Shown piece after piece: positions 1 through 64,000 of a DNA stretch of 64,000 bases. How positions within the stretch are numbered: position 1 is the stretch's first letter; every line of letters starts with the position of its first letter. The stretch covers positions 1-64,000 of the forward strand of contig NZ_BCRT01000010.1 in assembly GCF_001552735.1 (NCBI RefSeq), in the 5' to 3' direction. The notes beneath the pieces were generated by a model that worked only from the letters and a program-made list of their open reading frames with translations, searched no databases and had not been told where the DNA came from. The stretch comes from Sanguibacter suarezii NBRC 16159. Lineage in GTDB: Bacteria; Actinomycetota; Actinomycetes; Actinomycetales; Cellulomonadaceae. A program made the translations under genes and the position numbers.

Positions 1-46
1 GGGGCGGAGGGGGTGGGGATGAGGGTGGGGAGGGGCGGGCAGGCTC

Positions 47-58
47 TAGACTGGGGGC
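47..58 (+). promoter_or_regulatory. Probable -10 box of a leaderless gatC promoter
   Basis: The hexamer TAGACT (47-52) is followed by 6 nt and then the gatC ATG at 59. This spacing puts the transcription start at or next to the start codon. No Shine-Dalgarno sequence fits the ATG. The same arrangement recurs before about twenty genes in this window. The upstream sequence is G-rich and shows no convincing -35 box. Confidence 0.5.
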
Positions 59-358
59 ATGTCCACTCTCTCCCGTGACGAAGTCGCGCGCGTTGCTGCG
101 CTTGCGCGAATCGACCTACGCCCCGAAGAGCTCGACCGGCTTGCCGGCGAGCTCGTTGTGATCGTCGACGCCATCGCTGAGGTCAGCGCTGTGGCCACGC
201 CGGACGTGCCGGCCACCAGCCACCCGCTGCCGCTGTCGAACGTCTTCCGGGACGACGTACCCGTCGCCCCGCTCGACATCGATGCGGTCATGGCGTCCGC
301 ACCGGCCAGTGAAGACGGACGGTTCCTCGTCCCGCAGATCCTCGGGGAGGACTCATGA
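59..358 (+). CDS. gatC: Asp-tRNA(Asn)/Glu-tRNA(Gln) amidotransferase subunit C
   Basis: This is the small subunit of the GatCAB complex, which converts misacylated Glu-tRNA(Gln) and/or Asp-tRNA(Asn) to the correct aminoacyl-tRNA in the cytoplasm. The 99-residue length and the N-terminal pattern [10 protein letters not shown]-x-L-A-R-I are typical of the family. It is the first gene of a gatC-gatA-gatB operon and its stop overlaps the gatA start by 4 bp (ATGA). The ATG at 59 follows a -10-like hexamer by 6 nt, so the message may be leaderless. The tRNA-Gln gene and gltX later in the window fit use of the transamidation route. Confidence 0.95.
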
Positions 359-1869
359 GCGACCTGACCCGTCTCTCCGCAGCCCAGCTGGCTGCCCACC
401 TGACCACCGGCGAGACCTCGAGCGTGGAGGCCACCCAGGCCCACCTTGACCGGATCGCTGACGTCGACGGTGCTGTCCATGCCTTCTTGCACGTCTCGGC
501 GGAGCAGGCGCTGACCACCGCGCGCGACGTCGACGCCCGACGCGCCGCGGGGGAGGACCTGCACCCCCTCGCCGGTGTGCCGATCGCGATCAAGGACGTC
601 GTCGTCACCCAGGGTGTGCCGACGACGGCCGGCTCCAAGATCCTCGAAGGGTGGATCCCGCCCTACGACGCGACGCTCATCGAGAAGATCAAGGCCGCCG
701 GGCTGCCGATCCTCGGCAAGACCAACATGGACGAGTTCGCGATGGGCTCCTCCACCGAGCACTCCGCCTATGGCAACACGCACAACCCCTGGGACCTCGA
801 CCGGATCCCCGGTGGCTCCGGTGGTGGCTCTGCCGCCGCCGTCGCAGCCTTCGAGGCCCCGCTCGCGATCGGCACGGACACCGGTGGCTCGATCCGTCAG
901 CCTGGTGCTGTCACCGGCACCGTCGGCGTCAAGCCGACCTATGGTGGCGTCTCCCGCTACGGCCTCATCGCCATGGCGTCCTCCCTCGACCAGGCCGGCC
1001 CGGTCACGCGCACGGTGCTCGACTCCGCGCTCCTGCACGAGCTCATCGGTGGGCACGACCCGCGCGACTCGACCTCGCTCAACGAGCCGGTCCCCAACCT
1101 CGTCGACGCCGCCCGGCAGGGCGCCCTGGGCGATCTCACCGGCGTGCGCGTCGGGGTCGTCACCGAGCTCAGCGGTGAGGGCTACCAGGAGGGCGTCTCG
1201 GCGCGCTTCGCCGAGTCCCTCGAGCTGCTCAAGTCTGCCGGCGCCGAGATCGTCGAGGTCTCCTGCCCGAACTTCAAGTACGCGCTGGCCGCGTACTACC
1301 TCATCATGCCCTCGGAGGCCTCGAGCAACCTCGCCAAGTTCGACGGCATGCGCTTCGGCCTGCGGGTCGAGCCCGAGGAGGGCCCGATCACCGCGGAGCG
1401 CGTCATGGCCGCGACCCGTGGAGCCGGCTTCGGCGACGAGGTCAAGCGTCGCATCATCCTGGGCACCTACGCCCTGTCGGCCGGGTACTACGACGCCTAC
1501 TACGGCAGCGCGCAGAAGGTCCGCACGCTCATCCAGCGTGACTTCGACGCGGCCTTCGCCCAGGCGGACGTGCTCGTCTCCCCGACGGCGCCGACCACGG
1601 CGTTCAAGTTCGGCGAGAAGCTCGACGACCCGTTGGCGATGTACCTCAACGACGTCGCCACCATCCCGGCGAACCTCGCCGGGGTGCCCGGCATGTCCTT
1701 GCCCAACGGTCTCTCCGACGACGGCCTGCCCGTCGGCTTCCAGATCCTTGCCCCGGCCCGTGCCGACGCCCGTCTGTACCGGGTGGGCGCGGCGCTCGAA
1801 GCGGCCCTCGAGAACACCTGGGGCGGACCGATCCTCGCCCAGGCCCCTGAACTGGAGATTGCCCGATGA
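355..1869 (+). CDS. gatA: Asp-tRNA(Asn)/Glu-tRNA(Gln) amidotransferase subunit A
   Basis: Glutaminase subunit of GatCAB and member of the amidase-signature family, 504 residues as expected. It releases ammonia from glutamine for transfer to the charged tRNA bound by GatB. The Ser-Ser-Lys triad is visible: Lys80 in I-A-I-K-D-V-V, the glycine/serine-rich loop G-G-S-G-G-G-S-A-A at about 146-155, and D-T-G-G-S-I-R-Q-P at about 176-184. It overlaps gatC and gatB by 4 bp each, consistent with translational coupling and equal subunit output. Confidence 0.97.
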
Positions 1870-3374
1870 GTCACGCAGCAGAGGTCGACCTGGTCGACTA
1901 CGACGACGCCGTTGCGCGCTTCGACCCGGTCATCGGCATCGAGGTGCACGTCGAGCTCGGAACCCTGACCAAGATGTTCTGCGCAGCCGAGGTGGACTTC
2001 GGTGGCGCGCCCAACACCCAGGTCACGCCGGTCTCGCTCGGCCTGCCCGGCGCCCTGCCGGTCGTCAACGGCAAGGCCGTCGAGTACGCCATCAAGATCG
2101 GGCTGGCGCTCAACTGCCAGATCGCCGAGTCGTGCCGCTTCGCGCGGAAGAACTACTTCTACCCTGACGTCCCCAAGAACTTCCAGACGTCGCAGTACGA
2201 CGAGCCCATCGCCTTCGACGGCTATCTCGACGTCGAGCTCGACGACGGGGAGATCTTCCGCGTGGAGATCGAGCGCGCGCACATGGAGGAGGACGCGGGC
2301 AAGAACACCCACGTCGGTGGCAGCACGGGCCGCATCCACGGCGCCGAGTACTCCCTCGTCGACTACAACCGGGCCGGGATCCCCCTCGTGGAGGTCGTCA
2401 CCCGCCCGATCGAGGGCGCCGGCGCCCGCGCCCCCGAGGTGGCCCGCGCCTACGTCCAGACCCTGCGGGACATCTTCCGCGCCCTGGACGTGTCCGAGGC
2501 ACGGATGGAGCGCGGCAACGTGCGCGCCGACGTCAACCTCTCGCTGCGTGCCACGCCGGAGTCCCCGCTGGGCACCCGCACGGAGACGAAGAACGTCAAC
2601 TCCTTCCGCTCCATCGAGCGCGCCGTGCGCTACGAGGTCTCCCGCCAGGCCGCCGTGCTCGACGCCGGTGGCACCGTCATCCAGGAGACGCGTCACTGGC
2701 ACGAGGACACCTCGACCACGACGTCGGGCCGCGTGAAGTCCGACGCCGAGGACTACCGGTACTTCCCCGAGCCGGACCTCGTCCCCGTCGAGCCGAGCCG
2801 TGACTGGGTCGAGCAGATCCGTGCGACCCTGCCGGAGATGCCCGTGCAGCGCCGTCGGCGGTTGCAGACGGAGTGGGGCTTCACCGACCCGGAGATGCGG
2901 GACGTCGTCAACGCTGGGGCCATGGAGCTCATCGAGACGACCATCGCCGCCGGGTCGAGCCCGGCCGCCGCGCGCAAGTGGTGGATGGGCGAGCTCGCCC
3001 GTACCGCCAAGACGAGCGACGTGGAGCTGGCTGACCTGCCGGTGACCCCCGAGCAGATCGGGCAGCTGCAGCGTCTGGTCGACTCCGGTCGCATCAACGA
3101 CAAGATCGCCCGCCAGGTCCTCGAAGGCGTGCTCGCCGGTGAGGGCTCGCCGGAGGAGATCGTCGTGTCCCGCGGCCTCGAGGTCGTCTCCGACGACGGC
3201 CCGCTGCTCGCAGCGATCGACGTGGTCCTGTCCGCTCAGCCTGACATCGCCGAGAAGATCCGCTCCGGGAACCTCGGGCCGATCGGCGCGGTCATCGGTG
3301 CGGTCATGAAGGCCACGCGTGGTCAGGCCGACGCCGGCCGCGTGCGCGAGCTCGTGCTCGAGCGCATCGGATGA
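1866..3374 (+). CDS. gatB: Asp-tRNA(Asn)/Glu-tRNA(Gln) amidotransferase subunit B
   Basis: tRNA-binding and kinase-type subunit of GatCAB, 502 residues. The N-terminal block [13 protein letters not shown] and the R-K-N-Y-F-Y-P-D-x-P-K-N-F-Q motif are characteristic of GatB. The C-terminal part is the YqeY-like helical tail that contacts the tRNA elbow. The start overlaps the gatA stop by 4 bp. The downstream acetyltransferase begins 28 bp after the stop and may be co-transcribed. Confidence 0.97.
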
Positions 3375-3402
3375 CATCCGCCGCCGGGCCGCGGGTCGAG
3401 CG

Positions 3403-3987
3403 ATGACCCGCGGCCCCGAGCTGCACGGGGAGATGGTCCGGTTGCGGCCGATGGCAGCCACCGACGCCGACCGCGTGTGGGAGTCCCTGCAGGACCCGGA
3501 GGCCATGCGGCTGACCGGGACCACGACGGACTTCACGCGCGAGCAGATCGACGAGTGGGCAGCGACCGTCGCCGACCGTCCGGGGCGGTATGACTGGGCG
3601 ATCACCTCGGCCGCCGAGCGTGACGGCCGTCTGGTCAGCGACGAGATGATCGGTGAGATCGTCCTCAATGACATCGACGACCACGCGCGGTCGGCGAACA
3701 TCCGCCTGGTGCTGCTGCCCAACTACCGGGGCCGCGGCTACGGGCGCGACGCGATCTTCCAGGTGCTGCGGTGGGCGTTCGCGCAGGGCGACGGCGGGCT
3801 CGACCTGCACCGGGTGTCCCTGGACGTGCTGAGCATCAACCCCCGCGCCCAGATGCTCTACGAGTCGCTGGGTTTCCAGGTCGAGGGGCGTCTGCGCGAG
3901 GTCTACTTCGACGGCGCCCACTACTCCGACGCGATCGTCATGGGGATCCTCGAGGACGAGTTCCGGGCCCTGGTCGACCAGGGCTGA
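3403..3987 (+). CDS. GNAT family N-acetyltransferase (RimJ/RimL-like)
   Basis: The 194-residue protein has the GNAT acetyl-CoA fold. It starts with L-H-G-E-M-V-R-L-R-P-M-A-A-T-D-A, carries the acetyl-CoA loop Y-R-G-R-G-Y-G-R-D-A at about 105-115, and ends with N-P-R-A-Q-M-L-Y-E-S-L-G-F, all typical of RimJ/RimL-like protein or small-molecule acetylases. The ATG at 3403 is preferred to upstream in-frame codons because those lie inside gatB. The substrate cannot be read from the sequence. It is convergent with the photolyase gene, 1 bp away. Confidence 0.88.
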   Translation: MTRGPELHGEMVRLRPMAATDADRVWESLQDPEAMRLTGTTTDFTREQIDEWAATVADRPGRYDWAITSAAERDGRLVSDEMIGEIVLNDIDDHARSANIRLVLLPNYRGRGYGRDAIFQVLRWAFAQGDGGLDLHRVSLDVLSINPRAQMLYESLGFQVEGRLREVYFDGAHYSDAIVMGILEDEFRALVDQG

Positions 3988-3988
3988 C

Positions 3989-5395
3989 CTACCGGTCCTT
4001 GCCACGGGCGTAGTCGTCGAGGGTGACGGCACGCTCGTGGGCGTGGTCGACCATCCGCTCGGGGTAGCCCGGGGGCGGTGCGGGGAGCTTCCACGGCTCG
4101 TGCACCGCCCGACCGGGCACCTCCCGCAGCTCAGGGACCCAGCGGCGCACGTAGTCGCCGTCGGGGTCGAAGCGCAGCCCTTGCGCCACCGGGTTGAAGA
4201 TCCGGAAGTACGGTGCGGCGTCGTGCCCGGTGCCGGCCACCCACTGCCAGTTGAGCTGGTTCTGGGACACGTCCGCGTCGAGCAGGTGGTCCATGAAGTG
4301 CTGCGCCCCGCGCTGCCACGGCAGGTGCAGGTCTTTCACCAGGAAGGACGCCACGACCATCCGGGTGCGGCCGTGCATCCAGCCTTCGGCGAGGAGCTGA
4401 CGCATGCCGGCGTCGACCATCGGGTAGCCCGTGCGGCCCTGGGCCCACCGGGTGAACCACTCCTGCGCGAGCGGCTCGGGGGTCCAGGAGTCGTCCGGCA
4501 GCACCGGGCGCAGCGAGGACCGGGCCGCCGACGGCGCGTGGAAGAGCACGTCTGCGTGGAACTCTCGCCACGCCAGCTCCGAGCGGTAGGAGGCGGCTCC
4601 CACGCCGGGCCGTTCGGCGAGGTCCGCCAGGAGGGTCCGAGGATGGATCTCGCCCCACTTGAGCGCGGTCGAGAGCCGGGAGGTCAGGTCCAGGTCGGGG
4701 CGGTCCCGGTCGCTGTCGTAGCTGTCCACCCGCTCGAGGAACTCCTGCCAGCGGGCGAGCGCTGCCTGCTCCCCGGCGGCGTCCGCAGTCTCGGAGCCGT
4801 CGTTGCCGGCCGTGGGGTCGTCCGGCAGCGCGTCAGAGCCGAGGTCGAGCCAGCGCACCCCCTGCGGCCGGGGCGCCGGGCGCCGCCACCCGTGAGCCAG
4901 CCACGCGGACCGGAACGGGGTGAACACCTTGTAGGGGTTCCCCGCCTGGGTCACGACGCGGCCGGGGGAGACCGCGTAGGGCGAGCCGAGGGGCACGAAG
5001 CGGGCACCGGCGTCGTGCAGGGCGTGGGCGGTGCGGGCGTCTCGCCAGCGGCCGTAGGGCTCGAAGGACTCGGAGACGTGCACCTCGGCCACCTCGATCT
5101 CACGGACCAGGCGAGGCACGACGACGGTCGGGTCGCCCGTGCGCACCACGAGGGCACCGCCCATGCTCGCCGAGAGCGCGGCGAGGCTGGCGCGCAGGTG
5201 ACGGCGACGCGGGGGACCGGCGGCCTCCCAGAGCGCCGGGTCGAGCACGTACAGCCCGACGACGTCTGCACCCCCGCCGGCCCTGCCGCCAGTGCCGCCA
5301 GTGCCCCCAGTGCCGCCCGAGGAGCCGGCTGCGGCAGCCAGGGCGGGGTTGTCCGCCAGGCGAAGGTCGCGGCGGAACCAGTGCAGCGCGGTCAT
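3989..5395 (-). CDS. phr: Deoxyribodipyrimidine photolyase (cryptochrome/photolyase family)
   Basis: A 468-residue FAD-dependent photolyase for light-driven repair of UV pyrimidine dimers. The N-terminal antenna domain begins with [17 protein letters not shown]. The FAD-binding C-terminal domain contains W-R-E-F, G[14 protein letters not shown], W-M-H-G-R-T-R-M and N-W-Q-W-V-A-G-T-G. Near residues 25-40 there is a low-complexity Gly/Thr run encoded by a 9-bp microsatellite, possibly length-variable. On the minus strand TAGGGT (5402-5407) lies 6 nt before the ATG, suggesting a leaderless message. Confidence 0.95.
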
Positions 5396-5511
5396 CCGCC
5401 CACCCTAGCTTCCGCAGGGCCATCGCTGACGGGCAGAGGAAACCGCCAGGTCGCGTCCGAGGACTGACCCTCTGGCTTTGTCACGGTCGGTGCAGTCATA
5501 CACTCGTTGCC

Positions 5512-7260
5512 ATGACCGCAACGACTCAGAATGTCAACGAGAACCCCGCCGGAGACGAGTCCTCCACATCCGGCGTCGACATCAAGCCCCGTTCCCGCAA
5601 GGTCACCGATGGCATCGAGGCGACGGCCTCGCGCGGAATGCTCCGCGGCGTCGGACTCGGCGACGAGGACTTCGCCAAGCCCCAGATCGGTGTTGCCAGC
5701 TCGTGGAACGAGATCACCCCCTGCAACCTGTCGCTGGACCGGTTGGCCAAGGCCGCCAAGCAGGGTGTGCACGCCGCGGGCGGGTACCCGCTCGAGTTCG
5801 GCACCATCTCCGTCTCCGACGGCATCTCGATGGGCCACGAGGGCATGCACTTCTCCCTCGTCTCCCGGGACATCATCGCTGACTCGGTCGAGACGGTCAT
5901 GGAGGCCGAGCGCCTGGACGGTTCCGTCCTGCTGGCCGGCTGCGACAAGTCGCTGCCTGGCATGCTCATGGCCGCCGCGCGCCTGGACCTGTCCTCCGTC
6001 TTCCTCTACGCCGGCACGATCATGCCCGGCTGGGTCAAGCTCGAGGACGGCACCGAGAAGGACGTCACGCTGATCGACGCCTTCGAGGCCGTCGGCGCGT
6101 GCGCCAAGGGCCTCATGAGCGAGAAGGACCGCGACTCCATCGAGCGCGCGGTCTGCCCGGGAGAGGGCGCCTGCGGGGGTATGTACACCGCCAACACCAT
6201 GGCCTCCGTCGCCGAGGCGATGGGCATGTCGCTGCCGGGCTCCGCCGCACCGCCCTCGGCCGACCGCCGCCGTGACGCCTTTGCGCACAAGTCCGGCGAG
6301 GCCGTCGTCGAGCTGCTCCGCAAGGGCATCACCGCCCGTCAGATCATGACGAAGAAGGCCTTCGAGAACGCCATCGCGGTGGTCATGGCCTTCGGTGGCT
6401 CGACCAACGCCGTGCTGCACCTGCTGGCCATCGCTCACGAGGCCGAGGTCGAGCTCACCCTCGCCGACTTCACGCGCATCGCGGAGAAGGTGCCGCACCT
6501 GGGTGACCTCAAGCCCTTCGGCCGCTACGTCATGGCGGACATCGACCGCGTCGGCGGCGTGCCCGTGGTCATGAAGGCGCTGCTCGACGCCGGGCTGCTG
6601 CACGGCGACTGCCTCACTGTGACCGGCAAGACCGTCGCGGAGAACCTCGCAGACATTGCACCGCCCGACCCGGACGGCAAGATCCTGCGCGCGCTGACCA
6701 ACCCGATCCACAAGACCGGTGGCATCACGATCCTGCACGGCTCCCTCGCCCCCGAGGGTGCGGTCGTGAAGTCCGCGGGCTTCGACTCCGACGTGTTCGA
6801 GGGCACTGCTCGCGTCTTCGACCGTGAGCGCGCCGCGATGGACGCGCTCGAGGACGGCACCATCGTGGCCGGCGACGTCGTCGTCATCCGCTACGAGGGC
6901 CCCAAGGGTGGTCCGGGAATGCGCGAGATGCTCGCCATCACCGGCGCGATCAAGGGCGCAGGCCTGGGCAAGGACGTGCTGCTGCTGACCGACGGCCGGT
7001 TCTCCGGCGGGACCACCGGTCTGTGCGTGGGGCACGTCGCCCCCGAGGCCGTCGACGCCGGACCGATCGCCTTCGTCAAGGACGGCGACCGGATCCGTCT
7101 GGACGTCTCCAACGCCACGCTCGAGCTGCTGGTCGACCCGGCCGAGCTCGAGACGCGCAAGGTGGGCTGGGAGCCGCTTCCGCACAAGTACACCCGCGGT
7201 GTGCTGGCCAAGTACGCCAAGCTCGTGCACTCCGCCTCCCAGGGCGCCGTGCTCTACTGA
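5512..7260 (+). CDS. ilvD: Dihydroxy-acid dehydratase
   Basis: This 582-residue Fe-S enzyme performs the third common step of valine and isoleucine synthesis, dehydrating dihydroxy acids to 2-keto acids. Cluster-binding cysteines are in [10 protein letters not shown] and [12 protein letters not shown], and the C-terminal G-R-F-S-G-G-T family motif is present. TACACT (5499-5504) lies 7 nt before the ATG, so translation is probably leaderless. A 17-bp hairpin follows the gene. It is about 1.2 kb upstream of ilvBNC but separated by that hairpin and another gene. Confidence 0.96.
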
Positions 7261-7295
7261 GCCGGCTCTCCTGAGAGATCAGCTCACGCAGCAGG

Positions 7296-7333
7296 CGGCG
7301 GGCCATCGACCCTCACGGGTCGGTGGCCCGCCG
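7296..7333 (+). terminator. Strong hairpin terminator after ilvD
   Basis: A 17-bp stem (7296-7312 with 7317-7333, one G-U pair) closes a 4-nt loop 36 bp after the ilvD stop. There is no T-run, as is common for actinobacterial terminators, so termination is inferred from stem strength and position. Confidence 0.6.
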
Positions 7334-7394
7334 TCGTCAGGGCGCCTGTCCCGTTGCGCAGGTGCGACGGCGCAGTCGGTGCCACAGTGGACAC

Positions 7395-8057
7395 ATGGCA
7401 CTGAGCACAGCTGAGATCGAGGAACGTCTGGCCGGCACGCCGTGGCACCTCTTCGTGGGGCGGCTGCACGCGCACTTCGACACGGAAGACTTTGCCGGCG
7501 CAGTCGAGCTGGTGCGCCGGATCGGCATCGCCGCCGACGCCGCCAACCACCACCCCGACGTCGACGTCCGCTACGGCTACGTCGCCGTGGTCCTGGTCAG
7601 TCATGACGAGTTCGCCGTGACTGAGCGCGACCTGTCGATGGCTGAGCAGATCACGGTGATCGCCCTCGAGCTGGGGGCCCGTCCCGCACCCGGGTCTCCG
7701 TTGTCTCTCGAGATCGCCGTCGACGCGATGGACATCCCGGCGGTCCGCCCGTTCTGGAAGGCTGCGCTGGGATATGCCGACCCCTCGGTCGTGGACCCCG
7801 ACGACGACGCGTGGCTGATCGACCCGCACGGGCGGGGACCGAAGGTGTGGTTCCAGCAGATGGACGTACCCCGTACCGACCGCAACCGGATCCACTTCGA
7901 CATCACCGTCTCCCGCGCCGACGCTCCGGGCCGGATCCAGGAGATCCTGGCCGCGGGTGGGCGCGTGGCCTCGGACCACGCCGCTCCACGCTTCGTGGTG
8001 CTGGCCGACCGGGAGGGCAACGAGGTGTGCATCTGCACGCCACCGGGCTGGGAGTGA
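7395..8057 (+). CDS. Fusion of pterin-4a-carbinolamine dehydratase and VOC/glyoxalase-like domain
   Basis: A 220-residue two-domain protein. Residues 1-95 match the 4a-hydroxytetrahydrobiopterin dehydratase fold, with the active-site motif N-H-H-P-D-V at about 50-55 and the downstream Asp of the family. Residues 105-220 form a VOC (glyoxalase/bleomycin-resistance) domain, with I-H-F-D-I-T-V and F-V-V-L-A-D-R-E-G-N-E-V-C. The first activity would recycle pterin cofactor; the ligand of the second is unknown. CACAGT lies 6 nt before the ATG, suggesting leaderless expression. It sits alone between ilvD and the ilvB leader. Confidence 0.85.
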   Translation: MALSTAEIEERLAGTPWHLFVGRLHAHFDTEDFAGAVELVRRIGIAADAANHHPDVDVRYGYVAVVLVSHDEFAVTERDLSMAEQITVIALELGARPAPGSPLSLEIAVDAMDIPAVRPFWKAALGYADPSVVDPDDDAWLIDPHGRGPKVWFQQMDVPRTDRNRIHFDITVSRADAPGRIQEILAAGGRVASDHAAPRFVVLADREGNEVCICTPPGWE

Positions 8058-8118
8058 GCTGCGGGGAGTGAGGGGCTGAGCGGTCTTGTCCCACCCTGTG
8101 AGACCAGATGGACGGTAA

Positions 8119-8147
8119 GTGACATTGCCATCGCCGAGGCGTACTGT
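8119..8147 (+). promoter_or_regulatory. Promoter of the ilvBNC leader transcript
   Basis: GTGACA (8119-8124) and TACTGT (8142-8147) are separated by exactly 17 bp. The -10 box ends 7 nt before the GTG of the leader peptide, placing the transcription start at that codon. The leader peptide would therefore be translated from a leaderless RNA. Confidence 0.6.
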
Positions 8148-8154
8148 GCTTGCT

Positions 8155-8199
8155 GTGCAGACAATCACTCTCGTAGTACTTCCTGAGCGCGCCGGCTGA
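8155..8199 (+). CDS. ilvL: ilv leader peptide (attenuation sensor)
   Basis: A 14-codon ORF reading M-Q-T-I-T-L-V-V-L-P-E-R-A-G, with Ile, Leu, Val, Val and Leu codons in its first nine residues. That composition is the signature of leaders that sense branched-chain aminoacyl-tRNA supply. The stop at 8197-8199 lies inside a potential hairpin (8186-8192 with 8223-8229) and 32 nt before an intrinsic terminator. The GTG start coincides with the predicted transcription start. Ribosome stalling at the branched-chain codons would favour the alternative fold and read-through into ilvB. Confidence 0.75.
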   Translation: MQTITLVVLPERAG

Positions 8200-8230
8200 G
8201 GCCCAGCACTTAGGTCTCGTCAGCGCGCTT

Positions 8231-8268
8231 ACCCCTCGAAGAGCCCACCCGGCTGCGAGGGGTTTTTT
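8231..8268 (+). terminator. ilvB attenuator terminator
   Basis: ACCCCTCG (8231-8238) pairs with CGAGGGGT (8256-8263), followed by a run of six T (8263-8268). It lies 162 bp before ilvB and just downstream of the leader peptide, so it is an attenuator rather than an end-of-gene terminator. Genuine T-runs are rare elsewhere in this window. Confidence 0.75.
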
Positions 8269-8429
8269 CGTGTCATCACCAGTTCAGACCGGCCAGCAGC
8301 CCACAAGGCTCCGTGCCACAGTGCACATCCGGCCGAGGGGCCACGCCCCTCGACCCGCAGCATCCGACGAGCTCGACCAGCCTGACCGGTAGCACCTCCC
8401 TTATTTGTTTCAGCACAGAGGAGAACCCG

Positions 8430-10301
8430 ATGGTCCAGGGCCCCATCCCCGCGCCGCCGCGCAGCGCGACGCCGGCCGACGCCGCGACGTCGTCCAGCGC
8501 GCCGAAGCCGGACGCCGCGAGGCGACCCACCCCCCGCGCCCATGTCGCTTCCGAGGAGATGACGGGCGCCCAGTCCATCGTCCGCTCGCTCGAAGAGGCC
8601 GGTGTCGAGGTCGTCTTCGGGATCCCGGGCGGGGCGATCCTTCCCACCTACGACCCGCTGATGGACTCGAAGAAGGTCCGCCACATCCTCGTCCGGCACG
8701 AGCAGGGCGGAGGGCACGCCGCGTCCGGCTACGCCCACGCGACCGGCCGGGTCGGCGTCACGATGGCGACCTCCGGTCCGGGTGCGACGAACCTCGTCAC
8801 CCCGATCGCTGACGCGAACATGGACTCCATCCCCATGGTCGCCATCACCGGTCAGGTCGGCGCGTCCCTCATCGGGACCGACGCCTTCCAGGAGGCGGAC
8901 ATCGTCGGCATCACCCTGCCGGTGACCAAGCACAACTTCCTCGTCACCGACCCTGACGACATCCCGCGGACCATCGCCGAGGCCTTCCACATCGCCTCGA
9001 GCGGACGCCCCGGTCCGGTCCTCGTCGACATCGCGAAGTCGGCCATGCAGTCCCGCACGACCTTCAACTGGCCGACCGAGCTCAACCTGCCCGGATACCA
9101 CCCGGTCACCAAGCCGCACAGCAAGCAGATCCGCGAGGCGGCCCGCCTGCTGGCCACCGCGCGTCGTCCGGTGCTGTACATCGGCGGTGGCGCGATCCGC
9201 TCCGGTGCCGCGGCCGAGCTCCGCAAGCTCGTCGACCTGTCCGGCGCGGCTGCGGTCACCACCCTCATGGCCCGCGGTGCGCTGCCCGACTCCCACCCCC
9301 AGAACCTCGGCATGCCGGGCATGCACGGGACGGTCCCGGCCGTGTCCGCGCTGCAGAAGGCGGACCTGGTCTTCGCCCTCGGCGCTCGCTTCGACGACCG
9401 GGTGACCGGCAAGCTGTCCAGCTTCGCCCCGCACGCCACGATCATCCACGCGGACATCGACCCGGCCGAGATCGGCAAGAACCGCGTCGCGGACGTGCCG
9501 ATCGTCGGTGACCTCAAGGAGGTCATCGCCGACCTGCTCCCCGAGCTCGAGCGTGAGCAGGCCCAGCACGGCAAGCCGGACCTGGAGGCCTGGTGGCGCC
9601 AGATCGACAGCTGGCGCGAGACCTACCCCCTGGGCTTCTCCGAGCCTGACGACGGTCACCTCGCCCCCCAGCACGTCATCAGCCGGCTCGGTGAGATCTC
9701 TGGACCGGACTCGATCTACGTCGCCGGTGTCGGCCAGCACCAGATGTGGGCTGCCCAGTTCATCAAGTACGAGCGCCCCAACACCTGGCTCAACTCCGGT
9801 GGTCTGGGCACGATGGGCTACTCCATCCCCGCTGCCATGGGCGCCAAGGTCGGCCAGCCGGATCGCACGGTGTGGGCGATCGACGGCGACGGCTGCTTCC
9901 AGATGACCAACCAGGAGCTCGCGACCTGCACGATCAACGAGATCCCGATCAAGGTCGCCCTCATCAACAACTCCTCGCTGGGCATGGTCCGTCAGTGGCA
10001 GACCCTGTTCTACGAGTCCCGCTACTCCAACACCGACCTCAACACCGGGCACGGCACCATCCGCGTGCCAGACTTCGTCAAGCTCGCGGACGCCTACGGG
10101 TGCGTGGGGATCCGGGTGGAGCACGCCAACGAGGTCGACGCCGCCATCAAGCGGGCCGAGCAGATCAACGACCAGCCGGTCGTCATCGACTTCAACGTCT
10201 CACGTGACGCGATGGTCTGGCCGATGGTCGCCAGCGGCGTGAGCAACGACGACATCCAGTACGCACGCGGCATCTCGCCCGCGTGGGACCGCGAAGACTG
10301 A
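8430..10301 (+). CDS. ilvB: Acetolactate synthase large (catalytic) subunit
   Basis: ThDP-dependent enzyme joining pyruvate with pyruvate or 2-oxobutyrate, the first common step to Val, Leu and Ile. The 623-residue protein shows [10 protein letters not shown], the ThDP glutamate in [15 protein letters not shown], and the [14 protein letters not shown] metal/ThDP motif. The first 40 residues are a Pro/Ala-rich extension. The ATG at 8430 follows AGAGGAG at a proper distance, unlike upstream in-frame codons. It is first in the ilvB-ilvN-ilvC operon behind the attenuator. Confidence 0.97.
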
Positions 10302-10319
10302 CAGGGAAGGCAGAAGGAA

Positions 10320-10844
10320 ATGACTCGTCACACCCTCTCAGTGCTCGTGGAGAACAAGCCCGCCGTGCTCGCACGTGTCGCCGGCCTGTTCGCCCGGAGG
10401 TCGTTCAACATCCACTCCCTCGCAGTCGGACCGACTGAGCACGAGGAGCTCTCGCGGGTCACCGTCGTCGTCGACGTCGACGGACTCCCGCTGGAACAGG
10501 TGACCAAGCAGCTGAACAAGCTGATCAACGTCATCAAGATCGTCGAGCTGGACCCGGCAGCGGCGGTACAACGAGAACTCATGCTCGTGAAGGTTCGGGC
10601 CGACCTCACCACCCGCACGCACGTGCTCGAGGTCGTCCAGCTGTTCCGCGCCCACGTGGTCGACGTCGTCCCGGACGCCGTGACCATCGAGGCGACCGGA
10701 AACCCGGAAAAGCTCGCCGCGCTCCTCGCAGCGCTCGAGCCCTTCGGGGTCCGGGAGATCGTCAAGTCCGGCACGGTCGGGATCGGGCGCGGAGCCCGGT
10801 CGATCACTGACCGGGCGCTCGAACGCACGACGCGTTCGGCCTGA
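10320..10844 (+). CDS. ilvN: Acetolactate synthase small (regulatory) subunit
   Basis: A 174-residue regulatory subunit with an N-terminal ACT domain (H-T-L-S-V-L-V-E-N-K-P-A-V-L-A-R-V-A-G-L-F-A-R-R motif) that mediates valine feedback, and the C-terminal ALS_ss_C domain. The ATG follows AGAAGGAA. It is 18 bp downstream of ilvB and 45 bp upstream of ilvC. Confidence 0.96.
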   Translation: MTRHTLSVLVENKPAVLARVAGLFARRSFNIHSLAVGPTEHEELSRVTVVVDVDGLPLEQVTKQLNKLINVIKIVELDPAAAVQRELMLVKVRADLTTRTHVLEVVQLFRAHVVDVVPDAVTIEATGNPEKLAALLAALEPFGVREIVKSGTVGIGRGARSITDRALERTTRSA

Positions 10845-10862
10845 GACACTTACATCAACTGA

Positions 10863-11918
<1,056 letters not shown>

Positions 11919-11941
11919 TCGCCCCGCTGTCCCTGAAGCAC

Positions 11942-11983
11942 CACCGCACCCCGCACGGCCTTCCGGTCGTGCGGGGTGCGGTG
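11942..11983 (+). terminator. Terminator of ilvBNC
   Basis: A perfect 16-bp stem (11942-11957 with 11968-11983) starts 24 bp after the ilvC stop and is followed by TTTCTG. Confidence 0.8.
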
Positions 11984-12002
11984 TTTCTGCTGTACTGAGG
12001 AG

Positions 12003-12452
12003 ATGCCGCTCCAGGGAGTCTACGAACCCAGCCCCGATGACCGATCGCGCACGCAGGTCGAGCTCTACGAGAGCTCCGGCGGGACGCAGGGCACCACGCT
12101 GCGCGGGATGCCCGTGGTCATCCTCACCACCGTGGGTGCGCACTCCGGCAAGCTGCGCAAGACGCCGCTCATGCGGGTCGAGCACGCGGGGGAGTACGCG
12201 GTGGTCGCCTCTCTCGGCGGCGCCCCCAAGCACCCGGTCTGGTACTACAACGTCGTCGCCCACCCTCACGTGGAGCTGCGGGACGGCACGCAGAGCTGGG
12301 ACATGATGGCCCGCGAGGTCACCGGCGACGAGCGCGCCCTGTGGTGGGAGCGGGCCGTGGCGGCCTACCCGCCCTACGCCGACTATCAGCGCTCGACCGA
12401 CCGGGAGATCCCGGTCTTCGTCCTCACGCGGATCGAGCCCGACGAAGCGTGA
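12003..12452 (+). CDS. Nitroreductase family deazaflavin (F420)-dependent oxidoreductase
   Basis: The 149-residue protein resembles the Ddn family of F420H2-dependent reductases. It shows [21 protein letters not shown] and [17 protein letters not shown], both hallmarks of the split-barrel family. The natural substrate is unknown. It starts just after the ilvC terminator and looks monocistronic. Confidence 0.88.
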
Positions 12453-12533
12453 CCGGCGCCCAGCGGAGGGGGCGTCGAGTCTCAGTGCGCGGCGCTGCTT
12501 CCCCGGGTGCGGGCGATGCGCGATGATCTACCC

Positions 12534-13133
12534 ATGACCGCAGCCGAAGAGACCGACCTCGCCTCCGCCGACACCGTGGACACCGCCGTGTCTCCGTACG
12601 CGGCTGCCGAGGCGGCGCAGCAGGAGATCGAGCAGGACAGCGTGCTCGACGACGAGATCACCTCCTTCTGGGAGACCTCCCGCGGGCATGCTGGCCTGGG
12701 CAAGATCGCGGTCGTGGGCGGCCTGACGGTGGCCGCCGGGATCCCGCCCGTGGCCTGGGCCTTCGGAGACAACCCCGTCCTGGCCGACGAGCTGCTCGCG
12801 CTGGTGCTCGCCGGGACGAAGACGGCTACGTCGTCGGCGCTGGCGGACTACGACGCGGAAGACACCCCGATCCCCGTGGTGGGCGAGCTCTCCATCATCC
12901 TCGACGGGGAAGGCCACCCCGCGGCGCTGATCCGCACCACGCACGTTCAGGTCGTGGCCTTCGAGGACGTGGACGCCGACTTCGCGGCTGCCGAGGGCGA
13001 GGACGACCGGTCGCTGGAGTCCTGGCGCGCCGGGCACACGAGGTACTTCCAGCGCACGCTGGGGCTGGATGCTCTGCCGGCGGACTTCCAGGTGGTGACC
13101 GAGCGGTTCGAGCTGCTCTACCCCACGCGCTGA
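12534..13133 (+). CDS. ASCH domain-containing protein
   Basis: A 199-residue protein. The C-terminal 130 residues carry the ASCH (PUA-like) fold of the DUF984 type, with F-G-D-N-P-V-L-A-D-E-L-L-A-L-V-L-A-G-T-K-T-A-T and a late W-R-A-G-H-T-R-Y-F-Q-R. These domains are thought to bind RNA or nucleotides. The N-terminal 55 residues are acidic and probably disordered. The ATG at 12534 is preferred because GATGAT lies 6 nt upstream; an in-frame GTG at 12507 is the alternative. It is convergent with the TetR gene. Confidence 0.82.
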   Translation: MTAAEETDLASADTVDTAVSPYAAAEAAQQEIEQDSVLDDEITSFWETSRGHAGLGKIAVVGGLTVAAGIPPVAWAFGDNPVLADELLALVLAGTKTATSSALADYDAEDTPIPVVGELSIILDGEGHPAALIRTTHVQVVAFEDVDADFAAAEGEDDRSLESWRAGHTRYFQRTLGLDALPADFQVVTERFELLYPTR

Positions 13134-13140
13134 GCCTCGC

Positions 13141-13869
13141 TCAGGCGTCCGTGGCCTCGCGGGGGACGTAGGGGACGCCCAGCGCGATCGCCGCGTCCTC
13201 GAGCTCGCTCTCGAAGTACGGCGTGACGTCGTCGAACATGAACGCCAGCTGCCCGAACACCTCCATGGTGATGACCCCGTAGAGGCGGACCCAGGTCTGG
13301 GCGAAGACGAAGAGCGCGCCGGGCGGCAGGTCGGCACGATCCGTCTCTGCCACGCTTGCGAACCGTGCCATGTGGGCGCAGCTCGCCGCCGACGCCTCGG
13401 TGAGCTCGGGCACGGGGAAGGCCTGGGCGTGCCACATCTTGACGTAGAGGCCGAAGAAGACCTCGGCGAGCTTCTGGCTGCCTGTGCACGTCCCCGCGCC
13501 CGGTGCGACCTGGTCCGCGCCGTCGCGGAGCATGAGAGTGAACTCGCCCGTGTGACCGGTCGCCCAGTCCCGGAGAGTGCGGATGGCGGCGTGCATGGCG
13601 TGCCCGGGGGCGTCTGACGACTCGGTGATCGCCTGCGAGATGGCCTCGGTGACCTCGACGAAGAAGTCCTGGCACAGCGAGGCGACGAGGTCGTCGAGAC
13701 TGGGGAAGTAGCGGTAGAGAGCTGGCGCCGTCATGCCCATCGCGCGGGCGATCCCGCGCAAGGTGACCTGCTGGACGCCGTCGACGGACAGCTGCTTGCG
13801 AGCGACCGCCTTGATCTCCAGCTCGATCGCCATGCGCTGCATCTCGCGCTGGCTGGTCTGGACGGACAT
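13141..13869 (-). CDS. TetR/AcrR family regulator with WHG-type C-terminal domain
   Basis: A 242-residue regulator. The N-terminal helix-turn-helix reads V-T-L-R-G-I-A-R-A-M-G-M-T-A-P-A-L-Y-R-Y-F (about 34-54), and the ligand-binding half resembles the TetR_C_13/WHG group. The ATG has AGGAG upstream. The palindrome TGAACGGCGTTCA lies 81 bp upstream and could be an operator. The mhuD gene upstream reads in the same direction and may be a target. The ligand is unknown. Confidence 0.9.
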   Translation of the reverse strand: MSVQTSQREMQRMAIELEIKAVARKQLSVDGVQQVTLRGIARAMGMTAPALYRYFPSLDDLVASLCQDFFVEVTEAISQAITESSDAPGHAMHAAIRTLRDWATGHTGEFTLMLRDGADQVAPGAGTCTGSQKLAEVFFGLYVKMWHAQAFPVPELTEASAASCAHMARFASVAETDRADLPPGALFVFAQTWVRLYGVITMEVFGQLAFMFDDVTPYFESELEDAAIALGVPYVPREATDA

Positions 13870-13949
13870 GGACGCTCCTGGGACGAGGGCCCGACGTGAC
13901 AGGCGTTGACAAGGATGAAGACGGCCGACGCTCCAGCCATCGCCGCGAC

Positions 13950-13962
13950 TGAACGGCGTTCA
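13950..13962. promoter_or_regulatory. Palindrome TGAACGGCGTTCA upstream of the TetR gene
   Basis: A 13-bp perfect palindrome around a central G, in the mhuD-tetR intergenic region. The same 13-mer occurs twice between yccF and ybaK. It may be a TetR-type operator, but the other copies lie between convergent genes, so a repeat element is also possible. Confidence 0.4.
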
Positions 13963-14037
13963 CGCAAGTGATAGAGCCTACGCCAGGGCGACCCTGATCG
14001 TCCCGGCCCGTAGCTGCGTCACCCGCGCGGCTGGCGG

Positions 14038-14346
14038 TCAGGACCCGGCGCTGAGCACGACCTCGAACGCGAGCAGGTTCGCTCCGGTGGACACCGGCGC
14101 GGGCCGCTCGCCCGAGCCGGCGTGAGCGGCGCGGGCCGGGCCCTCGGCCCAGGCCTGGTAGTGCTCCTCGGTCTCCCACCGGGTGTAGACGAAGTAGCGG
14201 GTCTCGCCGGCGACCGGGCGCAGCAGCTCGAAGCCGAGGAAGCCTGGGGAGTTCTCCACCGCCCCCATGCGCGCGGCGAACCGCTTCTCGAGCTCGGCTC
14301 CGGCGCCCTCGGGGACGTCGATGGCATTGATCTTCACGATGGTCAT
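14038..14346 (-). CDS. mhuD: MhuD/IsdG-type haem-degrading monooxygenase
   Basis: A 102-residue ABM-fold protein with the block F-L-G-F-E-L-L-R-P-V-A-G-E-T-R-Y-F-V-Y-T-R-W typical of mycobacterial MhuD. The three functional residues known for MhuD fall at the same positions here: Asn7, Trp66 and haem-ligand His75. The predicted role is haem cleavage for iron in the cytoplasm. It is divergent from leuB and upstream of a TetR gene on the same strand. No other haem-uptake gene is visible nearby. Confidence 0.85.
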   Translation of the reverse strand: MTIVKINAIDVPEGAGAELEKRFAARMGAVENSPGFLGFELLRPVAGETRYFVYTRWETEEHYQAWAEGPARAAHAGSGERPAPVSTGANLLAFEVVLSAGS

Positions 14347-14477
14347 CGCCCCAGCGTGGCCTTGGGGGGCGCGGTTGCCAAGTCGGCATGCGCACCACCT
14401 GGCAGGCTGTCAAATACCATGCTCAACATATGAGATGAACGTCCGCACACTGGGACTGCGGGAGTAGCATCCCGGGC

Positions 14478-15521
14478 ATGACGAGGAACATCGAACTGGC
14501 AGTAGTGGCAGGCGACGGCATCGGGATCGAGGTCGTCGAGCAGGGGCTCGCCGTGCTCGACGCCGCGCTGGAGTCCACGGACGTCAAGGTCACCACGACG
14601 CCCTTCAACCTGGGCGCCCAGCGCTGGCACGCGACCGGTGAGACGCTCACCGACGCCGACCTCGACGCGATCCGCACCCACGACGCGATCCTCCTCGGAG
14701 CGATCGGCGACCCGTCCGTGCCCTCCGGCGTCCTCGAGCGCGGGCTGCTGCTCAAGCTCCGCTTCGCCCTCGACCACTACGTCAACCTCCGTCCGGGCAA
14801 GCTCTACCAGGGCGTCAAGTCGCCGCTGGCCGAGCCCGGCGAGATCGACTTCGTCGTCGTGCGTGAAGGCACCGAGGGCCCATATGTCGGCAACGGCGGC
14901 GCGATCCGCGTGGGAACCCCGCACGAGGTCGCCAACGAGGTGTCCGTCAACACGGCCTTCGGCGTCGAGCGCGTCGTCCGTGATGCCTTCGCCCGGGCCC
15001 AGGCCCGCCCGCGCAAGCACCTCACCCTCGTGCACAAGCACAACGTGCTCGTCCACGCCGGTCACTTGTGGCGACGCACGGTCGAGGCCGTCAACGCGGA
15101 CTTCCCGGACGTGACCACCGACTACCTGCACGTGGACGCCGCCACTATCTTCCTCACCACGAACCCGTCGCGCTTCGACGTCATCGTCACCGACAACCTC
15201 TTCGGTGACATCCTCACCGACCAGGCGGCCGCGATCACCGGCGGCATCGGCCTGGCCGCGTCGGCGAACATCAACCCGGACCGCACCGCACCGTCGATGT
15301 TCGAGCCGGTCCACGGTTCCGCCCCGGACATCGCCGGGCAGGGCAAGGCCGACCCGACGGCCACCGTGCTGTCGGTCGCCATGATGCTCGACCACCTGGG
15401 CCTGCCGGCCGAGGCCGCTCGCGTCGAGGCAGCCGTCGCCGCTGACCTCGTCGAGCGCGGCGGGCGAGTACGGTCGACGGCCGAGGTTGGCACCGCCCTC
15501 GCTGACCGCGTGCGCGGCTGA
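14478..15521 (+). CDS. leuB: 3-isopropylmalate dehydrogenase
   Basis: A 347-residue NAD-dependent beta-decarboxylating dehydrogenase for the third step of leucine synthesis. The motifs [10 protein letters not shown], the metal-site block [11 protein letters not shown], and [12 protein letters not shown] are present. TAGCAT (14465-14470) sits 7 nt before the ATG, so the message is probably leaderless. leuC and leuD lie about 39 kb away next to their IclR regulator. Confidence 0.95.
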
Positions 15522-15567
15522 TCACCAACCCCGACCGTCTTCACCGGTAACTCTTCCCAGACTGTTC

Positions 15568-15602
15568 CCCACGCCGCGACCGATCTTCGGTCGCGGCGTG
15601 GG
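15568..15602 (+). terminator. Hairpin between leuB and ilvE
   Basis: A perfect 16-bp stem (15568-15583 with 15587-15602) with a 3-nt loop, followed by GAAAATG rather than T-run. It ends 34 nt before the ilvE start. It probably terminates leuB, though it could also lie in an ilvE 5' leader. Confidence 0.6.
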
Positions 15603-15636
15603 AAAATGAATGGTCGCCAGGTGAAAGGCCTTGATC

Positions 15637-16764
15637 ATGAGCTCCACTCTCGAAAACTCCTCCCAGACCACCGAGGACGCCACCGAGCGCTTCGCGGTCA
15701 CCCTCTCTGACGCGCTGCTGCCGGCGCCTGACCGGGAGGAAGCCCTCGCTGCCCCCAAGTTCGGCACCGTCTTCACCGATCACATGGCTCGGGTGACCTG
15801 GACGTCAGAGACCGGATGGGGCAACCACCGCGTCGAGAAGTACGGCCCGCTGCTGCTCGACCCGGCCAGCGCCGTGCTGCACTACGGCCAGGAGATCTTC
15901 GAAGGGCTCAAGGCGTACCGGCACGCGGACGGGTCGATCTGGACCTTCCGTCCCGAGGCCAACGCCAAGCGCTTCCAGCAGTCGGCTCGCCGACTGGCTC
16001 TGCCTGAGCTCTCCGTCTCCGACTTCATCGGTGCGATCACCGCGCTCGTGCGGACGGACGTCGAGTGGGTCCCCTCCGGTGACGAGGCGAGCCTGTACCT
16101 TCGCCCGTTCATGTACGCCTCCGAGGCGTTCCTCGGAGTGCGCCCCACGCTCGAGGCGGAGTTCCTCGTCATCGCCTCCCCGGTGGGCCCGTACTTCTCC
16201 GGCGGGGTCAAGCCCGTCTCCATCTGGGTCGCCGAGGACTACCACCGCGCCGGCGCGGGCGGCACGGGTGCGGCCAAGTGCGGCGGCAACTACGCCGCGA
16301 GCCTGCTCCCGCAGATGTACGCCTACGAGAAGGGCTGCGACCAGGTCTGCTTCCTGGACGCCTCCACGAACACCGCGATCGAAGAGCTCGGCGGGATGAA
16401 CGTCTTCTTCGTCCGGGCCGACGGCACGGTCGAGACGCCGGAGCTGAGCGGGTCGATCCTCGAAGGTGTCACCCGGTCCTCGATCCTGCAGCTCCTCGCC
16501 GACCGCGGGCACACGATCGTCGAACGCCGGATCTTGCTCACCGAGGTCCAGGAGGGCCTGCGCGACGGATCCATCACCGAGGTCTTCGCCTGCGGCACGG
16601 CCGCTGTGGTCACCCCGATCGGGCGTCTGGCTGGCGAGGGCTTCGACCTGACGATCGCCGACGGCGGCGCCGGCGAGGTCACGATGGCGGTGCGCACCGA
16701 GCTCACCGACATCCAGAACGGCCGCGCAGCCGACCGCCACAACTGGCTCACCCGCCTCGTCTGA
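15637..16764 (+). CDS. ilvE: Branched-chain amino acid aminotransferase
   Basis: A 375-residue fold-type IV PLP enzyme catalysing the final transamination to Val, Leu and Ile. Recognisable blocks are H-Y-G-Q-E-I-F-E-G-L-K-A-Y, G-T-G-A-A-K-C-G-G-N-Y-A with the PLP lysine, and E-E-L-G-G-M-N-V-F-F-V. The ATG at 15637 is chosen because GAAAGG lies 8 nt upstream; a TTG two codons earlier is less likely. The region after it holds repeats rather than genes. Confidence 0.96.
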   Translation: MSSTLENSSQTTEDATERFAVTLSDALLPAPDREEALAAPKFGTVFTDHMARVTWTSETGWGNHRVEKYGPLLLDPASAVLHYGQEIFEGLKAYRHADGSIWTFRPEANAKRFQQSARRLALPELSVSDFIGAITALVRTDVEWVPSGDEASLYLRPFMYASEAFLGVRPTLEAEFLVIASPVGPYFSGGVKPVSIWVAEDYHRAGAGGTGAAKCGGNYAASLLPQMYAYEKGCDQVCFLDASTNTAIEELGGMNVFFVRADGTVETPELSGSILEGVTRSSILQLLADRGHTIVERRILLTEVQEGLRDGSITEVFACGTAAVVTPIGRLAGEGFDLTIADGGAGEVTMAVRTELTDIQNGRAADRHNWLTRLV

Positions 16765-17080
16765 CCCCATCCCTCCACCCTCGCCCGCCCACCCCCTCGA
16801 CCCCGCCCCCGTGTACCCGTCCCCCCCGCGAACTCGTGAGCGGGCCCGACTTACGCCCACCCACGAACTCGTGAGTCATCTCGCGAACTCGTGACCGAGC
16901 CCGCGAACTCGTGAGCCACCCGCCTGTGCGGTGCCCAGAACCCGTCTGGCTCACGAGTTCGGGGAAGGGTTCACGAGTTCGGGGTGGGGGCGGGCGGCGG
17001 AGCGAGGGGTGGGGAGCGGGAGGTCGGGCGGAGAGGGCTCCGGAGGGGAGCGTCGGATGGGGATGGCGCTGGCGCCCGGG
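16765..17080. other. Gene-free stretch after ilvE containing the palindromic repeat element
   Basis: I see no coding region here. The stretch is C-rich then G-rich and holds the GAACTCGTGA repeat element described separately. Confidence 0.7.
16830..16980. repeat. Intergenic repeat cluster A (GAACTCGTGA element, copy 1)
   Basis: The 10-mer GAACTCGTGA is present on the plus strand at 16830, 16865, 16885 and 16905, and inverted (TCACGAGTTC) at 16951 and 16971. The core unit 16885-16980 is 96 bp with start-to-start spacing forward-20-forward-46-reverse-20-reverse. Exactly this spacing recurs twice in the cluster near 52.7-53.0 kb. The inner arms GAACTCGTGAGCC/GGCTCACGAGTTC form a 13-bp inverted repeat. 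The 36-nt core matches the other copies best when reverse-complemented, so this copy is in the opposite orientation. Confidence 0.9.
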
Positions 17081-17081
17081 G

Positions 17082-17109
17082 GTGTGTCATGATGTGTGAC
17101 ATGACACAC
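17082..17109. promoter_or_regulatory. Inverted repeat overlapping the cimA leader promoter and start
   Basis: GTGTGTCAT (17082-17090) and ATGACACAC (17101-17109) are perfect 9-bp arms around a 10-bp spacer, with a nested TGTGT-N6-ACACA. CATGAT (17088-17093) would be the -10 box, ending 7 nt before the leader ATG. A repressor bound here would block initiation directly. No -35 box is convincing. Confidence 0.5.
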
Positions 17110-17139
17110 ACCGTCGCCTCTGCGCTCATTATCGTGTAG
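17101..17139 (+). CDS. cimA leader peptide (attenuation sensor)
   Basis: A 12-codon ORF, M-T-H-T-V-A-S-A-L-I-I-V, ending with Leu-Ile-Ile-Val codons directly before the TAG stop. In-frame ATGs at 17089 and 17092 could extend it. A hairpin (17139-17148 with 17157-17166) begins at the stop codon, and a T-tailed terminator follows. The pattern matches branched-chain amino acid attenuation and fits a citramalate synthase, the entry to isoleucine, downstream. Confidence 0.7.
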   Translation: MTHTVASALIIV

Positions 17140-17167
17140 CGCGCCCGGTCAGTTCGCCGGACGCGCA

Positions 17168-17194
17168 AACCTCCCGTACCCGGGGGGTTTTTTT
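17168..17194 (+). terminator. cimA attenuator terminator
   Basis: A 9-bp stem (17168-17176 with 17181-17189, one G-U pair) with a 4-nt loop and a run of seven T (17188-17194). It lies 29 nt after the leader-peptide stop and about 195 bp before cimA. Confidence 0.75.
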
Positions 17195-17389
17195 GTTGCC
17201 CGGCACACCCCAGCCGGAGCGGCAGCGCAGACGGCGAGGCTGGTCACAGTCACCCAGGACCCCGTGAGTTTCTTGTGGTGGACGCCAACGCCGTCGTCCG
17301 GCGGCGTCGAGCACAATGCTGTGGGGAGCTGTTCGGCCTGCTCAGGCCGTGTCCGTCCCGCCCAGAACTACCGAGAGAAGAGCAGTCGA

Positions 17390-18979
17390 GTGACCTTCCA
17401 CGTCTACGACACCACCCTGCGCGACGGCGCACAGCAAGAGGGCATGAACCTCTCCGTCGCGGACAAGCTCGCGATCGCCCCGCTGCTCGACGAGCTCGGC
17501 GTCGGCTTCATCGAGGGTGGGTGGCCAGGAGCTGTCCCTAAGGACACCGACTTCTTCTCCCGCGCTGCCAAGGAGCTCACGCTCAAGAACGCTGTGCTGG
17601 CTGCCTTCGGGGCCACCCGGAAGGTGGGGCTGCGTGCGAGCGAGGACCCGCAGGTGCTCGCCCTGCTCGCCTCCGAGGCCCCGGTCATCACCCTCGTCGC
17701 GAAGTCGGACGTCCGCCACGTGGAGCGGGCGCTGCGCACCACGCCGCAGGAGAACCTCGCGATGATCACGGACACCGTGGACTTCCTCGTCGGTGAAGGC
17801 CGCCGGGTCGTCATCGACGCCGAGCACTTCTTCGACGGTTTCCGCTACGACCCCGCGTACTCCACCGCTGCGGTTCAGGCGGCCTTCGCTGCAGGCGCCG
17901 AGGTGGTGGCGCTGTGCGACACCAACGGTGGCATGCTGCCCAACTGGGTGGGTGAGATCGTCACCCAGGTGCGCGCCGCCGTCGGGCCTGAGGCGATCTT
18001 GGGGATGCACGCGCACAACGACACCGGCTGCGCCGTCGCGAACTCGCTGGCCGCGGTCGAGGCCGGCTGCGCGCACGTGCAGGGCACGGTCAACGGCTAC
18101 GGCGAGCGGACCGGCAACGCCGACCTCATCACCGTCGTGGCGAACCTCGAGCTCAAGGGCGGCCGGACGCTGCTGACCGGGGGAGGGCTGGAGGAGTCGA
18201 GCCGGATCGCCCACGCGATCAGCGAGATCACCAACATCTCCCCGTACGCCCGCCAGCCGTACGTCGGTGCGAGCGCCTTCGCGCACAAGGCCGGGCTGCA
18301 CGCGAGCGCCATCAAGGTCGACCCCGACCTCTACCAGCACATCGACCCCACCCGGGTGGGCAACGACATGCGCATGCTCATCTCCGACATGGCCGGACGC
18401 GCCTCGATCGAGCTCAAGGGCAAGGAGCTGGGCTTCGACCTCTCGGGCCAGGGTGAGCTGCTCACCCGGATCACCAACCGGGTCAAGGCCTCCGAGGCCA
18501 ACGGCTATACCTTCGATGCCGCCGACGCCTCCTTCGAGCTGTTGCTCATCGACGAGGTGCACGGCGAACGACCGCCGTACTTCGCGGTCGAGAGCTGGCG
18601 CACCATCGTCGAGCGCACCGGTCACCGCGGGACCGAGGCGACGGCCGAGGCCACCGTCAAGCTCATCGCCGGCGGGGAGCGGGTCGTGGTGACGGGGGAG
18701 GGCAACGGTCCGGTCAACGCCCTCGATCACGCGCTGCGCAGCGCCCTGACGACGGTCTACCCCGAGATCAAGGCCTTCGAGCTGATCGACTTCAAGGTCC
18801 GCATGCTCGACCAGATGCAGGGGACCGACGCGATCACCCGGGTGCTCATCGAGACGACGGACGGGCACACGAGCTGGTCGACGGTCGGAGTGGGCCCCAA
18901 CCTGCTCGAGGCCTCCTGGGAAGCGCTGACGGACTCCGCGATCTACGGCCTCATCCACGCCGGCGTCACGCCGCGCTGA
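17390..18979 (+). CDS. cimA: (R)-citramalate synthase
   Basis: A 529-residue member of the isopropylmalate/citramalate synthase family that makes citramalate from pyruvate and acetyl-CoA, giving 2-oxobutyrate for isoleucine without threonine. The catalytic barrel begins V-Y-D-T-T-L-R-D-G-A-Q-Q-E-G and carries the metal motif G-M-H-A-H-N-D-T-G-C. The C-terminal 130 residues form the LeuA-type allosteric domain. Length and the W-P-G-A segment fit CimA better than LeuA. The GTG at 17390 has a GAGAAGAG stretch upstream. Expression is predicted to be attenuated by the leader upstream. Confidence 0.88.
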   Translation: MTFHVYDTTLRDGAQQEGMNLSVADKLAIAPLLDELGVGFIEGGWPGAVPKDTDFFSRAAKELTLKNAVLAAFGATRKVGLRASEDPQVLALLASEAPVITLVAKSDVRHVERALRTTPQENLAMITDTVDFLVGEGRRVVIDAEHFFDGFRYDPAYSTAAVQAAFAAGAEVVALCDTNGGMLPNWVGEIVTQVRAAVGPEAILGMHAHNDTGCAVANSLAAVEAGCAHVQGTVNGYGERTGNADLITVVANLELKGGRTLLTGGGLEESSRIAHAISEITNISPYARQPYVGASAFAHKAGLHASAIKVDPDLYQHIDPTRVGNDMRMLISDMAGRASIELKGKELGFDLSGQGELLTRITNRVKASEANGYTFDAADASFELLLIDEVHGERPPYFAVESWRTIVERTGHRGTEATAEATVKLIAGGERVVVTGEGNGPVNALDHALRSALTTVYPEIKAFELIDFKVRMLDQMQGTDAITRVLIETTDGHTSWSTVGVGPNLLEASWEALTDSAIYGLIHAGVTPR

Positions 18980-19050
18980 CACCAGACGTCGACGACGTGC
19001 GTGAGCAAGCGCACACCCGCCCCGCGCGTCGTCGCGTCTAGGCTGTAGCC

Positions 19051-20100
19051 GTGAGAGGCGAATATAAAGTTCCTGGCGGCAAGCTCGTGGCGATCGACCT
19101 GGAGGTCGACGGCGACCGGTTGGCAGAGGTGGCCGTCAGCGGCGACTTCTTCCTCGAGCCCGACGACGCCCTGCTCGACATCAACTCCGCGCTGAACGGC
19201 ATGCCGGCGACGGCGCCGGTCGCGGTGCTCGCCGAGGCGATCACCCGGGCACTGGACCCGGGGGCCACGCTCATCGGGTTCACCCCCGAGGCAGTGGCGA
19301 TCGCCGCGCGTCGGGCGCTCGGGCACGCCACCGGCTGGCACGACCACACCTTCGAGATCATCCACGACGGTCCCCAGGACCCGGCCATGCAGATGGCCCT
19401 CGACCAGGCGATCTCGGAGTCGGTCGACGCCGGCACCCGTGCGCCCACCCTGCGCATCTGGGAGTGGGGCGCCCCGGCCGTGGTCATCGGCTCCTTCCAG
19501 TCGCTGAAGAACGAGGTGGACCCCGAGGGTGCCGCCAAGCACGGCATCACCGTGGTGCGCCGGATCTCCGGCGGCGGCGCGATGTTCATCGAGCCCGGGA
19601 ACACGATCACGTACTCCCTCACCGTGCCCAGCTCCCTCGTGGAGGGGCTGAGCTTCGAGAAGTCCTACGCCTTCCTCGACGACTGGGTGCTCGGCGCCCT
19701 GGCCGACCTGGGCGTGCACGCGACGTACCAGCCGCTCAACGACATCGCCTCACCGGCCGGCAAGATCGCCGGCGCCGCGCAGAAGCGCTTCGTCGGTGGC
19801 GCGGTGCTGCACCACGTGACGATGGCCTACGACATCGACGCGGACAAGATGCTCGAGGTGCTGCGCATCGGCCGCGAGAAGATGAGCGACAAGGGCACCA
19901 AGAGCGCCAACAAGCGCGTGGACCCGGTCCGGTCGCAGACGGGCATGTCCCGCGCCGACGTCATCGAGGCCTTCAAGGCCCACTTCCGCTCCCGCTACGA
20001 CACCGTCGAGGGCACAGTCACCGAAGCCGAGTGGGCCCGAGCCCGCGAGCTCGCCGAGACAAAGTTCAGCACCCCCGAATGGACCGCCCGAGTCCCCTGA
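19051..20100 (+). CDS. lplA: Lipoate-protein ligase A with N-terminal accessory domain
   Basis: A 349-residue protein attaching lipoate, or another acyl group, to lipoyl domains. Residues about 100-349 form the biotin/lipoate ligase catalytic domain with R-R-I-S-G-G-G-A-M-F and the K-I-A-G-A-A-Q-K-R lysine motif. Residues 1-90 resemble the accessory domain that most LplA proteins carry at the C-terminus (Y-K-V-P-G-G-K-L-V at the start and V-S-G-D-F-F). The domain order is thus permuted. TAGGCT (19039-19044) lies 6 nt before the GTG, so the mRNA is likely leaderless; the first codons are unusually A/T-rich. Confidence 0.88.
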   Translation: MRGEYKVPGGKLVAIDLEVDGDRLAEVAVSGDFFLEPDDALLDINSALNGMPATAPVAVLAEAITRALDPGATLIGFTPEAVAIAARRALGHATGWHDHTFEIIHDGPQDPAMQMALDQAISESVDAGTRAPTLRIWEWGAPAVVIGSFQSLKNEVDPEGAAKHGITVVRRISGGGAMFIEPGNTITYSLTVPSSLVEGLSFEKSYAFLDDWVLGALADLGVHATYQPLNDIASPAGKIAGAAQKRFVGGAVLHHVTMAYDIDADKMLEVLRIGREKMSDKGTKSANKRVDPVRSQTGMSRADVIEAFKAHFRSRYDTVEGTVTEAEWARARELAETKFSTPEWTARVP

Positions 20101-20134
20101 CCCTCCCGGTCTCCCCCCACCCCACCCAGCCCCT

Positions 20135-20203
20135 CCGCTGAGTGCACGAAAAAAATGCGCGTGTCGCACCGGCGCGTCGCGTACAGAATCGTGCACTCAG
20201 CGG
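20135..20203. repeat. 15-bp inverted repeat with a 39-nt loop
   Basis: CCGCTGAGTGCACGA (20135-20149) and its exact complement (20189-20203) enclose a loop that starts with seven A and is then G/C-rich. It lies between the convergent lplA and the membrane-protein gene. It could be a bidirectional terminator, but the 39-nt loop is long for that. It is unrelated in sequence to the GAACTCGTGA element. Confidence 0.75.
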
Positions 20204-20230
20204 GGGAGGGGAGGGGAGGGAGGGTGGGGG

Positions 20231-20746
20231 TTAGGTGCGGCGGTCGGTGGTGATGAAGGTGACTACTCCAGTGGTGATGAGCAGGTAGGGGAGTGAGCCG
20301 AGCGCCACGTCCCCGTCCAGCCCGAGGTTGACCGCCGCAGGCAGCAGAGCCGCGGTGATGAAGGCGACGTAGCCGACGACCGCCATCGTGGTGAGGTAGA
20401 CGCGCTTGTCCCGCTCGTCGCCGCGGCCGGAGAAGACGCGCTCGGCCGTCGCGGCGTCGACGCCCCGGCTGCTCGCGCGCCACCCGGCGAACCACATGAG
20501 TCCGAGGACGAGCCCACCGCCGCAGAGCACGCCCGCTGCGGTCGACCACTCGTCGAAGGCTGCGTACGTGCCGGCTATCGCGAGCAGCAGCCCGAGGGTC
20601 GCGAGCAGGATCGCGCGCTGGCGCTTCGGCGAGACCGTGGAACGCGACGGTGAGCCGCGCCGGGCGGGGCCGGGCTGTACATGGCCGGGCTGTACGGGGC
20701 CGGTCTGCGCGGGGCCGGGCTGCGCGGGGTTCTCAGGCATCGACAT
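20231..20746 (-). CDS. Four-helix membrane protein of a CPBP/XRE operon
   Basis: A 171-residue protein with a Pro/Gln/Gly-rich N-terminal 40 residues and four predicted membrane segments (about 47-66, 69-92, 119-145, 150-168). It resembles the small DUF2178-type proteins often encoded next to YozG-like regulators. The start at 20746 (or 20740) overlaps the XRE gene, so the two are probably translationally coupled. Function is unknown. The proline-rich part is encoded by an imperfect nucleotide repeat. Confidence 0.7.
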   Translation of the reverse strand: MSMPENPAQPGPAQTGPVQPGHVQPGPARRGSPSRSTVSPKRQRAILLATLGLLLAIAGTYAAFDEWSTAAGVLCGGGLVLGLMWFAGWRASSRGVDAATAERVFSGRGDERDKRVYLTTMAVVGYVAFITAALLPAAVNLGLDGDVALGSLPYLLITTGVVTFITTDRRT

Positions 20747-20927
20747 GGAAGATCTCCTCGACGGTCGTGGCGAAGTGGCGGGCGATGGCGATGGCGAGCG
20801 GGAGCGACGGGTCGTACTTGCCGGTCTCGATCGAGTTGATGGTCTGGCGCGAGACGCCCAGCAGGGCGCCGAGCGCACCCTGGGAGAGCCCCGCCTCCTC
20901 GCGCAGTGCGCGAACGTCGTTGAGCAT
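20733..20927 (-). CDS. Short XRE-family helix-turn-helix regulator (YozG-like)
   Basis: A 64-residue protein that is almost only the DNA-binding domain: R-E-E-A-G-L-S-Q-G-A-L-G-A-L-L-G-V-S-R-Q-T-I-N-S-I-E-T-G-K-Y. Such proteins sit beside small membrane proteins and repress their own operons. It is 3 bp downstream of the CPBP gene and overlaps the membrane-protein gene. Three GTCAAG-N4-CTTGAC sites upstream of the operon are candidate binding sites. Confidence 0.9.
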   Translation of the reverse strand: MLNDVRALREEAGLSQGALGALLGVSRQTINSIETGKYDPSLPLAIAIARHFATTVEEIFHVDA

Positions 20928-20930
20928 GGT

Positions 20931-21800
20931 TCAGGCTCCTCGGGCAGTCTCGTGGGACGTCTGATCAGAGGCGATGCCCGACGCCGGGGCCTGGGCAGCT
21001 GGCTCCGTCGCCAGGGCGCCCGCTCCGGTCGGCAGCAGCAGTGCCCGCAGGTCGATCAAGGTGTGCAGGACCATCGGGAGGAGCAGGCTGCCGGTCCCGA
21101 GGTAGAGCACGGTCAGCGCGGCTCCGGCGAGCCCGGTGGCGACCATGCCCGCCCGGCCTTGGTACCAGTGCGCCACGCCGAACAGCACGGCTGCGAGGGC
21201 GACGATGACGGCGGTCGGGGTCTGTGACGGGAGGGCGACCGCGAGCGTGAGGACGAGCAGACCGCGGTAGGTGATCTCCTCGGTGACACCGGCGCTCAGG
21301 GACAGTGCCGACCATCCCCACCGCCCGCGCCCGGTCCGGGGCAGCATCGGCTGGACGGCGGCCAGCTGCGCCGGTCCGCCGGACGTGCCTGACGTGGGCC
21401 GGCGGCGCATGACGAGTGCCATGCCGATCACCGCGACCGCAGCCCCGGTGACCATCCCGGCGATCGTGCTGGCCCCGATGGAGCCGTCGGACAGCCCGAA
21501 GCGGTCCAGCCCGCTGGCATCGACGGCCCGGAAGCCGATCTCGGCCAGGCCGACCCCGGGCAGCGCCAGCACGAGGAGGATCCCCAGGAGGGCGGTCACG
21601 CAGCCCTGGATGATCCACGAGCGGTAGAACCGCAGCCGGGCAGGCTCGCCCTGGACGGCTTCGGCCTGCAGGAACCTCGCGTAGCTCCGCTTGCCGGAGA
21701 CCGGCTCGTAGACGACAAGCGCGACGACGGCGATCACCAGCGCGGCGACGACGAGCGGCGCAGGACTGAGGTTCTGCAGCTGGGACAGGTGGCTAGGCAT
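20931..21800 (-). CDS. CPBP family intramembrane glutamic endopeptidase
   Basis: A 289-residue polytopic membrane protein with the three CPBP (Abi) motifs: E-E-I-T-Y-R-G at about 180, F-G-V-A-H-W at about 220, and H-T-L-I-D-L near the C-terminus. The family includes CAAX-prenyl proteases and bacteriocin self-immunity proteins. A Shine-Dalgarno (GGGGAGA) precedes the ATG, unlike the leaderless genes nearby. It leads a three-gene minus-strand operon. The substrate cannot be inferred. Confidence 0.88.
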   Translation of the reverse strand: MPSHLSQLQNLSPAPLVVAALVIAVVALVVYEPVSGKRSYARFLQAEAVQGEPARLRFYRSWIIQGCVTALLGILLVLALPGVGLAEIGFRAVDASGLDRFGLSDGSIGASTIAGMVTGAAVAVIGMALVMRRRPTSGTSGGPAQLAAVQPMLPRTGRGRWGWSALSLSAGVTEEITYRGLLVLTLAVALPSQTPTAVIVALAAVLFGVAHWYQGRAGMVATGLAGAALTVLYLGTGSLLLPMVLHTLIDLRALLLPTGAGALATEPAAQAPASGIASDQTSHETARGA

Positions 21801-21823
21801 GAGGTCTCCCCGAGGCTCCGAGT

Positions 21824-21887
21824 GTCAAGCATCCTTGACGTGTGTCAAGGATGCTTGACTGGAGCAGCGCTGTCAAGAGTCCTTGAC
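21824..21887. promoter_or_regulatory. Three GTCAAG-N4-CTTGAC operator sites
   Basis: Perfect 6+6 palindromes with 4-bp spacers lie at 21824-21839 (spacer CATC), 21844-21859 (GATG) and 21872-21887 (AGTC). They are 20 and 28 bp apart and lie 24-87 bp upstream of the CPBP start. Each half-site contains TTGAC, so they overlap potential -35 elements. The likely binder is the XRE regulator of the operon. Confidence 0.75.
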
Positions 21888-21918
21888 AGTCGGGTTGGCC
21901 CTCCCGTGAGAGCAGCGG

Positions 21919-22845
21919 CTACCGCCCGGCGAGCATCTCCTCGACAACCCCGCGCGGCTCGGTCATGACGACGAAGTCGACCCGCGTCCCCTCGAACTGG
22001 TCCTCACCGTCCTCGAACATCTTCTCGGTGAGCGGTCCCACCGCGTCCTCGTTGACGACGACCGTCAGCCACACCGGGTGGTCCGCAGCCGCCTCGGCGG
22101 GGATCTGTGCTCGGGTCTCAGGGGCAGCCAGTGCGGCGATGGTCAGCTCGACGAGGGTGCGGACGTCGACCTGGGTCTGGGCGTCCGCGCCCGAGGCGCC
22201 GAGGTAGACGATCTCCGCGCGCAGGCGCTCGTTGTCGGCATCCCAGGTGTAGGCGGCGGGCGTCAGCCCCGGCGTCACCGCGGGTTCGACGACCGAAGGC
22301 GTGACGACGGCGGGGGCCTCGTCCGTGGCCTCGTCATCGACCTCGTCAGCGGTTGAGTCGGCGCCCGGACCTGTCACCGTGGGCTGATCCGACGCCGCAG
22401 CAGCCGCACCGGCCGCCCCAGTCACCCCAGCAGCCCCGCCCTGTCCGGCCCCAGCCTTCTTCCGCTTGCCCTTGGGCGCCCTGACGGCCGGAGCGGGCTT
22501 CGCGGTCACGACCGAGAGCGGGATCGACTGCCCGAGGTGCTCGCGCAGGATCTCCAGCCCGTGCTCGGCCAGCGGTGGCAGCGGCGTCGTACCGGTGTCC
22601 ACCTGGATGCGCACCCCGGCACCGGTCGCGCCGTCGGGGATGCAGTGGCCGAACAGGCCTGCCTGCACGGCGCCGACAGTGGCGATGACCCGCTCGGAGA
22701 GCTGGTCGGCGACGAGGCTCGTGTCGGGGATGGAGGCGTCGATCGGGACGTGGATGACGACGGCGTTCTCCTGCTCCGACCAGGTCTCCGTGACGCCTTC
22801 GGGGATGGACGCGGCACGCTGCTTGCGGGAGAACGGCATCTTCAT
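21919..22845 (-). CDS. Uncharacterised two-domain protein with Ala/Thr/Asp-rich linker
   Basis: I do not recognise this 308-residue protein. Residues 1-110 and about 190-308 look like two globular domains, each with hydrophobic beta-strand patterns (A-V-V-I-H-V-P-I-D, V-W-L-T-V-V-V-N-E-D). They are joined by a lysine patch (about 121-128) and an Ala/Thr/Asp/Val-rich low-complexity linker. There is no signal peptide or membrane segment. The ATG at 22845 is chosen because GATTGT lies 7 nt upstream. It is divergent from the aquaporin gene. Confidence 0.65.
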   Translation of the reverse strand: MKMPFSRKQRAASIPEGVTETWSEQENAVVIHVPIDASIPDTSLVADQLSERVIATVGAVQAGLFGHCIPDGATGAGVRIQVDTGTTPLPPLAEHGLEILREHLGQSIPLSVVTAKPAPAVRAPKGKRKKAGAGQGGAAGVTGAAGAAAAASDQPTVTGPGADSTADEVDDEATDEAPAVVTPSVVEPAVTPGLTPAAYTWDADNERLRAEIVYLGASGADAQTQVDVRTLVELTIAALAAPETRAQIPAEAAADHPVWLTVVVNEDAVGPLTEKMFEDGEDQFEGTRVDFVVMTEPRGVVEEMLAGR

Positions 22846-22976
22846 GTCACTGACAATCGCGTATCCGATACGCAGGAGCAAATCCGCCGCGTTCAGGCTA
22901 GGTTGCTCTGCAGACCCCGACCGTGACCGTGACCTGCGTCAGGACCGGTCCCAATCGACGGAGAGCGAGTGCGCTG

Positions 22977-23711
22977 ATGGACGAGTACAGCATGACAGTG
23001 AAGGTCCTCTGCGAGTTCATCGGGACCGCGATCCTCATCATCATCGGCAACGGGACGGTGGCCAACGTCCACCTCAAGGGCAGCAAGGGCTACCACGGTG
23101 GGTGGAGCCTCATCGCGATGGGCTACGGCTTCGGCGTGATGATCCCGGTGATGATGTTCGCCGGGATCTCCGGTGCTCAGATCAACCCCGCCATGACCCT
23201 CGGGCTCGCGATCAACGGCCACCAGGGCTGGGACGTCGTGCCGTGGTACATCCTCGCCCAGCTGCTCGGGGCGATGGCAGGTCAGATGGCCATCGTCGTC
23301 ACGCACAAGCCGTACTACGACCGCACCGAGGACCCCGAGGACATCCTCGCGACCTTCTCTACGATCAACGCAGCCAACAGTCGCGTCAACGGCTTCGCCA
23401 ACGAGTTCCTCGGCACCATGGTGCTCACCTCCTGCGCGCTGGGCATCCTCAACTCCCCGAGCTTTGCCGGGGAGTCCGGGGCCGCGGCGCTCGGCGTCGG
23501 GTTCCTCGTGTGGGCGCTCGTCGTCGGCCTCGGCGGGCCCACGGGGCCGGCGCTCAACCCTGCCCGTGACCTCGGTCCGCGCATCCTGCACGCCCTGCTG
23601 CCGCTGAAGAACAAGGGCACCTCGGACTGGGGCTACTCCTGGGTCCCGGTCGCTGCTCCGATCGCCGGAGGCATCGTCGGCGTGGCTGGCTACACCGCTC
23701 TGCTCGGCTAG
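22977..23711 (+). CDS. MIP family aquaporin / glycerol facilitator
   Basis: A 244-residue channel with six membrane segments and both pore motifs, N-P-A-M-T in the first half and N-P-A-R-D in the second. The Asp after the second NPAR and the large periplasmic loops favour a glyceroporin (GlpF-type) over a strict water channel. The ATG follows ACGGAGAG. No glycerol kinase gene is adjacent. Confidence 0.92.
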   Translation: MDEYSMTVKVLCEFIGTAILIIIGNGTVANVHLKGSKGYHGGWSLIAMGYGFGVMIPVMMFAGISGAQINPAMTLGLAINGHQGWDVVPWYILAQLLGAMAGQMAIVVTHKPYYDRTEDPEDILATFSTINAANSRVNGFANEFLGTMVLTSCALGILNSPSFAGESGAAALGVGFLVWALVVGLGGPTGPALNPARDLGPRILHALLPLKNKGTSDWGYSWVPVAAPIAGGIVGVAGYTALLG

Positions 23712-23817
23712 CGACCAGCCCGACGCCGCGGCTCGCCCAGGACGCACCCCGGCGTCACCCGCCCGGCATGCGGATCAAGGGTCGCACCGCGGCGGGACCG
23801 GTCGTAGGTTAGGAAAC

Positions 23818-24837
23818 GTGACCTACGCCACATCTTCTCGCCGTCACGAGGCCGGGACCGCCCCGGTCATCCAGGCGCGCGGTCTCACCAAGCGCTACGG
23901 CAAGGTCGTTGCCCTGGACGGCGTGGACCTCGACGTCCACGCCGGGACTGTCCTGGGCCTGCTCGGCCCCAACGGTGCCGGCAAGACGACGATCGTCCGC
24001 ATCCTGGCCACGCTGCTGGCGGCTGACGAAGGCGCCGCCACCGTCGCCGGGATCGACGTCCGGGCCGATCCTCGCGAGGTGCGCCGCCACATCGGCCTGT
24101 CCGGGCAGTACGCGGCCGTCGACGAGTACCTCACCGGCTTCGAGAACCTCGACATGATCGGCCGGCTCTACCACCTGGGCAAGGCGCACAGTCGCAGCCG
24201 GGCGCGTGAGCTGCTCGCCCAGTTCGACCTCGAGGACGCCGGTGACCGGCCCACGCGCACGTACTCCGGCGGCATGCGCCGCCGACTCGACCTCGCCGGC
24301 GCCCTCGTGGCCCACCCGCCAGTGCTCTTCCTCGACGAGCCGACGACGGGCCTGGACCCCCGTGGACGCATCCAGATGTGGGACGTCATCCGCAGCCTCG
24401 TCGCCGAGGGCACCACCCTCCTGCTGACCACCCAGTACCTGGAAGAGGCTGACGTGCTCGCCGACGAGATCGTCGTCATCGACCACGGCAAGGCCATCGC
24501 CCGGGGCACCGCCGACCAGCTCAAGCTCCAGGTGGGTGGGGAGCGCCTCGAGGTCACCATCCGTGACCGGGAGCGCCTGGCCGACGCCGAAGAGCTCATG
24601 TCCCGCCTGGGCACCAGTCCGCAGAACGACCTCGAGCGGCGCACCTTCGCCGTCTCGGCAGACCTGGGCGTGGCGACGCTCACCGCCGCGCTGCACGCCT
24701 TCGAGGGAGCCGGCATCGAGCTCGACGACGTGGGGCTGCGCCGGCCCACCCTCGACGACGCCTTCCTCACCCTGACCGGCCGGACGACCGAGGAGACGGT
24801 CGCCCCCGAGGACGTGAAGGGAGGAGCAGAGCGATGA
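23818..24837 (+). CDS. DrrA-type ABC transporter ATP-binding protein
   Basis: A 339-residue ATPase of the daunorubicin-resistance (DRA) subfamily, with Walker A G-P-N-G-A-G-K-T-T, signature Y-S-G-G-M-R-R-R-L-D-L-A, Walker B V-L-F-L-D-E-P-T-T-G-L-D-P and the C-terminal DrrA extension. It overlaps the permease gene by 4 bp. TAGGTT (23805-23810) lies 7 nt before the GTG. The substrate is unknown; multidrug or lipid export is typical. Confidence 0.92.
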   Translation: MTYATSSRRHEAGTAPVIQARGLTKRYGKVVALDGVDLDVHAGTVLGLLGPNGAGKTTIVRILATLLAADEGAATVAGIDVRADPREVRRHIGLSGQYAAVDEYLTGFENLDMIGRLYHLGKAHSRSRARELLAQFDLEDAGDRPTRTYSGGMRRRLDLAGALVAHPPVLFLDEPTTGLDPRGRIQMWDVIRSLVAEGTTLLLTTQYLEEADVLADEIVVIDHGKAIARGTADQLKLQVGGERLEVTIRDRERLADAEELMSRLGTSPQNDLERRTFAVSADLGVATLTAALHAFEGAGIELDDVGLRRPTLDDAFLTLTGRTTEETVAPEDVKGGAER

Positions 24838-25649
24838 AGGTCCCCTACGTCCTGGCCGACGCCGCGGTGGTGGCCAAGCGCAACATCATCAAGATCAAGC
24901 GCGTCCCCGACCTGCTCGTGTTCACCACACTGTCACCAATCATGTTCGTGCTGCTGTTCGCCTACGTGTTCGGCGGGGCGATCGACGTGGGCGGCTCGGA
25001 CGAGACCAGCCAGGCCTACCGGGAGTTCCTCATCGCCGGGATCTTCGCCCAGACGGTGATCTTCGGTTCGACGATCACCGGCGCCGGGCTGGCCGAGGAT
25101 GTGAAGAAGGGGGTGATCGACCGCTTCCGCTCCCTGCCCATGGCGCCGTCGGCGGTGCTCAGCGGCCGGACCTTCTCCGACGTGGTGAACAACATCCTCG
25201 TGCTCATCGTCATGTCCCTCACCGGGCTGCTCGTGGGGTGGCGGATCAACACCTCGTTCTGGGAAGCGGCGGCTGGCTTCGGGCTGCTGCTCGTCTTCGC
25301 CTACTCGATCTCGTGGATCATGGCGTGGATCGGGATGCTCGTGCCGAGCCCTGAGGTGGTCAACAACGCCTCCTTCATCGTCATCTTCCCGCTCACCTTC
25401 GTCGCGAACACCTTTGTGCCGCTCGAGACGCTCCCCACTGCTCTGCAGACCTTTGCCGAGTGGAACCCGGTCTCCTCGGTCACTCAGGCCGCACGCGAGC
25501 TCTTCGGCAACATCCCGCCCGGCACTCCGGCGCCCACGGCGTGGCCGCTGCTGCACCCGGAGGTCTATACGCTCATCTGGTCGGTCGCGATCCTGGCGAT
25601 CTTCATCCCGGTGGCCAACGCCCAGTACCGCAGGTCCACGAGCCGCTGA
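24834..25649 (+). CDS. DrrB-type ABC-2 transporter permease
   Basis: A 271-residue membrane subunit with six predicted helices and the ABC-2 motif region, including T-L-S-P-I-M-F-V-L-L-F-A-Y-V-F-G and G-V-I-D-R-F-R-S-L-P-M-A. It starts inside the ATPase gene (ATGA overlap) and is its partner. It is convergent with map. Confidence 0.92.
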   Translation: MKVPYVLADAAVVAKRNIIKIKRVPDLLVFTTLSPIMFVLLFAYVFGGAIDVGGSDETSQAYREFLIAGIFAQTVIFGSTITGAGLAEDVKKGVIDRFRSLPMAPSAVLSGRTFSDVVNNILVLIVMSLTGLLVGWRINTSFWEAAAGFGLLLVFAYSISWIMAWIGMLVPSPEVVNNASFIVIFPLTFVANTFVPLETLPTALQTFAEWNPVSSVTQAARELFGNIPPGTPAPTAWPLLHPEVYTLIWSVAILAIFIPVANAQYRRSTSR

Positions 25650-25672
25650 CCGGTCGCGTCAGGGCAGGGGCG

Positions 25673-26440
25673 TCAGCGCAGCGTGAGGATCTCCGCGCCG
25701 TCGTCGGTGATCACGATCGTGTGCTCGCTGTGCGCGGTGCGGCAGCCGGTCGCGCTCTTGAGGGTCCAGCCGTCGTCGTCGGTGACGAGCTCGGCGGTGT
25801 CAGCCATGACCCACGGCTCGAGCGCGAGCAGCAGCCCAGGACGCAGGGTGTAGCCGCGGCCGGGGCGCCCGGTGTTGGGCACGTGCGGGTCCTGGTGCAT
25901 CGTCGAGCCGATCCCGTGGCCGCCGAACTGCGTGTTGACCGGGTACCCCGCCGCGCCCAGCACCTCACCGATGGCGTGGGAGATGTCGCCGATGCGCGCC
26001 CCTGGCCGGGCCGCGGCGATGCCGGCGGTCAGCGCCCGCTCGGTCGCGGTGATCAGGGCGACGCTCTCCGAGGGGCGCGAGGTGCCCACGATGAAGGTGA
26101 GGGCGGAGTCGGCAGCGATGCCGTCCAAGGAGACGGCGAGGTCGAGGGTCAGCAGGTCACCGTCGGCCAGGGTGTAGTCGTGGGGCAGCCCATGGAGCAC
26201 GGCGTCGTTGACGGAGGTGCAGATGTAGTGGCCGAAGGGCCCGCGACCGAAGGAGGGCGCGTAGTCGACGTAGCAGGACTCGGCGCCGGCATCGGCGATC
26301 ATGGCCTGCGTCCAGCGGTCGATCTCCAGGAGGTTGGTGCCCACAGTGGTGCGGTCCTTGACCGTCTGCAGGATGCGCGCAACGAGAGCGCCGGTCGCGC
26401 GCGCCCGGGTGATCTCGCTCGGGCTGAGGATCTCGATCAT
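25673..26440 (-). CDS. map: Methionine aminopeptidase, type I
   Basis: A 255-residue metallopeptidase removing N-terminal methionine. Metal ligands are visible in T-L-D-L-A-V (Asp), S-A-L-T (Asp just before), G-G-H-G-I-G (His), L-A-L-E-P-W (Glu) and S-E-H-T (Glu). It starts M-I-E-I-L-S-P-S-E-I and has GGAGAAGG upstream. It lacks the zinc-finger or SH3 extension of actinobacterial MetAP1c forms. It is 68 bp downstream of yggS, so co-transcription is possible. Confidence 0.95.
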   Translation of the reverse strand: MIEILSPSEITRARATGALVARILQTVKDRTTVGTNLLEIDRWTQAMIADAGAESCYVDYAPSFGRGPFGHYICTSVNDAVLHGLPHDYTLADGDLLTLDLAVSLDGIAADSALTFIVGTSRPSESVALITATERALTAGIAAARPGARIGDISHAIGEVLGAAGYPVNTQFGGHGIGSTMHQDPHVPNTGRPGRGYTLRPGLLLALEPWVMADTAELVTDDDGWTLKSATGCRTAHSEHTIVITDDGAEILTLR

Positions 26441-26508
26441 GCGGCACCTTCTCCGTGGGACCAGTAGCTGTCCTGGCAATCCTATTCGCGGGACGGAGGA
26501 GCCCACGG

Positions 26509-27237
26509 CTACCGCGGACGCGCCCCGAAGACCGCCGACCCGACCCGGACGATCGTGGACCCCTCGGCGACCGCCCACTCGAGGTCTCGGCTCATCCCCA
26601 TGGACAGCTCCTGGGCCTGCGCCGTGCCCGCGGCCCCCGACCCGGCGACCTCGTCGCGGACCCCGCGCAGCAGCGCGAACTCCGCCCGGGCGGTCCCTTC
26701 GTCCCGGGTCGGTGAGGCGATGGTCATGAAGCCGCGCAGGGTGAGCCCGGGCAGCTCGCCGACCCCATGGGCGAGGTCGAGCGCGCGGTCCGGGGCCACC
26801 CCGGCCTTGGACTCCTCACCGGAGACGTTGACCTGGATCATGACGTCGAGGGGATCGAGCGGTCCGCCCACGACCCGGGCGGAGAGCTTCTGGGCCAGGG
26901 CGAGGGAGTCGATCGTCTCCACGCATGCGTGCCCGTGCAGGGCGAGGGCGCGCAGGGCGTGGTTGATCTTGTTGGACTGCAGCGGCCCGATGAGGTGCGC
27001 CGCCACACCGAGGTCGGCCAGCGCCGGTGCCTTGTCCGCGAGCTCCTGCACCCGGTTCTCCCCGATGAGCACCGTCCCGGCCGGTGCGCCGGCCAGCGCC
27101 TCCCGCACGACGTCGGCCGGCTGTGTCTTGGTGGCCAGCAGCAGCCGGACACCGGCTGCGTCCCGGCCGGCGGCACGGCAGGCGGAGTCGATGCGCTCCT
27201 GGACGCGCGCGAGAGCGTAGGCAACAGTGTCGGGCAT
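26509..27237 (-). CDS. yggS: YggS family pyridoxal-phosphate homeostasis protein
   Basis: A 242-residue PLP-binding protein of the alanine-racemase-like barrel type involved in PLP balance. The lysine motif L-L-A-T-K-T-Q and the blocks G-E-N-R-V-Q-E, H-L-I-G-P-L-Q-S-N-K and S-M-G-M-S-R-D are diagnostic. The ATG at 27237 is preferred because TACGAT (27245-27250) lies 7 nt upstream; an ATG at 27246 is the alternative. Its promoter is back to back with the DUF2079 gene. Confidence 0.92.
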   Translation of the reverse strand: MPDTVAYALARVQERIDSACRAAGRDAAGVRLLLATKTQPADVVREALAGAPAGTVLIGENRVQELADKAPALADLGVAAHLIGPLQSNKINHALRALALHGHACVETIDSLALAQKLSARVVGGPLDPLDVMIQVNVSGEESKAGVAPDRALDLAHGVGELPGLTLRGFMTIASPTRDEGTARAEFALLRGVRDEVAGSGAAGTAQAQELSMGMSRDLEWAVAEGSTIVRVGSAVFGARPR

Positions 27238-27280
27238 GGACAGCATCGTAGTTGGGTCGCCGATACGCCAGACTGTGCCG

Positions 27281-28672
27281 GTGAGACACGTACGCACCCA
27301 CTGGCCGGTCGCGCTGCTCACCGTCGTGGCCTTCCTCGCCTACCTCGTGCTGTCCCTGGCGCGCTGGCACCGGTGGGCCAACCCGTCGTGGGACCTGGCG
27401 ATCTTCGAGCAGGCGGTCAAGGGCTATGCCCACCTGGGCGCGCCGATCGTGAGCATCAAGGGACCGGACTTCAACCAGCTCGGTGACCACTTCTCCCCGC
27501 TGCTGGTGGTCCTGGCGCCGTTCTACCGGATCTTCCCCTCCCCGGTCACCCTGCTCGTGGCGCAGTGCGTGCTGGTGGCCGTCTCGATCATCCCGATCAC
27601 CGTGACCGCCCGCCGGATCCTCGGGCCGTGGCCTGGGTTGGGGGTCGGCGTCGCCTATGCGTTCTCCTGGGGCATCCAGTCCGCGATCGACGTCCAGTTC
27701 CACGAGTACGCGCTCGCGGTCCCGCTGCTGGCCTTCGGGATGGCGGCGTTCCTCACCGAGCGGTGGCGGGCGAGCGCCATCTGGGTCGTGCTGCTGCTCG
27801 GGGTCAAGGAAGACCTCGGGCTGACGGTCGCAGCCTTCGGGGCGGTGCTGTGGCTGCGCGGGCAGCGCCGTCTGGGGTGGATCGTGGCAGGGACCGGGGT
27901 GGTCGCCATGGCGCTCATCGTCGGTGTCTTCGTGCCGGCGCTCAACCCGCACGGCCGCTACGACTACTGGGGCAAGCTCGGTGAAGGGAGCGGGGAGAAC
28001 GCCGGCCTGCTGGCCGGCATGAGCCGGTTGGTGACGGAGTTCCTCAGCCCGTCGGTCAAGATCCAGACGATCGTGCTGCTGCTGGTCATCACGGCCTTCG
28101 TCGCGCTGCGCTCGCCGGTGACGCTGGTCATCGTGCCGACGATGATCTGGCGCTTCGCCGGGTCCACCGAGTTCTACTGGGGGACCACCTGGCACTACTC
28201 GGTCATCCTCATGCCGGTGCTGTTCGCCGCTGCGATCGACGGGCTGCGTCTGCTGCGCTCGTCCCCGCGGAGCTGGCTGCGCACCTATGCGAGGGTCGCG
28301 CCCGCCCTCATGGTGGTCGTCGCCGTGGTGCTGAGCTTCCACTACCCGCTCAAGGACCTCTGGGACCCCGCCACCTACGAGCGCGGTGACCGCGTCGCGG
28401 TCGCCGAGCGGGCCGTCGCCGCGATCCCGGACGGAGCGAGCGTGGCCAGTGACCGCGGTCTGATCGTCCAGCTGGCCACCGACCACGAGGTGTACTGGAT
28501 CGCCACGGACCCCTCGGTGCGTCCGGACTACGTGGTCATCGACACGCAGACCTGGGGTGGCAACCCTCCCCAGGACGTGGTCGCCTACACCGAGGGCCTG
28601 TTCCCGGGGGCCACCTACGAGGTGGTCTTCGACGAGTGGGACTACGTCGTGGTGCGGCGCGTGGACGGCTAG
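27281..28672 (+). CDS. DUF2079 polytopic membrane protein
   Basis: A 463-residue protein with about nine membrane helices and the conserved N-terminal region W-D-L-A-I-F-E-Q-A, D-H-F-S-P-L and the later H-E-Y-A. DUF2079 proteins share topology with GT-C glycosyltransferases, but no activity is established. The last 90 residues are soluble. The GTG at 27281 gives the expected N-terminus. Confidence 0.85.
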   Translation: MRHVRTHWPVALLTVVAFLAYLVLSLARWHRWANPSWDLAIFEQAVKGYAHLGAPIVSIKGPDFNQLGDHFSPLLVVLAPFYRIFPSPVTLLVAQCVLVAVSIIPITVTARRILGPWPGLGVGVAYAFSWGIQSAIDVQFHEYALAVPLLAFGMAAFLTERWRASAIWVVLLLGVKEDLGLTVAAFGAVLWLRGQRRLGWIVAGTGVVAMALIVGVFVPALNPHGRYDYWGKLGEGSGENAGLLAGMSRLVTEFLSPSVKIQTIVLLLVITAFVALRSPVTLVIVPTMIWRFAGSTEFYWGTTWHYSVILMPVLFAAAIDGLRLLRSSPRSWLRTYARVAPALMVVVAVVLSFHYPLKDLWDPATYERGDRVAVAERAVAAIPDGASVASDRGLIVQLATDHEVYWIATDPSVRPDYVVIDTQTWGGNPPQDVVAYTEGLFPGATYEVVFDEWDYVVVRRVDG

Positions 28673-28689
28673 ACCTCTAGGGTCGTGTC

Positions 28690-29091
28690 ATGAAGACGCT
28701 GCTGAATATCATCTGGCTCGTGCTGTCGGGGTTCTGGCTGGCGATCGGGTACGCCGTCGCCGGGATCATCTGCTGCATCCTCATCGTCACGATCCCCTTC
28801 GGCATCGCCTCCTTCCGCATGGCCAACTATGTGCTGTGGCCCTTCGGACGGGTGGTGGTGGACAACCCGCAGGCGGGGGCGTGGTCGACGATCGGCAACA
28901 TCATCTGGCTCATCGTCGCCGGGTGGTGGCTTGCCCTGGGGCACCTCGCCACGGGCATCGCGATGTGCGTGACGATCATCGGCATCCCGCTGGGCATCGC
29001 CAGCTTCAAGATGATCCCGGTCTCCCTGCTGCCGATGGGCAAGCTCATCGTCTCCAGCGACCAGCGCTACCCCGGGTACCAGCACGCCTGA
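28690..29091 (+). CDS. yccF: YccF family inner-membrane protein
   Basis: A 133-residue protein with two repeated YccF (DUF307) modules, each containing N-I-I-W-L followed by G-I-A-S-F (about 6-38 and 76-112). There are four predicted membrane segments. TAGGGT (28678-28683) lies 6 nt before the ATG. Function is unknown. It is convergent with ybaK. Confidence 0.92.
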   Translation: MKTLLNIIWLVLSGFWLAIGYAVAGIICCILIVTIPFGIASFRMANYVLWPFGRVVVDNPQAGAWSTIGNIIWLIVAGWWLALGHLATGIAMCVTIIGIPLGIASFKMIPVSLLPMGKLIVSSDQRYPGYQHA

Positions 29092-29121
29092 ACGGCGTTC
29101 AACAGCACTGAACGGCGTTCA
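29089..29121. repeat. Tandem palindromes TGAACGGCGTTCA
   Basis: Two identical 13-bp palindromes at 29089-29101 (overlapping the yccF stop) and 29109-29121, 20 bp apart, lie between the convergent yccF and ybaK genes. The second shares a 15-mer (ACTGAACGGCGTTCA) with the copy upstream of the TetR gene. Confidence 0.7.
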
Positions 29122-29145
29122 GGCTGAGCATCTGGACGTCCCTGG

Positions 29146-29658
29146 CTAGTCCCGGGAGATCGGCGCGGTCGTCGCGCGGGTGGCGGCCACCAGGTCCGCC
29201 GGGGACAGCCCGACGTCGAGCCCGCGCCTGCCTCCCGAGACGTACACCGTGTCGAAGCCGAGTGCGGACTCGTCGATGATCGTGGTGTGCGCGGTGCGCT
29301 GCCCGAGCGGGGAGATGCCGCCGACGACGTACCCGGTGGCACGCTCCGCGTCCCCCTGGTCGGCCAGGGTCGCCTTCTTCGCGCCCGCGGCGTGGGCGAG
29401 GGCCTTGAGGTCGAGCTTGCGGTCCACCGGCACGACGGCGACGACGAGGTGCCCGTCGACCGAGGTCATGAGCGTCTTGAAGACCTGCGGGGCGTCGACG
29501 CCGATCGCCTGCGCTGCCTCCAGGCCGTAGCCCAGGTCGCTCAGCGGGTCGTGCTCGTAGGGGTGGACCGTGTGCGCGATGCCGGCCTTCTCCAGAGCCA
29601 CGATCGCCGGCGTCGCGCCGTGGGAGGACTTGCCTGCCTTCTTCGCATTCTTCGACAT
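29146..29658 (-). CDS. ybaK: Cys-tRNA(Pro) deacylase (YbaK/EbsC family)
   Basis: A 170-residue trans-editing protein that hydrolyses mischarged Cys-tRNA(Pro). The motifs V-F-K-T-L, G-G-I-S-P-L-G-Q and D-T-V-Y-V-S-G-G-R-R-G-L are family hallmarks. TAGCGT (29665-29670) lies 6 nt before the ATG. A Lys-rich N-terminal tail of about 12 residues precedes the domain. Confidence 0.93.
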   Translation of the reverse strand: MSKNAKKAGKSSHGATPAIVALEKAGIAHTVHPYEHDPLSDLGYGLEAAQAIGVDAPQVFKTLMTSVDGHLVVAVVPVDRKLDLKALAHAAGAKKATLADQGDAERATGYVVGGISPLGQRTAHTTIIDESALGFDTVYVSGGRRGLDVGLSPADLVAATRATTAPISRD

Positions 29659-29667
29659 GCCCCCACG

Positions 29668-30111
29668 CTATCCCTTGAGGGCCGCGATGCAGGAGGACAG
29701 CAACCGTGTCAGCTGTTCGTCGTCGCCAGGGGCGAGGCGTGATCGCATGCGGTCCTCGACCGACCGCACGGCGGCGCTCGCGCTGGCCAGCTGCTGCTTG
29801 CCCGACGCGGTGAGCCGGGTGGGCAGTGCTCGCCCGGTCGTCGGAGTCTCCGCGCGGGAGACGAGGCCGTCGCTCTCGAGCGACTGCAGCAGCACGTTCA
29901 TCGCCTGCCGGGACACGAAGGCGCCGCGCGCGAGCTCGGAGTTCGTGAGGCCTGGGCGCTGTGCCAGGAGCTCCAGGCAGGAGTAGTGGGTGATGGTCAT
30001 GTCGAGGGGGCGCAGTGCGGCCTCCATCTCGGACCGCAGCGCGCTCGCCGCCTCCTTCAGGAGGTAGCCCAGCGACGTGCTCAACTCGATTCCGGGGGCT
30101 TCTTGACTCAT
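29668..30111 (-). CDS. MarR family transcriptional regulator
   Basis: A 147-residue winged-helix regulator with L-A-Q-R-P-G-L-T-N-S-E-L-A-R-G-A as the first recognition segment and F-V-S-R-Q-A-M-N-V-L as the second, followed by the wing. The ATG at 30111 overlaps one of two palindromic sites shared with the divergent VOC gene, so it is predicted to repress itself and that gene. The effector is unknown. Confidence 0.92.
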   Translation of the reverse strand: MSQEAPGIELSTSLGYLLKEAASALRSEMEAALRPLDMTITHYSCLELLAQRPGLTNSELARGAFVSRQAMNVLLQSLESDGLVSRAETPTTGRALPTRLTASGKQQLASASAAVRSVEDRMRSRLAPGDDEQLTRLLSSCIAALKG

Positions 30112-30155
30112 GTCAACATCTTGACATAGCCTGACACGTGTCAACCAGTTGACAC
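30111..30155. promoter_or_regulatory. Two TGTCAA-N4-TTGACA operators between marR and the VOC gene
   Basis: TGTCAA-CATC-TTGACA (30111-30126) and TGTCAA-CCAG-TTGACA (30139-30154, extending to 7-bp arms 30138-30155) are 28 bp apart centre to centre. TTGACA half-sites can act as -35 boxes in either direction. Spacing and position are typical of MarR autoregulation. Confidence 0.75.
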
Positions 30156-30182
30156 CCACGCTCCCGCTCAAAGGACCCTTCC

Positions 30183-30551
30183 ATGCCGGTCACCGGACCC
30201 GACTTCATCTCCCTGCAGGTACGCAATCTCGAGCGGTCTGCCGCCTTCTACGAGCAGTACCTGGGGCTCACGCGCTCCCCGGCCGGGCCGCCGCACGCGG
30301 TCGTGTTCGACACTCGTCCGGTGGCGTTCGCCGTGCGGGACGCCGTCCCCGGGGCCGACCTCGACGCGAACCCGCAACTGGGCCACGGCGTCGGCCTGTG
30401 GCTGCTGGCCAGCGACACCCAGGCGATCCACGACGCCCTCGTCGCGGCGGGCACGCCGATCACGGCGGCCCCGGTCGACGGACCGTTTGGCCGGACGTTC
30501 ACCTTCGCCGACCCCGACGGCTACCAGATCACCCTGCACGACCGTCCCTGA
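30183..30551 (+). CDS. VOC family (glyoxalase/bleomycin resistance-like) protein
   Basis: A 122-residue single VOC domain with F-I-S-L-Q-V-R-N-L-E-R-S at the start and F-A-D-P-D-G-Y-Q-I-T-L at the end, as in catechol-dioxygenase-like or detoxifying proteins. AAAGGA precedes the ATG. It is the likely target of the divergent MarR regulator, suggesting an inducible detoxification role. It ends 6 bp from the convergent helicase gene. Confidence 0.9.
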   Translation: MPVTGPDFISLQVRNLERSAAFYEQYLGLTRSPAGPPHAVVFDTRPVAFAVRDAVPGADLDANPQLGHGVGLWLLASDTQAIHDALVAAGTPITAAPVDGPFGRTFTFADPDGYQITLHDRP

Positions 30552-30557
30552 CCGGAC

Positions 30558-33176
30558 CTACATCGGCGCGACGCCGGTCACCTGCAGCACGACCGCCCCG
30601 GCCTCGTCGCTCGCGTCGAGGTCCACCAGGGCGGTGATCGCCCAGTCGTGGTCGCCGTCGGGGTCGTCGAGGACCTGCCGGACGCTCCACAGGCGGGGGT
30701 TGCCGTCCACGCCCTCGGTGACGGTCACGAGCTTGGGGGAGCGGGCGGCGGGGTCGATGCCGATCGCGTCGTCGCCGTAGTGCTCGAACATCGGGTCGAG
30801 GGCGTCAGCCCACGCGTCCGCGTCCCAGCCGTCCTTGCCGTCGAGGGCGCCGAGGGCGGAGTACGCCTCGCGGGCGGCGAGCTCGACGCGCTTGAACAGG
30901 GCATTGCGCAGCAGCACACGGAAGGACCGCAGGTTCCCGGTGACCGGGCGCACCGGCGCCTCGGCGCTCGTCCCGTTGAGGGCGGACTCCCCGGTGAGGG
31001 TGTCGGCGTCGTCGTCGACCGGGTTGGACAGGCGCTCCCACTCGTCGAGCAGGCTCGAGTCGACCCCGCGCACGAGCTCACCGAGCCACTCGATGATCTC
31101 CTCGACCTCTTCGGTGCGGTGCTCGTTCGAGACGGTCTGGCGCAGCGTCCGGTAGGCGTCGGCGAGGTAGCGCAGCACCACACCCTCGGTGCGGTCGAGC
31201 TGGTAGGTGGAGACGAACTCGTTGAAGGTCTGCGCCCGCTCGACCATGTCCCGGACCACGGACTTGGGGGAGAGCTCCTGGTCGGCGATCCACGGGTTGG
31301 ACTTCTTGTATGTGGCGAAGGCCGCCTGCAGCATCTCCTCGAGCGGCTTGGGCCACGAGACGTCCTCGAGGGCGGCCATCCGCTCGTCGTAGTCGTAGCC
31401 CTCGGCCTTCATGGCGCCGATGGCTTCGCCGCGGGCAGCGCGCTGCTGGCCGTAGAGCACCTGACGCGGGTCGTCCAGGGTCGCCTCGATAACGGAGACG
31501 ACGTCGAGGGCGTGGGTCGGTGAGGTCGGCTCGAGCAGGTCCAGGGCCGCCAGGGCGAAGGGAGACAGCGGCTGGTTGAGTGCGAAGTCGCGGGGCAGGT
31601 CGACGGTCAGGCGCACGGTGTACGTGCCCGGGCCGGTGCGCACCTTCTCCACGATGCCCGCCTGGCGCAGGGAGCGGTAGATCCGGAACACCTGGCGCAC
31701 GTGCGCGGCCTTCTGCGGCTCGGTGTCGTGGTTGGCGGTGAGCAGGTGACGCATGGCGCTGATCGGGTCGCCGCTGGTGGCGGTGCTGCGGGCCAGGACG
31801 TTGAGGACCATCGCGTGGCTGACGGTGAAGTGGCTGGTGAGCGGCTCCGGCTCGGCGTCGCGCAGGCGCTCGAAGGTCTTGTCGGTCCAGTTGACGGCCC
31901 CGGCGGGGGCCTTCTTGCGGACGATCTTCTTGAGCTTCTTCGGGTCGTCGCCGGCGCGCTCGAGCAGCTTGCGGTTCTCGATGACGTGCTCGGGGGCCAT
32001 GACCAGCACGTCGCCGACGGTGTCGTAGCCGGCACGCCCGGCGCGTCCGGCGATCTGGTGGAACTCGCGCGCGGAGAGGTGACGCATGCGCTCGCCGTCG
32101 AACTTCACCAAGGAGGTGAGCAGCACCGTGCGGATGGGCACGTTGATGCCGACGCCGAGGGTGTCGGTCCCGCAGACGACCTTGAGCAGGCCTTTCTGGG
32201 TCAGGCGCTCCACCACGCGGCGGTACTTGGGCAGCATCCCGGCGTGGTGCACCCCGATGCCCTGGCGCAGGAACTTGCTCAGCGACTTCCCGAAGCCGGA
32301 GGTAAATCGAAAATCACCCAGCTCCTCAACAATGGCGTCCTTCTCGGCCCGGCTGGCCACGTTCATGCTCATGAGCGCCTGCGCGCGGTCGACGGCGTCC
32401 TTCTGGGTGAAGTGCACGACGTACACGGGGGAGCGGTGGGTGTGCACGAGGTCTTCGATGACCTCGCCCAGCGGCTCGACGACGTAGCTGAAGTTCAGCG
32501 GCACGGGGCGCTCGGCGCTGGTGACCACCGCGACGGGGCGGCCGGTGCGCTCTTCGAGATCCTTCTCGAACATCTCGGTGTCGCCCAGGGTCGCGGACAT
32601 GAGCAGGAACTGCGCCTGCGGCAGCTCCAGCAGCGGCACCTGCCAGGCCCAGCCGCGCTGGGGGTCGGCGTAGAAGTGGAACTCGTCCATGACCACCTGG
32701 TCGACGCCGGGGTTCTCCGCCTCGACGCCGCCGGAGCGCAGCGCGATGTTGGCGAGGATCTCCGCGGTGCAGCAGATGATCGGGGCGGTGGGGTTGACCG
32801 AGGAGTCACCGGTCATCATGCCCACGTTCTCCGAGCCGAAGGCCTCGACGAGGGCGAAGAACTTCTCGCTCACCAGGGCCTTGAGCGGCGCGGTGTAGAA
32901 GGACCGCTTGCCCTCGGCCAGGGCCACGTAGTGCGCCCCGATCGCCACGAGGGACTTGCCCGACCCGGTGGGGGTGCTGAGGATGACGTGCGAGCCGGAG
33001 ACCAGCTCGATGAGCGCCTCGGACTGGGCGGGGTAGAGGTCCAGCCCGCGGTCGGTGGCCCAGGAGGTGAAGCCCTCGTACAGCTCGTCAGGGTCCGGGG
33101 CCTGGCCGTCGACGGCGGGCGGGATGTGGCTGAGGAGACTGATGGAGGCAGGCGCAGGGGTGGTCACCTGGACCAT
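30558..33176 (-). CDS. DEAD/DEAH-box (Ski2-like) helicase with DUF3516
   Basis: An 872-residue superfamily 2 helicase. Walker A S-T-P-T-G-S-G-K-S lies near residue 50, the DEAH-type box is V-M-D-E-F-H, and motif VI is Q-I-A-G-R-A-G-R-A-G. The C-terminal half matches DUF3516, found on this actinobacterial helicase group. The role is probably RNA processing or decay. The ATG at 33176 is used; a GTG three codons later (33167), 7 nt after GAGAAT, is an alternative. Codons near 32306-32340 are unusually A/T-rich. Confidence 0.9.
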   Translation of the reverse strand: MVQVTTPAPASISLLSHIPPAVDGQAPDPDELYEGFTSWATDRGLDLYPAQSEALIELVSGSHVILSTPTGSGKSLVAIGAHYVALAEGKRSFYTAPLKALVSEKFFALVEAFGSENVGMMTGDSSVNPTAPIICCTAEILANIALRSGGVEAENPGVDQVVMDEFHFYADPQRGWAWQVPLLELPQAQFLLMSATLGDTEMFEKDLEERTGRPVAVVTSAERPVPLNFSYVVEPLGEVIEDLVHTHRSPVYVVHFTQKDAVDRAQALMSMNVASRAEKDAIVEELGDFRFTSGFGKSLSKFLRQGIGVHHAGMLPKYRRVVERLTQKGLLKVVCGTDTLGVGINVPIRTVLLTSLVKFDGERMRHLSAREFHQIAGRAGRAGYDTVGDVLVMAPEHVIENRKLLERAGDDPKKLKKIVRKKAPAGAVNWTDKTFERLRDAEPEPLTSHFTVSHAMVLNVLARSTATSGDPISAMRHLLTANHDTEPQKAAHVRQVFRIYRSLRQAGIVEKVRTGPGTYTVRLTVDLPRDFALNQPLSPFALAALDLLEPTSPTHALDVVSVIEATLDDPRQVLYGQQRAARGEAIGAMKAEGYDYDERMAALEDVSWPKPLEEMLQAAFATYKKSNPWIADQELSPKSVVRDMVERAQTFNEFVSTYQLDRTEGVVLRYLADAYRTLRQTVSNEHRTEEVEEIIEWLGELVRGVDSSLLDEWERLSNPVDDDADTLTGESALNGTSAEAPVRPVTGNLRSFRVLLRNALFKRVELAAREAYSALGALDGKDGWDADAWADALDPMFEHYGDDAIGIDPAARSPKLVTVTEGVDGNPRLWSVRQVLDDPDGDHDWAITALVDLDASDEAGAVVLQVTGVAPM

Positions 33177-33187
33177 TCTCCCAGGTT

Positions 33188-33212
33188 CCCCGCCCGCCCG
33201 GTGCGGGCGGGG
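33188..33212. terminator. Hairpin between DUF3817 and helicase genes
   Basis: A perfect 10-bp G+C-only stem (33188-33197 with 33203-33212) with a 5-nt loop, 11 bp past the DUF3817 stop on the minus strand. No T-run follows. It probably separates the two minus-strand genes. Confidence 0.5.
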
Positions 33213-33222
33213 GACCCGGCGG

Positions 33223-33693
33223 TCAGGCGCCCCAGGATCCGGGAGGGCCCAGCACCAGGAGCACGGCCATGATGACCACGGCACCAGCCACGAACACCCC
33301 GGCGAAGGCTGCCGGGCGGGCGAGCATCCACCGCAGCAGGGTGTCCACCCGTCCCCGGTCACGAGCGTCGTCGGAGGCGGCGGTGCGCCATCCGCCGTCG
33401 AGCAGGCCCTTGCGGTCCACGGAGAGGTCGAAGGGGATGGTCGCGTACGGCACGACGGCGGTGAGCACCGCCAGCGCGGTGCGCCGGTGGCGCCAGCGCT
33501 GGTTGAGCCCGACGACGAGGGCGGTGAGCGCGTAGGTGATGAAGACGAAGCCGTGGATCGGTCCAGCGATCTTGACGGGCACCGGACCCGCGTCGAAGCC
33601 GTACTTGGCGATCATGGCGACGATGAGCAAGGTCCAGGTCACCGCCTCGGCGAAGGCGACGACGCGGAAGAACGACCTGGGGGTGAGGGACAC
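33223..33693 (-). CDS. DUF3817 membrane protein
   Basis: A 156-residue protein matching the DUF3817 pattern: F-R-V-V-A-F-A-E-A-x-T-W-T-L-L, G-P-I-H-G-F-V-F-I-T-Y and P-F-D at the end of the third helix. The C-terminal 35 residues add a fourth hydrophobic segment. The GTG start has GGAG 5 nt upstream. Function is unknown. Confidence 0.85.
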   Translation of the reverse strand: MSLTPRSFFRVVAFAEAVTWTLLIVAMIAKYGFDAGPVPVKIAGPIHGFVFITYALTALVVGLNQRWRHRRTALAVLTAVVPYATIPFDLSVDRKGLLDGGWRTAASDDARDRGRVDTLLRWMLARPAAFAGVFVAGAVVIMAVLLVLGPPGSWGA

Positions 33694-33861
33694 GCAAGCT
33701 CCGATGAGTGAGGGGACGACCGGGATGGCCCCATTCTTGCGTGTCTACCTGGGAGCGGGATCAACCGAAGGGTTGACCGCCCCGACCGGCCTCGGCCGGC
33801 CTCGCTCCGGCGAGGTCCGCCCGAGTGGGGAGGTGCCGGTCCACCGCATACTGTTCACGAC

Positions 33862-35334
33862 ATGGACGTCATCACCACCAATCTCATCGACCCGGTGAGC
33901 AACTTCCTCTACTCCTACGTGCTCATCTACCTGCTCGTGGGTGCGGGGATCTACTTCACGGTGCGGACCCGCGCGGTCCAAGTGCGTCTCGCGCGGCAGA
34001 TGTGGCGCCTCATCGCGGGGTCGCGAGGGAACGCGGCCGGGGGGATCTCGTCCTTCCAGGCCTTCTGCGTGGGGCTCGCCTCGCGGGTGGGGACCGGGAA
34101 CATCGTCGGGGTCGCGATCGCCCTGACCTTGGGCGGGCCGGGGGCGATCTTCTGGATGTGGGCCGTGGCCTTCCTGGGGATGGCCACGGCCTTCATCGAG
34201 TCGACCCTGGCCCAGATGTACAAGGTCCGAGACCCTGACGGCAGCTACCGAGGCGGGCCCGCCTTTTACATCCAACGTGGCCTGGGCTCGCGACCCTTCG
34301 CGATCCTCTTCGCGGTGCTGCTCATCTTCGCCTTCGGCTTCGCCTTCAACATGGTCCAGGCCAACACGATCTCCGACGCACTCGCTGGCCACGGGGTGAG
34401 CACCTCGTGGACGGCCGTCGGGCTCATGGTCCTCGCGGCTCCTGTGCTCTTTGGTGGCGTCCGCCGAGTGGCCTCCGTCGCCGGGGTCCTGCTGCCGATC
34501 ATGGCAGGGGCCTACGTGCTGCTCGCCCTGGTCGTGGTGGCTCTCAATGTCACCGAGATCCCGCACGTGCTCGCCATGATCATCGAGGGCGCCTTCGGGC
34601 TCAACCAGGCGGCCGCCGGAACAGCGGGCGGTGTGGTGGCCGCCTTGCTCAACGGCGCCAAGCGCGGGCTGTTCTCCAACGAGGCCGGAATGGGCTCAGC
34701 TCCGAACACGGCTGCGACGGCGACGGTGAGCCACCCCGCCAAGCAAGGTCTCATCCAGTCGCTCGGGGTGTTCGTGGACACCATGGTCGTGTGCTCGGCG
34801 ACCGCCTTCATGATCCTGGTAGCCGGTCCCACCATCTACGACCCGGGGACCACCACCGAGGCCGTCGGCGCGTCGCTGACCACCTCCGCCATCGCTGAGG
34901 CGCTCGGCACCTGGACGACGCCGGTCATGACCGTCTTGATCTTCTCCTTCGCCTTCTCCTCTGTGCTGGGCAACTACTCCTACGCCGAGGTGAACCTCAC
35001 CTTCCTCGGTATCCACGGCAAGGCGCTCACTGCCCTGCGCACCCTCGTGCTGGCAGCCATCGGGGCGGGGGCGCTGCTCAGCCTGGACGCCGTGTGGGCG
35101 CTCGCGGACGTCGCGATGGCGCTCATGGCGATCGTCAACCTCGTGGCGATCTCGTTGCTGGGGAAATGGGCCTTCGGCGCGCTGCGGGACTACGAAGGCA
35201 AGCTCCGCGAGGGGCACGGGGACGACCGGTTCGTCGGCGCCGGCAACGCAACGTTGCCGGGCGACCTGCCCGGGGACGTCTGGGCGCCGGGCGGCACCGA
35301 CGCCCAGCAGGAGACTGTCACCGTCCAGGGTTGA
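33862..35334 (+). CDS. Alanine/glycine:cation symporter (AGCS) family transporter
   Basis: A 490-residue sodium:amino-acid symporter with 10-11 helices. The AGCS signature lies in G-x-G-N-I-V-G-V-A-I-A-L-T-L-G-G-P-G-A-I-F-W-M-W, and F-S-N-E-A-G-M-G-S-A-P in the second half. TACTGT (33849-33854) lies 7 nt before the ATG. The soluble C-terminal 50 residues are acidic. It overlaps the 3' end of the convergent gene by 17 bp. Confidence 0.93.
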   Translation: MDVITTNLIDPVSNFLYSYVLIYLLVGAGIYFTVRTRAVQVRLARQMWRLIAGSRGNAAGGISSFQAFCVGLASRVGTGNIVGVAIALTLGGPGAIFWMWAVAFLGMATAFIESTLAQMYKVRDPDGSYRGGPAFYIQRGLGSRPFAILFAVLLIFAFGFAFNMVQANTISDALAGHGVSTSWTAVGLMVLAAPVLFGGVRRVASVAGVLLPIMAGAYVLLALVVVALNVTEIPHVLAMIIEGAFGLNQAAAGTAGGVVAALLNGAKRGLFSNEAGMGSAPNTAATATVSHPAKQGLIQSLGVFVDTMVVCSATAFMILVAGPTIYDPGTTTEAVGASLTTSAIAEALGTWTTPVMTVLIFSFAFSSVLGNYSYAEVNLTFLGIHGKALTALRTLVLAAIGAGALLSLDAVWALADVAMALMAIVNLVAISLLGKWAFGALRDYEGKLREGHGDDRFVGAGNATLPGDLPGDVWAPGGTDAQQETVTVQG

Positions 35335-36208
35335 GCGCGGCGTCGCAACGCTCGACGATCTGCGCTCGCAGCGGCGCGGCGCGATCGGCGAAGGTGCGCT
35401 GGCGTCGGGAGTACTCCGCCTTGCCCTCAGGGGTCTCGATCATCACGGCGTCCTCCCCGAACCGGGAGACGTCGTAGGGCGAGGCCTGCATGTCCAGCAG
35501 CCGGATGTCGCGGGCCAGCTCGAAGCAGTCCAGGACGAGCTCGCTGGGCAGCAGCGGCAGGAGCTTGTGGGTCCACTTGAACAGGTCCATCCCCGCGTGC
35601 AGGCAGCCGGGCTGTTCAAGTGCCGGCTGGTCGTCGCGGGTGGGCTGGAGCCGGTTGAGCGGGGCCGCCTCGGGAGTGAAGAAGCGGAAGGCGTCGAAGT
35701 GCGAGCAGCGGATCTGGTGCGCCTCGACCACCTCGTCGGTCCCGGCGGCGCCCAGCCGCAGCGGGAGCATGTGCCGGGTGTCGTCGCCCTGCTTGTAGAC
35801 CATGGCCCACTCGTGCAGACCGAAGCAGCCCACGTTCGCCGGCCGCCCGGCAGTGGCGGCGATAAGGTCGCGGACGTAGGTGACCGTGCCCCCGCGCTCG
35901 GTGAGGAAGGCTGCGGTGTCGACGGTCACGCCGCCGTCGGGTGCGCGGGTGTGCCAGCGCCAGGTCAGACGCTCGTCGATCTGCCCGGGGGCGCCGGCGT
36001 CGTCGTGCAGGGAGATGCCGACGCCGGGGTGCCAGCGGCGCAGCGGGCCGGGGCGAGTCTTGTAGTACGTGAAGAGGAAGTCGTCGATCTCGTGCTTCTC
36101 ACCGGTGAGGCGGCGCGCACGCCAGCCGGCCGTCGCGGCGTCGGCACGCTCGGCGTGCGCGGCCTGGCGGGCGGACCACTGGGGGTGAGAGAGGGGGGAG
36201 AGGGACAT
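35318..36208 (-). CDS. Conserved actinobacterial protein (often labelled 3-methyladenine DNA glycosylase)
   Basis: A 296-residue soluble protein with strongly conserved-looking blocks: G-C-F-G-L-H-E-W-A-M-V-Y, Q-I-R-C-S-H-F-D-A-F-R-F-F-T and Q-P-G-C-L-H-A-G-M-D-L-F-K-W. Homologues carry a 3-methyladenine glycosylase label in databases, but I see no helix-hairpin-helix motif or recognised glycosylase fold here. The several His, Cys and Asp in these blocks could bind a metal. TAGGCT (36215-36220) lies 6 nt before the ATG. It is 9 bp downstream of the aldo-keto reductase gene. Confidence 0.7.
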   Translation of the reverse strand: MSLSPLSHPQWSARQAAHAERADAATAGWRARRLTGEKHEIDDFLFTYYKTRPGPLRRWHPGVGISLHDDAGAPGQIDERLTWRWHTRAPDGGVTVDTAAFLTERGGTVTYVRDLIAATAGRPANVGCFGLHEWAMVYKQGDDTRHMLPLRLGAAGTDEVVEAHQIRCSHFDAFRFFTPEAAPLNRLQPTRDDQPALEQPGCLHAGMDLFKWTHKLLPLLPSELVLDCFELARDIRLLDMQASPYDVSRFGEDAVMIETPEGKAEYSRRQRTFADRAAPLRAQIVERCDAALNPGR

Positions 36209-36217
36209 CCGTCCAGC

Positions 36218-37201
36218 CTAGAACAGCGCGATCTTGCCCGGTGCCGGGAAGATCGCATCGAGCTCGGCGAGGTCCGCCGCGCTCAGTGGGTGCACCGCGG
36301 CCGCGTTCTGGGCGACCTGCTCGGGGCGGGTTGCCCCGGCGATCACCGAAGCCACGACCGGCTGCGCGGCGAGCCAGGAGAAGGCGACCTCCACCTCGGT
36401 CAGCCCGCGCTCGCGGGCGAAGGCGGAGAAGCGCTCGAGCGCCTCCCACGGCGCGGACTCGAGCAGCGCCGGCTTGGAGTGCGTGATCCGCCCGTCCGCC
36501 GGCCCGCCCGACGCCGCGTACTTACCGGTCAGCAGCCCGTTGGCGAGCGGGAAGTAGGGCAGCAGGCCCAGCCCGTAGGCGCTCGCGGCCGGGACCACCT
36601 CGAGCTCGGCGCGGCGGTCGATGAGGTTGTAGTGGTTCTGGGCCGAGACGAACCGTTCGGTGCCCAGCTGCCGCGCGACGAGCTCAGCCTCCGCGATCTG
36701 CCACCCGGCGCGATTGGAGTGCCCGATGTAGCGGACCTTGCCGCTGGTGACCAGCGCGTCCAGGGCGTGCAGGGTCTCCTCGATGGGGGTGCCGGGGTCC
36801 GGGGTGTGGAACTGGTAGAGGTCGATCCAGTCCGTGCCGAGGCGGCGCAGCGACGCCTCGACGGAGTTGATGATGTAGCGGCGTGAGCCGCGGGCGCCGA
36901 GGTCCGGGCCGTTGCCGCCGGCCATGTCCATGCCGAACTTGGTGGCCACGACGACGTCCGCGCGGCGGGCGCCCAGGGTGGCGCCGAGGATCTCCTCGGA
37001 CAGCCCAGGCGTGGCCCCGTAGACGTCGGCGACGTCGAAGAAGGTGATCCCCGCGTCCAGCGCAGCGTCGACGACGCGCTGGCTGCCCTCCAGGGACTCG
37101 GTCGCGCAGCGAGGCCGGCCGAGGTTGTTGCACCCGAGGCCGACGACGGAGACGGTCAGGCCAGAGGTGCCGAGGTGGCGCAGGGCAGGGGAGGTGGTCA
37201 T
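36218..37201 (-). CDS. Aldo/keto reductase
   Basis: A 327-residue NADPH-dependent reductase. The catalytic tetrad is visible: Asp in F-F-D-V-A-D-V-Y-G, Tyr in the same block, Lys in V-V-V-A-T-K-F-G and His in D-L-Y-Q-F-H-T-P-D. The substrate is unknown. TATATT (37208-37213) lies 6 nt before the ATG, one of the best -10 matches in the window. It is the last core gene before the accessory island. Confidence 0.93.
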   Translation of the reverse strand: MTTSPALRHLGTSGLTVSVVGLGCNNLGRPRCATESLEGSQRVVDAALDAGITFFDVADVYGATPGLSEEILGATLGARRADVVVATKFGMDMAGGNGPDLGARGSRRYIINSVEASLRRLGTDWIDLYQFHTPDPGTPIEETLHALDALVTSGKVRYIGHSNRAGWQIAEAELVARQLGTERFVSAQNHYNLIDRRAELEVVPAASAYGLGLLPYFPLANGLLTGKYAASGGPADGRITHSKPALLESAPWEALERFSAFARERGLTEVEVAFSWLAAQPVVASVIAGATRPEQVAQNAAAVHPLSAADLAELDAIFPAPGKIALF

Positions 37202-37386
37202 GGGTCGAATATATGCCGCCAAGCTACGGGGGCGAGGCGCACGGTGGCGCTTCGCGGCTCACCGGACGTCCGCGTGGCCCCGCACTATTGACCGGTTCGG
37301 ACGGGTCGGGTACTTTCGCGGAGATCTTTGGCTCACGCACGATGAGGCAGCGCCGCCGTGCTTGGCGCAGCGGTGCGGGCGCATGA
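37202..37386. other. Island boundary without an intact gene
   Basis: Base composition drops here compared with the neighbouring core genes. Apart from the promoter of the aldo-keto reductase I see no coding signal; the long open frame across it has no recognisable product. It leads into the toxin remnant. Confidence 0.5.
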
Positions 37387-37560
37387 AAAGGACGCCCGAG
37401 CCAACTGACCGAGAAACTACCAGTTCGACCTATCACTGCCCGTATTGGAACGGTCGACGGTGTGCGGGTCGAGGTTATTGTCATAGACAAGTCGATCACC
37501 GCTGGCTACCCGATTGGGAATTCGCAACCAGCGCTGGATTTTGATCGAATTGTCGAGTAG
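37387..37560 (+). pseudogene. 3' remnant of a second EndoU-type toxin gene
   Basis: This 57-codon frame, open after a TGA at 37384 and without a start codon, ends G-T-V-D-G-V-R-V-E-V-I-V-I-D-K-S-I-T-A-G-Y-P-I-G and a short tail. It matches the C-terminus of the intact toxin at 40997-42436 (G-T-I-D-G-V-R-I-Q-V-I-A-L-D-G-S-I-T-A-G-Y-P-L-G). The rest of the toxin, including the catalytic histidine region, is missing. The next gene is a paralogue of the intact toxin's immunity gene, as expected for an orphan toxin-immunity module. Confidence 0.75.
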
Positions 37561-37571
37561 AGGAGACGAGA

Positions 37572-37973
37572 GTGTATTTCGAAGAGTTTGATAGGTTCAT
37601 CGCACTCGATTTTTCAGTAGACCAGTGGAGTGATCATTCCATGGATATTGCTACATCCACCGTGAAGGATTTCACTGCCGACGACTGGCAGAAGCTGCTT
37701 GAGGTGGTGGGGCGTCGGGACGGAACTTGGCGAGTGAAGCTTGCGCAATCCCTAGGGGAGGTGAGGAGTGACGCGGCGTTCCACTGCTTGTGTCTGCTTC
37801 TGGACACTTCTGACACCGAGGTCTTTGTTGCAGCGGCCGATTCTCTTCGAGAGTTCGATTCTCTCGCCTCCGCGCCGCTCGATGTCGAGGAGTTGAAGCA
37901 GAGATATGCCGCTCTCGAATCGAAGGATTCCATCGATGACCTAGTGGTGGCGGACTTCTTCCGCAGGTTCTAG
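37572..37973 (+). CDS. Immunity protein paralogue 1 (cognate of the lost EndoU toxin)
   Basis: A 133-residue acidic protein paralogous to the product of 42450-42860. Shared blocks are F-D-x-F-I, D-W-S-D, G-R-R-D-x-x-W-R, L-L-L-D-T-x-D and L-K-x-R-Y-A. The GTG at 37572 follows GAGGAGACGAG, 11 bp after the toxin-remnant stop. GC content is lower than in core genes. The likely role is protection against an EndoU toxin from related strains. The family is not one I can name. Confidence 0.75.
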   Translation: MYFEEFDRFIALDFSVDQWSDHSMDIATSTVKDFTADDWQKLLEVVGRRDGTWRVKLAQSLGEVRSDAAFHCLCLLLDTSDTEVFVAAADSLREFDSLASAPLDVEELKQRYAALESKDSIDDLVVADFFRRF

Positions 37974-38062
37974 CCTCGATCTTTCATCGATCCCCTGAGG
38001 CCAGTCGTTCGGGCGTCGAGGAGGACACTTGGTCGCCGGGGCCTTGGCGGACTGGGCGAGGG

Positions 38063-39694
38063 AATCAATATCCCTGGCTGCCGGCGCTGGACAGCGACGT
38101 CAGCCTGGCTGATCTCCACGAGCGGTTCGCGGACATGGTGGACCCGCACCGCCCCGAGATCTGGTTCGGTGTCCAAGACCTGCCCAAGGAGCAGAAGCAG
38201 CGCCCGCTCGCCCTCGCCCCCGACGACTGCGGCCACCTGTACGTCGTGGGGGCTGCGCGGACGGGGAAGACGTCGACGCTGCGGAGCATCGCGGTGGCGG
38301 CCGCGCAGGCGTTCTCGACCGCTGACGTGCACATCTACGGCATCGACTGCGGCAACGGTGGGCTGCTGCCTCTGCAAGCTCTGCCGCACGTCGGGTCCGT
38401 CGTGCAGCGTCACCAGGTCGACCAGGTGAGCCGGCTGCTGGCGAAGGTGCGAGGCGAGCTGGGCCGCAGGCAAGAGCTCCTGGCCGCAGGCGGGTACTCG
38501 AACCTGTCCGAGCTGCGAGCGGGCGCTACCGGAGAAGCGCGGCCCTCCCAGATCTTCGTGCTGCTCGACTCCTGGGACGGGTTCCTCAACGCCCTCGAGG
38601 AGGCGGAGGGCGGCAAGCTCGTCGAGACGGTCCAGTACCTGCTGCGTGAAGGCGCGAGCGCGGGCATCCACATGGTGCTCTCCGGCGACCGTCAGCTCAT
38701 CACCGGACGGATGTCGATGCTGTCGGAGAGCAAGCTCGCCTTCCGGCTGATCGAGCGCTCCGACTACACGTCCATCGGCCTCAACCCGAGGTCCATGCCC
38801 GACGAGATCGGCGACGGACGAGCGTTCTCCGCTGACGGCGGGATCGAGACGCAGATCGCGCTCGTGGCCACGGGACTGAGCAGCCAAGAGCAGGCCGCCC
38901 ACATCCGCGACCTCGGAGCCGCGCTCACTCGGCGCGACGCGGCAGTCGCGCGACCGAACCGGCCGATGCGTATCGAAGAGATGCCGGTCCAGCTCACCTA
39001 CGAGCAGGCTGCGGCCAAGTACCAGGTCCTCGAACTGACCCCCGGGGACATCTTCCTCGGCCTCGGCGGGGACGACATCGAGCCGCTGAGAGTCAACCTG
39101 CTCACCGGGGCGCCGACCCTCGTCATCGCGGGACCGCCGAAGTCCGGACGGAGCACCGCACTGGCCGCCGTCGCGTTCTCCGCGATGGGCAACGGCTACG
39201 ACCTCGTCGTGGCGGCACCGCGGATGAGCCCGCTGCGCCAGCTCGCCGGCCACTCCCAGGTGCGCGCCCTGCTCACCGACGCTGACGAGCTGACGCAGGA
39301 GAGGCTCTCGCCGCTGCTGACCGGGGTGAGCCGCCCCACGCTCTTCCTGGCCGACGACGCAGACCTGCTGCGCAGCATCGAGGCCGACCTCTGGTTGCGC
39401 GGCCTCATCCCGCACGCGGCAGGGTCGCAGGTGGGCTTCGTCGTCGCCGGGGACACCGAGTCCATCGGCAAGGGCTTCTCCGGCTGGTTGGTCGAGATGC
39501 GCAAGAACCGCCAGGGCGTGCTGTTCCGACCGCAGTCGATGACCGATGGCGACGTCGTGGGAGCACGCCTCAAACGATCCGACGTCGGCGTCGACCTGCC
39601 CGTAGGCCGGGGCCACTTCCAGTCCGGAGACGGCGTGCTGTCCGTCATCCAGATCCCGCACGTCCACGACCTGAGCGAGAGAGTCCCCCGATGA
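38063..39694 (+). pseudogene. 5'-truncated EccC/FtsK-SpoIIIE type VII secretion ATPase
   Basis: From about 38063 the frame reads N-Q-Y-P-W-L-P-A-L-D-S and continues as an EccC-type protein. Two ATPase domains follow: Walker A G-A-A-R-T-G-K-T-S with Walker B F-V-L-L-D-S-W-D, then a degenerate Walker A G-P-P-K-S-G-R-S-T with T-L-F-L-A-D-D-A-D. EccC proteins normally carry an upstream ATPase domain and membrane anchor, which are absent. The only good start is ATG 38135 (519 residues), inside the conserved sequence. Either a recombination remnant or a stand-alone soluble fragment. It overlaps the next gene by 4 bp. Confidence 0.75.
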
Positions 39695-40324
39695 GCGCAA
39701 CCACAGACCTCCCGGAGACGAAGACCATCTTCGAGCTCACGATCCCCTCGTTCTGGAGCGAGCTGGACGTGCGACCGGCGACCCGCGACCGTGCGATCCG
39801 CACGGTGCTGGAAGAACGGCTCGCGCAGGTGCCTCAGCTGCACCCCAGACGCTCGGAGATCGTCCGGTACTACCGCGACCTCGTCCGCGACGCCTGGGAC
39901 AACGGGGCCAGGTACTGCGCCTCGTTCGTCGCACCTGCCGGGGACGGCTTCCTCATGGGGGCGCTCACCGTCAACATCCTGCCGTCCGCGCCGCCGCTGG
40001 CTGGCGGGTCTGCGCTCGACGCCGTCGTCGAGCAGGTCCAGGAGGTCCAAGGTGCCCAGGGCGCGGGGTTGTGGCGGTCGGTGACAACTGAGACGCTCCC
40101 CGGAGCCGGCCCCGCCGTGCGGGTCTTCGGTGTGCAGAGCGTCCAGATCGACAAGCACGGCACCCAGGCCGTCGTGGTCTTCATGCACACCTACGTCCCC
40201 CTGGACAACGCGGTCCTGCTAGTCGCCTGCGCCTCGCCGGCGGTCGATGTCGCCGACTCGATCCTGGAGCTCTTCGCCTCGGTCTCGAACTCGCTGGGTC
40301 CTCACCAAGGACGAGGACGCCTGA
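39691..40324 (+). pseudogene. Type VII locus protein, probably frameshifted near its 3' end
   Basis: The first 205 codons (M-S-A-T-T-D-L-P to about A-S-V-S-N-S-L-G) look coding; I do not recognise the family. Without a frameshift the frame runs to 40974 through Arg-rich sequence that is a shadow of the FHA gene. Removing one C at 40300-40301 gives the ending S-L-G-L-T-K-D-E-D-A and a stop at 40322-40324, three bases before the FHA start. A one-base insertion, or a sequencing error, is therefore likely. The ATG overlaps the EccC stop (ATGA). Confidence 0.65.
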
Positions 40325-40327
40325 GCC

Positions 40328-40867
40328 ATGGGCCCTCGCAAGACACCGGACGAGACCGTGACCAAGCGCGCGAAGAAGCGCGGACGGCGCAAGCAGGCGC
40401 CCGACGCCGCCGCGCCTGTAGCGGAGCTGGCCCGGGTCTACCGGACGCCCCCACCATTGCCGGTCCGCAGGGAGGTGGAGCCTGCCCAGGCGCCGGACAC
40501 GTGGCCAGCTCAGTCCCACCCCTCGGCAGCGCTCGTGACCGTCCGGTACTCGCTCTTGTTCACCGACGGACAACAGGTGCAGGTGAGCGGGGACGGCGTC
40601 GTGGGACGCAACCCCAGGCGAGACGGGGCGTATGTGCACGTCATCAAGGTGAGCGACACCCACCGGATGCTCTCGCGCGAGCACTTCGAGTTCGGGTTGA
40701 CCGCCGACCACCAGTTCTGGGCCGCAGACCTGGGCTCGACCAACGGCACCTTCGCGCTGACCGGGCAGGATCAACAGCTGCTCGCTCCCCATCAACGCAC
40801 CGCGATCGCCGCTGGGTCGACCATCCTGTTCGGGGACAGTGCGGCGACTGTCGTGGGCAGGGCGTGA
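40328..40867 (+). CDS. FHA domain protein of the type VII/toxin locus
   Basis: A 179-residue protein. Residues 1-70 are basic then Pro-rich and probably disordered. Residues about 72-179 form a forkhead-associated domain with V-G-R-N-P, L-S-R-E-H-F and D-L-G-S-T-N-G-T, the phosphothreonine-binding loops. FHA domains occur in, or next to, FtsK/EccC ATPases of actinobacterial type VII systems, where they are thought to recruit phosphorylated partners. No Ser/Thr kinase gene is in the island. Confidence 0.88.
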   Translation: MGPRKTPDETVTKRAKKRGRRKQAPDAAAPVAELARVYRTPPPLPVRREVEPAQAPDTWPAQSHPSAALVTVRYSLLFTDGQQVQVSGDGVVGRNPRRDGAYVHVIKVSDTHRMLSREHFEFGLTADHQFWAADLGSTNGTFALTGQDQQLLAPHQRTAIAAGSTILFGDSAATVVGRA

Positions 40868-40996
40868 GCGCGGTGGTAACAGCCTGGCCGCAGTCCGCGG
40901 CAGTCGGTCAGGTCGAAGGTGAGGAATTGACCTATTCGATGGAGCCATCTACTTTCCGCATAATCGTGCCGTAAACGTCAAGGGGGAGTTAAAGGT

Positions 40997-42436
40997 ATGG
41001 GCAGGCCTTCGGATTGGTATGTCGTTGACCTGGGTGGTGATCCGACGCCGGGTGAGGCGTGGGGTGTGCGGTCGTTGGCGCGGGAGTATGGGGAGATCGC
41101 GGCCTCGGCGCGCAGTGCGTCGACGGTGTTGACGCGGGTGCAGTCGTCGGGGTCGTCGGCGGTGTGGGTGGGTGAGGCTGCGGAGGTGTTCCGGGAGAAG
41201 CTGGAGGACTTCCCGGAGAACATCGCCAAGTGTGCTGCGTCGTTCGAGATGGTGCGGGACGCAATGTCCTCGTGGGCGTCCAGTGTGGAGTCGTGGCAGA
41301 GCCAAGCTGATACGAATCTGAACAAGGCGCGGCTGGCACGGGCCGATATCGAGGCCGCGCAGGCGGTGTTGGAAGCAGCGCAGACCGCCGCGGCGAGCGT
41401 GCAGGGGGACCTGGACCGGGCGCTACGCACGGTCAACCAGTACCAGTACGTCGAGCCGCCGGCGAGTATCAAGGTGCCTTCGGCGTCTCAGATCAGTCAG
41501 CTGCGGTACCGGGCGACGGGGGCGTCGAGCTCGACGACGAGCGCGTCGGGGACCGTCCAAGAAGCCCAAGACCGGTTCGACGCGGCGAAGGCGTTGGTGC
41601 TGGCCGCCGCGGAGGAGTTCACCGCGGCGGCCAAGACGGTCGTGGGCACGATCGAGGCAGCGAAGGACGCCGGGGTGGAGGCGGACTCCTGGTGGGAGAA
41701 GATCTACCACTCCGACGCCTGGCAGGTCATGGTCACCATCGTCACCGTCGTGGTCATCGTCGCGGCCATCGCGGCGTTCTTCGTCACCGGACCTCTGGCG
41801 TTGATCATTTCCGCGGTGGCCATCGTGGGGAACGTCATCCTCAACGCGCAAGACATCATGTCTTTCGCCGCCGGGGACATGCTTGCAGCAGAGTTCTTTA
41901 CCTTGTTGGCGATGGCTTTCGTTCCCGGCGGCCGCGCAATGAAATCGCTCGGCGACGCTGCCGACGAAGCTGCCGCAGCCGCACGCAGGCCAACTCTCTC
42001 CCCTCGAACTCGGGAGAAAGTCCTCTGGGGGGAGCGTAAACTTGACGCCACCGGCAAGCCGAGAGACGGAATGGTTGGAGGGCATTCACCTCGGATACTC
42101 AATCACCCCGACTACGAGGTAAAAATGGGCGCTCTTAACGCAGATGGAACGCAGGCGGTGAGGTATCGTGTGCGCTTCTCGGACGGGATGACCACTAGGT
42201 TCAAACCCACCATTCTCTTTCCGAAGTCGTGGACCGATGATAAAATGGTTCATTCAATCAAGGAGGTCGCTGCCATGCCTCCCTGGGGTGTGCGTAAACA
42301 TGATCAGGCAATGAACTATGTCGGAACGATAGATGGTGTGCGGATTCAAGTGATCGCCTTAGACGGGTCAATCACAGCGGGCTACCCCCTAGGCGTAGGC
42401 GCTCCGCCTTCCGATTTCATCCAGATTGCTTACTGA
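40997..42436 (+). CDS. Polymorphic toxin: WXG-type N-terminus with C-terminal EndoU nuclease
   Basis: A 479-residue modular toxin. Residues 30-240 are helical and WXG100/LXG-like, with W57-V58-G59 in the turn and coiled-coil stretches. A hydrophobic segment of about 40 residues follows (about 241-281), then the boundary M-A-F-V-P-G-G-R-A-M-K-S-L-G. The C-terminal 125 residues match bacterial EndoU ribonucleases: G-G-H-S-P with H363, and K-P-T-I-L-F-P-K-S-W at 403-412. Known EndoU toxins cleave RNA. GC drops sharply at about 41890, marking the exchangeable toxin module. AGGGGGAG precedes the ATG. Its immunity gene follows 13 bp later. Confidence 0.85.
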   Translation: MGRPSDWYVVDLGGDPTPGEAWGVRSLAREYGEIAASARSASTVLTRVQSSGSSAVWVGEAAEVFREKLEDFPENIAKCAASFEMVRDAMSSWASSVESWQSQADTNLNKARLARADIEAAQAVLEAAQTAAASVQGDLDRALRTVNQYQYVEPPASIKVPSASQISQLRYRATGASSSTTSASGTVQEAQDRFDAAKALVLAAAEEFTAAAKTVVGTIEAAKDAGVEADSWWEKIYHSDAWQVMVTIVTVVVIVAAIAAFFVTGPLALIISAVAIVGNVILNAQDIMSFAAGDMLAAEFFTLLAMAFVPGGRAMKSLGDAADEAAAAARRPTLSPRTREKVLWGERKLDATGKPRDGMVGGHSPRILNHPDYEVKMGALNADGTQAVRYRVRFSDGMTTRFKPTILFPKSWTDDKMVHSIKEVAAMPPWGVRKHDQAMNYVGTIDGVRIQVIALDGSITAGYPLGVGAPPSDFIQIAY

Positions 42437-42449
42437 AGGAGAAGGTGCC

Positions 42450-42860
42450 GTGGCGTTCAAGCAATTCGACGAGTTTATCTCGATTGAAAGAGGTATCAAC
42501 GACTGGAGCGACGACGCGGTCCTTATCGCGGAATCCATCATGTCGGACTTCGTGGACTGCGATTGGAAAGCTCTGATCGAGGTTTTGGGGCGGCGCGACG
42601 CAGCATGGCGAAAGAATCTGGCAGATTGCCTAGCCAGTGCCGAGCGGGACGAGTCCCTGGCCTGTCTCTACCTCCTCTTGGACACTGATGATCCAGGTGT
42701 CTTCTTTGCCGCCGCCGAGTCTATCCAACGATTCGATGCACTAGATCCGCAGCGGATCGATATCGAAGCCTTGAAGAAAAGGTATGCCAGTTTTCGGTCG
42801 GCGGGTTCTGCGGACGAGGCGGATGTCGTGATTTTCTCCGAGTTGCTGGACAAACTCTGA
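42450..42860 (+). CDS. Immunity protein for the EndoU toxin (paralogue 2)
   Basis: A 136-residue acidic protein directly after the toxin gene, with A-F-K-Q-F-D-E-F-I-S at the start and G-R-R-D-A-A-W-R, L-L-L-D-T-D-D and L-K-K-R-Y-A downstream. These blocks are shared with the protein at 37572-37973. AAGGAGAAGG lies just before the GTG at 42450. Position and paralogy support an immunity role; the fold is unassigned, with a possible HEAT-like helical pattern. Confidence 0.8.
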   Translation: MAFKQFDEFISIERGINDWSDDAVLIAESIMSDFVDCDWKALIEVLGRRDAAWRKNLADCLASAERDESLACLYLLLDTDDPGVFFAAAESIQRFDALDPQRIDIEALKKRYASFRSAGSADEADVVIFSELLDKL

Positions 42861-42943
42861 GTAGTCGGATCCTGACGATCGCACCGAAGGCTACAGAGAG
42901 GTCCCAGGTGACGAACCGCCCAGGTCACAGTGAGGGGATGAGC

Positions 42944-43183
42944 ATGGCGGACACTGCTCTTGGTCGGTTGGTCTTTCGGAATGAGATGGTTGTCGTCTAC
43001 GAGGTTCGTGAGAATCCCGAGGCTGACCTGGAGTCAACTTTCGTCGTGCCGGTTGACAATGTGGAGAACTGGCACGTGTTCGCCGGCGACCTCGGAGCGC
43101 GGCGGGCGAACGCCATATTTTCCAAGGCTCGACGCGCATCGAGGCAGGGCGATTGGCCCACAACGGTCGCTTTCCATTCCTGA
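42944..43183 (+). CDS. Small hypothetical protein in the toxin island
   Basis: A 79-residue protein I do not recognise, with V-V-V-Y-E-V-R-E-N-P-E-A-D and F-V-V-P-V-D-N-V-E-N-W-H-V-F. GAGGGG lies 6 nt before ATG 42944; in-frame starts at 42908 and 42938 are possible. Its lower GC and place after an immunity gene suggest a further immunity-like or displaced cassette gene. Confidence 0.5.
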   Translation: MADTALGRLVFRNEMVVVYEVRENPEADLESTFVVPVDNVENWHVFAGDLGARRANAIFSKARRASRQGDWPTTVAFHS

Positions 43184-43231
43184 GGGTGCGGGCGCCCAGG
43201 CCGGTCGTTGGCGACGCATGTGCTGGGGGCT

Positions 43232-43570
43232 ATGGAGGCCGTGGACGGCGAGAATGAGGTGGATATGGAGTTTTCAAGTTCGCAAGAGGCCCTCCGGCGT
43301 GCCAGTGAGATCTGCGGGGTTCCACCAGCGCTTCTGCGGGTATACGAGATGACCGAGATCGGCGCCTACAGGGTTTATCAGCCGACTCGGGGAGGTGTGA
43401 GGGTGATCATCGGCCGTGACGGTTCGTTGATGTTCGCGGCCTCGGCGTTGAGTACCGATCAGGCGACGGAACTCTACAAGGCGGGTAGGCGGACCACGGT
43501 TCAGGAGTTCGACGACCTTCGGGAGCTCAACCGCAAGAGGTATGCGGACGCCGAAAACCGCGACGGCTGA
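43232..43570 (+). CDS. Small hypothetical protein, possible immunity gene
   Basis: An approximately 112-residue protein of unknown family, with A-L-R-R-A-S-E-I-C-G-V-P-P-A-L-L-R-V-Y-E and V-I-I-G-R-D-G-S-L-M-F-A-A-S-A-L. ATG 43232, TTG 43208 and ATG 43265 are all possible starts; none has a clean ribosome-binding site. It is the last gene of the accessory island. Confidence 0.5.
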   Translation: MEAVDGENEVDMEFSSSQEALRRASEICGVPPALLRVYEMTEIGAYRVYQPTRGGVRVIIGRDGSLMFAASALSTDQATELYKAGRRTTVQEFDDLRELNRKRYADAENRDG

Positions 43571-43703
43571 AGACCTCGCCCGTCGTTGCGGCGGCGAGGC
43601 TGGCCCGTGGATCTGAGCCGGTCGCCCGGCTCCGTCCCACCGCCGTGCCCACGATCTGAGCACGGGGTCTCATTTTTGTCACGATCCGCCTACGGTCATA
43701 CCT

Positions 43704-44600
43704 ATGAACCCGACCACCCCGGAGCGCACCGCCGCATCGATCGACTCTCAGCGCGAGGCGCCCACAGGCGCCCACGGCAGCGAGCAGTCCCGCGAGTCCG
43801 AGTCCTACACCCACGGCCACCACGAGTCCGTCCTGCGCTCGCACAAGTCGCGCACCGCGGCGAACTCCGCAGCGCACCTGGTCCCGTTGCTGCGTGAGGG
43901 GATGTCCATCCTCGACGTCGGCTGCGGCCCGGGCACGGTCACCGTCGACCTGGCCCGCCTCGTCGGCCCCGGCAGGGTCGTCGGCGTGGACGCCGCGGCC
44001 GCGGTCCTCGACTCCGCGCGCGAGCTGGCTGCGTCGTCGGGCGTGGAGAACGTGACCTTCGAGTACGCCAACGCCTACAAGCTGCCCTTCGAGGACGACA
44101 GCTTCGACGTGGTGCACGCCCACCAGCTGCTCCAGCACCTGTCTGACCCGATCGCGGCGATCGCCGAGATGCGCCGCGTGGCCAAGCCGGGCGGCATCGT
44201 CGCGGCCCGCGACGCCGACTACGGCGCCATGACGTGGTACCCAGAGTCCGCCGGGCTGACTGAGTGGAACGCGCTCTACCACGAGGTCACCGCCGCCTAC
44301 GGCTACCAGGCCGACGCGGGCCGGCGTCTGCTCAGCTGGTTCCAGGAGGCGGGCTTCGCCCCCGACACCCTCACCGCATCCGCCGGCGTCTGGTGCTACG
44401 CCTCACCTGAGTCGCGTGCTTGGTGGGGCGGGCTGTGGGCCGAGCGCTGCATCGCCTCCAACTTCGCCGTCCAGGCCAAGGAGTCCAACCTCGCCGACGA
44501 CGTCGCCCTCGAAGACCTCGCCCACGAGTGGCGCCACTGGGCCGAGCAGCCCGACGGCTGGTTCTCGGTGCTCAACGGAGAGATCCTCGCCCGGGCGTGA
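43704..44600 (+). CDS. Class I SAM-dependent methyltransferase (UbiE/Methyltransf_11-like)
   Basis: A 298-residue methyltransferase with SAM motif I L-D-V-G-C-G-P-G-T-V-T, acidic motif II V-V-G-V-D, and D-S-F-D-V-V-H-A-H-Q-L-L-Q-H-L. The first 35 residues are polar and probably disordered. The substrate is unknown. TACGGT (43691-43696) lies 7 nt before the ATG. Confidence 0.9.
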   Translation: MNPTTPERTAASIDSQREAPTGAHGSEQSRESESYTHGHHESVLRSHKSRTAANSAAHLVPLLREGMSILDVGCGPGTVTVDLARLVGPGRVVGVDAAAAVLDSARELAASSGVENVTFEYANAYKLPFEDDSFDVVHAHQLLQHLSDPIAAIAEMRRVAKPGGIVAARDADYGAMTWYPESAGLTEWNALYHEVTAAYGYQADAGRRLLSWFQEAGFAPDTLTASAGVWCYASPESRAWWGGLWAERCIASNFAVQAKESNLADDVALEDLAHEWRHWAEQPDGWFSVLNGEILARA

Positions 44601-44665
44601 GCCACGCGACGGCTCACCACCGGTCGACGATGCGCCCGGGAGCAGGCCTCACGTAGGCTTGCCCC

Positions 44666-45460
44666 GTGCGTATCGCTAGATTCACCACCGGTAATGACCC
44701 GCGTTTCGGCTTTGTGCAGACCGAGAACGGCAAGGACTTCCTCGCCGTGCTCAGCGGAGACCCGCTGTACATGCCCGTCAAGCCCACGGGCGAACGCATC
44801 GAGATCGGCGACGGCGTGCGCCTGCTCGCCCCCGTCATCCCGCGGTCCAAGATCATCGGGGTGGGCCGCAACTACGCCGACCACGCCGCGGAGATGGGCA
44901 ACGACGTGCCCGCCAACCCGTTGCTGTTCTTCAAGCCGAACACGTCGGTGATCGGCCCGGACGACCCCATCGTGCTGCCCGACTTCACCAGCGAGGTCAG
45001 CTACGAGTCTGAGCTCGCCGTCGTCATCGGCAAGGTCACCAAGAACGTCACCCCCGAGAGCGCGCTCAAGCACGTCCTCGGCTACACCGTCGCCAACGAC
45101 GTGACCGCCCGCGACGCCCAGCGCACCGACGGGCAATGGGCCCGAGCCAAGGGCTTCGACACCTCGTGCCCGATCGGTCCGTGGATCGTCACCGACCTCG
45201 AGACCGACGAGCTGCGCGTCACCTCCCGCGTCAACGGTGAAGATCGCCAGGACGGCAACACCCGGGACATGGTCTTCGACGTGGCCTTCCTGGTCTCCTA
45301 CATCTCGGAGGCGTTCACGCTGCTGCCCGGGGACATCATCCTCACCGGCACGCCGGCCGGCGTCGGGCCCATCGTGGCCGGTGACCGGGTCGAGTGCGAG
45401 GTCGAAGGCATCGGGGTGCTGAGCAACCCCGTGGTGCGCCGTAGCTACGACGAGGACTGA
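44666..45460 (+). CDS. Fumarylacetoacetate hydrolase family protein
   Basis: A 264-residue FAH-fold enzyme. Metal ligands are the Glu pair in S-Y-E-S-E-L-A-V-V and Asp in [11 protein letters not shown], with G-T-P-A-G-V-G-P near the end. Members include acylpyruvases and oxaloacetate tautomerases/decarboxylases. TAGGCT (44654-44659) lies 6 nt before the GTG, so it is likely leaderless. It is just upstream of gltX, a common actinobacterial order. Confidence 0.92.
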
Positions 45461-45483
45461 CCCGGACGGGATGGGTAGTCTTA

Positions 45484-45505
45484 GGGGGGCCCTCACCGGC
45501 CCCCC
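45484..45505 (+). terminator. G+C-only hairpin between the FAH-family gene and gltX
   Basis: GGGGGGCC (45484-45491) pairs with GGCCCCCC (45498-45505) around a 6-nt loop, 23 bp after the stop. It has no T-run. It may terminate the upstream gene or lie in the gltX leader. Confidence 0.5.
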
Positions 45506-45540
45506 TTCGTCGTTCCTCGAGCCGAAACCCAGGTGTGTTC

Positions 45541-47070
45541 GTGTCTGCAGAGACCACCCCCGCTGTGCCCAGCTCCACCCCCGCGACCGGCAGCGACATC
45601 CGTGTCCGCTTCTGCCCGTCCCCGACCGGGACGCCGCACGTCGGGCTCATCCGCACGGCGCTGTTCAACTGGGCCTACGCCCGCCACACCGGTGGGACCT
45701 TCGTGTTCCGCATCGAGGACACCGACGCCGAGCGTGACTCCGAGGAGAGCTACCAGCAGATCATCACGGCGCTGCGCTGGCTGGGCCTGGACTGGGACGA
45801 GGGCATCGAGGTCGGTGGGCCGCACGAGCCGTACCGCCAGTCCCAGCGCGCCGACATCTACCAGGACGTCATCGCCAAGCTCGTCGAGGGCGGCTACGCC
45901 TACGAGTCCTTCACCACGCCGGAGGAGACCGAGGCGCGCAACGTCGCAGCCGGACGCCCCAAGGTCATGGGCTACGACGGCTACGACCGCGACCTCACCG
46001 ACGCCCAGAAGGCGGCCTTCCGCGCCGAGGGGCGCGAGCCGGTGCTGCGTCTGCGCATGCCCGACGAGGACGTCACCTTCACCGACCTGGTGCGCGGGGA
46101 CGTGACCTTCAAGGCCGGCACGGTGCCGGACTACGTCATCGTCCGCGCCAACGGCCAGCCGCTGTACACCCTGGTCAACCCGGTCGACGACGCGCTCATG
46201 GAGATCACCCACGTGCTGCGCGGAGAGGACCTGCTCTCCTCGACCCCCCGCCAGGTCGTCTTGTACAAGGCCTTGCTCGAGCTCGGCGTCGCAAAGGTCA
46301 TGCCGGCCTTCGGTCACCTGCCCTACGTCATGGGCGAGGGCAACAAGAAGCTGTCCAAGCGCGACCCCGAGTCGAACCTCTTCCTGCACAAGGAGCGCGG
46401 GTTCATCCCCGAAGGGCTGCTCAACTACCTCGCGCTGCTCGGCTGGTCGATCGCACCCGACAACGACATCTTCTCCCTCGAGGAGATGGTCGCCGCCTTC
46501 GACATCACCGACGTGCTTGCCAATCCCGCTCGCTTCGACCTGAAGAAGGCCGAGGCGATCAACGCCACCCACCTGCGCATGCTGGACCCCGAGGACTTCC
46601 GGGGCCGCCTCGTGCCCTACCTGCACGCCGCAGGCCTGGTCCCGGCCGACTCCTTCGCCGACCTCGACGCCCCGCGTCAGCGGCTCATCGCCGCAGGCGC
46701 CCCGCTCGTGCAGGAGCGCATGACGCTGCTCGGGGAGGCCCCGGGAATGCTGGGCTTCCTCTTCGTTGCCGACGACGCCGTCGTGATCGAGGACGAGGCT
46801 CGAGCCGCGCTGCGCGAGGAGGCTGCCACGGTGCTCGACCACGCGATCGAGACGCTGGCCGCCCTCGAGGACTTCAGCCCCGCCGCCCAGCAGGACGCGC
46901 TCAAGGCGGTGCTCGTGGAGGAGCTCGGCATCAAGCCGAAGTTCGCCTTCGCGCCGCTGCGCGTGGCGATCACCGGTCGCCGCGTGTCTCCGCCGCTCTT
47001 CGAGTCGATGGAGATCCTGGGCAAGGACGCGACCCTGACCCGTCTGAAGACGCTCCGGGCCAGCCTGTGA
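45541..47070 (+). CDS. gltX: Glutamyl-tRNA synthetase
   Basis: A 509-residue class I synthetase that charges tRNA-Glu and, in organisms with GatCAB, mischarges tRNA-Gln. The HIGH motif appears as P-T-G-T-P-H-V-G-L near residue 27 and K-L-S-K-R near 265. The GTG at 45541 is preferred, with AGG 6 nt upstream; GTG 45535 is the alternative. Both substrates, tRNA-Gln and tRNA-Glu, are encoded about 5 kb downstream. It overlaps the HAD gene by 4 bp. Confidence 0.96.
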
Positions 47071-47825
47071 CCGCAGTGGACTTCGCGGGCCTCGGGCCCG
47101 TCGACGGGGTGCTCTTCGACATCGACGACACCTTGGTGAACACGAGGTCGGCCTTCGGGGCGGCGATGACCGCCGTCGCCGAGGTCTACCTGACCGACCT
47201 CCCGCGCGAGCGCTACGACGAGGTGCTCGCCGTGTGGCGCTCCGACTCTGACGGCAACTACCGCCGGTACACCCGGGGTGAGCTGACGCTGCGCGAGCAG
47301 CGGCTGATCCGGGCGAACCAGCTGCAGTCCGAGTTCGGCGGCGGGGCCCTCGCGGACTCCGACTTCGAGGCGTGGGACGCCGTCTTCGAGGCAGGCTTCC
47401 AGCAGGGCTGGGCCGCGCACGACGACGCCGTAGCCGCAGTCGCCGCCGTCCGCGAGCGTGGCCTGGCTGTGGGCGCGCTGTCCAACGCGGCCTTCGACTA
47501 CCAGGAGCTCAAGCTCGCTCGCACCGGTCTGGGGCACGTCCCCATGCTCGTGGGGCTGGACACCCTGGGCGTCGGGAAGCCCGACCCGCGCGTCTTCCTG
47601 GAGGCGTGCACCCGGCTGGGCACGGACCCGGCGCGCACCTTGTACGTGGGGGACGAGCTGGACCTGGACGCCCGGGCGGCCATCGCCGCCGGGCTCTACG
47701 GTGCCTGGATCGACCGGCCAGGCACCCGGCGCGGGGGAGTGCACCAGGAGGACCCCGCCGCGGCCGCCGCGGACGGCGTCGTCGTCATCTCGGCGCTGGA
47801 CGAGCTGGCAGCGTTGCTCGGCTGA
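47067..47825 (+). CDS. HAD family hydrolase
   Basis: A 252-residue haloacid-dehalogenase-fold phosphatase with the nucleophile motif [11 protein letters not shown] near residue 16, S-N-A in motif II, and G-K-P-D-P-R-V-F plus V-G-D-E-L-D-L-D in motifs III and IV. It overlaps gltX (GTGA) and so is probably translationally coupled. The substrate is unknown. Confidence 0.92.
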
Positions 47826-47834
47826 GGGGGCTGC

Positions 47835-48149
47835 CTAGGTGGGCTCGGTGCTGCCCGGGGCTCGACGCGGGATCCGCCCACGCACCGCGATCCACAGGCG
47901 CGTCGCCACCGAGCGCATGCGCCCGAGGAGCGTGGCCGCCCACGTGAACTCCGCGGCGAGGACAGTCACCCCAGCGAAGATGGCGAGCCATCCGGGGCCG
48001 GGGAGCACGAGCATCGCGATGCCAGCCAGGACGAGTGTTGACCCGACGATGGCGACGGCGATCCACCGGATGGGCTTGGGCAGCGAGCTGAGCGCGGTCC
48101 TGATGCGTGCGGGCAGCCCGTTCTCCGGCTCGTGGGGGGTGGTGTTCAC
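47835..48149 (-). CDS. PGPGW (TIGR02611) family membrane protein
   Basis: A 104-residue protein with two membrane helices surrounding the P-G-P-G-W signature (L-V-L-P-G-P-G-W-L-A-I) at about residue 53. The GTG at 48149 is chosen because CACGAT lies 6 nt upstream on the minus strand; upstream starts add an unconserved-looking tail. Function is unknown. It is convergent with the HAD gene. Confidence 0.8.
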   Translation of the reverse strand: MNTTPHEPENGLPARIRTALSSLPKPIRWIAVAIVGSTLVLAGIAMLVLPGPGWLAIFAGVTVLAAEFTWAATLLGRMRSVATRLWIAVRGRIPRRAPGSTEPT

Positions 48150-48239
48150 CCCCTGATCGTGCCAGGCCGGCCCGGCAACGACCAGCGACATCGCCGAATC
48201 GCTGCACGTCATGACCAGAACCACCACGACCTGCGGATC

Positions 48240-49175
48240 TCAGGCTGGCCGCGTGGCCGTCACCAGCGCGGCGATCTCGCGGACCGGGGCGCTCAGCTCG
48301 GCGCCGTCCTTCCACACCAGGCGCAACCGCCGGTCCAGGGCCAGCCCAGGGACCTCGATCCTCACCAGCGACCCGCGCGCCAGGTCGTCGGCGACCGCGA
48401 GCTCGGAGAGCACCGTCACGGTGTCGGAGTACTGCACGGCGGTCTTGAGCGCGGCCGTCGACCCCAGGTGAGGCAGGTGGTCGGGCAGGTGGACGCCGGC
48501 TGCCGCAAGACCGTGCTCGAGGATGTCCCGCGTGCCTGACCCTTCTTCACGGATCACCAGCCGCGCCGCGACGAGCTCGGCGAGCGAGGCGCGCGGCGTG
48601 CGTCGTCGGGCCCACGGGTGCTGAGGACCGACGATGACGACGAGGGTGTCGCGCATGATGGTGCGGCTGCGCAGGCCGCGCCGGACCGAGGCTCCCTCGA
48701 CGAAGCCGAGGTCGGCGTCGTCGGCCAGGACGAGGTCCATGACGTCGTGGGAGTTGCGCACGATGAGCTCGACGTCGGGACGCCGGGAGGTCTCCGCGCC
48801 GATCTGGGTGAGCCAGCGCGGCACGAGGTGCTCGGCGATGGTCATCGACGCTGCGAGGCGCACCCGCGGGGTCGGTGCCTCCCGGAGGGCGGCGACGCCC
48901 TGCTGGAAGCGGTCTGAGGCGTCCAGGACGGTCTGCGCCCAGGTGGCCACGGCACGTCCGGCGTCCGTCAGGGTCGTCCCGCGCGACGTCCGGGCCACGA
49001 GCTCGAGGCCCAGATCGCGTTCAAGACGGCGCATCGTGGCTGAGGCGCTCGGCTGGGAGATGCCCAGGGCGCGCGCCGCGGCGCTGATCGAGCCGTGCGC
49101 GTCGCTCGCCACGAGCACCTCCAGCGCGGCGAGGGAGGCGCGCTGCGGTCGTCCCACTGTCTGATCCTGGCCCAT
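48240..49175 (-). CDS. LysR family transcriptional regulator
   Basis: A 311-residue LysR regulator with N-terminal helix-turn-helix A-A-R-A-L-G-I-S-Q-P-S-A-S-A-T-M-R-R-L-E and a C-terminal effector domain. TAGGCT (49182-49187) lies 6 nt before the ATG and overlaps a T-N11-A inverted repeat. It is divergent from a yeiH homologue, the pairing seen with YeiE/CbbR-like regulators. Confidence 0.93.
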   Translation of the reverse strand: MGQDQTVGRPQRASLAALEVLVASDAHGSISAAARALGISQPSASATMRRLERDLGLELVARTSRGTTLTDAGRAVATWAQTVLDASDRFQQGVAALREAPTPRVRLAASMTIAEHLVPRWLTQIGAETSRRPDVELIVRNSHDVMDLVLADDADLGFVEGASVRRGLRSRTIMRDTLVVIVGPQHPWARRRTPRASLAELVAARLVIREEGSGTRDILEHGLAAAGVHLPDHLPHLGSTAALKTAVQYSDTVTVLSELAVADDLARGSLVRIEVPGLALDRRLRLVWKDGAELSAPVREIAALVTATRPA

Positions 49176-49176
49176 A

Positions 49177-49195
49177 GCCTGAGCCTATATCAGGC
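49177..49195. promoter_or_regulatory. LysR-type binding box (GCCTGA-N7-TCAGGC)
   Basis: Perfect 6-bp arms (49177-49182 and 49190-49195) contain the canonical T-N11-A pattern (T49180, A49192). The box overlaps the predicted -10 of the lysR gene, so binding would repress it, and it sits about 50 bp before yeiH. Confidence 0.7.
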
Positions 49196-49244
49196 GAAGG
49201 AACTGAGGGTTCTGCGAGGTCCCACGGTGCGCCAGGCTGGAGCC

Positions 49245-50381
49245 ATGAACGTCGCACCTCGGATCAACGCCCTCACACCCGGGCTCACACCCGCCCTCGG
49301 ACCCGGGCTCGCGCTCGCCCTCGTGGCGACCGCGGTGAGCTCGGTGACGTCCTGGGCGCTCGGAGAGGTCTCCGGCGCTGTGATCTCACCGCTCGTGGTG
49401 GCCCTCGTCCTCGGCGCCGTTCTCGGCTCGCTGCGGCGCACTCCCGCCACCGCCTCGGACGGGCTCGCCTGGACCACGAAGCACGTGCTGCGCGCCGGTG
49501 TGGTGCTGCTCGGTCTCAAGCTCTCCCTCGGCCAGGTGGCCGAGCTCGGATGGCGCGGCGTCGCGGTCATCGCTGCCACCGTCGCCTGCACGTTCCTCGG
49601 GACCCTCGTCGTCGGCAAGATCATGGGCGTGGCTCGGCTGACCCGGTTGTACGTGGCCACCGGATTCTCGATCTGCGGGGCTGTGGCCATCGCAGCGATG
49701 GCCGGGACGGTCCAGCCCCGCCAGCGCGTCTCAGCGGCACCCAGTGATGCAGGAGGGGCCTTGGGCAGCGGCGCTGCGGGCGCAGACGGCGCCGGCGTCG
49801 CCCTGGTGGACGAGCACGAGTCCGCCGACGCGCTCGGTACCTCCCTCGCCCTCGTGACCATCTACGGGTCTCTCGCCATCTTCGTGCTCCCTTGGCTGGT
49901 CTCTCTCCTGGGGCTCGACGACGCCCAGGCCGGCCTGTGGATCGGTGCCAGCGTGCAGGAGGTGGGCCAGGTCGTCGCCGCCGCCGGCGTGGTCTCGACC
50001 ACGGCGTTGGCCGCCGCCACTGTCGCCAAGCTCGCTCGCGTCGTGCTGCTCGCGCCGCTGACCGCAGGGGTGGCCCTCGGGCGCCAGGCCGGCGACGGTG
50101 CCCAGCCTGGCGACCGTGCCAAGGTCGCCCCGATCCCGCTCTTCGTGGTGGGCTTCCTCGCCGCCGTCCTGGTGCGCTCGACCGGGGTGCTCCCGACCGG
50201 CCTGCTCACCGTCGCCGAGACCGCGAGCAACCTCATGCTCACCGCCGCGATGTTCGCCCTCGGCACCGGCGTCGACCTCCGCCGGCTGGTCACCACCGGC
50301 GGACGGCCGCTCGCCCTCGGCGCGATCGCGACGATGATCGCCGTCGGGGTCAGCCTCGCCGGAGTGCTGCTGCTCGGCTGA
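49245..50381 (+). CDS. yeiH: YeiH family (UPF0324) putative sulfate/sulfonate exporter
   Basis: A 378-residue protein with about ten membrane helices and the UPF0324 motifs G-V-V-L-L-G-L-K-L-S, G-F-S-I-C-G-A-V-A-I-A-A and G-A-S-V-Q-E-V-G-Q-V-V-A-A. An Ala/Gly-rich loop (about 162-190) is inserted after the GFSICG motif. The ATG at 49245 has CAGGCT 6 nt upstream. It is divergent from its probable LysR regulator. Confidence 0.9.
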   Translation: MNVAPRINALTPGLTPALGPGLALALVATAVSSVTSWALGEVSGAVISPLVVALVLGAVLGSLRRTPATASDGLAWTTKHVLRAGVVLLGLKLSLGQVAELGWRGVAVIAATVACTFLGTLVVGKIMGVARLTRLYVATGFSICGAVAIAAMAGTVQPRQRVSAAPSDAGGALGSGAAGADGAGVALVDEHESADALGTSLALVTIYGSLAIFVLPWLVSLLGLDDAQAGLWIGASVQEVGQVVAAAGVVSTTALAAATVAKLARVVLLAPLTAGVALGRQAGDGAQPGDRAKVAPIPLFVVGFLAAVLVRSTGVLPTGLLTVAETASNLMLTAAMFALGTGVDLRRLVTTGGRPLALGAIATMIAVGVSLAGVLLLG

Positions 50382-50462
50382 GCGGGCGCTCGGCTGCGCG
50401 GGGGCCCGGCTGCTGAGCAGATGGTGGCCGGAGGGCGCTGGGCGGCCCGGGGGTGACCTTCC

Positions 50463-51116
50463 TCACCGGACGGTGGAGTCCCACCGCCACCGCGTCTGCC
50501 GGGCGCGGCCCGGCAGCGCTATGCGACCCGTGCACCACAGCAGCGCCGCTGCCGGCCGGGCGCCCGGGGGATGAGCGAAGAGCCGGGTCACTGCCCGCAG
50601 GGCGGGACCTTCCGGGATCGGCAGGTCCCCTGCGGGGGTGACGTCCACGCCGAGCCCGCGTGCGACGTCGAACCCGTGCGCGAGCAGCTCGATCACGCCC
50701 ATGGCGCCGAAGCCGGGGCCGTCCGAGAGGCCGTGCGGGTGGAAGGCGCGGGCCTCCGGGCGCGCGCACGCCACCTGGGTGGCGAGCAGCTCGGCGGAGG
50801 CCAGCAGAGTGTCGGTGAGCCCCCCCACGCCGCTGGACCGGTCCACCCGGGCCACGTCGTCGCCGCCGTCGGCAGCGACCAGAGGGAGGTAGTCGTGCTG
50901 AGGCTGGCCGGCCAGCTGGAGCGCGTAGGCGAGCATGTCGTCGACGACGTGCTCACCGGTGCGCCAGCAGGTCCACGTCACGTCGCCGGCCGGAGCGTCC
51001 AGGTCACCGCCCTCGCCGGCGCGCAGCACCTGGGCGAACCAGTGCGCGCTGGTGCGCACGTCGTCGGCCGTGACGGGGCCGGGCGCGGGCTGGTCGCCCA
51101 CGAGGAGGTCAGCCAT
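50463..51116 (-). CDS. DinB-like / maleylpyruvate isomerase family protein (MDMPI type)
   Basis: A 217-residue protein with the metal-binding helical bundle of mycothiol-dependent maleylpyruvate isomerases: W-T-C-W-R-T-G-E-H-V-V-D-D-M-L at about 52-66 and A-H-G-F-D-V-A-R-G near 150. The ATG at 51116 overlaps the 3' end of the methyltransferase gene by 8 bp, so the two form an operon. The family suggests mycothiol-linked chemistry. Confidence 0.82.
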   Translation of the reverse strand: MADLLVGDQPAPGPVTADDVRTSAHWFAQVLRAGEGGDLDAPAGDVTWTCWRTGEHVVDDMLAYALQLAGQPQHDYLPLVAADGGDDVARVDRSSGVGGLTDTLLASAELLATQVACARPEARAFHPHGLSDGPGFGAMGVIELLAHGFDVARGLGVDVTPAGDLPIPEGPALRAVTRLFAHPPGARPAAALLWCTGRIALPGRARQTRWRWDSTVR

Positions 51117-52035
51117 GGTTGTCCCCTGGTGTGTGAGAGGCCGGCAGCCGGTCGGCGCGCCAGCACTGGGCATCGTAGGGCAGCTCGATGACATCCCTGC
51201 CGCGCAGGTCAGGGTGCGTGCTCGTGAGGTGGTCGACGGCGTCGAGCAGCTCCTCGCGGCTCGCCTCGTCGAGGGTGAGGAGGTAGCTGCGGGAGGCGGC
51301 CAGGGCGCGCAGGTCCGCGGGCGTCATGGTGGCGTGCCAGCGGAACGTCGTGTGCTCCAGCGGCCCGAAGCGCGCACCGGTCGCCGCGAGGCTGCCGGGG
51401 GCAGCCTCGGACGTCCCCAGGTCAGGTGGCTGATAGCTCGGGGCGAGGGTGTCTCCGCGGTGGATGATCTCGGTGAACTCGCGCACCCAGTCCGTCGTGT
51501 TGTCCCGCACGTTCCACACCACGCCCAGCCGCCCGCCCGGGCGCAGCACCCGGGCGATCTCGGCGGCTGCCGGGTCCGGTGAGAACCAGTGCCACGCCTG
51601 CCCGACGACGACCGCGTCCACGCTGGCGTCCGGCAGCGGGATCGACTCGGCGGTCCCTGCCACGGCGGTGGCCCGGGGGAGCGTCCGCTCGAGCTCGGCG
51701 CGCATGGCCGGCGACGGCTCGACCGCTGTCACCTGCAGGCCGCGCTCGAGCAGGCTCCGGGTGAGCTTCCCGGTGCCGGCGGCGAGATCGAGCACATGGG
51801 TGGTGGGCCCGGCGTCGGCGGGGAGCAGCCAGGCGACGGCCTCGGGCGGGTACTCGGGGCGGACCTGGGCGTAGACCTGCGCGCCGAGCTCGAAGGACTT
51901 CGCACGGTCGTCACGCGAGGCTGGGTCTGCGGCGGGGCGGACGGGTGCCACTGGGTCTTCGCTGGCGCGGACGGGCGCGGTTGGGGAGCCGGGCCCGGCC
52001 GGTTCCGGGGTCTCGCCTGCGAGGTTCGAGGTCAT
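51109..52035 (-). CDS. Class I SAM-dependent methyltransferase
   Basis: A 308-residue methyltransferase with motif I V-L-D-L-A-A-G-T-G-K-L-T at about 88, V-T-A-V-E-P-S, and G-Q-A-W-H-W-F, which is common in the Methyltransf_11 group. The first 45 residues are Pro/Ala-rich. The ATG at 52035 has CACGGT 6 nt upstream on the minus strand. The substrate is unknown. Confidence 0.9.
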   Translation of the reverse strand: MTSNLAGETPEPAGPGSPTAPVRASEDPVAPVRPAADPASRDDRAKSFELGAQVYAQVRPEYPPEAVAWLLPADAGPTTHVLDLAAGTGKLTRSLLERGLQVTAVEPSPAMRAELERTLPRATAVAGTAESIPLPDASVDAVVVGQAWHWFSPDPAAAEIARVLRPGGRLGVVWNVRDNTTDWVREFTEIIHRGDTLAPSYQPPDLGTSEAAPGSLAATGARFGPLEHTTFRWHATMTPADLRALAASRSYLLTLDEASREELLDAVDHLTSTHPDLRGRDVIELPYDAQCWRADRLPASHTPGDNHG

Positions 52036-52288
52036 GGTCTGACCGTGCCACGCCGACGGGCTGCGGTCTACCGGATTGTGGCGCCTGGTGGGGGCGGGCG
52101 GGGGGCGGCTGGCGGGTGGGTGTCCGTCGGAGCGAGGCGTCCGGTGGGAGGGGCGGCTGGTGGGGGTGCAGCGGTGCGAGGCAGGGCCGGTTTGGTGGAT
52201 CGGCCGAGCGTCCGGTAATGTTTCCGTTCGGTGCGGCACACGGAAACGCCCTGCGAGAGCGGGACGATTCGGTGGAAGTCAGCATCAT
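52036..52288. other. Intergenic region with possible tRNA promoter
   Basis: The first 160 bp are G-rich with no coding signal. TAATGT (52216-52221), with a weak TTGGTG 18 bp upstream, could be the tRNA-Gln promoter. GTTTCCG (52220-52226) and CGGAAAC (52241-52247) form a 7-bp inverted repeat in the presumed 5' leader. Confidence 0.4.
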
Positions 52289-52360
52289 TGGGGTATGGTG
52301 TAATTGGCAACACATCGGTTTCTGGTACCGACATTCTAGGTTCGAGTCCTGGTACCCCAG
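52289..52360 (+). tRNA. tRNA-Gln (CTG anticodon)
   Basis: A 72-nt cloverleaf. The acceptor arm TGGGGTA pairs with TACCCCA, the anticodon stem TCGGT/ACCGA encloses loop TTCTGGT (anticodon CTG), and the T-arm contains GGTTCGAGTCC. The discriminator base is G and CCA is not encoded. With gatCAB and gltX present, this tRNA is probably charged through Glu-tRNA(Gln). Confidence 0.95.
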
Positions 52361-52467
52361 CGCAGAATTTCTACGCTTTTCACGGTGTCACAACCGCGAA
52401 TAACATGATGTAGAGTTCTCAATCGGAAGTTGATCACCGGCTGCAAAGCAGGAGATCACGTCCATAG

Positions 52468-52540
52468 GCCCCCATCGTCTAGCGGCCTAGGACGCCGCCC
52501 TCTCACGGCGGTAACACGGGTTCAAATCCCGTTGGGGGTA
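52468..52540 (+). tRNA. tRNA-Glu (CTC anticodon)
   Basis: A 73-nt cloverleaf. The acceptor GCCCCCA pairs with TGGGGGT (G1-U72 wobble), the anticodon stem CCGCC/GGCGG encloses loop CTCTCAC (anticodon CTC), and the T-arm contains GGGTTCAAATCCC. The discriminator is A. It follows tRNA-Gln by 107 bp of A/T-richer spacer and shares its terminator. Confidence 0.96.
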
Positions 52541-52546
52541 CAACGC

Positions 52547-52576
52547 AAGGCCCGACCGGTTCGCCGGTCGGGCCTT
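52547..52576 (+). terminator. Terminator of the tRNA operon
   Basis: A perfect 13-bp stem (52547-52559 with 52564-52576) capped by a TTCG tetraloop and followed by TCTT. It starts 6 nt after tRNA-Glu. Confidence 0.9.
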
Positions 52577-53275
52577 TCTTGTGTCCCCACCGGACCCGCC
52601 GCCACAGGTCCCCGCCCCCGGCCGCCCCGAGTGCCACACATCACACTCCCGCCACCCCTCGCCCCCTCCCTCCCGCCCCCTGCCCCCGCCCAACTCGTGA
52701 CCCGCTCGCCGAACTCGTGAGCCATCCGCCGAACTCGTGAGCCAGGGCAGTTCTCGGGGCCGTGAGCCGGGCTGACTCACGAGTTCGCGAGGTGGCTCAC
52801 GAGGTGGAGGGCTCGGTGATGAGCTTGCGGGGATCAGCCCGGCGCGCCCAACCTGCATCCAGCCCCGAATCGCGCCGTGGCGACCCGTGAGCTGGTGGGT
52901 CGCCCGCCGAACTCGTGAATCACCTGCCGAACTCGTGAGCCAGGGGCGTTTCAGGGGCTGTTGGCGGGCCTGGCTCACGAGTTCGCGGGGTGGTTCACGA
53001 GTTCGTGGGGAGAGGTGGGCGTGGGGTGGTTCACGAGTTCGCGGGGTGGTTCACGAGTTCGTGGGGAGAGGTGGGCGTGGGGCGTCGGGCGCGGGGGAGT
53101 GGTGGCGGCGGAGACTGCGGCGGGGAAGTCTCCTGGGGGCATCCATGGGGTGCTCCCAGGGGGAATGGCGACGGGGCGTGCTGGGGACCGGGGCGGGGTG
53201 TCCCGCCTGGGGTCTTCAGCACGCCCCGTGGGGTGGCGCGGTGGGTTCGGCCTCGAGGGCCGGGCCGGTGGTGGA
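52577..53275. other. Gene-free region between tRNA terminator and ltbR
   Basis: No coding region is supported. It contains repeat cluster B (described separately), with C-rich sequence before it and G-rich, low-complexity sequence after it. Confidence 0.7.
52691..53060. repeat. Intergenic repeat cluster B (GAACTCGTGA element, copies 2 and 3)
   Basis: Two 96-bp units lie at 52711-52806 and 52909-53004. Each has GAACTCGTGA twice 20 bp apart, then TCACGAGTTC twice 20 bp apart, with 46 bp between the inner starts, as in cluster A. The last inverted copy of the first unit is degenerate (TCACGAGGTG), and a variant forward copy precedes it at 52691. In the second unit the inner arms extend to 15 bp (52929-52943 with 52970-52984). 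The 36-nt cores begin GCCAGGG in both. Further inverted copies at 53031 and 53051 arise from a 56-bp tandem duplication. Confidence 0.9.
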
Positions 53276-53995
53276 CTATTCGCCGGAGCGGCGCAGCACT
53301 TCGGTCAGGCGGTTCGCGGCGGCGACGACGGAACCGGCGTGCAGACGGCCGGGCTGGCGGCTCAGACGCTCGACGGGACCGGAGATGGACACTGCGGCCA
53401 CGATGCGTCCAGACGGCCCGCGTACGGGCGCGGAGACGGAGGCGACCCCCACCTCGCGCTCGGACACCGACTGCGCCCACCCGCGGCGTCGGACGCCGGA
53501 GAGGATGGTCGCGGTGAACTTCGCACCCTGCAAGCCGCGGTGCAGGCGGTCGGGCTCTTCCCAGGCGAGGAGGATCTGGGCTGCCGAGCCGGCGTGCATG
53601 GTCAGGGTCGCCCCGACGGGGATCGAGTCGCGCAGACCCACCGGGCGCTCGGCCGCCGCGACGCAGATGCGCTGGTCGCCCTGGCGGCGGTAGAGCTGGG
53701 CGCTCTCGCCGGTGTGGTCTCGCAATGCGGTCAGCACCGGGTTCGCCGCGGCGAGCAGACGGTCCTCGCCAGCCGCGGTGGCGAGCTCGTTGAGCCGCGG
53801 TCCGAGGACGAACCGACCTTGCATGTCTCGGGTGACGAGACGGTGGTGCTCCAGTGCGACAGCCAGTCGATGGGCCGTTGGGCGGGCCAGCTGGGTGGCC
53901 GCGACGAGCTGTGCGAGGGTGGCCGGTCCTGCCTCAAGAGCACCCAAAACGGATGCTGCCTTGTCGAGCACTCCGACTCCGCTAGAATTGTCCAT
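53276..53995 (-). CDS. ltbR: IclR family regulator of leucine biosynthesis (LtbR/NdgR type)
   Basis: A 239-residue IclR regulator with winged helix A-T-L-A-Q-L-V-A-A-T-Q-L-A-R-P-T-A-H-R-L and a C-terminal effector domain (R-D-S-I-P-V-G-A-T-L-T-M-H-A-G-S-A-A-Q). Its divergent position beside leuCD is characteristic of LtbR in Corynebacterium and NdgR in Streptomyces, which repress leuCD. The ATG at 53995 is preceded by CAATAT at 6 nt, with TTGCGT 17 bp further up, giving a likely leaderless message. Confidence 0.88.
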   Translation of the reverse strand: MDNSSGVGVLDKAASVLGALEAGPATLAQLVAATQLARPTAHRLAVALEHHRLVTRDMQGRFVLGPRLNELATAAGEDRLLAAANPVLTALRDHTGESAQLYRRQGDQRICVAAAERPVGLRDSIPVGATLTMHAGSAAQILLAWEEPDRLHRGLQGAKFTATILSGVRRRGWAQSVSEREVGVASVSAPVRGPSGRIVAAVSISGPVERLSRQPGRLHAGSVVAAANRLTEVLRRSGE

Positions 53996-54009
53996 AGGTC
54001 GATATTGCA

Positions 54010-54026
54010 GTCTCGAAGGCTGAGAC
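54010..54026. promoter_or_regulatory. Inverted repeat GTCTC-N7-GAGAC in the ltbR-leuC intergenic region
   Basis: The repeat lies within the 17-bp spacer between the predicted -35 and -10 boxes of ltbR and about 100 bp before leuC. It is a candidate LtbR operator serving both promoters. Confidence 0.5.
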
Positions 54027-54121
54027 GCAAGTGGACTCTCCGGAAAGCCCCCCAAAAACCGCACATGTCATCCTCACAGGCCACTGACGGTCGCGGGTGA
54101 CGGTGTACGAGAGGAACAGTG

Positions 54122-55555
54122 ATGGCCGGCACGCTGGCAGAGAAGGTCTGGGATGCGCACCTGGTGCGCCGAGGTAGTGATGGTGCACCTGACCTTCTCT
54201 ACATCGACCTCCACCTCGTCCACGAGGTCACCAGTCCGCAGGCGTTCGAGGGGCTGCGGCTCGCCGGGCGCCAGGTCCGTCGTCCCGATCTGACGATCGC
54301 GACCGAGGACCACAACACCCCGACGCTCAACATCGACCTGCCGATCGCGGATCTCACGAGCCGCACGCAGATCGACACGCTGCGCAACAACGCCAAGGAG
54401 TTCGGCGTCCGCCTGCACTCCCTCGGTGACGCTGACCAGGGCATCGTGCACGTCGTCGGCCCGCAGCTCGGCCTGACCATGCCCGGTCTGACCGTCGTGT
54501 GCGGCGACTCCCACACCTCCACCCACGGCGCCTTCGGCGCGCTGGCCTTCGGCATCGGCACCTCTGAGGTGGAGCACGTGCTCGCCACCCAGACGCTGCC
54601 GCTCGCGCCGTTCAAGACGATGGCGATCACCGTCAACGGCGCCCTCCCCGAGGGCAGCACGGCCAAGGACATCATCCTGGCCGTCATCGCCAAGATCGGC
54701 ACCGGCGGCGGCCAGGGCTACGTCCTGGAGTACCGCGGCGAGGCCATCCGGGCGCTGTCGATGGAAGGTCGCATGACCATCTGCAACATGTCCATCGAGG
54801 CTGGCGCCCGCGCCGGCATGATCGCCCCGGACGAGACGACCTTCGAGTACCTCAAGGGCCGTCCGCACGCCCCCGAGGGCGCCGACTGGGACGCCGCCGT
54901 GGAGTACTGGAAGACGCTCAAGACCGACGACGACGCCGTCTTCGACACCGAGGTCGTCCTCGAGGCGAGCGACCTGGAGCCCTTCGTCACCTGGGGCACC
55001 AACCCCGGCCAGGGCCTGCCGCTGTCCGCCAACGTCCCGATCCCCTCCGAGATCGCCGACGAGAACGACCGTGTCACCGCCGAGCGTGCCATCGAGTACA
55101 TGGGCCTCAACCCGGGCACCCCGCTGCGCGACATCGCGATCGACACGGTCTTCATCGGCTCGTGCACCAACGGGCGCATCGAGGACCTGCGCGCCGTCGC
55201 CGAGATCATCGAGGGCAAGAAGAAGGCCGACACGCTCCGCGTGCTGGTCGTCCCCGGCTCCGCCCGGGTGCGCCTGCAGGCTGAGGCCGAGGGCCTGGAC
55301 AAGGTGTTCCTCGACTTCGGTGCCGAGTGGCGCAACGCCGGCTGCTCGATGTGTCTGGGCATGAACCCCGACCAGCTCGCACCGGGGGAGCGCAGCGCCT
55401 CCACGTCGAACCGCAACTTCGAAGGACGCCAGGGCAAGGGTGGCCGTACCCACCTCGTCTCACCGCTCGTGGCTGCCGCAACCGCGATCCGCGGAACCCT
55501 GTCCTCGCCGTCCGACCTGGCCAAGGACGCAGCAGCCGCCCTCGCGTCGGTCTGA
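54122..55555 (+). CDS. leuC: 3-isopropylmalate dehydratase large subunit
   Basis: A 477-residue aconitase-family subunit carrying the 4Fe-4S cluster, with cysteines in [12 protein letters not shown] and N-A-G-C-S-M-C-L-G. It isomerises 2- to 3-isopropylmalate with LeuD. The ATG at 54122 has GAGAGGA 6 nt upstream, better than the overlapping GTG at 54119. It is 34 bp upstream of leuD. Confidence 0.97.
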
Positions 55556-55589
55556 CCGCGCCCCGAACACAGAAGTTTCTGGAGTCATC

Positions 55590-56228
55590 ATGGAGAAGTT
55601 CACCACGCACACCGGAGTGGGCGTCCCGCTGCGTCGCAGCAACGTCGACACCGACCAGATCATCCCCGCCGTCTACCTCAAGCGCGTCACCCGGACGGGC
55701 TTCGAGGACGCGCTGTTCGCCGCCTGGCGCAGCGACGAGTCCTTCGTCCTGAACCAGCCGGCGTACTCCTCGGGCACCGTCCTGGTGGCCGGCCCGGACT
55801 TCGGTACCGGGTCCTCCCGCGAGCACGCCGTGTGGGCGCTCAAGGACTACGGCTTCAAGGTGGTGCTCTCCACGCGCTTCGCCGACATCTTCCGCGGCAA
55901 CTCCGGCAAGCAGGGCCTGCTCGCCGGTCAGGTCGCCCAGGAGGACATCGAGATGCTGTGGAAGGTCCTGGAGACCAAGCCCGGCACCGAGGTGACGGTC
56001 AGCCTCATCGACCGCACCGCTACCGCCGACGACGTCGTCGTGCCCTTCCAGGTCGACGACTACACCCGCTGGCGCCTCATGGAAGGTCTCGACGACATCG
56101 GTCTGACCCTCCAGCACGAAGAGGAGATCACCGAGTTCGAGGCGACGCGGGCTGCCTGGCGGCCCAAGACCCTCCCCGCCAAGCACCTCCCGCCGGTCGA
56201 GATCGTGGCTGCCCGCCCCGTCTCCTGA
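55590..56228 (+). CDS. leuD: 3-isopropylmalate dehydratase small subunit
   Basis: A 212-residue swivel-domain partner of LeuC. It starts [14 protein letters not shown] and has [10 protein letters not shown] and [15 protein letters not shown] lies 6 nt before the ATG. A strong terminator follows. Confidence 0.97.
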
Positions 56229-56260
56229 CCGCGCTGCTGACAGCGTCACCTGCACTCACA

Positions 56261-56294
56261 CCGCGAGGCCACCGAGGAATAGGTGGCCTCGCGG
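56261..56294 (+). terminator. Terminator of leuCD
   Basis: A perfect 13-bp stem (56261-56273 with 56282-56294) with an 8-nt loop, 32 bp after the leuD stop, followed by TTGCG. Confidence 0.75.
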
Positions 56295-56374
56295 TTGCGT
56301 TCGACGGGTGAAGACCCGGTGTACGCCTGCGCTCCGAGTAGGACGCAGCCCGATCGATAGGCGACGATAGCGTC

Positions 56375-57691
56375 ATGACAGATCTGCTCTACGTCAACGG
56401 CGGAAACCCGTTGAACGGAACCATCACCGTGCGTGGTGCCAAGAACTTCGTCTCGAAGGCCATGGTTGCCTCGTTGCTCGGTGACGGACCCAGCGAACTG
56501 CGCAACGTCCCCGAGATCCGCGACGTCAACGTCGTCTCCGGGCTCCTCGAGCTGCACGGCGTCTCCGTCGACTACGACGCGCCGGCCGGGGTGCTCAAGC
56601 TCGACCCGAGCAACGTCGAGTCCGCCCACGTGGCCGACATCGACGCTCACGCCGGGTCGAGCCGGATCCCCATCCTCTTCTGCGGACCTCTGCTGCACCG
56701 CCTGGGCGAGGCGTTCATCCCTGACCTCGGGGGCTGCCGCATCGGCGACCGCCCCATCAACTTCCACCTCGACATCCTGCGTCAGTTCGGCGCCGTGGTC
56801 GACAAGCGCGAGCAGGGCATCCACCTGACCGCCCCGAACGGCCTGCACGGCACGAAGATCGAGCTTCCCTACCCGAGCGTGGGCGCCACCGAGCAGCTGC
56901 TGCTCACCGCAGTGCGCGCCGAAGGCATCACCGAGCTGTCCAACGCGGCCATCGAGCCCGAGATCATGGACCTCATCAACGTCCTGCAGAAGATGGGCGC
57001 GATCATCTCGGTCGACACCGACCGGGTGATCCGGATCGAGGGTGTCTCGCGCCTGTCCGGCTACCGTCACACCGCACTCGGCGACCGGATCGAGGCCTCG
57101 TCCTGGGCCTCGGCCGCGCTGGCCACCCAGGGCGACATCTTCGTCAAGGGCGCCACCCAGCCCGAGATGATCGCCTTCCTCAACACCTTCCGCAAGGTCG
57201 GTGGCGAGTTCGAGGTGGAGGACGACGGCATCCGCTTCTTCCACCCCGGTGGCGAGCTGAAGTCGATCGTCCTGGAGACTGACGTCCACCCCGGTTTCAT
57301 GACCGACTGGCAGCAGCCGCTCGTCGTCGCGCTCACCCAGGCCAAGGGCCTGTCGATCGTGCACGAGACGGTCTACGAGAACCGCTTCGGCTTCACCGAC
57401 GCGCTCGTGGGCATGGGAGCGAACATCCAGGTCTACAAGGAGTGCCTGGGTGGGCGTCCGTGCCGCTTCGGCCAGCGCAACTTCTACCACTCCGCCGTGA
57501 TCTCCGGCCCGACGCCGCTCGCGGCCGCCGAGATCGAGGTCCCGGACCTGCGCGGGGGCTTCAGCCACCTCATCGCAGCCCTGGCAGCCAAGGGAACCTC
57601 CACGGTCCGTGGGATCCAGCTCATCGACCGTGGCTACGAGCGCTTCACCGAGAAGCTCGAGGCGCTCGGCGCCGAGTTCTCCCGCGACTAG
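56375..57691 (+). CDS. murA: UDP-N-acetylglucosamine 1-carboxyvinyltransferase
   Basis: A 438-residue EPSP-synthase-fold enzyme for the first committed step of peptidoglycan synthesis. The catalytic cysteine, target of fosfomycin, is present as C121 in L-G-G-C-R-I-G-D-R-P, so the Asp variant of mycobacteria is not used here. The N-terminal G-A-K-N substrate loop is at 21-24. GACGAT lies 6 nt before the ATG. A long hairpin follows. Confidence 0.93.
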   Translation: MTDLLYVNGGNPLNGTITVRGAKNFVSKAMVASLLGDGPSELRNVPEIRDVNVVSGLLELHGVSVDYDAPAGVLKLDPSNVESAHVADIDAHAGSSRIPILFCGPLLHRLGEAFIPDLGGCRIGDRPINFHLDILRQFGAVVDKREQGIHLTAPNGLHGTKIELPYPSVGATEQLLLTAVRAEGITELSNAAIEPEIMDLINVLQKMGAIISVDTDRVIRIEGVSRLSGYRHTALGDRIEASSWASAALATQGDIFVKGATQPEMIAFLNTFRKVGGEFEVEDDGIRFFHPGGELKSIVLETDVHPGFMTDWQQPLVVALTQAKGLSIVHETVYENRFGFTDALVGMGANIQVYKECLGGRPCRFGQRNFYHSAVISGPTPLAAAEIEVPDLRGGFSHLIAALAAKGTSTVRGIQLIDRGYERFTEKLEALGAEFSRD

Positions 57692-57727
57692 CTTCTCCCG
57701 CGACCAGCTCGTCGCCTCGCCCAGTCT

Positions 57728-57766
57728 CAGCAGGTCCCGGTTCCGCCTCGGAGCCGGGACCTGCTG
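57728..57766 (+). terminator. Terminator hairpin after murA
   Basis: An 18-bp stem (57728-57745 with 57749-57766, one G-U pair) with a 3-nt loop. There is no T-run. It lies between murA and the plsC promoter. Confidence 0.65.
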
Positions 57767-57844
57767 CGTCCTGGCCTGACCGGCGCGGTCCCCTCCGCGA
57801 CGGACCCGCGACCCGCCCTGGCCCCGGGGCGGTAATCTTGCCCG

Positions 57845-58744
57845 GTGACAGTTGAGACAAGCGCGTCCGGCCGCAAGAGCACCGACCTCACCTACCGCGT
57901 CGTCGCGGCCATCGTGAAGCCGTTCCTGTACGCAGTGTGCAAGCGGGACTGGCAGGGCGCTGAGCACCTGCCGACCACCGGTGGCTACATCGCCGCAGCC
58001 AACCACATGACGAACTTCGACCCACTGACCTTTGCGCACTTCCTCTACGACTCCTCCCGGCCGCCGCGGATCCTCGCCAAGGCCTCGCTGTGGAAGGTCC
58101 CCGTGCTGCGGACCGTGCTCAACAAGACCGGCATGATCCCCGTGCACCGCAACTCCTCCGGCGCAGCGTCCTCCTTGGCCGACGCTGTCGCCCAGCTGCA
58201 GGGCGGGGAGGTCGTCGCGGTGTTCCCCGAGGGCACACTGACCCGGGACCCGGACCTGTGGCCCATGGTCGGCAAGACCGGCGCGGCTCGCCTCGCCCTG
58301 AGCAGCGGCGTGCCGGTGATCCCTGTCGCCCAGTGGGGACCGCAGGACATCCTGCCGCAGTACTCCAAGCGGCTGCACCCCTTCCCCCGCAAGAAGGTCT
58401 CCATCCACGCCGGGCCCGCAGTCGACCTCGATGACCTGCGAGGACGCCCCATGGACGCCGCGGTGCTCAAAGAGGCCACCGAGCGCATCATGACGGCGAT
58501 CACCACCCTGCTGGAGGAGATCCGCGGGGAGTCCGCACCGGCGGTGCGCTACGACATGCGCCGGGCAGCCAAGGCTGCTGGCGTGGCCGTCCCGCCAGCC
58601 GAGCTGGACCCGACGCCGGCCCCCGCTGCGGACCCGACGCCGGACCAGGTTCCGGACCAGACTCCAGACCAGGTTCCGGACCAGACTCCAGACCAGTCTC
58701 CCGACCCGACGCCAGGTCCCGGCGACGACGGAGGCGCCCGATGA
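57845..58744 (+). CDS. plsC: 1-acyl-sn-glycerol-3-phosphate acyltransferase (PlsC-like)
   Basis: A 299-residue acyltransferase with the catalytic block N-H-M-T-N-F-D (HX4D) at about residue 48 and the F-P-E-G-T motif at about 128. The C-terminal 45 residues are a Pro/Asp/Gln-rich tail with a D-Q-V-P-D-Q-T-P repeat encoded by 24-bp tandem repeats. TAATCT (57833-57838) lies 6 nt before the GTG, so it is leaderless by pattern. It overlaps gpsA by 4 bp, linking phospholipid head-precursor and acylation steps. Confidence 0.92.
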   Translation: MTVETSASGRKSTDLTYRVVAAIVKPFLYAVCKRDWQGAEHLPTTGGYIAAANHMTNFDPLTFAHFLYDSSRPPRILAKASLWKVPVLRTVLNKTGMIPVHRNSSGAASSLADAVAQLQGGEVVAVFPEGTLTRDPDLWPMVGKTGAARLALSSGVPVIPVAQWGPQDILPQYSKRLHPFPRKKVSIHAGPAVDLDDLRGRPMDAAVLKEATERIMTAITTLLEEIRGESAPAVRYDMRRAAKAAGVAVPPAELDPTPAPAADPTPDQVPDQTPDQVPDQTPDQSPDPTPGPGDDGGAR

Positions 58745-59748
58745 TCGCCGCAGTCCTCGGCGCCGGAGCCTGGGGCACGACCTTCGCCCAGGTCCTCGCG
58801 GACGCCGGCTGCAGCGTGCGGCTGTGGGGCCGCAGCGCCGAGACCGCCGAGCAGATCAACCGCGAGCACGTCAACGGTCGTTACCTGCCCGGGGTCGTGC
58901 TCCCTGAGACGATCACCGCCACCACCGACGCCGCCCAGGCGCTGGCCGGCGCGGACGTCGTCGTCATCGCCATCCCGTCGCAGAGCGCACGCGCCACCCT
59001 CGAACCGCTGCGCGGCCTGCTCGCGCCCGGCTCGGTGGCCGTCTCGCTCATGAAGGGCATCGAGCTGAGCACGGACCAGCGGATGAGCCAGGTCGTCGCC
59101 GAGGCGCTGGACATCGACCCCCGACGCGTCGCGGTGGTCTCCGGCCCCAACCTCGCCGGGGAGATCGCCCAGCGCCAGCCGACCGCGACCGTCGTGTCCT
59201 CGACCGACCCGGACACGGCCGCCCTCGTGGTCCAGGCCTGCTCCTCGGGCTACTTCCGGGCCTACACCAACCCCGACGTCGTCGGCGTCGAGCTCTGCGG
59301 GGCGGTGAAGAACGTCATCGCCCTCGCTGTCGGCATGGCCCAGGGACGTGGGTTCGGGTACAACACGACCGCGACGGTCATCACCCGCGGGCTGACCGAG
59401 ATCACCCGGCTCGGCCTCGCGCTGGGCGCCGACCGTGAGACCTTCCCCGGCCTGGCGGGCATGGGGGACCTCATGGCGACCTGCGCCTCTCCGTCCTCGC
59501 GCAACCACACCCTCGGCCGTCACCTCGGGCAGGGCATGACCCTGGACGACGCCATCGTGGCCACGGGAGGCACCGCGGAGGGTGTGAAGTCCTGCCGGTC
59601 GGTCCTCGAGCTGGCCCGGTCGATCGGGGTGGAGATGCCGATCACCGAGGCCGTCGTGGGCGTGCTGCACGCCGGTCTGCCGGTCGAGGAGATGGCCCGC
59701 GGGCTCCTTGCCCGTCCCCAGCGGTCCGAGGGCGCCGACCACCGCTGA
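58741..59748 (+). CDS. gpsA: Glycerol-3-phosphate dehydrogenase [NAD(P)+]
   Basis: A 335-residue enzyme making sn-glycerol 3-phosphate for phospholipids. The Rossmann motif G-A-G-A-W-G-T-T-F-A is at residues 7-16, with the catalytic region G-A-V-K-N-V-I-A-L-A and the substrate motif S-R-N-H-T-L-G-R. The start overlaps plsC (ATGA), so the two are co-translated. Confidence 0.96.
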   Translation: MIAAVLGAGAWGTTFAQVLADAGCSVRLWGRSAETAEQINREHVNGRYLPGVVLPETITATTDAAQALAGADVVVIAIPSQSARATLEPLRGLLAPGSVAVSLMKGIELSTDQRMSQVVAEALDIDPRRVAVVSGPNLAGEIAQRQPTATVVSSTDPDTAALVVQACSSGYFRAYTNPDVVGVELCGAVKNVIALAVGMAQGRGFGYNTTATVITRGLTEITRLGLALGADRETFPGLAGMGDLMATCASPSSRNHTLGRHLGQGMTLDDAIVATGGTAEGVKSCRSVLELARSIGVEMPITEAVVGVLHAGLPVEEMARGLLARPQRSEGADHR

Positions 59749-59757
59749 CGCGGGCCC

Positions 59758-60468
59758 TCAGGGCTGGGGGTGCTCGACGTCGACGACCACTCGGACCGGG
59801 TCGTCCAGCAGGAACACCCGGTAGGGGAGGTCATGGCCGCTGACGCCGATGAAGGAGCCCGTGGTGCCCTCGAAGGCGCTCCAGCCCTGGACCTCGGTGA
59901 CCGCGGTCGTCTGGTCCCCGCGCACCGTCGTGGGGTGGCTGAAGGGCACCGCGCCCGTCTGGGAGGGATAGCCGCTGCCGGAGATGGACACCCAGAGCGT
60001 GGACCTGCCCTCGAGCTCGATGATCATGCCGCTGCCGTCCTGGACCGCCTGGGAGACGTAACCGACCGTCCACCCCGGGAGCCCGCTCCCGGCCAGCTCG
60101 TACACCACCCGGTCGAAGCCCTCGTGGCGGGCCACCCGGACGTCGGTGACCGTCAGCACCGCCCCCAAGGACGGCGCGGCGACGGCCGGCTCGAGGACCT
60201 CCGGGAACGGCGGCGGGTCGGTGACCAGATCGAGCGTGAGCTCCCCGGAGGTCAGCGACGCAACGACCTCCGCCGGTGGCACCGGCGTCGTGGAGACGTA
60301 GGGGGCGGAAGAGGTGGGGGTGCCGGGGTTGACCGGCGTGGAACAGCCTCCGGCGGCCAGGGCCGTCCCGGCGCACACGAGCGCCACGAGGGCGCGGAGC
60401 GTGGCCGGGCGAGAACGCCCAAGCTGCGATGCCGGGCCCCGGGCGGGGCGCGTCCTGCGACCGTCCAT
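59758..60468 (-). CDS. Lipoprotein with AMIN-like domain
   Basis: A 236-residue exported protein. A basic N-terminus is followed by a hydrophobic segment (A-L-V-A-L-V-C-A-G-T-A-L-A) and the lipobox A-G-G-C at about 46-49. The mature part contains H-E-G-F-D-R-V-V-Y-E-L and ends with R-V-V-V-D-V-E, the pattern of AMIN-like beta-sandwich domains in actinobacterial lipoproteins. GGAGGGA precedes the ATG at 60468. It may bind cell-wall polymers; this is inference. Confidence 0.8.
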   Translation of the reverse strand: MDGRRTRPARGPASQLGRSRPATLRALVALVCAGTALAAGGCSTPVNPGTPTSSAPYVSTTPVPPAEVVASLTSGELTLDLVTDPPPFPEVLEPAVAAPSLGAVLTVTDVRVARHEGFDRVVYELAGSGLPGWTVGYVSQAVQDGSGMIIELEGRSTLWVSISGSGYPSQTGAVPFSHPTTVRGDQTTAVTEVQGWSAFEGTTGSFIGVSGHDLPYRVFLLDDPVRVVVDVEHPQP

Positions 60469-60597
60469 GATGTCCCTCCGCCTGTGCGGTCCGCGGGCCG
60501 GTCGACCCGGGCAAAAAGGTCCTTCTCCCAGCCTAAGCGGGCAAACCGTCGCAGGGGTCAAGAAGACGTCACAGATCGGCTGCGATCCGGACACGGC

Positions 60598-61773
60598 TCA
60601 CCCGCGGCTGAGCGCCTGGTCCAGGTCGGCCCACAGGTCCTCGACGTCCTCGATGCCCACGCTCAGCCGCAGCAGGTCCTCGGGCACGGTGGGGGACTCG
60701 GTCGCGAAGCGGCGTCGACGCTCGAGGGTCGACTCGACGCCGCCCAGGCTCGTGGCCGGGGTCCACAGCGCGAGCGCCGCCACGACGGCGTCGGCCGCGG
60801 CTGCGCCTCCGCGCGGGCGCAGGCCGATGATCGCCCCATAGCCGTCCATGGTGCGGCTGGCGACCTCGTGGCCGGGATCCTCGGGCAGGCTCGGGTGGCG
60901 CACCTGCTCGACGCCGGGGTGAGCGGCGAGGCGGCGAGCGAGCTCGGCAGCGCTGGCCTGAGCCCGCTCGACGCGCAGCGCCAGGGTGCGCAGCCCGCGC
61001 AGCGCCAGCCACACCTCCCACGGTCCCGCGATCGCCCCGTGCAGGGTGCGGTAGGCCAAGATGGTGGCGTTCAGGTGGGCTGAGCTGGTCACCGTGATGC
61101 CCAGCACCACGTCGGAGTGCCCGGCCAGGTACTTCGTCGCCGAGTGCACGACGATGTCAGCGCCCATCTCCAGGGGGCGCTGGACCAGCGGCGTGGCGAA
61201 GGTGTTGTCCACCGCCACGAGGGCACCGGCCCGGTGCGCGGCGTCGATGAGCACCGGAAGGTCGGCCACCTCGAGCATGGGGTTGGTCGGCGACTCGATC
61301 CATACGAGGTCCGCCCCGCGCATCGCGGCGACCGCGGCCTCGGTCTCGGCGACGTCGACGCGCACCACGGTGACCCGGTGACGTAGCGCCATGTCGTCGA
61401 CGAAGCCCAGGGTCACCTGGTAGGCGTGCCTGGGCACGACGATCTTGCCGCCGTCGGGCACCATGGCCAGCACGGACGCGATGGCTGCCATCCCCGAGGA
61501 GAAGACCACCCCCGGCTCGGAGGCGCCCTCCAGCGCGGCCACGGCCTCTTCGAAGGGTCCCCAGGTCTCGGTGTCCATCCGGGTGTAGAGCTTCTCGCCG
61601 AGGGCCGGCACACCGGCCGAGACGTACGTCGAGGACAGCACCACGGGTGGGTTGACCGGGCTGCCCTGGACCCGCGGCGGGCGACCCGCCGTGACAGCCA
61701 GGGTGGCGCGGGTGAGGTCCGCCGGGTGGGCGTGGGGTGTGGGAACAGCGGGGATGCGTGGCGCGTCGGTCAT
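60598..61773 (-). CDS. Cys/Met metabolism PLP enzyme (cystathionine gamma-synthase/lyase family)
   Basis: A 391-residue fold-type I PLP enzyme. The Schiff-base lysine lies in S-A-T-K-Y-L-A-G-H-S-D, and G-M-A-A-I and D-N-T-F-A-T-P are the usual cofactor contacts. Whether it is a gamma-synthase, a beta/gamma-lyase or a sulfhydrylase cannot be decided from sequence alone. TACCCT (61781-61786) lies 7 nt before the ATG at 61773. It is divergent from ddl, 42 bp apart. Confidence 0.9.
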   Translation of the reverse strand: MTDAPRIPAVPTPHAHPADLTRATLAVTAGRPPRVQGSPVNPPVVLSSTYVSAGVPALGEKLYTRMDTETWGPFEEAVAALEGASEPGVVFSSGMAAIASVLAMVPDGGKIVVPRHAYQVTLGFVDDMALRHRVTVVRVDVAETEAAVAAMRGADLVWIESPTNPMLEVADLPVLIDAAHRAGALVAVDNTFATPLVQRPLEMGADIVVHSATKYLAGHSDVVLGITVTSSAHLNATILAYRTLHGAIAGPWEVWLALRGLRTLALRVERAQASAAELARRLAAHPGVEQVRHPSLPEDPGHEVASRTMDGYGAIIGLRPRGGAAAADAVVAALALWTPATSLGGVESTLERRRRFATESPTVPEDLLRLSVGIEDVEDLWADLDQALSRG

Positions 61774-61815
61774 GGAAAAGAGGGTATGCCTTCGTCTCCG
61801 GTAAAGTCTCACGCG

Positions 61816-62988
61816 ATGTCTACCCTGCCTGAACCTCAGCGCCCCGCCCCTGCCGACGCCCCGAGCGAGACTGCGGCCCCTCGACGGGCTCGCGTCGTGC
61901 TGCTCTTCGGCGGTCGTTCAGGCGAGCACGTCATCTCCTGCGCGACGGCGGCCGGCGTCATGCGCGCGATCGACCGCGACCGCTTCGACGTCGTCCCGAT
62001 CGGGATCTCCCGCTCGGGGCAGTGGGTGCTGGCCGCCGACGACCCCGACCACTGGGCCATCACCGAGGGGCACCTGCCTGAGGTGGTCGCCGACGACTCC
62101 GAGGTGCTGCTGCCGATGGCCGTGGGGCAGAGCGCGCTGCGCGAGCTCGTCCCCGGCGAGCTCCCCGCGATCCTGGGCGACGTCGACGTCGTGTTCCCGC
62201 TGCTGCACGGGCCCTTCGGTGAGGACGGCACCCTGCAGGGGATGCTCGAGCTCGCCGACGTCCGGTACGTCGGCGCCGGGGTGCTCGCCTCCGCCGTCGG
62301 CATGGACAAGCACTTCATGAAGCTCGTGCTGGCCGGTCAGGGACTGCCCATCGCCCCGTTCACGGTCATCCGCCCCGGGGAGTGGGACACCAACCCCAAG
62401 GCCTGGACGGAGTCCATCGCGAACCTCGGGCTGCCGGTCTTCGTCAAGCCGGCCCGTGCCGGGTCGAGCCTGGGCATCTCCAAGGTCTCCGACCTGGCCG
62501 ACCTGCCCGCGGCGATCGCCGAGGCGCGCAAGCACGACCCCAAGGTCATCGTCGAGGCAGGCGTGGTGGGACGCGAGATCGAGTGCGCGGTGCTCGGTGG
62601 CCGAGCCGGCCAGCGGCCCCGGGCCTCGCTGCCCGGCGAGATCGAGGTCACCGACACCGGTCACGACTTCTACACCTTCGAGGCCAAGTACCTCGACGAG
62701 GCCAGCGTCGTGCTGAGCTGCCCTGCGGACCTGTCTCCAGAGATCATCGCCGAGGTGCAGGACGTCGCCGTGCGCACCTTCGAGGCGGTCGCCGCCGAAG
62801 GGCTGTCGCGGGTGGACGTCTTCGTCACCACCTCCGGCAAGGTCATCGTCAACGAGATCAACACCATGCCCGGCTTCACGCCGTTCTCGATGTACCCGCG
62901 GATGTGGGAGAAGAGCGGGCTCGGCTACTCCGACCTCATCACCGAGCTCATCGACCTCGCCCTCGAACGGCCCACCGGGCTGCGCTGA
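61816..62988 (+). CDS. ddl: D-alanine--D-alanine ligase
   Basis: A 390-residue ATP-grasp ligase for the peptidoglycan dipeptide. Motifs are F-G-G-R-S-G-E-H near residue 35, H-G-P-F-G-E-D-G-T-L-Q-G near 134, and V-N-E-I-N-T-M-P-G-F-T near 350. The first 30 residues are a Pro/Ala-rich extension. The ATG at 61816 is the first plausible start; TAAAGT lies 8 nt upstream. It is followed, as in many actinobacteria, by a convergent DUF3515 gene and thiL. Confidence 0.95.
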   Translation: MSTLPEPQRPAPADAPSETAAPRRARVVLLFGGRSGEHVISCATAAGVMRAIDRDRFDVVPIGISRSGQWVLAADDPDHWAITEGHLPEVVADDSEVLLPMAVGQSALRELVPGELPAILGDVDVVFPLLHGPFGEDGTLQGMLELADVRYVGAGVLASAVGMDKHFMKLVLAGQGLPIAPFTVIRPGEWDTNPKAWTESIANLGLPVFVKPARAGSSLGISKVSDLADLPAAIAEARKHDPKVIVEAGVVGREIECAVLGGRAGQRPRASLPGEIEVTDTGHDFYTFEAKYLDEASVVLSCPADLSPEIIAEVQDVAVRTFEAVAAEGLSRVDVFVTTSGKVIVNEINTMPGFTPFSMYPRMWEKSGLGYSDLITELIDLALERPTGLR

Positions 62989-63061
62989 GCGTGCTGGACC
63001 GCTGAGCCTGCTGGACCGCTGAGCCTGCCGGACCGCTCAGGCCGGCGAGCTCCGGAGGTCG

Positions 63062-63619
63062 TCAGACGCAGCGCTTGGTGACCGGGATCTCGTTCACGGC
63101 GACGGCGAGGTCGACGAGGGCTGCGGTGGGCTGTCCCTCGACCGCGGCGGGCACCTGGACCGTGATGGCAGGGTCGCGGCCGTAGGTGGTGAAGGTCCAC
63201 CCGTTCTCGTCAGAGTCGGTGATCCAGTCGAAGGACGTGTCCACACCGCCGATCGGCACGACGATCTCCTGGCAGTTGCCCACCCCGATGGCCGGCTGGT
63301 CGACGCCGCAGCGCAGCGTGATCGCCGCCCCCGGCTCTCCCCAGGCCGCGGTGGCCTGGCTCGACGCCTTGACCTTGGACAGGCCGCCCACCTCCACGGG
63401 AGTGATGAGCACGGCCTTGGCGCACAGCGGGTTGCCCGCGTCGCTGCCGGCCGGCACGTCGATCGTGGGGCTGCAGGCACCGAGCGCGGCAGCCACCACG
63501 GCCACCAGCGCGAGGCGAGCGCTGCGCGCGCCGGTGAGCCGGCGTCGGGCACCGGTGACGGGGCTGGCGGGGGAGCGGGAGGAGTGGGGCGCCGTGGCCC
63601 GAGAGAGACTGCTGAGCAC
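63062..63619 (-). CDS. DUF3515 family lipoprotein
   Basis: A 185-residue protein with a basic N-terminus, a hydrophobic segment (A-R-L-A-L-V-A-V-V-A-A-A) and the lipobox L-G-A-C at about 45. The mature part has C-G-V-x-x-P and a C-terminal Cys, probably forming disulfides. The GTG at 63619 is 6 nt after TACAGT (63626-63631). Its place between ddl and thiL matches DUF3515 genes elsewhere. Function is unknown. Confidence 0.85.
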   Translation of the reverse strand: MLSSLSRATAPHSSRSPASPVTGARRRLTGARSARLALVAVVAAALGACSPTIDVPAGSDAGNPLCAKAVLITPVEVGGLSKVKASSQATAAWGEPGAAITLRCGVDQPAIGVGNCQEIVVPIGGVDTSFDWITDSDENGWTFTTYGRDPAITVQVPAAVEGQPTAALVDLAVAVNEIPVTKRCV

Positions 63620-63679
63620 GCCTTCACTGTATCTTCCCCGGTATCTTCCCCAGCAACCGCCGCAGGCTAAAGTTGCCAG

Positions 63680-64000
63680 GTGACTGACCAAGAACTCGTC
63701 CGGGACCTCTCGGAGGAGCAGCTGCTCGCCCGCTTCACCCCGCTCCTGCCCACCGCCGGCTCGACCCTCGTCGGCCCAGGCGACGACGCCGCCGTCGTCG
63801 CGGCGCCGGACGGCCGGTTCGTCGTCTCGACCGACGTCCTCGTCGAGGACCGCCACTTCATCCGGACATGGTCGACCGGCTACGACGTCGGCTGGCGTGC
63901 AGCCGTGCAGAACCTCGCCGACTGCGCCGCGATGGGATCACGCGGCACCTCCCTCGTGGTCTCCCTGGTCCTGCCCTCCGACCTCCCGGTGTCCTGGGTG
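63680..64000 (+). CDS. thiL: Thiamine-monophosphate kinase (3' end beyond the window)
   Basis: The first 107 codons read M-T-D-Q-E-L-V-R-D-L-S and contain G-P-G-D-D-A-A-V, S-T-D-V-L-V-E-D-R-H-F and N-L-A-D-C-A-A-M-G, the ATP and magnesium motifs of ThiL, which makes thiamine pyrophosphate. The gene is cut by the window edge. TAAAGT (63668-63673) lies 6 nt before the GTG, so the mRNA is probably leaderless. Confidence 0.93.
   Translation, partial: MTDQELVRDLSEEQLLARFTPLLPTAGSTLVGPGDDAAVVAAPDGRFVVSTDVLVEDRHFIRTWSTGYDVGWRAAVQNLADCAAMGSRGTSLVVSLVLPSDLPVSWV

Follow-up and report, generated by a model that had tools for sequence, protein, structure and literature searches.

Palindromic arrays of a repeated word in Sanguibacter and their association with a nuclease-like gene

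Palindromic units in the window and their spread

The stretch of DNA analyzed here (64,000 nucleotides, positions 1 to 64,000 of contig C10, referred to as the window) belongs to the 3.8-Mb draft genome of Sanguibacter suarezii (G000). It carries three palindromic units, at two sites, built from forward and inverted copies of the 10-nucleotide word GAACTCGTGA. Each unit was also recovered by a scan that is blind to the identity of the word. The features are the following:

16830..16839, + strand: extra forward word, exact
16865..16874, + strand: another exact forward copy, which precedes unit 1 by 20 bp and forms the third word of its left arm
16885..16980, no strand assigned: unit 1, a forward pair and an inverted pair of the word with spacing 20/46/20
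52691..52700, + strand: single-mismatch forward copy, which precedes unit 2 by 20 bp
52711..52806, no strand assigned: unit 2, in which three words are exact and the outer right one is degenerate
52909..53004, no strand assigned: unit 3, four exact words with spacing 20/46/20
53031..53060, − strand: two more exact inverted words (starts at 53031 and 53051) behind unit 3

The exact copies of GAACTCGTGA that the initial annotation had placed at 16885 and 16905 (forward) and at 16951 and 16971 (inverted), together with the forward extras at 16830 and 16865, were all borne out. Its claim that the other two units repeat this geometry identically holds for 52909-53004 but not for 52711-52806, in which the outer right word reads TCACGAGGTG, with two changes. 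Allowing up to one mismatch, the window contains 22 matches to GAACTCGTGA, against a mean of 4.3 in shuffled sequences (none of 100 shuffles reached 22), and the word-blind scan, which found three units in the window, found none in ca. 1 Mb of block-shuffled DNA. A search of the window with Rfam 15 returned two tRNAs above the gathering score and nothing else, leaving the units unmatched; within Rfam and the open-license PMC literature, the earlier statement that no known repeat family fits them still stands. At 17080-17200 of the window, before cimA, a leader-peptide-like stretch is followed by a GC-rich hairpin and a T run, an arrangement also present in Sanguibacter gelidistatuariae ISLP-3 (G005) and in the genome G003; from its sequence, it looks like a candidate attenuator of a branched-chain pathway gene.

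Further copies, the absence of which had been named as counting against the element, are present throughout the genome of S. suarezii, with 35 exact tandem pairs (word-N5-15-word) and 89 exact copies of the 11-mer CGAACTCGTGA, nearly all of them within arrays. S. gelidistatuariae has 38 such tandem pairs, and none were detected in the remaining 57 of the 59 genomes searched. Exact inverted word pairs occurred in two of six Sanguibacter genomes, and a search for the exact inverted pair (gap of 34 to 38) across 84,980 species retrieved S. gelidistatuariae alone, from a collection that may omit S. suarezii itself. The exact Sanguibacter word pair was absent from viral contigs, in which there was one two-word match, without an inverted partner. 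Confinement to a chromosomal macrodomain was considered and rejected, with 19 of 28 positions in the origin-proximal half in G003 coordinates (P = 0.087), a count for which the positions of the 52-kb pair and of locus L046 were assumed and that of L050 was taken from a weak match.

Arrays made of other words were found in relatives. Searching the taxonomic family (221 genomes) with a sequence model gave weak matches, and a degenerate tandem pattern brought out outlier genomes, chiefly of genus g20. The arrays of these relatives consist of the words CGAGGTCGTCA and CGAACTCGTCG, with a 19-bp period and an inner spacing of 19 or 39. The spacing of two helical turns proposed in the initial annotation is only approximate, since the period is 20 bp in the window units and 19 bp in those of related genomes. 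Among 396 genomes sampled evenly from the order, G000, G088, and G106 were the only array-rich ones, and three others had one match each; single arrays were seen by eye at L216 to L218, one of them in another family. Applied to loci chosen for arrays, the word-blind scan gave 20 hits in G000, 19 in G005, 16 in G106, and 22 in G088 (a few of them double-counted), compared with none in 195 kb of G003, none in 180 kb of G004, and a single match in 200 kb of G133.

Several of these arrays had particularities of their own. Three loci of G106 (L223, L229, and L240) carry a second subfamily, CGAGGTCGTCGG, with an inner spacing of 39, alongside 19-spaced CGAGGTCGTCA arrays in the same genome. Many units of G088 (L241 to L260) have in common an oriented core, CGCAGGAC or its complement, with about five linker bases varying, and at position 1953 of L258 in the same genome there is a separate 19-bp tandem/inverted repeat of another word, GGGAGTCCGC. 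The lone array of L216 (G501, the other family) lies directly 3' of a gene whose end appears cimA-like by eye.

Anatomy and gene context of the units

Unit anatomy was studied in 46 units, 24 from S. suarezii and 22 from S. gelidistatuariae. The inner spacing was 46 in 20 of the 24 S. suarezii units (of the remainder, three had 36 and one had 45), whereas every one of the 22 S. gelidistatuariae units had 45. Words were nearly invariant across units, while linkers and cores were variable. In seven orthologous unit pairs, the agreement at variable columns was 0.52, versus 0.49 for other pairs (P ca. 0.10). Because orthologous pairs agree hardly better than nonorthologous ones, the linkers appear to be near saturation even at loci common to both species, with the words conserved. 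Linker identity within units was lower than under permutation, the share of permutations reaching the observed value being 0.998 for S. suarezii and 0.955 for S. gelidistatuariae.

Covariation in the arms, proposed in the initial annotation as a check, was not found. Pairing did not rise above permutation (in 43 units, 479 of 500 shuffles paired as well or better), and RNAalifold applied to 35 units gave a two-sided change in none of 17 predicted pairs. No covarying stem, as would be expected of a structured RNA or an intrinsic terminator, was detected in the units tested. Of the two kinds of selection suggested earlier, on a structure or on protein binding, the evidence argues for recognition of the word (words kept, linkers near saturation, and a genome-wide 1-bp difference in inner spacing between the two species) and does not support a paired structure in these units. 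The conserved words, their fixed phase, and the unpaired extra words would favor recognition by a protein, most simply by the protein whose gene is bracketed by arrays (see below). That old copies have kept their words suggests that the words still serve a purpose, possibly at the 3' ends of genes, or that conversion renews them. Intact words together with near-saturated linkers do not look like the plain decay of a mobile element, and this counts against a mobile-element reading. The Sanguibacter units also have a C-rich left flank and a G-rich right flank, whichever the gene context, a pattern absent from 12 array-free convergent gaps and from 32 units of genus g20.

Genes in the unit loci were called with a simple codon-usage caller trained on four genes of the window. 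By these calls, the contexts of the 46 Sanguibacter units were convergent in 27 cases, tandem in 17, and divergent in 2. The bias toward intergenic positions between convergent genes, which the initial annotation had proposed to look for, was pronounced: when the gaps of 60 bp or more in the fetched loci were compared, 27 of the 43 with a unit were convergent versus 9 of the 93 without (P = 2.6e-10), and 2 of 43 versus 38 of 93 were divergent (P = 4.9e-6). In tandem contexts, 11 of 14 units were closer to the 3' end of the preceding gene than to the next start. At 40 loci of G106 and G088 picked for arrays, 19 of the 39 array calls were in convergent contexts, 12 in tandem ones, and 3 in divergent ones, with the remaining 5 in other settings (one of these five, at position 455 of L229, is probably no array). 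The neighbors were varied housekeeping genes (19 of 41 flanking proteins were scanned), and the idea of a regulon was discarded.

The arrays could be platforms for a DNA-binding protein unrelated to the nuclease, acting as a roadblock, an insulator, or a nucleoid protein at 3' ends, with the nuclease merely using or sharing the sites. Such a role would agree with words conserved at a fixed phase, unpaired extra words, and arms without covariation, as well as with the strong convergent-gap bias and with varied housekeeping neighbors that form no single regulon. However, it leaves unexplained why each nuclease-like gene is bracketed by its own word, also in other orders, and we regard it as unlikely. 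A main role in RNA, as bidirectional terminators or as hairpins that stabilize 3' ends, would account for the location behind genes and for words that pair as 10-bp stems, and at several loci the orthologous gap in G003 carries a classical hairpin. Against it stand the absence of covariation and the fact that hairpin function needs no common word across loci. Moreover, other hairpins persist outside the array in 22 of 47 array-bearing convergent gaps versus 32 of 49 array-free ones, with no clear replacement, although these counts are not decisive as to terminator replacement by arrays. We consider this main role quite improbable; termination may be a host-side effect of the arrays.

A nuclease-like gene between arrays

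The word-blind scan also turned up in S. suarezii a near-perfect palindrome of the 19-bp type. This sister palindrome is present in four copies at 97 to 100% identity in S. suarezii, and four similar, mutually nearly identical copies exist in S. gelidistatuariae. In each genome, two of the four flank one gene, and the two genes are orthologous. The encoded proteins are 72% identical, match AbiEi profiles, and have a weak match to a restriction endonuclease (REase) family. No target-site duplication was evident by eye in the flanks of the eight young sister copies.

A tblastn search over 1.32 Mb of fetched loci gave seven AbiEi/DUF559-like nuclease homologs, and all seven were bracketed by arrays of a locus-specific word, a rate that is biased, since the fetched family loci had mostly been chosen for arrays. 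Six have four-word arrays: GAACTCGTGA units in S. suarezii and in S. gelidistatuariae, sister palindromes in each of these two genomes, and one case apiece in G147 and G101. The seventh (L063/L338, in S. suarezii) is flanked on either side by a different type of word, TGCGTGACTTT, with up to two mismatches. The S. suarezii copy with the window's own word is located on contig C21, flanked by units near 288,136 and 289,324. In G003, this module is missing, and only 120 bp, containing a hairpin, separate the genes that flank it; the G003 locus is an empty site for the C21 module. Because a nuclease-like gene at another place in this genome is enclosed by GAACTCGTGA arrays, we group the window units with mobile palindromic repeats rather than treating them as a stand-alone element. 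Among three loci fetched for having two close array sites, a homolog was found in L318 (sites 1.2 kb apart) and none in L319 (1.5 kb) or L320 (3.9 kb). In L319 (G117), the two arrays are made of CGAACTCGTC and surround a 1,284-nucleotide open reading frame (ORF) that is no nuclease homolog.

Twelve additional loci (L340 to L351) were collected by protein similarity only, one each from Nonomuraea, Collinsella, and a phage scaffold, three from Arthrobacter, and six from Tsukamurella, the latter all from one strain; gene borders in the unannotated records are approximate. A repeat of at least 15 nucleotides common to both 500-bp flanks was present in 8 of these 12, versus none of 301 control windows from the same loci, and none of 16 neighboring genes had a shared flank repeat longer than 12 nucleotides. 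The other four fell below the 15-nucleotide test: in L343, both flanks carry palindromes that look related by eye, and L340, L344, and L350 were negative. In the GC-rich DNA of G003 and G004, 9 of 560 random window pairs also reached 15 nucleotides. The longest shared repeat was used as the test instead of an ORF control, which was uninformative in array-rich loci (40 of 155 ORFs shared at least three 11-mers). Counting the bracketing copies, one Tsukamurella bracket palindrome was found at 11 places in 9 records and a second at 19 places in 8 records; both were confined to one strain and occurred in no other organism of the collection. The Arthrobacter bracket palindrome occurred at three places within its own record. 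Among viral contigs, none of 178 pattern matches was confirmed as a nuclease relative.

The bracketed protein has a length of ca. 310 amino acids. PADLOC AbiEi profiles matched six of six full-length family proteins (best E value, 4e-12), indicating an AbiEi-like region. The best match to MTES_1575 REase had an E value of 7e-6, and the REase/DUF559 matches of the six family proteins were all under the Pfam cutoffs; the Tsukamurella homologs L342 and L348 pass the DUF559 cutoff. At an E value of 0.01, four of seven homologs from named records had no Pfam match. The invariant columns of the putative nuclease include D, E-x-D-G, K-Y, and E-K-R-R, which may form a PD-(D/E)XK center. AbiEi is a binder of inverted repeats. 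A predicted fold of one nuclease homolog reached a pLDDT of only 34, and the PDB gave no sequence match and a lone, meaningless profile match (E value, 0.49).

Relation to known repeat systems

Enterobacterial BIMEs are built of palindromic units that alternate in orientation and stand at the 3' ends of genes. The Sanguibacter arrays share these features but differ from them in sequence and geometry, and no RAYT was found. The system presented here resembles REPtrons (REP plus RAYT) in that short palindromes are scattered downstream of genes and in the gaps between them, copies of the palindrome flank a gene, the families are species specific, and mobility is inferred. The two differ in that RAYT is a Y1 HUH transposase associated with a GTAG tag, whereas here there is an AbiEi/DUF559-like gene and no GTAG, and the Sanguibacter units are inverted arrays of a 10- to 12-nucleotide word with a 19- to 20-bp period. 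The arrangement of REPtrons, a gene bracketed by a dispersed palindrome, thus recurs here with another enzyme, and two of the three bracket palindromes tested were dispersed beyond the bracketing record. As for REPs, the Sanguibacter units lie downstream of genes and between convergent or unidirectional ORFs, but a palindrome of 20 to 40 bp with an unpaired GTAG or CGTC tag was not found, the unit being ca. 96 bp with four 10-nucleotide words. That they are classical REP/BIME elements spread by a RAYT transposase would fit palindromic copies dispersed at gene 3' ends and bracketing a gene; yet Y1_Tnp (PF01797) was detected in none of 18 genomes, array-rich ones included (the control was positive in 5 of 14 known genomes), and neither GTAG nor CGTC occurs in GAACTCGTGA, making this reading very improbable.

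A similarly faint chance is given to a dialect resembling DNA uptake sequences (DUS), with inverted pairs serving as terminators. The word is indeed short and species specific, forms inverted pairs, and is located behind genes, but tandem 19- to 20-bp arrays are not known as a feature of DUS. Only 89 exact copies exist, nearly all within arrays, whereas known DUS number hundreds or thousands. Palindromes that are dispersed without a RAYT have so far had no known partner. CGTC-tagged REPs are described as 20- to 40-bp intergenic palindromes with a CGTC tag, often between convergent or unidirectional ORFs, and as lacking such a partner (Di Nocera 2013, PMC3733652). They resemble the Sanguibacter arrays as dispersed intergenic palindromes without a dedicated transposase, but the arrays are longer and have a bracketed candidate partner (PMC3733652). 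MITEs, too, are small, nonautonomous palindromes derived from an element that in its complete form encodes an enzyme; here, however, there is no target-site duplication evident by eye, and the enzyme is not a known transposase. Finally, AbiEi antitoxins and Vsr/DUF559 nucleases correspond to the AbiEi-like N-terminal and MTES_1575/DUF559-like C-terminal regions of the bracketed protein, which differs in joining both and in being flanked by a locus-specific repeat.

Palindromic arrays accompanied by a nuclease-like gene hint at a mobile-repeat system with an enzyme unlike the known ones. The window units are, in our judgment, probably dispersed noncoding copies of a REPtron-like mobile element served by the nuclease-like protein. 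A complete copy would consist of a word array, the AbiEi/DUF559-like nuclease gene (ca. 310 amino acids), and a second word array. The AbiEi-like N-terminal part may bind the repeated word, and the C-terminal REase-like part may cut or process the palindrome, with new copies then arising at other intergenic positions, chiefly close downstream of genes. Words and inner spacing would persist in old copies if they were still required by the protein or by some host function at the 3' ends of genes, while linkers would drift. Binding, cutting, mobilization, and a gene-end function of the arrays are thus steps that we infer. More tentatively, and with somewhat greater doubt than belief, these could represent a new class of mobile palindromes, in which an AbiEi-DUF559-type nuclease would recognize the word of its own flanking arrays and seed them genome wide at gene ends, with word and spacing specific to each lineage and a spread across Actinomycetota (Sanguibacter and relatives, Arthrobacter, Tsukamurella, and Collinsella). 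No prior report of the nuclease-array link was found in the open-license PMC literature. If the association is true, the flanks of an uncharacterized nuclease family reveal its DNA target, which opens its specificity, cutting, and mobility to direct testing. Strict words, free linkers, and a genome-wide 1-bp difference in spacing would also be a natural experiment on how the rules of multisite recognition evolve.

Two observations concern individual young copies of the sister palindrome. At L311, the copy at 4199 differs from that at 2837 in both arms, and the changes are complementary (GGTGC/GCACC to GGGGC/GCCCC), as though one arm had been corrected against the other. At L313, two young S. 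gelidistatuariae copies (ca. 2873 and 10145) seem by eye to occupy the loop of an older inverted repeat, a placement that gives a hint of hairpin targeting.
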